From positions 1 through 34,884 of the forward strand of contig NZ_JAENIO010000043.1 in the NCBI RefSeq assembly GCF_016595415.1: a stretch of DNA of 34,884 bases, in the 5' to 3' direction. Below are positions 1-34,884 of the stretch, one piece after another. Position 1 is the stretch's first letter. Each line of letters opens with the position of its first letter. The translations under genes and the position numbers were made by a program. The stretch comes from Roseibacillus ishigakijimensis (GTDB lineage Bacteria; Verrucomicrobiota; Verrucomicrobiia; Verrucomicrobiales; Akkermansiaceae). Under the pieces are notes generated by a model. That model was not told the DNA's origin and made no database searches. It saw only the letters and a program-made list of their open reading frames with translations.

Positions 1-2396
1 GCGAGGGAAATGCGCCAGCCGGAGGTGTTGTCCGGGATGTCCACGTAGTAATAGGCCACCTCCCGGGCAGGAAGGTTGGAGACGGTTGCGGAGCCTCCAT
101 TGAACGGGATGGCCTGCGGTTCGAGGCCCATGCCGGTGCCGACGGCGGTGCTGGAGAAGGTGAAGGAGCTGCTCTCGCTTTGGCTGTTATTGAAGAAGCC
201 GACATAGTAGGTGCCGGGTTCGAGAGGTTGGCCCAGGGCGGCCCAGAGCCCATATTTTTCATTGTACTGGCTGCCGTCGGAAGAATAGTCATGGCCGGAC
301 CAGTCCTCAGTGGAGATGACCCACTGGGCCCCGGAGTCCCAGTTGGTTCCGCCCCAATAGGGATACCTTGCACCACCCCACCCAGACTGCGTGGTGAAGG
401 AAGCGCCTTCTGGAACTTGGTCGCGCCGCACGACCATGGTGGGTTCGTATCCGCTCCAGTTCTCGACCCGGAGTTGCCAGCCGAGGATGTCCTGTCCGCC
501 GATTTGGGCAGGAACGGTGACTCGGAAAAACTGCCAGCGATTGGGAGGCAGGTTGGACACGGTTTCGCTGGGGCCATCGATGAGAACATTTTCCGCCAGA
601 ACGTGGCCTGATTTCAGGGTGAAAGCCCCTAATGCCTCCGCTTGTTGGCGGACTCCGACATACCAGATGTCTGATTCGTGCCCGAGATCCTGAAGGAAGC
701 CCCGAGTGGAAGATTTGTCATTCTGTTGCCGTTCGTAAATGTCGTCATTGCCATCCTCGCGGTAGTCCCAGCGTCCGGGAACAAAGTTCCGTCGAATCGC
801 AATCTCGGTGCCGGGCGCTTGGTTTTCGAGTTCCAGAAGCCAACTGGGAGAGCCGAGTTGCGGTTCGCCTACGTTGGTGACCGCGAAGTAGCGCCAGCCG
901 GCACGATTGGGATCGTTGTTGGCCACCTGGTAGAACGAGTGTTGCGGGGAGAGCGGATTGTAGCTGGCGGTGGCGTAGTCGATGGGGGTGATGACGGGTT
1001 CGCCGTTAGAGAGGGTCCCGGAAAAGGCGTCGTCCGACCAAGTGGTGATGAACCAGCTTCCATCGCTGAGATTGGGGGGAACGATGCTCACACTGTCGGT
1101 CACGGTGGGGCTGGCGACTTCAGAAAAGGCATCGTTGTTGAAGGGATTGGGAACAAAGTCCCGGCGAATGGCGACCTGAGGATCTCCGCTAGATGGCGCG
1201 ACGCCCACTTCCCACGCAATCCGATCCACGGGAACTTGCACCCGATAGGTTTTGAAGTGAAATCCGTCACCCACCGGAACCGGTTGATCACCACCGAAGC
1301 TGATATCGGTCACCGTTTGCTGGCGGGAATCAAGCTGGAAGGTTTGTCCGATTTCTCCGAAAACACCGACATAGTAGAAATCACCGCCCCCGGGGCTGAG
1401 GTAGTCGGGAACGAGAAGACCCTGCCCGTTGCGACGACGGTCGTAGTAGCTCGTGCTGGAAAGGTGGGGCGCGAGTCCCTTGCGCACGTAAAAATTGTGG
1501 TTCCAGGTGGTGGAGCCATCGGCTTGTTGCAACCAAAGCCTCCAAGCCAATGCTTGGGAAGGAATGGAAGTGCGAAAGAAGCGGGCCCCTTCGGATGGAA
1601 TGCTGGTCAAGCCGCTGCCACTGGAGGCATCAGGCGCAAGAGAGCCCAAGTCGTCAACGAAGATATCTCCGGCCACGAGCGAGAAGGCGGCGCCGGGATC
1701 GGCGTCGACCAGAAGATACCAAATGTCTCCCGCTCCGCTGGTGGACGAGAGTTGGCGGGTGAAGCCATCGCTGCCGGGTGTTTCGGAGGACTCGGTGTTC
1801 GAAGTAGTGGTTGGGGCAGAATTTTCGAGAGCGTAGAGATGTGCTTCGCCCGAGGTGACATTCAGGATGGTCCGCCACACTCCCAGATCGGGCGCTTCGG
1901 TGACGATTTTGTAGTAGTGTCGTCCCCCAGAAGGGCTGCTGGCAGAGTGAATGGAGCTTCCCCCGGGAGCCGAGCCATCATCCCAGGAAAGGGTTTCTTC
2001 ATAAAAGACCCCGTGTGAGGTGATGGTGAAGTTGGTATTTCCAGTGGCACTCGCGGGAAGGTGAACGCCGGCGTGGAAGGTCCGGTCCGAGCCTTGCTTG
2101 CTGATGACGAAAACTTGGTCCGTGTCCCGGTCCAACGAGCGGTCAGAGAAGGAGTTGGTGGTCGGGTTGCCATTTTGAAGGAGATAGAGATCGACATCTT
2201 CGGCCCCGCTTCCGGTCAAGCTCACGCGCAAGCCCTCGGAATCGGCAGGGATGGTGATTTCGAAATAGGCCCATTCGCCAGGCTCCAGGCTGCCGTTTGA
2301 GGTTCCGTCAGAGTAATCCAAGATAGGGTTTTGGGAATACAAGGTCGAAACCGAGAGGAAAAATAGCGTGAAAATTAACAGAACAAAATTATTCAT
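1..2396 (-). CDS. large exported protein with PPC-like beta repeats (3' end outside window)
   Basis: The minus frame is open from the ATG at 2394-2396 to the left edge, giving at least 798 codons; the stop lies outside. The N-terminus is a hydrophobic signal peptide of about 22 residues ending near Tyr-Ser-Gln. The rest is a string of about six or seven related units of roughly 100-130 residues. Unit 1 contains the motif EDVDLYLLQNG, typical of bacterial pre-peptidase C-terminal (PPC) domains. Later units repeat a pattern of aromatic-Trp, then IRRDFVP or VVRRDQVP, then WYVGV or YYVGF near the end of each unit. Such domains are usually accessory beta-sandwiches on secreted proteins. No catalytic domain is visible in the part present, so function is unknown; it could lie beyond the edge. 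The upstream DNA is AT-rich, with TTGACA at 2446-2451 and TATAAT at 2411-2416 on this strand, but their spacing is not that of a normal promoter. Confidence 0.75.
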   Translation of the reverse strand, partial: MNNFVLLIFTLFFLSVSTLYSQNPILDYSDGTSNGSLEPGEWAYFEITIPADSEGLRVSLTGSGAEDVDLYLLQNGNPTTNSFSDRSLDRDTDQVFVISKQGSDRTFHAGVHLPASATGNTNFTITSHGVFYEETLSWDDGSAPGGSSIHSASSPSGGRHYYKIVTEAPDLGVWRTILNVTSGEAHLYALENSAPTTTSNTESSETPGSDGFTRQLSSTSGAGDIWYLLVDADPGAAFSLVAGDIFVDDLGSLAPDASSGSGLTSIPSEGARFFRTSIPSQALAWRLWLQQADGSTTWNHNFYVRKGLAPHLSSTSYYDRRRNGQGLLVPDYLSPGGGDFYYVGVFGEIGQTFQLDSRQQTVTDISFGGDQPVPVGDGFHFKTYRVQVPVDRIAWEVGVAPSSGDPQVAIRRDFVPNPFNNDAFSEVASPTVTDSVSIVPPNLSDGSWFITTWSDDAFSGTLSNGEPVITPIDYATASYNPLSPQHSFYQVANNDPNRAGWRYFAVTNVGEPQLGSPSWLLELENQAPGTEIAIRRNFVPGRWDYREDGNDDIYERQQNDKSSTRGFLQDLGHESDIWYVGVRQQAEALGAFTLKSGHVLAENVLIDGPSETVSNLPPNRWQFFRVTVPAQIGGQDILGWQLRVENWSGYEPTMVVRRDQVPEGASFTTQSGWGGARYPYWGGTNWDSGAQWVISTEDWSGHDYSSDGSQYNEKYGLWAALGQPLEPGTYYVGFFNNSQSESSSFTFSSTAVGTGMGLEPQAIPFNGGSATVSNLPAREVAYYYVDIPDNTSGWRISL

Positions 2397-2647
2397 CGAT
2401 GTTTATCTTAATTATAATATAGGTTTTGTATTTATTATAACACCTTGTCAAGAGGATACTCTTTTTCTGAGATTCAAGGTCATCCAGCCAGGGAGAGGAG
2501 TTCGTTGCGATAGGCGGCACTGACCATCGCTCCGTTAGGTTCATTTCTTTTGTTGCCTGCACTCCACCCCGAGAGTTATTCCAGCTTCAGCCGCGTAAGC
2601 TCCCTGACGATGTTGTTTCTCCGCAAGGGGCTTTCCGATTTCTTCAA

Positions 2648-2941
2648 TCATCTCACCCTCAAAGAAAACAAACTGGAAGGCCAGGCCCGGGGGCAGCCTT
2701 TCATGCGCGTGAGGAGGCATTGGCTGAACTCCACGGGATCGAACAGGGAGAAGAGGTTGATCAGCGTCTGGGTGACGGGAAAGTCGTTGATTAGAGCAAT
2801 GTGTTCTTTGAGCCCTCTCCGAGAAGACTGCCCCCCTCAAACCAGTGCGGTGACAGGGAGGAAAATCATCTCGCCGAAAGGGTTTTTGATCTGTCCACCG
2901 ATGCGGAGGTCTTCGATGATGGCGAAGTGCTCGAAACCCAT
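2648..2941 (-). pseudogene. decayed N-terminal fragment of an ISAs1-family-like transposase
   Basis: From the ATG at 2941 the minus strand encodes MGFEHFAIIEDLRIGGQIKN and then FGEMIFLPVTALV before a stop at 2837-2839. A second frame then continues with ALINDFPVTQTLINLFSLFD up to a stop at 2648-2650. This order matches the N-terminal transposase-associated domain of ISAs1/H-repeat proteins: a motif resembling IxDxRxxGxxxHPLxEILFL, later a motif resembling GIPSHDTxxRVFSLLDP. The catalytic DDE domain is missing and a frameshift separates the two parts, so this is a dead remnant. The family call is by eye and moderate; no inverted repeats were found around it. Confidence 0.45.
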
Positions 2942-3062
2942 GTTTCAGATGCTCAGGAAAGGGCAAGGTTCCTGTCAAATTTTTCTCTAGCGGATGACCG
3001 CACCAACGCCTCGTTGGCTTCTCGCACAACAGTTGCCGACGAGGCATTGGCGTTCCGACAAC

Positions 3063-3251
3063 TTACCGAAACTGCTTCTGCTCGGGGCGGTATTCGTAGC
3101 CGCCTTTCGCCAGTCGTTCATGAAGCGCTTGTTCCTCCAGATTATGGGTCGCACAGAGGTCGGCGAGACTGCTGGCATGATTGCGCAGCTCGGTATTGAC
3201 CAGGCCCACGAGAAGATGCGGATCCATGCGCTCGAAGTTGCTCAAGTTCAT
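3063..3251 (-). CDS. DUF4250 domain small protein
   Basis: This 62-residue protein begins MNLSNFERMDPHLLVGLVNT and ends GYEYRPEQKQFR. That matches the whole length of DUF4250, which has a conserved Met-Asp-Pro near the start, a Val-Asn-x-x-Leu-Arg segment, a Ser-Leu-x-Asp-Leu-Cys segment and a terminal Gly-Tyr-Glu-Tyr...Asn/Lys-Gln-Phe. The family is common as a stand-alone protein of about 60 residues; its function is unknown. The ATG at 3249-3251 begins only about 15 bases after the T-run of the lpdA terminator. Expression may therefore depend on read-through or on a promoter overlapping the hairpin. The stretch downstream is the degraded transposase remnant. Confidence 0.7.
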   Translation of the reverse strand: MNLSNFERMDPHLLVGLVNTELRNHASSLADLCATHNLEEQALHERLAKGGYEYRPEQKQFR

Positions 3252-3265
3252 GCCCCGGTGATGGC

Positions 3266-3296
3266 AAAAAAAAGGACGGCCCGCGAGCCGTCCTTT
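3266..3296 (-). terminator. intrinsic terminator of lpdA
   Basis: A perfect 10-bp stem (3271-3280 with 3287-3296) closes a 6-base loop. On the minus strand it is followed by eight T residues (3273 down to 3266). It lies 30 bases after the lpdA stop codon. This is the clearest intrinsic terminator in the window. Confidence 0.9.
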
Positions 3297-3325
3297 CGTT
3301 CTGAAGTTCCTTTTTTGCGCTCTTC

Positions 3326-4705
3326 CTAGAAGTGCAGCGCATGCCCGTCAGCATCGAGGGTGGCCTCGTGAATGGCCTCCGCGATGGTGGGGTGGGCATG
3401 GATAGTGCCGTGAATCTCGTCGGTGGTGAGCTCCATCTCCAGCGCCAGACCCATCTCGGCGATGAGGTCGGTGGCGTTCTCGCCAATGATGTGCGCGCCG
3501 AGGAGTTCCCCGTGCTCTTTGCCGTAGAGAAGCTTGACGAAGCCTTCGGTTTCGCCAATGGCCTGTGCCTTGCCGAGAGCCTGGTAAGGGAACTTGCCGA
3601 CTTTGTAGTCGATGCCCTCTTCCTTGAGCGCCTGTTCGGTTTTGCCCACCGAAGCCACTTCGGGGTGACAATAGGTGCAGCCGGGGAAGTTGCCCACCCG
3701 CTTGGGCTGGAAGCCTTCCACAAAGATGCCGTCGACACATTGGATGGCCTCATACATGCCGGTGTGCGCCAGCCAGGGAGGCCCATCGATGTCGCCGATG
3801 GCGTAGACATTGGGCAGATTGGTGGTGTAGCGCTCGTCGGTCTTGACGAAGCCGCGGTCGTCGAGCGCGGGCTCGGTGCCTCCGGGCAGGACCGGGGCCA
3901 CGCCAATGGCCACCAGACAGGTGTCGGCGGTCAGCTCCTGGGTGCCCTTCTTGTTTTCCACCGTCAGAGTCACACTGTCGCCGTTGTTCTTGAACTCGGT
4001 GACTTTGGTGTCGGTGAGGCAGTTGATGCCCAGCTTCTTGTAGGACTTCTGGAGAGCCTTGCCCACTTCCTCGTCCTCAACGGGAAGGATGTTGGGAAGC
4101 ATCTCGACCAAAGTGACTTCGGTGCCAAAGGCGTTGTAGACGTAGGCAAATTCCACTCCGATGGCACCCGCGCCGATGATGAGCATGGACTTGGGGCGCT
4201 CCTCGGTGATCATGGCGTGCTTGGAAGACAGCACGGTCTTGCCGTCGAAAGGAAGGGGTGGCAGTTCGCGGGGCTTGCAGCCGGTCGCGATGATGATGTT
4301 CTTGGCCTCGTGGACCTCCTTGTTGCCATCCTTGTCGGTCACGCCCACTTTGCCTTCGCCCTCGATGGAGCCAAAGCCTTTCAGGTAGTCGACCTTGTTC
4401 TTCTTGAAAAGAAACTCCACCCCGCCAGCGAGGCGGTCGGCCACCTTGCGGGAACGACCCACGACCTTGCCCCAGTCGAAGTTGAGGTTATCAAAAGAGA
4501 TGCCGAACTCGTCTGCCTGATGCTGGAGCTGGTGGTAGAGGTGGGCGTTTTTGAGAAGGGCTTTGGTAGGAATGCAACCCCAGTTCAGGCAAGTGCCGCC
4601 GGGACGTTCGACCTCCACACAGGCCACCTTCTTGCCCAACTGTCCCGCGCGAATGGCCGCAATGTAGCCGGCCGGGCCTCCACCAATCACAATCAAATCA
4701 TACAT
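3326..4705 (-). CDS. lpdA: dihydrolipoyl dehydrogenase
   Basis: This 459-residue flavoprotein is the E3 subunit. It reoxidises dihydrolipoamide in 2-oxoacid dehydrogenase complexes or the glycine cleavage system, using FAD and NAD. Features in order: FAD-binding GGGPAG near residue 8; redox-active disulfide in GGTCLNWGCIPTK (Cys39, Cys44); NAD-binding GAGAIGVE near 178; second FAD motif NVYAIGDIDG; and the C-terminal HAHPTIAE with catalytic His438 and Glu443. Length and order are normal for the family. It lies 44 bases downstream of the rpiB-glyA fusion on the same strand and is likely co-transcribed. SHMT and E3 both touch glycine/one-carbon metabolism, but no gcv genes are present, so the specific complex cannot be told. 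A strong terminator follows. Confidence 0.97.
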   Translation of the reverse strand: MYDLIVIGGGPAGYIAAIRAGQLGKKVACVEVERPGGTCLNWGCIPTKALLKNAHLYHQLQHQADEFGISFDNLNFDWGKVVGRSRKVADRLAGGVEFLFKKNKVDYLKGFGSIEGEGKVGVTDKDGNKEVHEAKNIIIATGCKPRELPPLPFDGKTVLSSKHAMITEERPKSMLIIGAGAIGVEFAYVYNAFGTEVTLVEMLPNILPVEDEEVGKALQKSYKKLGINCLTDTKVTEFKNNGDSVTLTVENKKGTQELTADTCLVAIGVAPVLPGGTEPALDDRGFVKTDERYTTNLPNVYAIGDIDGPPWLAHTGMYEAIQCVDGIFVEGFQPKRVGNFPGCTYCHPEVASVGKTEQALKEEGIDYKVGKFPYQALGKAQAIGETEGFVKLLYGKEHGELLGAHIIGENATDLIAEMGLALEMELTTDEIHGTIHAHPTIAEAIHEATLDADGHALHF

Positions 4706-4749
4706 AATCAGAAGCTTTCTTTTTCAGTCTTTAAGGTTTCGTTTTTGAA

Positions 4750-6432
<1,683 letters not shown>

Positions 6433-6543
6433 AGAATCGACAATTCGTCTCCCCTTCCCTGCCCCGTAGCGACCGGAAAGGCAACCGCGAAAACCAGAAA
6501 GAGAGACTCTTTTCCCGTCGCCGAGCGGAGTGCCCTCACCACG

Positions 6544-6577
6544 AAAAAGCGCACGGAGAAACCTCCGCACGCTTTTT
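6544..6577 (-). terminator. hairpin terminator after the PEP-CTERM gene
   Basis: The arms 6544-6551 and 6570-6577 are perfectly complementary (AAAAAGCG with CGCTTTTT). An inner CGGAG/CTCCG stem lies across a two-base internal mismatch. The T-run at the end reads on both strands, so it could work in either direction. On the minus strand it lies between the PEP-CTERM gene (stop 6608) and the rpiB-glyA start (6432) and would separate their transcripts. Confidence 0.75.
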
Positions 6578-6607
6578 CTCAAATGAACAAATCAGAACTC
6601 GAACTCC

Positions 6608-7516
6608 TCAGGCGCGGCGGCGGCGAGCCACCAGGCCGAGGCCGAGCAATCCCAAAATCGCCGTCGAGGGCTCGGGGATGGGTGTGACCTCGGTAAGTGT
6701 GATGTCTGAAAACGACATCACCGCAGTATCTCCATCCGCCCCTGCGTTCAACAACGCAATATTCGCCAATGAAGACATGTCGAATTCCATTTCGAGATTC
6801 GGAGAGTCAGAATCGACCTCAAAAGTGAAGGATACTTCCTGAGGACTGTTGTTAAGCAGGTTGATATCAAGCAGACCGAGAAGATCGATAGTGGATGTGT
6901 AAGCACCGCCGCTTCCCGAAATTGTGAGAGTCGGACCACTTCCCAAGACACTGGTAATATCGAGGAGAGAAGCTCCTTTCGTCATCATGAAGCTCACCTC
7001 CCACTCCTGCCCGGCGGTAACCGGAGCTGCAACTGTCGCCGTAGAATTCCAATCGGACAAAACCTGCAACCCGGTCCCACTCGCCACCAAGTCGGCCACG
7101 ACACCATCAACTGCTTCGCCCACTGAGCCCACTCCAAGAAACCCTAGAACAGTACCCACGAGGGATCCGCTCAAAAGGGTACTGATTTCCTGGTTCCGCC
7201 CAAATACCAGGGAACTTCCGGTAGTTTCGGCGTAGGTAGAAATCCCGACGTGGGCAACATCGACGTTCCCAACAGGAAATCCCAGATTGACGCCGGCATT
7301 CACCCCCACTGCGCCCCCAGCCGAATGCGACCAGCCCATGAACCCCGAGGAACCTCCTACAATATCAGGAACATTATTCACCGTCAGGAGACCTGCAGTG
7401 CTGGGCTGCGCTCTCAAACCCGAAGGCTCAAAAAAGCCCGGAATTGCTCCTTGTCCCTGCGCCGAAATAGTCATTCCTGCGCTAACCCCAATCAATACAA
7501 ACTGTTGAAATGTCAT
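6608..7516 (-). CDS. PEP-CTERM sorting domain protein
   Basis: This is an exported protein of 302 residues if it starts at the ATG 7514-7516 (MTFQQFVLIGVSAG, followed by a short hydrophobic signal and Ala-Gln). The body is rich in Gly, Ser, Thr and Val with no recognised enzyme domain. The tail PIPEPSTAILGLLGLGLVARR is a textbook PEP-CTERM signal: Pro-Glu-Pro, hydrophobic helix, Arg cluster. In PEP-CTERM/exosortase systems such proteins are sorted through the envelope, often together with exopolysaccharide. A longer in-frame start at 7591 exists but would place the signal sequence internally. It sits between the YwlE-like gene and rpiB-glyA, which are otherwise expected neighbours, and has its own terminator. 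Its role is unknown. Confidence 0.85.
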   Translation of the reverse strand: MTFQQFVLIGVSAGMTISAQGQGAIPGFFEPSGLRAQPSTAGLLTVNNVPDIVGGSSGFMGWSHSAGGAVGVNAGVNLGFPVGNVDVAHVGISTYAETTGSSLVFGRNQEISTLLSGSLVGTVLGFLGVGSVGEAVDGVVADLVASGTGLQVLSDWNSTATVAAPVTAGQEWEVSFMMTKGASLLDITSVLGSGPTLTISGSGGAYTSTIDLLGLLDINLLNNSPQEVSFTFEVDSDSPNLEMEFDMSSLANIALLNAGADGDTAVMSFSDITLTEVTPIPEPSTAILGLLGLGLVARRRRA

Positions 7517-8227
7517 AGCGGTTAAAAAGCTAGATAAACACACTCCCCATGTCGACAAAAAAGGCACCACCCCAACTATCATTAAGCTCATCTCTAGAAT
7601 CTAAGAAAAAAATACACGGCATTTCATGCTAACTCTAAGTAAAATACGAAACAAACTCGTATATTTTATAAAATTCGCCATTTCCGCAAATAATCCAATG
7701 TAATGAAACCCATTAACATTAAGCTACTTGCGAGCAAGTAAATCAGAACTAACTTAGAACAAATCAGCTGCAGCATTAGGCCCAATTTCGTTCTATCCAA
7801 GCTTAAGCCCGGTCTTCTCTAACTGACCCTTTTTTAAAAAGTTACTGCTTTCAGGCCAAATTTACCCTAGAGTGCCGTGCGGAAGAGTCAGAACATTTAT
7901 CGACAGAACAATGTCCACTCAACTTACCTAGAAAAAGAAAGTAAGGACGAAAACAGAAATTAAAATTACCCCTTACTGATTATCTATTTAAAATACATTT
8001 TTCTATATTTTATTAAAACAGGGATTTCTCTGAGCCTAGCTGACAATCTCGTAACAAACACTCCCACCCAATAATCGTAAAAAACAATTATAAATTAAAA
8101 TGCCGATTGTGATTTAGGAGCATAAGTCCAGCAATGAGAATCAGAAAGGCCTGTCCACCAGGGCCCACTCCTAAAAAATTCACTGACAGCCCTTGGAGGC
8201 TGCTTCATTATCTCACGGAACTTTTTT
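7517..8227. other. AT-rich intergenic stretch, no gene recognised
   Basis: About 710 bases, clearly more AT-rich than the flanking genes and with many short A/T runs. No convincing coding frame, tRNA or repeat was seen. The left end presumably holds the promoter of the PEP-CTERM gene; TTGTCG and TATCTA separated by 16 bases occur on the minus strand just upstream of its start, but this is weak. Near the right end, a 5-bp stem (8187-8191 with 8198-8202), followed on the minus strand by a T-run after a gap, could be a weak terminator for the phosphatase gene. Confidence 0.5.
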
Positions 8228-8701
8228 CTAACCCCGCTTTTCAGCAGCAGTGAGGGCCCCCATCAGGCCCTCGATAGAGGCCTCCAGCTCGCGGGCCACC
8301 TGGTCGTAGGCCTCTTTCCCGCAGCCAAAGGGGTCGCTGATGTCCTTGCCCACTTCGCCATCGATTTCGGCAAACTCAGCCACCAAGTAATACTTTTCTT
8401 CGTGCTCGGGGAACATCTGGCGGAGGATTTGCAGATGACTGCGGGTGAGACAGAAGACGTGGCTGGCCCGGGCTAAAATTTCTTCGCTGACCGGCCGGCT
8501 CCCGAAGCCTTCGAGCGAAATGCCCTTTTGCGCCAGAATCTCCACCGTTTCCCGACTAGCGGGGCTACCGGGATAGGCCGAGACTCCGGCCGAGGAAACG
8601 CGATAGCCTTTCCCCTCCGCCGCCTGGCGAAAAAGTCCCTCCGCCATCGGACTACGGCAGGTGTTGCCTGTGCACACAAAGAGAATATCAAGGTCGGCCA
8701 T
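8228..8701 (-). CDS. low-molecular-weight phosphatase, YwlE-like (protein arginine/tyrosine phosphatase)
   Basis: This 157-residue protein carries the P-loop CTGNTCRS at residues 10-17 (nucleophile Cys10, Arg16) right after the first strand, and the general acid in SDPFG near 120. Length and layout are those of the low-molecular-weight phosphatase family. In B. subtilis YwlE a Thr in the P-loop (CTGNTCRS) favours phosphoarginine, whereas most tyrosine phosphatases of this fold carry Ile there; this protein has the Thr. The neighbourhood also resembles Bacillus, where ywlE lies beside rpiB and glyA. An arginine phosphatase is therefore plausible but unproven, and tyrosine phosphatase is the fallback. 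The gene is divergent from the small membrane protein at 8809. Confidence 0.88.
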   Translation of the reverse strand: MADLDILFVCTGNTCRSPMAEGLFRQAAEGKGYRVSSAGVSAYPGSPASRETVEILAQKGISLEGFGSRPVSEEILARASHVFCLTRSHLQILRQMFPEHEEKYYLVAEFAEIDGEVGKDISDPFGCGKEAYDQVARELEASIEGLMGALTAAEKRG

Positions 8702-8808
8702 CGCGGAAGACCTTACCCCATTTTCGCGACAGCCAAACCCTTTTTCTTGCGAGAGATACGATTGATCCCGTCGCCCAGCAACGTAGAGTGAACTCCAGAC
8801 TCTTTCTC

Positions 8809-9195
8809 ATGAAAATTGCCAAAATCATCGTCTCCCTCGTTCTTGTCTACTTCATGACCCTGCAGTTCAATGACGCCCAGCAGTATGGCAATCACGATGC
8901 CTGGTTCTGGATCTTTTTCTACCTGGCCGCCGCCCTGCTCACTGCGGCCATGGTCAAGTGGCAGCAGCCGCCTTGGCTTCTACCGGGCATCATCGGCTTC
9001 TGCCTCGGTTCGGCGCTCTTCCGCATGCAAGACGAAGTGGGTAATTTCGACTTCACCGCTCCCTTCCGGGCCACCGCCATTCCGTCCCAAATGAACAAAG
9101 CCACTCAACAGCCGAACGAAATCGACGCCCTCCTTGTGGTGGGTATCTGGTTCGGAGTGGTGGCTTATTGCGAAAAACGGCAAAGAACGGCCTGA
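8809..9195 (+). CDS. TMEM220-family small membrane protein
   Basis: This is a protein of about 128 residues starting at the ATG 8809 (MKIAKIIVSLVLVYF); an in-frame ATG seven codons upstream only adds polar residues. It has about four hydrophobic segments. The first ends in TLQFNDAQ, followed by a Trp-rich segment (HDAWFWIFFYL). This resembles the transmembrane family 220 pattern, a helix followed by LQxNDPD and then W near the second helix, although the usual Asp-Pro-Asp is not kept here. The function of the family is unknown. It is divergent from the YwlE-like gene and convergent with purF. Confidence 0.65.
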   Translation: MKIAKIIVSLVLVYFMTLQFNDAQQYGNHDAWFWIFFYLAAALLTAAMVKWQQPPWLLPGIIGFCLGSALFRMQDEVGNFDFTAPFRATAIPSQMNKATQQPNEIDALLVVGIWFGVVAYCEKRQRTA

Positions 9196-9210
9196 GGGGA
9201 GAAACTCCCC
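9196..9210. terminator. short GC hairpin between convergent genes
   Basis: GGGGAG and CTCCCC pair perfectly around an AAA loop, starting at the base after the stop codon at 9193-9195. No T-run follows on either strand, so it may stabilise or weakly terminate the two converging transcripts rather than act as a standard intrinsic terminator. Confidence 0.35.
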
Positions 9211-9249
9211 CGGCCTCGTGGCTACCGCCGCAGGAGCCGCCCCAGCGGG

Positions 9250-11175
9250 CTAGAGAGGAAGATCGTAACTCCGGCCGTCCTTGCCCTCGAAGTAATTGAT
9301 GTAAGCGGCATTGGCCACCGCCACCCCTCCTTGGGTGGGGTAGTCACCCGTGAAATACCAATCGCCGGATTGCTCGTCGATGGATTGGTGGAGATTGTCG
9401 ATGGTCTGGTAGATCACCTCGATTTCCCCATGCCAATCAATGTCTTCCGGGGTAACCAGGCTCGCCACTTCGGCGGAAATCTCCTCATCGCTGAGGCCCT
9501 CGTAGATCATCTTGACCGCGTTCTCCCGTTCCTGAGCGGGCTTGGCCAACTCGGCTTTGCACGCTTGGTAGGTTTCCTCAAAAACCGCAGCCTCGCCTCG
9601 TTTTTTGCGCAAGCTCTCCGCTGCCCGAAAGGCGATGAACTTACCCATTTCCGACATATCGATGCCGTAACAGTCGGGGTAGCGGATCTGGGGGGCGGTC
9701 GAACAAATGACGATTTTCTTCGGCTTGGTGCGCGCTAGGATCTTGAGAATGGACTTCTTGAGAGTGGTTCCGCGCACGATGGAGTCATCAAGCACCACGA
9801 GGGAATCCTCCTTGCCGACCAAGCCATAGGTGATGTCGTAGACGTGGGAAACCAACTGGGCGCGTCCTTTTTCCTGGGAGATGAAGGTGCGCATCTTGAT
9901 GTCCTTGTGGGCAACCTTCTCCCCCCGGGGCCAATTGGTCATGATGAGCTCGTCGAGGAGGGCATCGGTCACCCGGCCTTCTTTGGCAGCGGCGGCGATG
10001 CGTTGTTTGACTTGCTCACGGCGATAGAGCCGCAATCCGTCCATGAGGCCGTAGTAGGCGGTCTCGGCGGTGTTGGGTATGAAGGAAAAGACCGCTTTCT
10101 CGAAATTGTCCCCGATGCTCTCGACCACCTGGGGCACGAGAGCCGCGCCCATCCGCTTGCGCTCCTTGTAGATGCTGGGATCATTTCCTCGGGAAAAATA
10201 GATGCGCTCGAAGGAGCAGGGCGAGGGCGTTTCTCCCTGGTGATAGCTGGCTTGCGCCATCTGCCCTTCACTATTGACGGTGATGACCGCGCCGGGTGGC
10301 ACTTCCGCAACCTCCTCTTGCTCGGATTCAAACACGGTCATGAGAGGAACTCTCTCGCTGGCAAAGGCGATCACCTCATCGTCCTGATACATGAAACAAG
10401 GGCGGATACCGCGCGGATCGCGGGTCACAAAGAGGTCGCCATTGCCCACCACCCCGGCGATGGTGTAGCCACCGTCCCAGTATTCCGCTGATTCTGCCAC
10501 GATCTTGCTGATGTCCAGCTCGGCGGCAATCTTGTCCTGGCGGGTCTGGCCATCATCATCGTTGTCGCGCAGACTGCGATAGATGTCGCTGTGAGCCTCA
10601 TCGAGATGAAACCCGATTTCCTCCAAAACCGTCTGGGTATCAGTCCCGAATACCGGATGCTGCCCCCGTTCGATCAGCTTGCGGTTCAGCTCCCCGGCAT
10701 TGGTCATGTTGAAGTTGCCCAGCACGAGGAGAGTGCGGGTGGGCCAGTTGCTGCGGCGGAGGTAGGGATGGCACGAGCCTTCGCTGAATTCACCGGAAGT
10801 GCCGTAGCGAAGGTGGCCCATGAGAATTTCCCCGCCGAAGTCGAACTTATTCTTGATGGACGCCGGATCCTCCCGGGAGAGGATGCCATTGCGTTCCATC
10901 TTGTTGAAGGACTTCATTTCGCGGCGAAACATGCCCGCCAAAGAATCCTTCTTGGCGTCGCGCCGACGAAAGATGTAGGGAGCGCCCAAGGGCATCCCCA
11001 ACTTCATGGAGCCCATGCCCACCCCATCGTGGCCACGGTTGTGCTGTTTCTCCATCAGGAGCATCAGCTTGTTGAAGCCCCACAGCGCGGTGCCGTATTT
11101 GTCGTAGTAATATTGCAGGGGCTTGCGGAGGCGCACCACGGCCACCCCGCACTCGTGTTTCAGAAAATCGCTCAA
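9250..11175 (-). CDS. purF: amidophosphoribosyltransferase, long form
   Basis: This enzyme catalyses the first committed step of purine synthesis: PRPP plus glutamine gives phosphoribosylamine. The protein is 641 residues, longer than the roughly 500 of E. coli PurF and like the long form seen in Bacteroidetes. The class II glutaminase Cys is at position 9 (HECGVAVV), so a short propeptide would have to be removed. Other glutaminase signs are HNRGHDGVG near 45 and GHLRYGTSG near 120. The PRPP loop VVLDDSIVRGTT lies at 460-471. Between these come RDPRGIRP near 253 and an acidic, Asp-rich insertion near 204-210. It follows purM by 37 bases on the same strand, forming a purM-purF operon. It ends next to a convergent membrane protein gene. 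Confidence 0.93.
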   Translation of the reverse strand: MSDFLKHECGVAVVRLRKPLQYYYDKYGTALWGFNKLMLLMEKQHNRGHDGVGMGSMKLGMPLGAPYIFRRRDAKKDSLAGMFRREMKSFNKMERNGILSREDPASIKNKFDFGGEILMGHLRYGTSGEFSEGSCHPYLRRSNWPTRTLLVLGNFNMTNAGELNRKLIERGQHPVFGTDTQTVLEEIGFHLDEAHSDIYRSLRDNDDDGQTRQDKIAAELDISKIVAESAEYWDGGYTIAGVVGNGDLFVTRDPRGIRPCFMYQDDEVIAFASERVPLMTVFESEQEEVAEVPPGAVITVNSEGQMAQASYHQGETPSPCSFERIYFSRGNDPSIYKERKRMGAALVPQVVESIGDNFEKAVFSFIPNTAETAYYGLMDGLRLYRREQVKQRIAAAAKEGRVTDALLDELIMTNWPRGEKVAHKDIKMRTFISQEKGRAQLVSHVYDITYGLVGKEDSLVVLDDSIVRGTTLKKSILKILARTKPKKIVICSTAPQIRYPDCYGIDMSEMGKFIAFRAAESLRKKRGEAAVFEETYQACKAELAKPAQERENAVKMIYEGLSDEEISAEVASLVTPEDIDWHGEIEVIYQTIDNLHQSIDEQSGDWYFTGDYPTQGGVAVANAAYINYFEGKDGRSYDLPL

Positions 11176-11212
11176 GGGTCTCTCGAATTGGGTTTACACT
11201 CGGGGCCGCACT

Positions 11213-12217
11213 CTACGCTACTTTGACTGAAACGCCATCGCCCGCGCGGACGCGGCCGATCTCCACTCCCCCGGGGCCAGCGGCAAGAACTTTTTCCACC
11301 TCTTCGGGGGACACGATCGCCACCCAGCCCAGTCCCATATTGAAAGTGTGGAAGCGATCCTCGGCATCCACACTTTGCAAGACTTTCTGGCACACCGCAT
11401 TATCCCAATGAGGAATAGTCAGGTCCGCTCCCAGTCCCTGGAAAAGACGTTCCAGATTCTCCGGCAGGCCACCACCCGTGATGTGGGCCATGGCCTTGGG
11501 CCGCACACCCGCATCGCGAATCCCCTTCACGACATCGTAGTAGAGCCGCGTGGGAGCCAACATCTCACGCTCTTCCTCTTCGCTGAACTCGCCCGGCCGG
11601 GAAGCCAACACCTTGCGCACGAGGCTAAAACCATTGGCGTGAAAACTATCGGAGCGATAACCGACGAGAACGTCCCCTTCCGCGATTGTGGTCGGATCAA
11701 TCAAAGCGGGTTTTTCCACCGCGCCAATGCAGAAGCCGGAAAGCTCGACGACATCCTCGGGAACGATGCCGGGCATTTCCGCAGTCTCCCCCCCGGCTAG
11801 AATACAACCGCATTCCTCCAGATAGTCTGCCATTCCCGCGATAAGCCGCGCCAACTTCGCCTCATCGAGCTTGGCGATACCAAGGTAGTCGAGGAAAAGG
11901 AGAGGATCTCCCCCTGTGGTGAGGATGTCATTGACCGACATCGCCACCAGATCCTTGCCGGCCACTTCCAGCATATCATGCTTCAGCAGGAGCTCCAATT
12001 TGGTGCCCACCCCATCACAACCGGTGACGAGCACAGGCTGCTGGTAATCGCTTAAGTCATAGGCGGCGGCGAACAACCCAAAGGCTCCGTAGAGCTGGCG
12101 TTGCTGCTGCGTCCGTTTCACATGAGCGCTGATGTCGCCCACGAATGCCGCCGCCCTGCGCGTATCCACGCCCGAATCCTTGTAAGTCAGTTCGCCTGCC
12201 ATCGAGGTCGGCAGCAT
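11213..12217 (-). CDS. purM: phosphoribosylformylglycinamidine cyclo-ligase (AIR synthetase)
   Basis: PurM converts FGAM to AIR with ATP. With the start at ATG 12215-12217 (MLPTSMAGELTYKDSGVD) it has about 334 residues, normal for the family; the ATG at 12200-12202 is equally possible. Visible family motifs are YKDSGVD at the N-terminus, VTGCDGVGTK, DLVAMSVNDILTTGG, GGETAEMPG and HITGGGLPENL. The frame stays open for about 80 codons further upstream, but that part is not PurM-like and would overlap the divergent gene at 12347. purF follows 37 bases downstream. The purL product would be its substrate. Confidence 0.93.
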   Translation of the reverse strand: MLPTSMAGELTYKDSGVDTRRAAAFVGDISAHVKRTQQQRQLYGAFGLFAAAYDLSDYQQPVLVTGCDGVGTKLELLLKHDMLEVAGKDLVAMSVNDILTTGGDPLLFLDYLGIAKLDEAKLARLIAGMADYLEECGCILAGGETAEMPGIVPEDVVELSGFCIGAVEKPALIDPTTIAEGDVLVGYRSDSFHANGFSLVRKVLASRPGEFSEEEEREMLAPTRLYYDVVKGIRDAGVRPKAMAHITGGGLPENLERLFQGLGADLTIPHWDNAVCQKVLQSVDAEDRFHTFNMGLGWVAIVSPEEVEKVLAAGPGGVEIGRVRAGDGVSVKVA

Positions 12218-12346
12218 GGAAACCGAATCCGCCGCTGTCACCCCTTTTTCGCGATCAATCGCCCTTCCCAGCCAAAAAATTGAGGCAGAAAAACGAAAAC
12301 CTGCGGTGGTGATTTCTCGTTTAGGAGGGTAGTAAGGACTTTCACA

Positions 12347-13453
12347 ATGATTCCCACCGAGCACGACGACCCCATTAACGCCCGTATTCTCTCTGTTTCC
12401 GAAGACCTGGTTTCCGGATTCCAGCGCCAACCCTTCGAGGTCATCGCCGAGCAAACCGGCGTTGAGCTGCCCCTCGTTCTCGAACGCATCCGCGCCATGC
12501 TGGAAGCCGGCGTCATCCGCCGGGTGCGCCAGACCCTCCTCGCCACCAAGCTAGCCCATGGCGCTCTCGTCGCTTGGCGAGTGCCGGAGGAAAAGCTCAG
12601 CGCCATCTTCGACTACCTGTTCCAGCATGACCCCTTTTCCGGTCATGTCGTGACGCGCTCCACCGACCAGCAGGTCTCGGGCTCGGGCTACCGCCTCTGG
12701 ACCACGCTGAAGGTCCCCCAAGGGGAATCCCTCGACCATCATGCCAGCGTGCTGCAAGAGATCGTCGGGGCCGAAGAATACATTCTCATGCCGGCCAAAG
12801 GAGTCTTCGCCCTTGGGGTAGGCCACGTGCGCCGCAAAGGCCTCGAGCCCGGCGCAAAGGTCGCGGAACCCGCCGAGATGATGACCACCACCACCGTCGA
12901 GCTCACTGAGGAGGAGTGGAAGGTGCTGCTCTCGCTCAAAGAAGAACTGACTCCGGAGGAAATCATCTCCAACTGCTGGGACCAACGCGCCCGGAAGGCG
13001 GGGGTGAGCCTGGAGCGATTCTTCGAGGTGGCCGAAGACCTCAATGCCAAGAAAGTGATCGGCCGCTTCTCCACGTTTCTCGAGCACGTGAAGCCGTCGG
13101 AAACCGGCAAAAAGGTCACCCGCTTCAACGGGCTTTTCCACTGGGCGGTGCCCCAAGGGATGGAGCAGCAGGCGGGCGCTGAGGTGGGCCGCCACCACTG
13201 CATGACGCACGCCTACTGGCGGGAAGGCGGCCCCAAGTTCGGCAACGTCAATATCATGGGCGTGGTCCATGGCACCGAGAAGGACAAGGTCATGGAACAC
13301 AAGGCGGCCATTGATCGACACTTGGAAGCCTGCGGCATCCCGGTGAGCTACACCAATGTCTTCTGGGGTGGTCGGTCCGAAATCAAGCCCTCCGAGATTT
13401 CTCCCGAGATCTACGCCGCTTGGCACGCCAATCCCCCCGCCTTCGAGGCCTGA
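12347..13453 (+). CDS. two-unit Lrp/AsnC-type protein resembling fused siroheme decarboxylase subunits (AhbA-AhbB-like)
   Basis: This 368-residue protein has two similar halves. The first (1 to about 165) starts with a winged-helix-like part (IAEQTGVELPLVLERIRAML, then GVIRRV) followed by an alpha/beta part with ALVAWRVP. The second (about 180-350) repeats this order with LTPEEIISNCW, VIGRFSTF, then HHCMTHAYWREGG and NVNIMGVVHGT. The second half's pattern of aromatic or basic residues, then N and M-hydrophobic-HG, resembles AhbB/NirD-type siroheme decarboxylases, which are themselves Lrp-like. A purely regulatory Lrp-type protein is the alternative. No other haem genes are nearby. An AAGGA at 12334-12338, 8 bases before the ATG, supports this start; it is one of few good ribosome sites in the window. 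It is divergent from purM. Confidence 0.65.
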   Translation: MIPTEHDDPINARILSVSEDLVSGFQRQPFEVIAEQTGVELPLVLERIRAMLEAGVIRRVRQTLLATKLAHGALVAWRVPEEKLSAIFDYLFQHDPFSGHVVTRSTDQQVSGSGYRLWTTLKVPQGESLDHHASVLQEIVGAEEYILMPAKGVFALGVGHVRRKGLEPGAKVAEPAEMMTTTTVELTEEEWKVLLSLKEELTPEEIISNCWDQRARKAGVSLERFFEVAEDLNAKKVIGRFSTFLEHVKPSETGKKVTRFNGLFHWAVPQGMEQQAGAEVGRHHCMTHAYWREGGPKFGNVNIMGVVHGTEKDKVMEHKAAIDRHLEACGIPVSYTNVFWGGRSEIKPSEISPEIYAAWHANPPAFEA

Positions 13454-13484
13454 TTTTGCTCCCCGCCAGCCACTTGCCGGGGGC

Positions 13485-14357
13485 CTACCGCACAACCGCG
13501 CGCTGCAGTTCGGCCACAAAGATCTCCTCCCAGCTTTCCAAGCTGCGCGAGGCCAGCCACCCCACGGCCACGCAGATCGGTTGCGGATCAGGGTCTATTT
13601 TTACGAGACTCACCGTGGAAGGCAGGCTCGTTCCTTCCGCGACGAAGGCCATGCCCAATCCCGCAATGAGCCCCATGCGCAGACTCTCGATGCCGTCAAA
13701 CTCCCCCGCCACTTTGGCATTGAGCCCATACTCGGCAAAGTAGTCGGTAACCGCCCGCCAGTAGTTGGGATAATCGATACGGGAGAGTAATAAAAGTCGC
13801 TCCCCATCGAGATCGGCCGCCTTCAAGCGACGTCTTTTCTCGTAGCGATGGCCTGCAGGCACCGCAACCCGCAAGTGGCGCTGGCGGAGCGTTTGCCAAT
13901 GGATGTCGGCATCCTCAGTGGCCACTTCCAAAATCAAATCGAGCTCTCCCTGGCGCAATCCCTGCCACAGCTCTTCCGAAGTGGAATCGTGTAGCCGCAC
14001 CCTCACCTGGGGATGCATCTGGCAAAAAACGGACATCGCCTGTTCGATGAGGCCTCCGGCCAGACTGGGGGCATAGCCGACCCGCAGCTCCGCCCCCGCC
14101 AGCTCCTGACGCAGGCGCCTTTCCCCCGCCTCTATGGCCTTGAGGATCCGCCGTCCCTCCCGCAGAACCACCTCCCCTTCTCTCGTCAAAGTGACCGCTT
14201 TGCCCGTCCGCGCCAACAACTCCCAGCCCATCTCTTCTTCAAAAGCCCGCACCTGCCGACTCAACGCCGGCTGGGTGAGATGCAATTCCCGCGCCGCCTC
14301 CGAGATATTGCTCTTCTCGGCCACCGCCACGAAGTAGCGCAACTTCCGCACATCCAT
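13485..14357 (-). CDS. LysR-family transcriptional regulator
   Basis: This 290-residue protein has a typical N-terminal winged helix: MDVRKLRYFVAVAEKSNISE, then AARELHLTQPALSRQVRAFE and ELLARTGKAVTLTREGE. A linker helix and an effector-binding domain follow (ELRVGYAPSLAGGLIEQAM onwards). It is divergent from the pirin-DoxX-YceI operon with about 110 bases between starts, the usual arrangement for a LysR regulator and its target. In that gap CTCAAG occurs twice in the same orientation (14378-14383 and 14389-14394, 11 bases apart), a possible operator, not proven. The inducer is unknown. Confidence 0.93.
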   Translation of the reverse strand: MDVRKLRYFVAVAEKSNISEAARELHLTQPALSRQVRAFEEEMGWELLARTGKAVTLTREGEVVLREGRRILKAIEAGERRLRQELAGAELRVGYAPSLAGGLIEQAMSVFCQMHPQVRVRLHDSTSEELWQGLRQGELDLILEVATEDADIHWQTLRQRHLRVAVPAGHRYEKRRRLKAADLDGERLLLLSRIDYPNYWRAVTDYFAEYGLNAKVAGEFDGIESLRMGLIAGLGMAFVAEGTSLPSTVSLVKIDPDPQPICVAVGWLASRSLESWEEIFVAELQRAVVR

Positions 14358-14467
14358 AGTGCCAGCTCTAGCCTAGCCTCAAGGAATACTCAAGCCTGCC
14401 TTTTAAGCAGACTCAGGCAAAGAAGACCGCATTGGCGGAAAACTCGCCTCTCCGCTATCTCTTGGTC

Positions 14468-15184
14468 ATGCAAACGAACGCATCGACCACCCCTGAAATT
14501 TTCCTCCGCCGCGCCAACGAGCGCTTCCATACCGAGATCGGCTGGCTCGACTCTTGGCACACCTTTTCCTTTGGCGAGCACTACCATCCCGAAATGGCGG
14601 GCTTCCGCAGCCTCCGCGTGATTAATGACGACATCATTGCTCCCGGACAAGGCTTCGGCACTCACCCCCATGCCTCGATGGAAATCTTCACCTACGTCAT
14701 TGCTGGCGAGCTGGAGCACAAGGACTCCATGGGCAATGGCCGCATCATTAAAGCAGGAGAATTCCAATACATGTCGGCGGGATCCGGGGTCACCCACTCC
14801 GAATTCAATCCTTCCGCAGAAAAACCAGTGCATCTCCTACAAATCTGGATCACCCCAGCCGCGCCCGGTGGTGAGCCCCGCTACGCCGATTTCGACACCA
14901 AGCCCCTGCGCCAGGAAAACGGCCTCACCCTGCTGGCCTCCCCAAGCGGGGCCGGTTCGTCCTTCGCCATCCGGCAACACGCCGAGATCCACTTTGGCCA
15001 CCTCTCCCAAGGTGCCCAGCTATCCCCCGACAGCCCCTTCAGCCACCACTTTCTTCATCTCATCAAGGGCGAAATAAAAATCGCGGACCAAACCCTCCGG
15101 GCTGGTGATGCCGCTGCCTTTGGCGCTAGCCTTCCGATCAGGGCGACAGAAGACAGTGAGTTCCTCTTCTTCGCTCTTTCTTAA
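14468..15184 (+). CDS. pirin-family protein (YhaK-like)
   Basis: This bicupin protein has 238 residues from the ATG at 14468 (MQTNASTTPEIFLRRANERF). The N-terminal cupin carries the pirin signature: GWLDSWHTFSFGEHYHPE, then FGTHPHASMEIFTYVIAGEL and SGVTHSEFNPS. The metal-binding His of pirins are in HPH and in the later GVTHSE, with Glu in MEIF. Bacterial pirins such as YhaK have been linked to quercetin dioxygenase activity or redox sensing. It is the first gene of a + operon, followed after 28 bases by a DoxX-like membrane protein, and divergent from the LysR regulator. An upstream in-frame ATG at 14432 adds 12 residues that do not look like pirin. Confidence 0.9.
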   Translation: MQTNASTTPEIFLRRANERFHTEIGWLDSWHTFSFGEHYHPEMAGFRSLRVINDDIIAPGQGFGTHPHASMEIFTYVIAGELEHKDSMGNGRIIKAGEFQYMSAGSGVTHSEFNPSAEKPVHLLQIWITPAAPGGEPRYADFDTKPLRQENGLTLLASPSGAGSSFAIRQHAEIHFGHLSQGAQLSPDSPFSHHFLHLIKGEIKIADQTLRAGDAAAFGASLPIRATEDSEFLFFALS

Positions 15185-15212
15185 ACATCCACGACCCCAC
15201 CAAAATACTCAA

Positions 15213-15611
15213 ATGAAACACCTCCCTAACATCGCCGCCACCCTCTTGGGTCTGGCTTTCCTCACTTTCGGTTTGGATTTCTTCCTCTCTTTCATCCCCA
15301 AGCCGGAAGGAGGACCGCCAGAGGGCTCTCCCCCCGCTCTCTTCTTCGGAGCAGTCTATGCCACCGGATTTCTCGCTTTTGTCAAAATTCTGGAAATTCT
15401 CGGCGGCGTTTTCGTCATCATTCCGAAAACGCGCAATCTCGGCTTGCTTCTCCTCGGGCCCATCGTAGTGGGCATCCTCGCCTTCAACCTCTTCATTGCT
15501 GGCGGATCAGCCATCTTCCAGCCTCCCGTCATCCTCATCTCACTTCTAGCTGCTTACGTGCTCTTCACCAAACGTGCCTCTTGGCTCACTCTCCTGAAAA
15601 ACGAATCATAA
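15213..15611 (+). CDS. DoxX-like small membrane protein
   Basis: About 132 residues from the ATG at 15213 (MKHLPNIAATLLGLAFLTFG). Four hydrophobic segments are visible: residues 5-27, about 50-70, 76-100 and 105-122. A Pro/Gly-rich loop (KPEGGPPEGSP) follows the first. Size, four-helix plan and the KILEILGGVFVI segment fit the DoxX/DoxD-like group. DoxX proteins are often found beside pirins and redox genes. It lies second in the operon, 28 bases after pirin and 16 before the YceI lipoprotein. The exact substrate is unknown. Confidence 0.7.
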   Translation: MKHLPNIAATLLGLAFLTFGLDFFLSFIPKPEGGPPEGSPPALFFGAVYATGFLAFVKILEILGGVFVIIPKTRNLGLLLLGPIVVGILAFNLFIAGGSAIFQPPVILISLLAAYVLFTKRASWLTLLKNES

Positions 15612-15627
15612 AAACCAAGTCCCAAAC

Positions 15628-16248
15628 ATGAAATTGAAACAGAACATTATCCTCGCAAGCAGCTTGTCGCTCTTTGCACTCGCTTCCTGCAAAAATCCCG
15701 CCGATGCCACCACCGACGCGGAAGTGAAAGAAGCCGCTCCCGCTGCCGAATCAACCGGAGGCACAACCTATGAATTCACCGACGCTTCCACTATCGGCTT
15801 CGTTGGTTCCAAAGTCACCGGCAGTCATGAAGGCGGCTTCAAGGAGTTCTCCGGCCACTTCATCGTGAAAGATGGCGAGCCCCAGGCTGGCGAGTTCACC
15901 ATCCAGATGGACTCCGTCTGGTCCGATGCCGATAAGCTCACCGAACACCTCAAGAACGATGATTTCTTTGATGTGCCCAACTTCCCCGAGTCCCAATTCG
16001 TGGTGACCGGCTTCGAGAAAAAGTCGGAGTCCAGCTATGATGTCTCTGGCAACCTCACCCTTCACGGCGTGACCAAGAATTTGACTTTTCCCACTACGGT
16101 GGAGGTCAACGACGAGCTCATCACCGTCTCTGCCGAGTTCGATATCGACCGCAACGAGTTCGGGGTCGATTTCGAAGGTAAAAAAGATGATCTCATCCGC
16201 AAGGAAGTGATCATCAAGTTCGAACTGGAGGCAAAAGCCGCGTCTTAA
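15628..16248 (+). CDS. YceI-family lipoprotein
   Basis: This 206-residue protein has a lipoprotein signal (LFALASC, acylated Cys21), a Thr/Ala/Glu-rich linker, then a full YceI domain: STIGFVGSKVTGSHEGGFKE, TEHLKNDDFFDVPNFPESQF, GNLTLHGVTKNLTFP and a closing DRNEFGVDF. YceI proteins are beta-barrel lipocalin-like proteins that bind polyisoprenoid or other amphiphilic molecules in the periplasm. It belongs to the pirin operon, 16 bases after the DoxX-like gene. A second YceI domain is encoded two genes downstream in the rhodanese fusion. Confidence 0.93.
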   Translation: MKLKQNIILASSLSLFALASCKNPADATTDAEVKEAAPAAESTGGTTYEFTDASTIGFVGSKVTGSHEGGFKEFSGHFIVKDGEPQAGEFTIQMDSVWSDADKLTEHLKNDDFFDVPNFPESQFVVTGFEKKSESSYDVSGNLTLHGVTKNLTFPTTVEVNDELITVSAEFDIDRNEFGVDFEGKKDDLIRKEVIIKFELEAKAAS

Positions 16249-16297
16249 CCTGCCAAAAAACCTCGCCTAACAACCAAGATCGCGTAGAGTGGTGATC

Positions 16298-16738
16298 ATG
16301 TCTGAAAATATTGTCACCTTGGATAAAAATGAAGCCAGCCGTTCTCTCAAGACCCTTGCAGACCGCCTCAACCGGGTGGAGGGAGAGCTGGATTTGGAAT
16401 GCACCAATCTGCGCGGTTTGGTGAAGTCGAAAGATCCTCAAATCAACGAACAACTCGATTCCCTGAGCCGCAGCATCAGTGAGCTGCACGAAAGCCTCGC
16501 CGAAGTGCGCACCCTTCTCGGCGGTCTGCCCTGTGACAATGCCGAGGTTGCGGCTGCCACCCAAGAGGCCGTGCAGCGGCCCACCAAACGACCCAAGGAG
16601 GACCTCGGTCTGACCGCCCAGCAGATCGGCCGCCAGCGTCATGATGAGAAAGTGACATTGAGCGGAATCTTTCGCGCCCTCCTGATGGCCGATGAGCCAG
16701 AGCAGCGCGCCCATTACCGCAATACCCACCAAGACTAA
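16298..16738 (+). CDS. coiled-coil hypothetical protein
   Basis: About 146 residues from the ATG at 16298 (MSENIVTLDKNEASRSLKTL). Residues about 10-75 have a heptad-like pattern of Leu and charged residues (ADRLNRVEGELDLECTNLRG, then LDSLSRSISELHESLAEVRT), suggesting a coiled coil. The C-terminal half is polar and not recognised. No signal peptide or membrane segment is seen, so it is probably cytoplasmic. It lies 49 bases after the YceI lipoprotein and 22 before the rhodanese-YceI gene, in the same direction, which favours it over the overlapping minus frame. The function is unknown. Confidence 0.6.
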   Translation: MSENIVTLDKNEASRSLKTLADRLNRVEGELDLECTNLRGLVKSKDPQINEQLDSLSRSISELHESLAEVRTLLGGLPCDNAEVAAATQEAVQRPTKRPKEDLGLTAQQIGRQRHDEKVTLSGIFRALLMADEPEQRAHYRNTHQD

Positions 16739-16760
16739 ATAATTTCCCTTTCTCCCCACC

Positions 16761-17630
16761 ATGTCCTCCGTCCTCCTCGATGTCCGCCTCGCCGATGATT
16801 ACGAAGCCCGGCACCTCGCTGGCGCGGTGAATCAACCCGTCTTCGAAGTGCAATTTCCGGACGAGATCCAGAAGCGCTTCCCGGACCGCGAGACCGCCTT
16901 TCGGGTCTACGGCGCGGACGGCACTTCCTTGGAGGCCGAGATGGCAGCCGAGAAATTGCGTCGCCTCGGCTACAAGGAGGTCACCCTCGTCGAAGGGGGC
17001 TTGGCGGGACGCGAACAGGCAGGCGACGCCGTCGAGACCGGCACGCCCCTCCCGACTCCCCCGCAGGCACCGGAAGGCCGGCAAGCTCTCGATTTGGAAG
17101 CTTCGCAAGTCCACTGGACGGGCCGCAATCTCCTCAATGCCCATCATGGCAGCGTCGCTATTGCGGAGGGCTTCTTGGAATTCTCGGGAGGAGCCTTGAC
17201 CGGAGGTGATATCCTCCTCGACCTCGCCCGCATGGACTGTTTCGACCTCGCTGGCGGCCCCATGCACGACGTCCTCATCGCCCACCTCCACAACGACGAC
17301 TTCCTTGATTTGGAGAAGTTTCCCAACGCAAGGCTCAAAATCACGGGCTGCCGGGAAATCAGCAGTCACCCGGGCGCGGTGAATCACGAAATCGCCGCCG
17401 AACTCACCCTCAAAGGCGTGACCCACCCCCTCACCTTTCCTGCCAGCTGCGGGATCACCCCCGAAGGACAAGCCGCCGCGCAAGCGACCTTCAGCCTCGA
17501 CCGCACCCGCTGGGGCATCAACTACGGCTCCGGCAAGCTCTTCCACCGTCTCGCCGGACACCTCGTCAACGACGAGATCGAGTTTCAGGTCAAAATCGTG
17601 ACCCTTGCTCCCGACGGACAGGGCCAATGA
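16761..17630 (+). CDS. degenerate rhodanese domain fused to a YceI domain
   Basis: This 289-residue protein starts at the ATG 16761. Residues 1 to about 88 have the rhodanese fold pattern: VLLDVRLADDYEARHLAGAV, then AAEKLRRLGYKEVTLVEGGL. The active-site loop, normally a Cys in a CRSGxR-type motif, reads VYGADGTSLEA and has no Cys, so sulfur transfer is unlikely. After a Pro-rich linker (about 92-107), residues 110-285 form a YceI-like domain: VHWTGRNLLNAHHGSVAIAE, IAHLHNDDFLDLEKFPNARL, ELTLKGVTHPLTFP and LDRTRWGINYGSG. No signal peptide is seen, so unlike the upstream YceI lipoprotein this one appears cytoplasmic. It is the last gene of the pirin operon and converges with the LysE gene, leaving only three bases. 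Confidence 0.85.
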   Translation: MSSVLLDVRLADDYEARHLAGAVNQPVFEVQFPDEIQKRFPDRETAFRVYGADGTSLEAEMAAEKLRRLGYKEVTLVEGGLAGREQAGDAVETGTPLPTPPQAPEGRQALDLEASQVHWTGRNLLNAHHGSVAIAEGFLEFSGGALTGGDILLDLARMDCFDLAGGPMHDVLIAHLHNDDFLDLEKFPNARLKITGCREISSHPGAVNHEIAAELTLKGVTHPLTFPASCGITPEGQAAAQATFSLDRTRWGINYGSGKLFHRLAGHLVNDEIEFQVKIVTLAPDGQGQ

Positions 17631-17633
17631 GCT

Positions 17634-18257
17634 TTAGAAAGCGCGCCAAAGGAGCAGTCCGGCGAGCAAAAAGAGCCCCAAGCCAAAGACGAGGTCGGCC
17701 CATTTCCCATGGGCCCGGTAAACGCCACGGACCTTGGCATTCTGGAGAAAAACCACCCATAGCCCCCAGAGAACCAGCCCCTCGCCCACGATGGTGCCCC
17801 AGAGCAGCAGAGGCCACCAGAAGCCGCGCTCTTCCCTCAAAAAAACAGTGGTGAGCCCGGCAAAGAAGATAACCACCTTGGGATTGAGCACATTGCAGAG
17901 CAGTCCTTGCTGAAAAAAGGAGCCTTTGCGGGCGGGCTCTTCTATTCGGATCGCCCCGTAATAGGCCATGAAGAAGACTGAAATCATCTGCCACCCCAAC
18001 CAGCTAAGGTAAGCGGCTGCGGCCACGCTCAAGCCCTTTTCCCACCAGCCTCCCTGCGTCAAAAGAACGGACACTCCTCCGATGGCAAGAGCCGCATGCA
18101 GCGCCAACCCCATCACGATTCCCACAACCACGAGCCACCCTTCCCGGAGCCCTTCCTTGAGCGCGGTGCGGGTGAGGAGAATCATATCCGGCCCGGGGCT
18201 GAATTGCCCCACCGCCATCACGCCCGCAAAAAGCGCCCACTCCGCCAACCAGCTCAT
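17634..18257 (-). CDS. LysE/RhtB-family exporter
   Basis: This inner-membrane protein has about 207 residues and six hydrophobic segments. The N-terminal motif VGQFSPGPDMILL corresponds to the conserved xxxPGPxxxxV region of LysE/RhtB amino-acid exporters, and LNPKVVIFF is the usual mid-protein motif (NPK). The start at ATG 18255-18257 is preferred. A TTG four codons upstream overlaps the stop of the preceding cytochrome gene (18266) by four bases and could give translational coupling. The substrate cannot be told from sequence; amino acids or related metabolites are typical. Confidence 0.88.
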   Translation of the reverse strand: MSWLAEWALFAGVMAVGQFSPGPDMILLTRTALKEGLREGWLVVVGIVMGLALHAALAIGGVSVLLTQGGWWEKGLSVAAAAYLSWLGWQMISVFFMAYYGAIRIEEPARKGSFFQQGLLCNVLNPKVVIFFAGLTTVFLREERGFWWPLLLWGTIVGEGLVLWGLWVVFLQNAKVRGVYRAHGKWADLVFGLGLFLLAGLLLWRAF

Positions 18258-18265
18258 CGCCTCGA

Positions 18266-18586
18266 TCAATTATTCAACTTGGCCGCCCGGATGTAATTCA
18301 CCACCGCCGCTTCCTCCGAGAGCGAGAGCCCGGCGTTGCCCGCCATCCCCGCCACCACGGGATGCCACTGGCCCAAGAGTTCCCCCTGGGGCAGCTGGGC
18401 CTCGTGACATTCGAGGCATTTGCGGCTGAAGACCCAATAACCCTCCCCCATTTGATCAAGGGAGATGCCCGCCTTGGCAGCCAGCCGGGGACGGGGCAAC
18501 GGCATCCCCTTCTCGTCAAGGCCAGTCGGACCACAGGCCGCCAGCAGGAATGCGACCAGCAAAAAAAGAAGGCAAAAGGACTTCAC
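18266..18586 (-). CDS. small cytochrome c lipoprotein
   Basis: This 106-residue protein has a lipoprotein signal (VAFLLAAC, acylated Cys18) and one haem c attachment site CLECH at residues 57-61. A Met in VAGMAGNAG near 81 is a possible sixth ligand, and a C-terminal helix EEAAVVNYIRAAKL ends the domain as in class I cytochromes. It would act as a small membrane-anchored electron carrier on the outer face of the inner membrane or in the periplasm. It is divergent from purL and is followed at once by the LysE gene, probably in one transcript. Confidence 0.82.
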   Translation of the reverse strand: MKSFCLLFLLVAFLLAACGPTGLDEKGMPLPRPRLAAKAGISLDQMGEGYWVFSRKCLECHEAQLPQGELLGQWHPVVAGMAGNAGLSLSEEAAVVNYIRAAKLNN

Positions 18587-18673
18587 GACCCCCTCTTAAC
18601 AAGGCCCGGGAGGAGAGACGAACACCGATTTTGTCTTCTCAAACACATTCCGCACTCGCCACTGGTTGAAAAA

Positions 18674-21600
18674 ATGCCTACTGCCCTTCGGGTGCACGCG
18701 CTTTACGTCGAAAAACGTCCCGAACACAGCCAGCCCGCCCAGTCACTCCTCGCCGATCTGCGCGAGACTCTCGACCTGCCCCAACTCCGCGATCTCCGTC
18801 GCCTGCAGCGCTACTTCGTCGACGGCTTGAGCGAGGAGCACTTTGCACAAGCGAGCGAACTCATCCTTTCCGAGCCTTTCACTGAAGTCACTTACCGCGA
18901 ACTCCCCGAGGCCAGCCACCGCTTCGCCATCGAGTTCCTCCCGGGCCAATTCGACCAGCGTGCCGATTCCGCCGCCCAGTGCATCGCCATTCTCACCGGA
19001 GAAGAAGCGCCCCCCGTCAGCTCGGCACAAGTTTACCTCCTCGAGGGCGACCTCAGCGCCGACGATCTGGCCCGCATCAAGGACTACCTCATCAACCCCG
19101 TCGATTCCCACGAAGCCTCGCTGGAAATCCCCGAAACCCTCACTCCGCCGGTCAAGGAGCCCGCCGATGTCGCAATCCTGGAGGGTTTCCTGGCCAAAAA
19201 CGAAAGCGAACTCTCGGCTCTGCGCGACGAACTCGGCCTCGCCATGACCCTAGCCGATTTGATTCATACCCAAGGCTACTTCCGCGACGAGGAAAAGCGC
19301 GATCCCAGTCTCACCGAGATTAAGCTGCTCGACACTTACTGGTCCGATCACTGCCGCCACACCACCTTCCTAACCAAGATCGACGAGGTCACTTTCGACG
19401 ACGACACCGCCGTCATCCAGGAGAGCTACCGCCAGTATCAAAAGACCCGCGAAGCCCTCTACGGTGTCGATACCGAGCGCCCGGAAACCCTGATGGACCT
19501 CGCCATCATCGCCGCCAAGGAGCTGAAAAAATCGGGCGAACTCGACAACCTCGAAATCTCGGAGGAAATCAACGCCGCCTCCATCATCGTGGAAGTCCCG
19601 GTGGAAAAAGACGGCACCGTCACCAACGAGGAATACCTCATCCAGTTCAAGAACGAGACCCACAATCACCCCACCGAGATCGAGCCTTTCGGCGGGGCGG
19701 CCACCTGTCTCGGGGGCTGCATTCGCGACCCCCTCTCCGGTCGCGCTTACGTCTATCAGGCCATGCGCGTGACCGGAGCCTGGGACCCGCGCACGCCTTT
19801 TTCCGAGACTCTGCCCAACAAGTTGCCCCAGCGCAAAATCTGTCTCGAAGCGGCCCGCGGTTACTCCTCCTACGGCAACCAGATTGGACTCGCCACGGGC
19901 CAAGTGTCGGAAATCTACCACCCCGGCTACCTCGCCAAGCGCATGGAAATCGGAGCCGTGGTGGCCGCTTGTCCCCGCAGCCAGGTGCAGCGCGGCACCC
20001 CCGAACCCGGCGACATCATTCTCCTCATCGGCGGTCGCACCGGACGCGATGGCGTGGGCGGCGCGACCGGCTCTTCCAAAGAACACACCGACACCGCCTT
20101 GGAAAATTCCGCCGAAGTGCAAAAGGGCAATCCCCCCACCGAGCGCAAGGTGCAGCGCCTCTTCCGCAACCCGGAGCTTTCTTCCAAAATCAAGCGCTGC
20201 AACGACTTCGGCGCTGGCGGAGTCTCGGTCGCGATTGGCGAGCTGGCCGACAGCCTCGACATCGACCTCGATGCCGTGCCGAAAAAATACCAGGGCCTGG
20301 ATGGCACCGAACTCGCCATTTCCGAGTCCCAGGAGCGCATGGCCGTGGTCGTCGACCCGGCGGACGTGGCCTACTTCATCGCCGAATCCGACAAGGAGAA
20401 CCTCGAGTGCGTGCAAGTGGCCCAAGTCACCGACAGCGGCCGCCTCAACATGACCTGGCGCGGCCAAACCATCGTCAGCCTCACCCGCGCCTTCATCGAC
20501 ACCAATGGCGTGCAGGGCTCGGCGAAGATCCACGTCAACAAGCCGCATTTGACACCTGCGCTATCTTTTAACCATGAAAAACGAGAAAACCTACTTGAGC
20601 GCTGCTCATCAGATTCATTCCGAGAGTGCATCGGAAGCATTGGCGAAACAATCGCCGCTGTCCTACGAAGAGTGCATCGCGCAAGCGAAAGAGCTGGCGT
20701 CAAGCCGCCAGAAAGCCGCTCAGAACGGCTCGAACTCGACAGAGCCCTACGCTCCCTCGAAGAACGGGAACTTCGCAGCCTAAGCGACCAGTTTCTTTCC
20801 CAGGAAAGCTTTGATGCGGAATGGGAAGCCGCCGGGAAGCTTGGCGGGGCTGAGCAGCAGGTTTATCCCGAGCGGGATGGAACCCATTTCGTAAAAGCCA
20901 ATAACGGCTCCTACCATGGAAGTTGGTTACAATACTTGGAGAGGCTCCATCTTCACCGCCTCCTCTTTCCCGAAACCGCCTACGAACTTTTAGGCTTACT
21001 TGAAGATGATTTTTCACTGGCTTGCGTGGTGAAACAAATCACCGCCCGCACCCAACGCTCGCAATCCGGTGTTCCTCTAGGAGCTTCTCGCAGCCAAGTG
21101 GAAGCCACAATGAAAAGCCGCTTCGGGGCCTTTCGCTTCCGAAACGACGACTACTATATCCCCAGTATGGACGTATTCGTCGAGGACCTCCACGACGAAA
21201 ACGTGCTCCTCGCCGAAGACGGCAGGACCCTCCTCTTCATTGACCCCGTTCTGTTTTATCGCCCGGCGGACATTCCGGTGCCGCAACCGGCCCCCAGTGC
21301 ACTCGCTTCCCATCTTGCCTCCCTCAACCTCGCCTCCCAAAAAGGCTTGGGTGAGATGTTCGACTCCTCCATTGGGGCGGGCACGGTGCTGTCGCCCTTT
21401 GGCGGAAAAAACCAGCTCACTCCGCCCGATGCGATGGTGGCCAAGGTGCCGGTGCTCGCTGGCGAAACCGAGGCCTGCACCCACATGTCGTGGGCCTTCG
21501 ATCCCGAGCTCAGCAGCGCCTCGCCCTTCCACGGCAGCGTCCATGCAGTGGCGGAATCCGTTTGCAAGCTGGTCGCCACCGGGGCTCGCCTCCGCGACAC

Positions 21601-23122
21601 GCGGCTCACTTTCCAAGAATATTTCCCCAAGCTCGGCGACGACCCCGCTCGCTGGGGTCTGCCCTTCGCCGCCCTGCTGGGTGCCTACCACGCGCAGCAC
21701 GGGCTCCGTCTCGCCGCCATCGGCGGAAAAGACTCCATGTCGGGCTCCTTCAAGGACCTCGACGTGCCCCCCACCCTCGTCTCCTTTGCCCTCGCGCCCG
21801 GCTCGGCCCGGCTCGCAGTGTCGCCTGAATTCAAAGAGAGCGATTCCCAACTCTCCCTCGCCAGTGCGCCCACCGACGAAGAAGGCTTGCCCGACTACCC
21901 CGCGCTTATTGCCTTGGCTGACCAGATTCACCAGCTGGTCGAGGCCGGAAAAGTGCGCGCGCTGAAATACGTGGGCCAGCCCGGTCTCGGTCACGCCCTC
22001 GCCATCTGCGCGTTGGGCAATGACAGGGGAGCCGAAGTCACCAGCGACCTCGCTCCTCTCTCGCGCGCGCCCTACACCTTCCTTTTGGAATTGGCAGCCG
22101 GAGTCGAGCTTCCGGACGGCTTCACCGTAATCGGAAAAACCACTGCCCAAGCCGAGCTGGTGCTCAACGGCGAAAGGCACTCTCTGGACGACCTGCGCGC
22201 CGCCTACACCGGCACTTTGGAAAGTGTTTACCCCACCGTGGCAAAGTCCGCCTCCGAGCCCGCCGCCCGCGAGTTCACCGTGGCGGCAGTCGAAAATCCG
22301 GCCGCCCGCCAGTCCACGCCCCGCAGCCAGAGCGCCCGGCCCCGGGTTCTCATCCCCGTTTTCCCAGGCACCAATTGCGAATACGACAGCGCCCGGGCCT
22401 TTGACCAAGCGGGAGCAGCGAGCGAAATCTTCGTCTTCCGCAACCTAACCCCCAAGGCCATCGAGGAATCCCTACAGGCCTTTGCCGAAAAAATCCGGAG
22501 CAGCGAAATCCTCTTCTTGCCTGGCGGTTTCAGCTCCGGAGACGAACCCGATGGCTCTGCCAAGTTCATCGCCACCATCCTGCGCAATCCCCGCATTGCC
22601 GACGCGGTGGCCGATCTGCATCAGGAGCGCCAGGGCCTCATCCTCGGCATTTGCAATGGCTTCCAGGCCCTCGTCAAATCGGGACTCCTCCCCGGCGGCG
22701 ACGGGGAAGTGAGCGCCACCCTGACCCACAACCCCATCGCGCGCCACCTCTCCACCTACGTCACCACCCGCATCGCCAACACCAACTCGCCGTGGCTCGC
22801 CAACTGTCAGGTCGGCGACCTCCACCACATCGCGATGTCCCATGGCGAAGGCCGCTTCCTCGCCGACGAAGCCACCTTGGAGGCCTTGGTGAAAAACGGT
22901 CAAATCGCGACTCAATATTGCGATGCCACCGGCGAGCCCACCATGGCCGAGCCCTGCAATCCCAACCAGAGCGCCCTCGCCATCGAAGGCATCACCAGTC
23001 CCTGTGGACGCATTCTGGGGAAAATGGGTCACACCGAACGGCGCGGAGCTTACGTGGCGAAGAACATCCCCGGCGAAAAGCATCAACCCCTCTTCAAAGC
23101 CGGGGTGGCTTATTTCCGATAG
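18674..23122 (+). CDS. purL: phosphoribosylformylglycinamidine synthase, interrupted in frame by a 240-residue foreign segment
   Basis: Large-type PurL makes FGAM from FGAR, glutamine and ATP. From the ATG at 18674 (MPTALRVHALYVEKRPEHSQ) the frame runs 1482 codons; the frame is open further upstream but that part is not PurL-like. PurL motifs: LLDTYWSDHCRHTTF, FKNETHNHPTEIEPFGGAAT, GARGYSSY-like region, GGRTGRDGVGGATGSS, KRCNDFGAGG; second half NLASQKGLGEMFDSSIGAGT and AAIGGKDSMSG; C-terminal class I glutaminase with FPGTNCEYDSARAF, GGFSSGDE, GICNGFQALV (nucleophile Cys) and SHGEGRF. Residues 625-864 are unrelated to PurL and encode a kinase-like domain (see the insert entry). Without them the protein would be about 1242 residues, normal for the family. 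The insert sits in the linker between the two AIRS-type halves. Whether the product folds and works, or is spliced or cleaved, cannot be told from sequence. Confidence 0.92.
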   Translation: MPTALRVHALYVEKRPEHSQPAQSLLADLRETLDLPQLRDLRRLQRYFVDGLSEEHFAQASELILSEPFTEVTYRELPEASHRFAIEFLPGQFDQRADSAAQCIAILTGEEAPPVSSAQVYLLEGDLSADDLARIKDYLINPVDSHEASLEIPETLTPPVKEPADVAILEGFLAKNESELSALRDELGLAMTLADLIHTQGYFRDEEKRDPSLTEIKLLDTYWSDHCRHTTFLTKIDEVTFDDDTAVIQESYRQYQKTREALYGVDTERPETLMDLAIIAAKELKKSGELDNLEISEEINAASIIVEVPVEKDGTVTNEEYLIQFKNETHNHPTEIEPFGGAATCLGGCIRDPLSGRAYVYQAMRVTGAWDPRTPFSETLPNKLPQRKICLEAARGYSSYGNQIGLATGQVSEIYHPGYLAKRMEIGAVVAACPRSQVQRGTPEPGDIILLIGGRTGRDGVGGATGSSKEHTDTALENSAEVQKGNPPTERKVQRLFRNPELSSKIKRCNDFGAGGVSVAIGELADSLDIDLDAVPKKYQGLDGTELAISESQERMAVVVDPADVAYFIAESDKENLECVQVAQVTDSGRLNMTWRGQTIVSLTRAFIDTNGVQGSAKIHVNKPHLTPALSFNHEKRENLLERCSSDSFRECIGSIGETIAAVLRRVHRASERAGVKPPESRSERLELDRALRSLEERELRSLSDQFLSQESFDAEWEAAGKLGGAEQQVYPERDGTHFVKANNGSYHGSWLQYLERLHLHRLLFPETAYELLGLLEDDFSLACVVKQITARTQRSQSGVPLGASRSQVEATMKSRFGAFRFRNDDYYIPSMDVFVEDLHDENVLLAEDGRTLLFIDPVLFYRPADIPVPQPAPSALASHLASLNLASQKGLGEMFDSSIGAGTVLSPFGGKNQLTPPDAMVAKVPVLAGETEACTHMSWAFDPELSSASPFHGSVHAVAESVCKLVATGARLRDTRLTFQEYFPKLGDDPARWGLPFAALLGAYHAQHGLRLAAIGGKDSMSGSFKDLDVPPTLVSFALAPGSARLAVSPEFKESDSQLSLASAPTDEEGLPDYPALIALADQIHQLVEAGKVRALKYVGQPGLGHALAICALGNDRGAEVTSDLAPLSRAPYTFLLELAAGVELPDGFTVIGKTTAQAELVLNGERHSLDDLRAAYTGTLESVYPTVAKSASEPAAREFTVAAVENPAARQSTPRSQSARPRVLIPVFPGTNCEYDSARAFDQAGAASEIFVFRNLTPKAIEESLQAFAEKIRSSEILFLPGGFSSGDEPDGSAKFIATILRNPRIADAVADLHQERQGLILGICNGFQALVKSGLLPGGDGEVSATLTHNPIARHLSTYVTTRIANTNSPWLANCQVGDLHHIAMSHGEGRFLADEATLEALVKNGQIATQYCDATGEPTMAEPCNPNQSALAIEGITSPCGRILGKMGHTERRGAYVAKNIPGEKHQPLFKAGVAYFR
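20546..21265 (+). mobile_element. 720-bp in-frame insert in purL carrying a kinase-like domain
   Basis: PurL sequence stops at AKIHVNKP (20545) and resumes at ADIPVPQPAPSAL (21266). The DNA between is exactly 720 bp, so the frame is kept and contains no stop. CCG occurs at both junctions (20543-20545 and 21263-21265), a possible 3-bp target duplication. Sampled 60-base blocks inside are 48% and 53% GC, against 67% in PurL just upstream. In the purL frame the second two-thirds reads as a kinase-like fold: AEQQVYPERDG (glycine-rich/first strands), THFVKANN (candidate ATP Lys), LHDENVLL (catalytic loop H-D-x-x-N) and LLFIDPVLF (metal-binding Asp). This resembles the kinase domain of bacterial polyvalent proteins. 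The first third is better explained by a separate ORF at 20574-20783. No terminal inverted repeats or transposase are present. Confidence 0.8.
20574..20783 (+). CDS. small ORF inside the purL insert, offset frame
   Basis: This 69-residue ORF starts at the ATG 20574 (MKNEKTYLSAAHQIHSESAS) and is read in a different frame from purL. Its hydrophilic, helical-looking text (SPLSYEECIAQAKELASSRQ) looks more protein-like than the overlapping purL-frame translation, which is Arg/Ser/Glu-rich. It ends at 20783, just before the region where the kinase-like domain becomes recognisable in the purL frame. The natural unit before insertion may thus have been a two-gene cassette (small protein, then kinase), or one protein joined by a -1 frame shift. 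TTGACA at 20549-20554 precedes it, but no correctly spaced -10 was found. It may not be expressed now. Confidence 0.5.
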   Translation: MKNEKTYLSAAHQIHSESASEALAKQSPLSYEECIAQAKELASSRQKAAQNGSNSTEPYAPSKNGNFAA

Positions 23123-23145
23123 GGTGAAGAGCTGTTCGGATTTTG

Positions 23146-23245
23146 AACCGTAAAGGCACAAAGCCCGCAAAGGAGCCGCAGAGAAAATTTTTGTTTTCTC
23201 TTCTTCGCGATCACTTCGCGGCCTCCGCGTCTTTGCGGTGAATCC
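23146..23245. repeat. 100-bp imperfect palindrome, copy 1
   Basis: Starts AACCGTAAAGGCACAAAG and ends GTCTTTGCGGTGAATCC. The two halves are imperfect inverted copies around an A/T-rich centre (AAATTTTTGTTTTC). Copy 2 at 23262-23361 is nearly identical (about eight differences by eye). Such elements with AACC(A/G)CAAAG ends recur as intergenic repeats in several bacterial groups. It lies just after purL and could fold into a long hairpin in the transcript. Confidence 0.85.
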
Positions 23246-23261
23246 CAGTTTTTCAATAATC

Positions 23262-23361
23262 AACCACAAAGGCGCAAAGCCCGCAAAGGAGTCTCAGAGG
23301 AAATATTTGTTTTCTCTTCTCCGCGATCACTTCGCGGCCTCCGCGTCTTTGCGGTGAATCC
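23262..23361. repeat. 100-bp imperfect palindrome, copy 2
   Basis: Starts AACCACAAAGGCGCAAAG and ends with the same right arm as copy 1. It is separated from copy 1 by 16 bases and ends 7 bases before the stop codon of the convergent CPBP protease gene at 23369. Direct tandem order of two palindromes suggests local duplication. Confidence 0.85.
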
Positions 23362-23368
23362 GCCTCCT

Positions 23369-24277
23369 CTATAAGGTCTCTGAAGACACCTCAGCGGGGG
23401 TGCTTTTCTCCATGTCCTCAAGCATTTGCTTCATCTCATCGGGCAGCTGGCTCTCGGGAATGTGGCCATTGAGCACAAGAAACATCATCGTGGTGACCAT
23501 CGCATTCTGCAGCGCATGGAGAGCCACCGCAATCCAGAGGCTGCCCGAGAGCTCCCGCGCCAGCGTGAATAGACAGCCGAGGAAAAAGAGCATCACGAAA
23601 GCCGCCGGATCCTGATATTGCGCGTGCATCAGCGAGAAAACCAGAGCGGTGAGAACCATCGCCCCCCAGCGCCCAATGACTGTCTGACGCAATCCTTCGT
23701 GCAGTAGTCCGCGAAAAAGAAACTCCTCGAACAAGGGCGCACCCACCGCCACGCCCAGGAGGAGATAGCCGAGAAAATCGGCCCCCGCCACCATGCCCGC
23801 GATCTGCTCCTGATCGAGAGCCGACTTGTCACTCTGAAAATTCTCCACCAACAGACCAATCAGGGTCACTCCGGCAAACCAGAAAGGGGGCACCAGGAGC
23901 CACATCCACCAGTGGCGCGGCGCACGCAGGGCCAGCCCTTCGGCCAAGGAAATCCCCCGCACTTTCACGATGGCCACTATCATGGCGCAAGCCACCAGGG
24001 CGGAAAAAAAGCTCATCAAACCCACGGCATCGCCATCCTGCATGGCGTTTTCCATAAAGGAGTTGAGAGCTTCCCCACTCAGTCCCGCCGGACCTTGTTC
24101 GAGCAGGGAGAGGACCATCAGAGTCGCGATTTGAGCAATCTGCCAGACACAAATGACCACAAACCCCCACAGGATACTCCACCAGGGTCCCCAGGGACGG
24201 GGCTCCGCAGGCAGGGAAGAAAAATCGGGAACAGGAGGGGGCTGGGGCGGGGCTACAGGGCGATTCTGGTCACTCAC
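23369..24277 (-). CDS. CPBP-family intramembrane metalloprotease
   Basis: About 302 residues from the GTG at 24275-24277 (VSDQNRPVAPPQPPP), chosen because AGGA lies six bases before it and the longer frame would run into the divergent cstA. A Pro-rich cytoplasmic N-terminus is followed by about seven or eight hydrophobic segments. The CPBP (CAAX protease and bacteriocin-processing) signature is complete: APLFEEFLFRGLL (Glu-Glu and Arg), FSLMHAQ (His) and ALHALQNA (His, Asn). These proteins are membrane proteases; in bacteria some process peptides or confer self-immunity to bacteriocins. The target here is unknown. It is convergent with purL across two palindromic repeats. Confidence 0.9.
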   Translation of the reverse strand: MSDQNRPVAPPQPPPVPDFSSLPAEPRPWGPWWSILWGFVVICVWQIAQIATLMVLSLLEQGPAGLSGEALNSFMENAMQDGDAVGLMSFFSALVACAMIVAIVKVRGISLAEGLALRAPRHWWMWLLVPPFWFAGVTLIGLLVENFQSDKSALDQEQIAGMVAGADFLGYLLLGVAVGAPLFEEFLFRGLLHEGLRQTVIGRWGAMVLTALVFSLMHAQYQDPAAFVMLFFLGCLFTLARELSGSLWIAVALHALQNAMVTTMMFLVLNGHIPESQLPDEMKQMLEDMEKSTPAEVSSETL

Positions 24278-24380
24278 GGCTCTTCCTTTGCCACAGGAGG
24301 CCCGGACTGTCTCTCGAAATTGGAAAAATGCACACTTGGGGCCGTGCGAGAACATGGTATATCCAACCCCTCTCTTTCCC

Positions 24381-26171
24381 ATGGCTACCCTCCTCATCGC
24401 CCTCGGCGCCTTTCTGGCCTATTTCGTCGCCTACCACACCTACGGGAAGTGGCTTTCGCAAAAAATCTTTCAACTCGACCCCGAGCGCACCCCGCCCTCC
24501 CGCAAACTCGAGGATGGTCATGACTTCGTGCCCACCCACAAGTCCGTGGTCTTTGGCCACCACTTCACCTCCATCGCAGGCACTGGCCCCATCGTGGGAC
24601 CAGCCCTGGCCGTGATTTGGGGTTGGGTGCCCGCTCTCCTCTGGGTCCTCTTCGGCTCCATCTTCATCGGGGCAGTGCACGATTTGGGCGCTCTCGTGGT
24701 CTCGCTGCGCAATCGCGGACAGACGGTGGGCGACATCGCGGGGCGAGTGCTTTCCTCGCGGGCCCGCCTCCTCTTCCTCAGTGTCTTATTTCTCGCCCTT
24801 ACCATCGTCCTAGCCATTTTTGGCCTCGTCATTGCGGCCGTCTTCAAGGCCTACCCGGCCGCCATTTTTCCCTGTCTCATCCAGATTCCCCTCGCCGTCC
24901 TCATCGGCTCTTATCTCCATCGCAAAGGCAAAGGCCTCCTCCTGCCCTCCCTCCTTTCCCTCGCCCTGATGTATCTCACCGTCGCATTCGGCGATGTTGG
25001 CTTCCTCCACTCTTTCAACAGCACGCTGGCCGACTGGCCGGTCATCGTCTGGGTCGTCCTGCTGCTCCTCTACTCCTACGTAGCCTCGGTCCTCCCGGTC
25101 TGGCTGCTCCTGCAACCGCGCGATTACATCAATTCCCTGCAACTGGTCTCCACTCTCGCGCTGGTCGTATTGGGGCTCTTCGCGGCGGCCTTTTTCGGGC
25201 TCGATCAAGGGGCCGGCCAGCAAAGCCTCTCCCTTTCTGCCCCCGCCATCCGGCTCAATCCCGAGGGTGCCCCCTTCATCTTCCCCTTTCTCTTCATCAC
25301 CATTGCCTGCGGAGCCATCTCGGGCTTCCACTGCCTGGTCTCATCAGGAACCTCCTCCAAACAACTGGCCAACGAACGGGACGCGCACTTTGTCGGCTAC
25401 GGCTCCATGCTCACCGAAGGCTTTCTGGCCACCATCGTCATCCTCGCCTGCGTGGCCGGACTAGGCCTGGGAATTCCCGAGATCATCAATCAAGTGCCCA
25501 CCGGAGAACTCCTCGTGGGAGAAGCCGCCTATCAAGCGCGCTACGCCAGCTGGGGCAGTGCCGCCGGCTTGGCCGCCAAGGTGGGGGCCTTCGTCGATGG
25601 CGCGGCCAATTTGCTGAAAGCTCTCGGCCTCCCCGCCGCCTTCGCGGTCGCAGTGATGGGGGTCTTTGTGGCTTCCTTCGCCGCCACCACCCTGGACTCC
25701 GCCTGCCGCCTGCAGCGCTACGTGGTGCAGGAGCTGGCGGATCAAATCCACCTTCCCGCGCTGAAAAACAAGCACCTGGCCACCGTCTTCGCCGTGCTCG
25801 TGGCGGGAATCATCGCCGCCGTGCCCGGGCCGGGGCAGAGCTGGGAATTCGCCAATCTCGGCAAGGGCGGCCTCCTCCTCTGGCCCCTCTTTGGAGCCAC
25901 CAACCAGCTCCTCGGCGGGCTCGCCTTCCTCGTCATCCTCTTCTGGCTGCGCCAAAAGCAAGCCCCCACCTGGTTCCTCGTGCCCCCTGCCGTCCTCATG
26001 CTGATTCTCCCCGGTCTGGCCATGGCCCTGAACCTCTTTCAAGGCGATGCCGCCTGGCTCACCGGGGTGGAGCCCAACTACCTCCTCAGCACCATCGCGG
26101 CCGCCACCATGGTGCTGGAAGTCTGGATCATTGCGGAAGGCCTTAAGCGCTGGTGCGCATCCAATTTCTGA
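24381..26171 (+). CDS. cstA: carbon starvation protein CstA family transporter
   Basis: This 596-residue inner-membrane protein starts at the ATG 24381 (MATLLIALGAFLAYFVAYHT); another in-frame ATG lies at 24354. About 14 hydrophobic segments are visible. CstA family motifs: YGKWLSQKIF, GHHFTSIAGTGPIVGPALAV, WGWVPALLWVLFGSIFIGAV followed by HDLGALVVSLRNRG, FITIACGAISGFHCLVSSGT followed by SSKQL, FAATTLDSACRLQRY and LLLWPLFGATNQLLGGLAFL. The family imports peptides or pyruvate under carbon limitation. It is divergent from the CPBP gene. The GC-rich coding region ends abruptly in the AT-rich DNA before the PEP-CTERM gene. Confidence 0.93.
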   Translation: MATLLIALGAFLAYFVAYHTYGKWLSQKIFQLDPERTPPSRKLEDGHDFVPTHKSVVFGHHFTSIAGTGPIVGPALAVIWGWVPALLWVLFGSIFIGAVHDLGALVVSLRNRGQTVGDIAGRVLSSRARLLFLSVLFLALTIVLAIFGLVIAAVFKAYPAAIFPCLIQIPLAVLIGSYLHRKGKGLLLPSLLSLALMYLTVAFGDVGFLHSFNSTLADWPVIVWVVLLLLYSYVASVLPVWLLLQPRDYINSLQLVSTLALVVLGLFAAAFFGLDQGAGQQSLSLSAPAIRLNPEGAPFIFPFLFITIACGAISGFHCLVSSGTSSKQLANERDAHFVGYGSMLTEGFLATIVILACVAGLGLGIPEIINQVPTGELLVGEAAYQARYASWGSAAGLAAKVGAFVDGAANLLKALGLPAAFAVAVMGVFVASFAATTLDSACRLQRYVVQELADQIHLPALKNKHLATVFAVLVAGIIAAVPGPGQSWEFANLGKGGLLLWPLFGATNQLLGGLAFLVILFWLRQKQAPTWFLVPPAVLMLILPGLAMALNLFQGDAAWLTGVEPNYLLSTIAAATMVLEVWIIAEGLKRWCASNF

Positions 26172-26312
26172 ACAACTCTCTAGGAAACATAGAACACTCT
26201 AAAAAACCAATATTCTCATCCACTAGAGCCAAAACAACCAACACCTAACAGTAAAAATAATAAAAAAATAACAACAAAGATTCTTTGAAGGTTTTCTTTT
26301 TCTAGAAAAACA

Positions 26313-26341
26313 TTGCACCACACCCAAAAAAAACATATAAG
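26313..26341 (+). promoter_or_regulatory. sigma70-like promoter of the PEP-CTERM gene
   Basis: TTGCAC at 26313-26318 and TATAAG at 26336-26341 are separated by exactly 17 bases within AT-rich DNA. The expected start would be near 26348, about 15 bases before the ATG at 26363, so the leader would be very short. The gene has no clear ribosome site. Confidence 0.5.
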
Positions 26342-26362
26342 GGTTACATCCCTTTAATTCTT

Positions 26363-27139
26363 ATGAAAAAAAACCTTCCCAAATCATTTTTCGCCTTTTT
26401 TTTGGTCTCTCTCCCCTCACAACTCTTTGCTCAAGTAGGGGGGATATTTCATGACTTCGAAAATTCCGGTCATGTTAATAATTACGGCAGTGCCATTGCA
26501 GGGAATACCGTCCATTGGACTGGAAGCGCCACAGCACCAACTAACAACCGACTGCCCGCGCAAGGGTTATCTGGCACACCTGACGACGACTATATTTACC
26601 TTTTAGACAACCTCTCAAATACCGACCGATTTGAAATCCTTGGCATCTCTCCTATCACTTCGGCTGACTCATTTAGCTACTACTTTAACGATCGGTGGGA
26701 TGGCACAGCTGGGCTTTCCAACTTTCCAGACGTAGCTCTGACAACTCCATCAAAGGACTTTATTTTGGTTGCCGATATTCACTCTGAGAACGGCGCAGCC
26801 AATGAATGGGAATTGGTGCAGGGAACCTTCAACACGACAACTCCTTGGCGGGTCTGGAATGGTTCCGTGAGTCAATTCAACACTGGTGGAGTTAATTTTC
26901 TCAATATTTCCAACCGGCCTCTGGCAACCCAAGCACAAATTGACAGCGTCATTAGCTCAGACTTCAACTTTCAATTCGGCTTCGAACAAATTAATGGCGG
27001 AAACAACGGTGCAACTTCGGGCCGGGAAGCGATGTCAGTAGACAATTTCACTCTCACGATCGCCCCCGTGCCAGAACCCTTAACGGCTCTACTAGTCACT
27101 CTCGGCTTGCCAATGCTTCTTCAGCGAAAGCGGAAGTAA
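26363..27139 (+). CDS. PEP-CTERM sorting domain protein
   Basis: This 258-residue exported protein has a signal peptide of about 23 residues (MKKNLPKSFFAFFLVSLPSQ, then LFAQ) and a C-terminal PEP-CTERM tail (VPEPLTALLVTLGLPML followed by a basic end QRKRK). The body is acidic, rich in Asn, Asp, Gly and Ser, with a run resembling LamG/jelly-roll-like secreted proteins (GIFHDFENSG near the start, AMSVDNFTLTI near the end). No catalytic motif is recognised. It begins a two-gene + run with the SGNH esterase 44 bases downstream, which also carries the sorting tail, so both are probably exported together. Base composition is clearly lower in GC than cstA next door. Confidence 0.85.
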   Translation: MKKNLPKSFFAFFLVSLPSQLFAQVGGIFHDFENSGHVNNYGSAIAGNTVHWTGSATAPTNNRLPAQGLSGTPDDDYIYLLDNLSNTDRFEILGISPITSADSFSYYFNDRWDGTAGLSNFPDVALTTPSKDFILVADIHSENGAANEWELVQGTFNTTTPWRVWNGSVSQFNTGGVNFLNISNRPLATQAQIDSVISSDFNFQFGFEQINGGNNGATSGREAMSVDNFTLTIAPVPEPLTALLVTLGLPMLLQRKRK

Positions 27140-27183
27140 GCTGTCAGCAAGAAAACCAACCACCCATCCCAACTTACCCCTTC

Positions 27184-28101
27184 ATGATACGGCTTACTCT
27201 CTACTTTTCCGCACTCTCACTCGTCTTGCAGTCTCAGCTCGAAGGGGCCTTGGTCAATGTGATCCTAATCGCAGGCCAATCCAATGCAGACGGTCGTGCG
27301 GCAAGCTCCGCTCTTCCGGCCCACCTCCAGTCTCCTCAATCAGATGTGCCCTATTTTTATCACGTCGAGGGAGGCCCTGGCTCTGGCACGCTAACAACAG
27401 TTCAGCCAGGTTCGCCAGAATTCGGTGGAGGCACTTTCTTCGGACCAGAGATTACCCTTGCGGAAAACTTGACCTCCTACCTCACCAGCACTTCCTCCTC
27501 CGCAACGCTCGCCATCATCAAATACGCCAACGGCGGCACCAATCTCAGTAACGATTGGCGTGCTGGTGGTGACGGCTCGGAAACCAACGACGGTAACGAA
27601 TATTTAGTCTTTCAAAACACCGTGACGGCCGGTCTGGGCGCCCTCCAAAGCGCCAATCCCTCCGACACCTTCCGGCTCGCAGGCCTTGTGTGGATGCAGG
27701 GAGAAAGTGATACCCTAAACGCGACATCCACCAGCAATTATGAGAGCAATCTTCGCACCTTCATAAGCGACGTCAGGCTCACTTACGGAGAGATTCCCTT
27801 TGTCATCGGTAAATTATCGTCCGGACAAACCGCGCTCGATGCAAACCGTCTGACCAGCATTCAAAATGCGCAAGAAGTTGTCGCAGGTGACACAGCTGGG
27901 GTCAGTAGCGTGGAAACTGATAGCTTTGGAATAAAGAGTGACAACCTGCATTTCGATGCCGCCGGGCAACAGGCTCTCGGCAATGCTTTTGCTCAAGAAC
28001 TGATTGATCTGAATGCACTAACGATTCCCGAACCTTCCAGCACAGGCTTACTCCTATTCTCCGCGATCAGCCTCTTTGCCCGTCGGCGGGGGCTTGCCTA
28101 G
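27184..28101 (+). CDS. SGNH-type sialate O-acetylesterase-like protein with PEP-CTERM tail
   Basis: This 305-residue exported protein has a signal peptide (MIRLTLYFSALSLVLQSQLE, cut near GA). The esterase blocks of the SASA/carbohydrate esterase 6 family are present: IAGQSNADGR (nucleophile Ser), LVWMQGESDT and SDNLHFDAAG (catalytic Asp-x-x-His). A PEP-CTERM tail (IPEPSSTGLLLFSAISLFAR followed by RR) closes the protein. Such enzymes remove acetyl groups from sugars, including sialic acid or plant/algal polysaccharides; here it would act at the cell surface or be secreted. It follows the preceding PEP-CTERM gene by 44 bases and converges with the aldo/keto reductase gene. Confidence 0.88.
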   Translation: MIRLTLYFSALSLVLQSQLEGALVNVILIAGQSNADGRAASSALPAHLQSPQSDVPYFYHVEGGPGSGTLTTVQPGSPEFGGGTFFGPEITLAENLTSYLTSTSSSATLAIIKYANGGTNLSNDWRAGGDGSETNDGNEYLVFQNTVTAGLGALQSANPSDTFRLAGLVWMQGESDTLNATSTSNYESNLRTFISDVRLTYGEIPFVIGKLSSGQTALDANRLTSIQNAQEVVAGDTAGVSSVETDSFGIKSDNLHFDAAGQQALGNAFAQELIDLNALTIPEPSSTGLLLFSAISLFARRRGLA

Positions 28102-28134
28102 AGCCCGCGCACCGACGAGCCATCGACGGCCACC

Positions 28135-29253
28135 TCACCACTCGCGACCGACACCGTAGCTATCGGCCAGCTCGAGCAATTCCGGGCGCATGGGCCATTC
28201 GTCGGGACGCTCGCAAGGCCCCTCGTGGCGCTGACTGGCTCCCTTGAGCGTCATGCAACCGGTGTTGTCCCCGATGGCCCGGATTTGCGCCACTTCCTCG
28301 GCGGTCAAGGTGACGTCGGGCAAGGCCGCGAGATCGGAGATTTGCTCTTCCACCGGACGAGCGTTTTCCCCCGCTTCCTGGATAAAGGTCGGCACCACGC
28401 TGGCCACCGGCTTTTGGGAAAGATTCCAAATGGACGCGAACTGCAGCATGGACAGACCGTATTTTTCGGCCAAGGGACGCATCTGCTCGATCTTCTCACA
28501 ACCCCGCTCCACCCAGCCCTCGGGGCGATAGGCCCGGTGATCGCCGGGCTTGAACTGATGGCCCGGCTTCATGTCGTCGTGGAAGATGCCGCCGTAGTCG
28601 ACCACCCGGGTGAGCAGCTTGATGTCGTTCTTTTCCGCCGCCGGCAAGACATGCTGACCGGGCCAGGGCTCGAGGGGATTGAGAATGATCATGGCCCAGT
28701 CGAGCACTTCACCGAATTTCTCAAAGGTATAGAGCAGATCCAGGGTGAACCCATTGGCCGGACCGGGCGCGATGCCGAGACGCGCACTCAGGCCCTCGTC
28801 CTTGAGCCCGCGCATCCCCTCCCACACCGCTTCGCTGGTGTAGCCCCGCTCATCGGGATTGTGTAGCATGAGGAGGTCAAAGTGATCCGTCTGGCAACGC
28901 TCCAGGGACTTCTCACAGGCCATGCGCAGGTAGGAAGCATACTCGCGCTCGCTGTGCAGGTCGGGATTGGTGAAGCGCGGATAGCCCGCACTGCCCTGGC
29001 GCTCGCCCCGATAGAAATCATGCCCCACGGACCCCACCAGGCAATAGCTGTCGCGGGGATAATCCGCCAGGGCCTGCCCCAGGAAGCTGTCGGCCTTGCC
29101 GCCACCGTAGACATCGGCGGTGATGAAGGTGCGGATTCCCTGCTCATAAGCATGGTGAATGAGTGCCAGGTAACGCTCCTCGCTCACCATTTCGCCAAAG
29201 TGCATGAAGCGGCCCCCGCTCCAGTTTCCGTAACAAGTCTTGCTCAAGTCCAT
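28135..29253 (-). CDS. aldo/keto reductase family protein
   Basis: This 372-residue protein has a TIM-barrel aldo/keto reductase plan: GIRTFITADVYGGGKADSFL (tetrad Asp and Tyr), LERCQTDHFDLLMLHNPDE (tetrad His), and a C-terminal NADP-binding part (SLMQ-like GLSMLQFASIWNLSQKPVAS, then VVPTFIQEAGENARP). The third strand, normally ending in a catalytic Lys (TKVG), reads CLVGSVGHD, so the Lys appears replaced by Ser. This may mean altered or absent reductase activity. A C-terminal extension of about 50 residues contains two Cys. It is divergent from a DoxX gene and convergent with the esterase. Confidence 0.85.
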   Translation of the reverse strand: MDLSKTCYGNWSGGRFMHFGEMVSEERYLALIHHAYEQGIRTFITADVYGGGKADSFLGQALADYPRDSYCLVGSVGHDFYRGERQGSAGYPRFTNPDLHSEREYASYLRMACEKSLERCQTDHFDLLMLHNPDERGYTSEAVWEGMRGLKDEGLSARLGIAPGPANGFTLDLLYTFEKFGEVLDWAMIILNPLEPWPGQHVLPAAEKNDIKLLTRVVDYGGIFHDDMKPGHQFKPGDHRAYRPEGWVERGCEKIEQMRPLAEKYGLSMLQFASIWNLSQKPVASVVPTFIQEAGENARPVEEQISDLAALPDVTLTAEEVAQIRAIGDNTGCMTLKGASQRHEGPCERPDEWPMRPELLELADSYGVGREW

Positions 29254-29392
29254 CGTCCCCCTGATCTAGCCGAGAGGCCGGGAGAGTCAACCACTTGCCC
29301 AAAGAGGGGCCCGAAATGGAAAAGACGGCAAAGAACCTCCCAACGACAATTACCCCTTGCCACTTCGCCTTTTCGGCAGAAATTGTCCCTCC

Positions 29393-29800
29393 ATGTTTGG
29401 TAAACTTTCCCAGCTCACTAACGAAGCCCTCGCCTATCACTCCGCCCGTCTCGCCATGGGGGTCAGCCTCCTTTTCCACGGCGGGGTGCGCCTGCCCAAG
29501 CTACAGACCTTTGCCTCGGGAGTGGCCCAAGGCTACGAAGGCACGCTGATCGGCGGTTTCCCGGCTCTTTTGGCGGGCTACCTCATCGTCTTTGCCGAAG
29601 TCGCAGTCGGCCTCGGCCTCCTCATCGGGGGGCAATTCACCCGCTGGGCCCTCGTCCTCGGCATCGCTCTCATGGGCGTGCTCATGTTCGGCTCCACCTT
29701 GGTGGAAGCTTGGGAGCGCCTGCCCAGCCAGATCGTTCACCTCATCATCTTCTACCTCCTCCTCATGAACCGCCAGACGGCAGGGGCGAAGGTGGGCTGA
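29393..29800 (+). CDS. DoxX-family membrane protein
   Basis: About 135 residues from the ATG at 29393 (MFGKLSQLTNEALAYHSARL). Four hydrophobic segments are visible, with ARLAMGVSLLFHGGVRLPKL in the first and a Gly-rich second segment (GYLIVFAEVAVGLGLLIGGQ). This matches the DoxX plan of R-x-x-x-G-x-x-F-x-x-x-G near the N-terminus. The family is associated with quinone/thiosulfate or redox stress functions. It is divergent from the aldo/keto reductase, with about 140 bases between starts, and convergent with thiG. Confidence 0.8.
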   Translation: MFGKLSQLTNEALAYHSARLAMGVSLLFHGGVRLPKLQTFASGVAQGYEGTLIGGFPALLAGYLIVFAEVAVGLGLLIGGQFTRWALVLGIALMGVLMFGSTLVEAWERLPSQIVHLIIFYLLLMNRQTAGAKVG

Positions 29801-29879
29801 GTCGAGCGAATGCGATTTGATGGGCTCCCGCCCTCCTCTTCTCAAGGACCAGCGGGAGCAAAATCGCTGACGAGCTCTT

Positions 29880-30662
29880 TCAGCTCTGCAAAAATCCCGT
29901 CAAGGGACTGGTCGCTGCGGCAGTGTCAATTTGCTCCGGCAATCCCATGCGATAGGCCAGGCGACCCGCCTCCGTCGCCATCGCAAAGGCACGAGCCATT
30001 TCATCGGGGTCGCTGGCCACCGCGATGGCGGTATTGACCAGCACCGCATCCGCCCCCAGCTCCATCGCTTCCGCCGCGTGACTGGGCACCCCCAATCCGG
30101 CATCCACGACGACAGGAACCGTCGCTTGCTCGATGATGATGCGAATCTGATCCCGGGTGGCCACCCCGCGATTGGAGCCAATGGGAGCGCCCAAGGGCAT
30201 CACCGTGGCCGTGCCCACTTCCTGCAGACGCTTGGCGAGCACCGGGTCGGCATTGATGTAGGGCAAAACCACAAAGTCTTCCTTCACCAATTCTTCCGCT
30301 GCCTTCAGGGTCTCGATCGGATCCGGCAAGAGGTAATTGGGATCGGGGTGAATCTCGAGCTTGATCCACTTGGGCAATCCGGCTGCCGCCGCCAGCTTGG
30401 CCAAACGGACGGCCTCGGCGGCGTCCATCGCCCCACTGGTATTGGCCAACACGAGATATTTCTCGGGATCAACATGCTCGAGAATATCGGCGAAGGGATC
30501 CTTTTCCCCCGAAAGGTCGGCGCGGCGCAGGGCCACGGTCACGATTTCGGTGCCACTGGCGGCAAGGGCGGATTTCATGGCAGCCGGCGATCCGAATTTG
30601 CCGGTGCCCAACATCAAACGGGAGCGGAACTCACGGTCCGCTATCTTCAGGAGGTCACTCAT
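29880..30662 (-). CDS. thiG: thiazole synthase
   Basis: ThiG builds the thiazole phosphate of thiamine from deoxyxylulose phosphate, dehydroglycine and ThiS thiocarboxylate. The protein is 260 residues from the ATG at 30660-30662 ([20 protein letters not shown]). Signature segments: [35 protein letters not shown], the Schiff-base Lys region [58 protein letters not shown] and [15 protein letters not shown]. Length is normal. It lies 13 bases downstream of mdh on the same strand, so probably shares its transcript. No thiS, thiF or thiH gene is nearby. Confidence 0.96.
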
Positions 30663-30675
30663 CAAAAAAATTTAC

Positions 30676-31665
30676 TTAAGCCGGAATCAGGTCTTTGACC
30701 GCTTCGCGCTCTTCACAAAGTTCGGCAATGGAAGCATCAATCTTGCCGCGTGAAAAGTCATTCACGGGCACTCCTTCCACCACACTCCACGAGCCATCGG
30801 CATTGGTGCGAATCGGCATGGAAGCCATCAGCCCCGCCTCGATTCCGTAAGCACCGGGCGAGCAGATCGCGACCGAATGCCAGTCACCCGCCGGAGTCTC
30901 ATTGGTCAAGCTCACCACCGTATCGACCACCGCATTGGCTGCCGAAGCCGCCGAACTCGCGCCCCGGGCCTTGATAATGGCCGCCCCTCGCTGCTGGACA
31001 GTCTTGATGAACTCCCCTTCCAGCCAGCTCTGGTCGCTAATCACCTCAGGAACCGGCTGCCCCTTGATCCGCGCATTGGTGAAATCCGGATACTGCGTCG
31101 CGGAGTGATTGCCCCAGATACAGAGATTGCTGACGTCGCTGGAGTGCACCCCGGCCTTGGCCGCCAGCTGGCTCTTGGCGCGATTTTCGTCGAGCCGGGT
31201 CATGGCAAAGAACTGCTCATTAGGCACCCCGGCCGCATTGTTCATCGCGATGAGGGCATTGGTGTTGCAGGGGTTCCCCACCACCAGAGTGCGCACATCA
31301 GCCGCCGCCGTCTTGGCAATGGCCTGCCCCTGACCAGTGAAAATCTTGCCATTGATACCCAGCAAATCCTTGCGCTCCATCCCTTCCTTGCGCGGCACCG
31401 AACCCACCAACAAGGCCCAATTGGCCCCCGAGAATCCGTCCTCAAGATCCGAGGTGCCATGGATATTTTGTAGAAGCGGGAAGGCACAGTCATCCAGCTC
31501 CATGATCACCCCCTCGAGGGCCGCCATCCCGGGCTCAATCTCGATGAGACGCAAATTCACCGGTTGGTCGGGGCCAAACATGGCACCACTGGCAATGCGG
31601 AAAAGAAGCGCGTAGCCAATCTGGCCCGCCGCGCCCGTCACGGAAACTGTAATGGCGTTTTTCAC
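30676..31665 (-). CDS. mdh: malate dehydrogenase
   Basis: The protein interconverts malate and oxaloacetate with NAD(H) in the TCA cycle. It is 329 residues, of the cytosolic/Thermus-like MDH group. Visible: dinucleotide loop [19 protein letters not shown] at the N-terminus, substrate-Arg loop [39 protein letters not shown] and the catalytic His in [13 protein letters not shown]. It follows the acyltransferase gene by 39 bases and precedes thiG by 13, in one minus-strand run. Confidence 0.96.
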
Positions 31666-31704
31666 ATCTCTTGATTAGCGGGCGAAAGTTGTCCGGTCAA
31701 TCTC

Positions 31705-32814
31705 CTACCTGAGAAGTCTCAGCCACGGCCATTTTTCCCGCAGTTTTTTTAGATTCAAGGCCAGCGAGATGAAGAGCCCCTCCACCATCAGGGCCGTCCC
31801 AATCGACAGCCAGGGCCCGAATTCCCGCCGGAAAAAGACGCTCAACCCAACCCCAAAAATCACGCTGTAGACCACGAAAACATGGAGGAAATAAATGGTG
31901 AGCGTTTCCTGTCCGCAGGTGGTCACCACCCGCACGGGCCAACTCTGCTCCCATCCCCGGGCCACCAACCAGCGACAGAATAAGCCCACCAGAGCAGTGA
32001 AAAAAAGCACCTCCCCCGCTCGCCAATAGCGCCCCCCGAACTCGGCCAAGCGCGTCTCCTCCACTCCCCCCAGCAGAGCCCAAAAAGTCCGCACAATGAC
32101 CGGATTGCCAAACATCAGCACCAACCCGCAGGCGGTCAAAAGCAGGAAATATCGCGGGCGCCGATACCACTTTGTGCGCCAGGCCAGCACTCCCAGCGCT
32201 CCCCCCATCAGGGCATAGCCCACCCAAGGCAGGAGCGGAAAGGCGGCATACTCCCGCGCCACAAAGGTGCCCACCAGCCGCGCCAGCCCGCCCCCCGGCT
32301 GCCACTCCTCGACAACCGGTCCCGCCAGCAAGGCCACCTGCGCCAACCCAAAGGCGACCCCCGCAAAGAGCCGACCCTGCCGACGGCACAGCAGCCACAG
32401 CGCCACCATGAGAATCAGCGACCAACCAATGGTGTGCAGAACATGGCTTTTCCCCAGAAAACGAAGACCCGCCCCCCAGTCGCCCGCCGCCATATCCACC
32501 AAAACGGGAGGCCAAAGCTGCAACACCCAGCCCAGCACCATGAGCCACAACCCCCTCTTGACCCCTCTGACCAGGCGCGCCCCGCCCTCCTCCTCACTGC
32601 GTGCCAGCAAATAAGCAAAAATCAGCCCCGCCGCCAAAAAGAAGACCGGGGCGGTCAAGCCCGTCAAATAATGCCAAACGAGATAGGCCGGATAGGAGGG
32701 ATCGCGAAAGGACTCCTGCAAAACCACCCCAATGGTGTGCCCTTGCAACATCATCAAAATGGCGTAACCCCGCAGAAAATCGATAAAGACAAGACGCTCG
32801 CGCTCGACCGGCAT
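31705..32814 (-). CDS. multi-pass membrane acyltransferase, HGSNAT/DUF1624-like
   Basis: This 369-residue protein has about ten hydrophobic segments. The N-terminus (RLVFIDFLRGYAILMMLQGH) has the D-x-x-R-G and Gln-Gly-His pattern of the heparan-alpha-glucosaminide N-acetyltransferase-like family (DUF1624) and of related acyltransferase-3 proteins. These proteins move acyl groups from the cytoplasm onto extracytoplasmic sugars. The neighbouring upstream glycosyltransferase, 43 bases away on the same strand, makes a role in envelope glycan modification plausible. Trp- and Arg-rich loops occur between helices. Confidence 0.75.
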   Translation of the reverse strand: MPVERERLVFIDFLRGYAILMMLQGHTIGVVLQESFRDPSYPAYLVWHYLTGLTAPVFFLAAGLIFAYLLARSEEEGGARLVRGVKRGLWLMVLGWVLQLWPPVLVDMAAGDWGAGLRFLGKSHVLHTIGWSLILMVALWLLCRRQGRLFAGVAFGLAQVALLAGPVVEEWQPGGGLARLVGTFVAREYAAFPLLPWVGYALMGGALGVLAWRTKWYRRPRYFLLLTACGLVLMFGNPVIVRTFWALLGGVEETRLAEFGGRYWRAGEVLFFTALVGLFCRWLVARGWEQSWPVRVVTTCGQETLTIYFLHVFVVYSVIFGVGLSVFFRREFGPWLSIGTALMVEGLFISLALNLKKLREKWPWLRLLR

Positions 32815-32857
32815 GGAGGGGGCTTAGCCCCTCGGGAGACAAATAGGAACTCCAGAG

Positions 32858-33592
32858 TCACTCGGACGATTTTCCCCGCCCCACCTCATACCAATAGCGG
32901 TCCGCTACTTCCCGATCGGTTCCGCGAAAGACCCGCCAAACAGCCCGGGGATGGGCAAACAGATACCAATCGCCAAACTGATCGAACTTTCGACAGGAAG
33001 TCACCAGCGGAGACCACGCGGTGCCATAGCGAAGCCCCCGTTTCCGACCCCAAGCCCGCAGCCGCTTGGCAAAATCCAAATCCTCCACCGACAACAGCCT
33101 CTCATTAAAGCCGCCAATCGCCCGAAAATCCTCCCGCCGACACCAGAAAAGCCCAAAGGAAACCCCATGCCAGGCCAAATAAGGCATCACCGCCCCCAAA
33201 CTACAAACAATGCCCAAAGACCAGCGCTCCGGCACCGTCAAACAGCCCCCTCCGACAAAGCGACCACCCTGCAATTTGCGCCAAATCTCGTCAAACACCT
33301 TCTCGTGCGGAACACTATCCGCGTCGCAAGTCACCAACACCGGAGCTCTGGCCCGCTCTGCCCCGGCATTGCGGATTTTTGCCAAATTTGCTTCGTCTTC
33401 CCGCACAATTACTGCCCCCGTCTCCCGGGCGATCCTTTCGGTGCCATCGGTGCAGCGATTGAGCACCACCACCACCTCAATCTCCAGCTGCGCATACTCC
33501 CCCGCCCGCCCCACTCCCGCGAGACAGACAGGCAAAAACTTTTCCTCATTGTGAGCCGGAATAATGACGGAAAGATCGGGAGTAGAGATCAC
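32858..33592 (-). CDS. family 2 glycosyltransferase
   Basis: This 244-residue cytoplasmic protein has a GT-A fold. Motifs in order: LSVIIPAHNEEKFLPVCLAG (nucleotide-sugar binding), VVVLNRCTDGTERIA, a D-x-D-like CDADSVP for metal binding, and GGFNERLLSVEDLDFAKRLR with the ED of the acceptor/catalytic site. Such short GT2 proteins build envelope polysaccharides or glycolipids. It starts the minus-strand run toward the acyltransferase, mdh and thiG. Upstream lies 389 bases of non-coding DNA. Confidence 0.9.
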   Translation of the reverse strand: MISTPDLSVIIPAHNEEKFLPVCLAGVGRAGEYAQLEIEVVVVLNRCTDGTERIARETGAVIVREDEANLAKIRNAGAERARAPVLVTCDADSVPHEKVFDEIWRKLQGGRFVGGGCLTVPERWSLGIVCSLGAVMPYLAWHGVSFGLFWCRREDFRAIGGFNERLLSVEDLDFAKRLRAWGRKRGLRYGTAWSPLVTSCRKFDQFGDWYLFAHPRAVWRVFRGTDREVADRYWYEVGRGKSSE

Positions 33593-33981
33593 TTTTCCAC
33601 TCTATCGAATGCCCCCTCCTCGTCTAGAAGACTTGCCAAGAAAACAACTCCACAGAAATCGAGAACACCATCAAAGCAGCCGCTTCTCTCACTATTTCTC
33701 GCGCCGACCCGAGAGCGAAGTGCCCTGTGACGGGCAAGCGCAGGGAATGTCTCGGGCATTGAAACGTCGTGAAAGACAAATAGGGCCGAGCCACCATTCA
33801 CTGCGGCCTCCTCCTTAAGAACCAAGTTCGGCTTCGGAATTGAAGCCGGATGGATCACTCAAAGCTGATGGTTGCTCCTTGCGGAACGCCGCCCCAAACC
33901 GCGAGCACGAGGCGTAACGGAGCAGTAGTTTGCAGGTTGACCGGGTGGCCTCCGTCTTCACCGACAGGCTTAGCGCTTCGA
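33593..33981. other. non-coding gap with several strong dyads
   Basis: No gene is supported. Two dyads stand out. CCCGAGA (33708-33714) pairs with TCTCGGG (33750-33756) and encloses alternative inner stems: GCCC 33722-33725 with GGGC 33732-33735, or CCCTG 33723-33727 with CAGGG 33741-33745. CGGCTTC (33829-33835) pairs with GAAGCCG (33842-33848) around GGAATT. The rest (33860-33981) is GC-rich DNA that follows the immunity gene's stop codon directly. It may hold a structured RNA, an intergenic repeat or a mobile-element end; which one cannot be decided from sequence alone. Confidence 0.45.
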
Positions 33982-34284
33982 TCAGCCGGTTGATTTCGCC
34001 AGTTCTTGCGGCTTCTCCTCACACGAAGCCGCATCGTATTTCCGCCAGAGATTATTATAACGCTCCTTGTCTTGTTCAACCACATCTAGTGCATCTTCAT
34101 CAGGCATCGCGTCAACCCACTCCAAAAGTTCGCTCACCACTTCAGCACACTTTAAAGCGCCCATCTCGACTAGCATTTTGTGATAAGCGCGAAGCTCTTC
34201 CTGATCTTCTTCCATGAGAAGATTGTCGAACCCTGAAGCACAAAGTTCGATATCGGCTTCTTCAACTGCGTCAGGATCAATCAT
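33982..34284 (-). CDS. small acidic protein, candidate immunity protein
   Basis: This 100-residue, strongly acidic protein begins MIDPDAVEEADIELCASGFD at the ATG 34282-34284, one base after the stop of the upstream gene. Its helical pattern (YHKMLVEMGALKCAEVVSEL, then WVDAMPDEDALDVVEQDKER) resembles DUF4375-type proteins, which often sit next to toxin modules as immunity proteins. Base composition is lower in GC than that of the genes to the left. Small size, acidity, tight coupling to the upstream toxin-like gene and location fit a toxin-immunity pair; this is inference. Confidence 0.65.
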   Translation of the reverse strand: MIDPDAVEEADIELCASGFDNLLMEEDQEELRAYHKMLVEMGALKCAEVVSELLEWVDAMPDEDALDVVEQDKERYNNLWRKYDAASCEEKPQELAKSTG

Positions 34285-34285
34285 C

Positions 34286-34807
34286 TCAAAGTTGATTTTC
34301 TAACCAATCGGCTGCGATCTTCCCGAAGTCATCTAAGCCGATATTGGAGTAGGCATCGCGAAGCTTCTGCACCAATTGTGCATTTGAAAGCCCAGCTGGC
34401 CGCGTGCCTTGGTGAGCGAAGCCTAGCTCATCGGCAAGCGCCTGGTGGATTCCAACTTGCTTGCCACGGTGTTCAAGAAAACCAGTCAAGTAAGCTGGCG
34501 ACGAATCCCAAATATCGTCACTGATCCCCAACCATTCTTGGAGTTTCTTCGGTGCGCCGTGATGTGATTCAAGGCGTAGTTTCTTCCAAAGCCCAGCTGC
34601 ATCCTTGGCGTCAATCGTTGCAAAATACGATCCCTCAGGAATGATTTTGGGCTCAAACTTGACGTTTTTCCCTTTCATCAACTCGCGAACCATTGTGTGA
34701 GTTGGAATCGTGACGTTCTCTCCAGCTGCCGCTAACCGATAAATCTCGTCCATTGCCTCTCCAGCTGCCAAGCCATAAGTCTGGCCAGGGACTGAGGTGG
34801 ACCCCAA
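34286..34807 (-). CDS. toxin-like C-terminal module (polymorphic toxin type), N-terminus unclear
   Basis: The minus frame is open from a TTG at 34807 (in-frame stop at 34859-34861) to the TGA at 34286-34288; the first ATG is at 34751-34753. The product, up to 173 residues, contains SHHGAPKKLQEWLGISDDIW and DSSPAYLTGFLEHRGKQVG followed by IHQALADELG. The His-rich SHHGAPKKLQ block, then W-D-x-x-P-A-Y and the late H-x-x-L, recall tip domains of polymorphic toxins of the HNH/AHH nuclease kind. The delivery part normally fused upstream is absent, so this is an orphan module or a fragment. It is followed after one base by the immunity-like gene, implying translational coupling. Confidence 0.55.
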   Translation of the reverse strand: MGSTSVPGQTYGLAAGEAMDEIYRLAAAGENVTIPTHTMVRELMKGKNVKFEPKIIPEGSYFATIDAKDAAGLWKKLRLESHHGAPKKLQEWLGISDDIWDSSPAYLTGFLEHRGKQVGIHQALADELGFAHQGTRPAGLSNAQLVQKLRDAYSNIGLDDFGKIAADWLENQL

Positions 34808-34884
34808 AGTTCGGCCAGTTGAGGGCTCAGCTAAACGATGGTGATGAGGGAAAATTGATTACTTGTTCTGGGGTTCTTTGGCAA

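What the first reader, a model, noticed from the sequence alone, without database searches (positions are those of the whole stretch)
20546..21265. In-frame 720-bp insert splits purL and adds a kinase-like domain
PurL is interrupted between AKIHVNKP and ADIPVPQP by exactly 240 codons without a stop. The insert is lower in GC than its flanks, has CCG on both sides, and keeps recognisable kinase-like motifs (FVKANN, HDENVLL, FIDP). Removing it restores a normal PurL length. An essential purine enzyme carrying a foreign domain in the linker between its AIRS halves would be unusual. It resembles in logic the Rickettsia palindromic elements that insert in frame in genes, but here a whole domain is carried. 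A self-removing or proteolytically matured protein is also conceivable, but no intein motifs are seen.
Basis: partly seen in the sequence, partly recalled or inferred. Interest (0 to 1): 0.92.

Follow-up and report, generated by a model that had tools for sequence, protein, structure and literature searches.

The report
Hidden gene-plus-kinase module inside purine enzyme
A phage-type kinase domain, with a second small gene hidden in another reading frame of the same DNA, sits without splicing signals inside a purine-making enzyme, and similar modules sit in the DNA ligase and at a second site of the purine enzyme in related bacteria, which points to a new way for a selfish or toxin-like gene pair to make itself hard to lose.

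Summary
The in-frame insert in purL is real and reads as a Kinase-PolyVal domain (PF18762, E 6e-25) with intact catalytic residues. It is not unique. Of 260 family genomes, 14 carry it at this PurL linker and 2 more keep remnants. A divergent kinase sits at a second PurL site in 3 genomes. Relatives sit at one LigA (DNA ligase) site in at least 42. The three same-genus genomes searched lack it.

Each of the 14 PurL inserts also encodes a 65-71 aa protein, S, in the +1 frame (window 20574-20783), overlapping the kinase N-terminus. Codon-position statistics show S is under selection: in its region host third positions become slowest (LigA) or lose their excess (PurL). A TTGAC/TA block upstream of the S start is kept as DNA although read in different frames in PurL and LigA, suggesting S has its own promoter. 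No conserved kinase start was found, so it is probably made within the host enzyme. Some inserts are far less diverged than their flanks, suggesting exchange.

Best reading: a dual-coding small-protein/kinase pair, probably antitoxin and toxin, persisting by sitting in frame in housekeeping genes. Nothing has been tested at the bench.

The parts
18674..20545 (+). PurL N-terminal part (host gene)
   Evidence: TIGR01857 residues 10-626; one PurL match in G000
20549..21289 (+). inserted dual-coding module (approximate edges, by alignment with other inserts)
   Evidence: shorter linkers without it in G001-G003
20549..20567 (+). conserved block TTGACA-N7-TATCTT upstream of the S start (promoter-like, function inferred)
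   Evidence: TT[GA]AC[AG]-N7-TANNNT-N6-ATG at 14 of 14 S starts and at none of the other 643 ATGs counted in the 14 PurL frames; codon evidence; coordinates
20574..20783 (+). S: nested +1-frame gene, 69 aa, ATG to TAA
   Evidence: ATG and stop, 65-71 aa, in 14 of 14 inserts; codon-position test; AF2 two helices, pLDDT 69.5
20843..21253 (+). Kinase-PolyVal core (K), in the PurL frame
   Evidence: PF18762 E 6.3e-25, place; catalytic residues; structure comparisons rank protein kinases first, weakly
21290..23122 (+). PurL C-terminal part with GATase_5 (host gene)

Best explanation
The insert is a compact two-gene module in which one stretch of DNA codes for two proteins. K, a minimal polyvalent-type kinase, is read in the purL frame and is probably made only as a domain inside PurL, which stays whole and works with the domain in a loose linker. 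S, a small protein of about 70 aa predicted as two helices, is read in the +1 frame across the N-terminal part of the module from its own ATG, probably from its own internal promoter. S and K are most likely a toxin-antitoxin-like pair (S restrains K). Because K is fused to the only PurL found in the genome and S is nested in the same DNA, frameshifts and stop codons in K break PurL, and only in-frame deletion removes the module. The module is exchanged between relatives by recombination and is sometimes lost by in-frame deletion. Shown: insert, kinase family, nested gene under selection, conserved upstream block, patchy distribution, remnants, tracts of low divergence. Inferred: promoter activity, translation of S, kinase activity, S inhibiting K, PurL working with the insert, addiction or defence role.
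For: In frame and open in 14 of 260 family genomes; each of the 14 has one PurL match at E<=1e-100. S with ATG and stop in 14 of 14. Codon-position differences per codon (host positions 1,2,3): PurL inserts, 6 disjoint pairs, S region 0.285/0.147/0.253 against kinase 0.167/0.127/0.413 (chi-square p 5e-9); LigA inserts, 13 disjoint pairs, S region 0.271/0.163/0.125 against kinase 0.124/0.082/0.329. Of 1211 ATGs counted in 40 LigA-insert ORFs, 32 follow TTGAC-N16-19-TA, and all 32 open the S ORF. In LigA the residue before Asp/Glu is Val, Ile or Leu, yet its codon is NTT in 32 of 33 (full TTGAC in 30 of 33), against 1232 of 8117 background codons. PurL: NTA codon 14 of 14 against 205 of 3157, Leu as TTR 14 of 14 against 167 of 1943. 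Catalytic residues fully kept in 13 of 14 PurL and 38 of 40 LigA inserts. A +1 ORF of 45 aa or more at 21 of 24 placed K loci of the phylum, a +2 ORF at 7 of 24. Remnants: G524 lost the kinase but keeps block, ATG and the region of both S helices in an 84-aa ORF; G615 keeps a short scar. Exchange: G552/G550 and several LigA pairs.
Against: No expression, toxicity or interaction data; no credible family hit for S. The PurL block has a 7-nt spacer, not the 16-18 of a standard promoter, and the scan of the window finds no site; LigA blocks were not scanned with that tool. 8 of 40 LigA ORFs lack the ATG-based block, one cut by a contig end and two with GTG in place of ATG. Part of the low divergence inside inserts may come from dual coding, and over 741 LigA pairs the kinase is on median as diverged as the host (ratio 1.08). 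Conservation of K does not show that it is toxic. All these sequences are related, so the p values overstate independence. Selection on S was tested only in PurL and LigA inserts.
Confidence: 0.55

Rival explanations
1. Domesticated regulatory domain: K was captured by PurL (and LigA) to regulate the enzyme or sense phage or nucleotide state, and S is its regulator. The host keeps it because it is useful.
For: Catalytic residues kept in 13 of 14 and 38 of 40; purifying pattern in K; the same sites are occupied in many genomes.
Against: Patchy: at least 11 changes on the PurL tree, absent in the three same-genus genomes searched; remnants and one LigA copy, G021, with lost catalytic residues; related modules sit in an unrelated enzyme and in large polyvalent-type proteins.
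Confidence: 0.2
2. ShiLan-like purely selfish element: the hidden frame drives homing or recombination and the host frame is only padding.
For: Same layout as the ShiLan element (PMC11855218): in frame, unspliced, hidden out-of-frame gene; low-divergence tracts over inserts.
Against: S is about 70 aa without an HNH or other nuclease hit. The host frame is not padding: it codes for a conserved kinase.
Confidence: 0.12
3. Vertically inherited old PurL domain with many independent losses, no mobility.
For: Remnants in G524 and G615 show that losses occur; inserts of near neighbours are alike; median kinase/host divergence ratio 1.08 in LigA pairs.
Against: Insert less diverged than flanks in G552/G550 PurL and G525/G550, G525/G552, G508/G550, G556/G512 LigA; the opposite in G554/G512, where part of the insert is more diverged.
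Confidence: 0.1
4. The +1 ORF is a passive by-product of sequence constraint in the kinase N-terminus; only K matters.
For: S has no known relatives.
Against: Third-position pattern shifted or reversed in two insert families; conserved start, stop and upstream block; kinases in other contexts have such an ORF too.
Confidence: 0.03

Closest known systems
ShiLan domain (phage DNA methylase insert with hidden HNH endonuclease; PMC11855218, abstract and discussion section read)
   Same: In-frame, apparently unspliced insertion in an enzyme gene; a second gene in another frame; patchy distribution; leaderless start proposed by its authors
   Different: There the hidden frame is an HNH nuclease and the host frame an apparent loop; here the host frame is a conserved kinase, the hidden gene is a small protein without nuclease hit, hosts are bacterial PurL and LigA, and there is a conserved DNA block upstream
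Kinase-PolyVal, PF18762 (Iyer et al. 2017, PMC5512222, passages read)
   Same: Same kinase family and signature residues; Verrucomicrobia are a named lineage
   Different: [quoted passage not shown] term searches of the main text found 'purl', 'housekeeping' and 'overlapping' 0 times
Type II toxin-antitoxin kinases (HipBA/HipBST; recalled, and one paper in a search listing, PMC8262856)
   Same: Small partner next to a kinase, a layout expected of an antitoxin-toxin pair
   Different: Partner nested out of frame, kinase inside a metabolic enzyme, no HipA or HipB hit in Pfam
Synthetic relE-in-ilvA entanglement (PMC10359631, abstract read)
   Same: A conflict gene stabilised by overlapping a biosynthetic enzyme gene
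   Different: Engineered; here natural, the overlap is between the two module proteins, and the kinase is fused to the host
Inteins and Rickettsia palindromic elements (recalled)
   Same: In-frame insertion in housekeeping genes
   Different: No splicing domain found; two selected genes rather than a short repeat

Membership tests
Kinase-PolyVal (PF18762) | Profile match above cut-off | tested here: met
   88.5 bits against cut-off 27
Kinase-PolyVal (PF18762) | Conserved Glu before strand 2, Lys, Gln, catalytic Asp/Asn, Asp | tested here: met
   All in the window copy; 13 of 14 PurL inserts fully intact; Glu, Gln and active-site conservation as described in PMC5512222
Intein | Splicing (Hint) domain | tested here: not met
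   No such hit at E<=1 in Pfam or NCBIfam
Group I/II intron | Catalytic RNA structure | tested here: not met
   No Rfam match at E<=1 in 20300-21500; frame open
ShiLan-type element | In-frame unspliced insert with hidden out-of-frame gene | tested here: met
   absence of splicing inferred from sequence only
ShiLan-type element | Hidden gene encodes an HNH endonuclease | tested here: not met
   S has no family hit in Pfam or PHROGs
Type II toxin-antitoxin system | Small protein gene paired with an enzyme gene | tested here: met
   S/K pairing in 14 of 14 PurL inserts and all 40 LigA ORFs tested (one cut short); 21 of 24 placed phylum K loci have a +1 ORF
Type II toxin-antitoxin system | Toxin arrests growth; antitoxin binds and neutralises it | not testable with these tools
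   Needs bench work
Known anti-phage defence system | Match to a PADLOC model | tested here: not met
   No hit at E<=1 for K or two S proteins

The most novel reading that the evidence does not exclude
A new class of selfish or defensive element: an antitoxin-like gene written in an alternative frame across its own kinase partner, the pair lodged in frame within housekeeping enzymes (two PurL sites, one LigA site) so that the host cannot break the kinase by frameshift or stop without losing the enzyme, with S driven by an internal promoter.
Probability: 0.45. Interest if true: 0.95.

Novelty: new variant of a known kind. Interest (0 to 1): 0.88.

Why it matters
It would show that natural evolution uses gene entanglement with housekeeping genes, so far an engineering idea, to keep a conflict module. 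It would add a hidden partner gene to a kinase family, and it gives a clean, testable case of dual coding in bacteria with a likely internal promoter. It also means that PurL or LigA in many genomes of this family carries a probably active kinase.

Tried and rejected
Searches with no match for the kinase part: phages and plasmids. Viral contigs gave 2 weak loci, one in a 2795-aa ORF. No second copy of the insert DNA in G000 and no second PF18762 match at E<=1. S proteins tried have no credible hit in Pfam, PADLOC or PHROGs. The profile of inserts has no significant PDB sequence hit (best E 0.22). AlphaFold models are of modest confidence (K 64.8, S 69.5); Foldseek and VIA-align rank protein kinases first, but below firm thresholds (E 0.016, Z 6.5), so the kinase assignment rests on Pfam and motifs. 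Paper searches for PF18762 (0 papers), PurL insertion, in-frame unspliced elements, antitoxins in alternative frames and nested genes and in-frame ligase insertions gave no report of this module in the listings seen.

Rejected: assembly artefact; intein; intron; 3-bp target duplication. The idea that TTG of TTGACA is a kinase start codon was dropped because G602 and G551 have TTA. A first regex for the LigA codon test failed and was redone. One search aligned two stretches with wrong coordinates and was not used.

Rows dropped: G539 from the PurL tree; seven linkers were not cut out by the pattern (G539, G545, G517, G512, G499, G497, G610), though their frames are of normal length and one search found no PurL insert in them; 7 of 40 LigA ORFs not placed; LigA of G543 and G557 left out of the 40 by a motif filter, though they carry insert and S; of 33 places, 24 were counted. 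The six loci L069-L074 have the contig lengths of G602, G522, G611, G527, G523 and G526 and are counted once.

Full report
What is there. PurL of the window runs from 18674 to 23122 on the + strand. The frame is open through the insert, and the insert scores as Kinase-PolyVal, PF18762, at 6.3e-25. The host is a TIGR01857-type PurL matched in two stretches. There is no intein hit and no Rfam hit. The insert DNA is single copy in its genome.

Not alone. A scan of genome contigs returned 12 loci; the six nearest (L069-L074, 59-60% identity), titled as Akkermansiaceae, Verrucomicrobiaceae or Verrucomicrobiales MAGs, carry the same domain at the same place in PurL. The PurL N-part was found in 154 of 260 at E<=1e-100. 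I fetched 61 further PurL frames: G524 keeps about 56 residues of the insert, and G615 a shorter scar. Three genomes (G550, G552, G553) carry a different, divergent kinase at a second PurL site (one of them tested, PF18762 only E 0.013). PF18762 itself is in 76 of 260 genomes at E<=0.01. Of 44 candidate loci that I examined, 42 are NAD-dependent DNA ligase with the kinase at one site and 2 are large polyvalent-type proteins. Some further long frames were not examined, so 42 is a lower bound.

The hidden gene. In each of the 14 PurL inserts the +1 frame holds an ATG-started ORF of 65-71 aa, S. In the window it is 20574-20783. LigA inserts hold a different S, with a conserved NGSxx[KR]PNP-type motif in the +1 frame of all 40 ORFs tested. 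In the 32 with the upstream block it is 68-84 aa; two (G015, G021) have only GTG at the start, and G553 is cut by a contig end. Across 24 kinase loci of the phylum that could be placed, 21 have a +1 ORF of at least 45 aa beside the kinase and 7 a +2 ORF; a few of these loci are LigA inserts. A search with the PurL-type S found the 14 inserts, the G524 remnant and three weak matches.

Is S coding? Between closest disjoint pairs, host-frame third positions should change most. They do in PurL, LigA and the kinase core. In the S region the pattern shifts (PurL) or reverses (LigA: 0.271, 0.163, 0.125), which is what a +1-frame protein gives. The kinase core keeps the normal pattern, so both proteins are selected. 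Rates at S third positions are a little below kinase third positions, which leaves room for some constraint from the host frame too.

Upstream block. In 14 of 14 PurL inserts the S ATG follows TT[GA]AC[AG]-N7-TANNNT-N6, found at none of the other 643 ATGs counted. In 32 of 40 LigA ORFs an ATG follows TTGAC-N16-19-TA; all 32 open S, and none of the other 1179 ATGs counted has it. The TTGAC part is read as Leu-Thr in PurL and as Val/Ile/Leu-Asp in LigA, and third bases stay fixed while the amino acid changes. This points to selection on the DNA itself. In LigA the layout resembles a sigma-70 promoter for a leaderless message; in PurL the spacer is too short for that, so the role there is open. 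The tool's scan of the window finds no standard promoter.

How K is made. No conserved start codon for K was found: 35 of 40 LigA frames have no ATG in the 75 codons before the core, and in seven PurL inserts the only shared candidate is a TTG near the S start in six. So K is most likely made within the host enzyme. Each insert-bearing genome has one PurL match at E<=1e-100, so this PurL must work if the pathway does (inference; several genomes are incomplete).

Movement. On a tree of 74 PurL proteins, 24 of whose 71 inner branches are weak, presence of the insert needs at least 11 changes. That count cannot tell gain from loss, but the two remnants show loss. G552 and G550 differ at 6 of 155 kinase third positions but at 95 of 290 before and 199 of 914 after the insert; the low stretch runs on for some 280 codons of a conserved PurL part, and divergence further out is higher but uneven. 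In LigA, G525/G550, G525/G552, G508/G550 and G556/G512 show runs of 100-175 codons with 2-4 differences near the start of the insert, while in G554/G512 part of the insert is more diverged than the adjoining host. The median ratio of kinase to host third-position divergence over 741 LigA pairs is 1.08, so exchange is a feature of some pairs, not of all.

Function. S is predicted as two helices, K is a minimal kinase by family. The pairing is seen in four settings: stand-alone, polyvalent-type proteins, PurL and LigA, though selection on S was tested only in the last two. G524 lost K but kept the block, start and the helical region of S, now ending in an 84-aa ORF. This is what an antitoxin outliving its toxin would look like, but it is one case. 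I take the toxin-antitoxin-like reading as most likely, with a domesticated regulator and a purely selfish homing element as rivals.

Known work. Iyer et al. 2017 (PMC5512222; passages) defined the kinase family. The nearest precedent for the layout is the ShiLan element (PMC11855218; abstract and discussion). An engineered counterpart is relE within ilvA (PMC10359631; abstract). The listings of the searches made showed no report of this module; most subscription-journal papers and bioRxiv preprints are not in that library.

Noticed in passing
L142, L143, L144 (G552, G553, G550 PurL): A second PurL insertion site, between EINAASIVVPV and TEEWLIQFKNETHNHP, with a divergent kinase and a +1 ORF that starts with ATG in all three; TTGACA lies upstream of it.
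   Followed up: partly
PurL linkers of several g13 genomes, e.g. L178, L142, L183: The same linker holds short recurring peptides (such as TDHRSPITDHL and ARASCPPP) that look like in-frame intergenic repeats, so it may be a landing pad for several insertions.
   Followed up: no
L134 (G524) and L192 (G615): Remnants of the PurL module; G524 keeps an S ORF with its upstream block after loss of the kinase, G615 a short scar.
   Followed up: yes
L089 (G021 LigA): The LigA kinase has lost catalytic Asp, Asn and the later Asp, yet the S ORF stays open (74 aa from a GTG): the kinase may decay while S is kept.
   Followed up: partly
L075 (Cyclobacteriaceae MAG) 3773-4414: A stand-alone kinase gene with a +1 ORF (3786-3935) starting 13 nt after its own start, suggesting that the overlap exists in Bacteroidota too.
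   Followed up: no
L083, L086, L087, L264, L269: Large polyvalent-type proteins with PolyVal kinases; +1 ORFs beside the kinase in the four examined (not L264); a possible source of the modules.
   Followed up: partly
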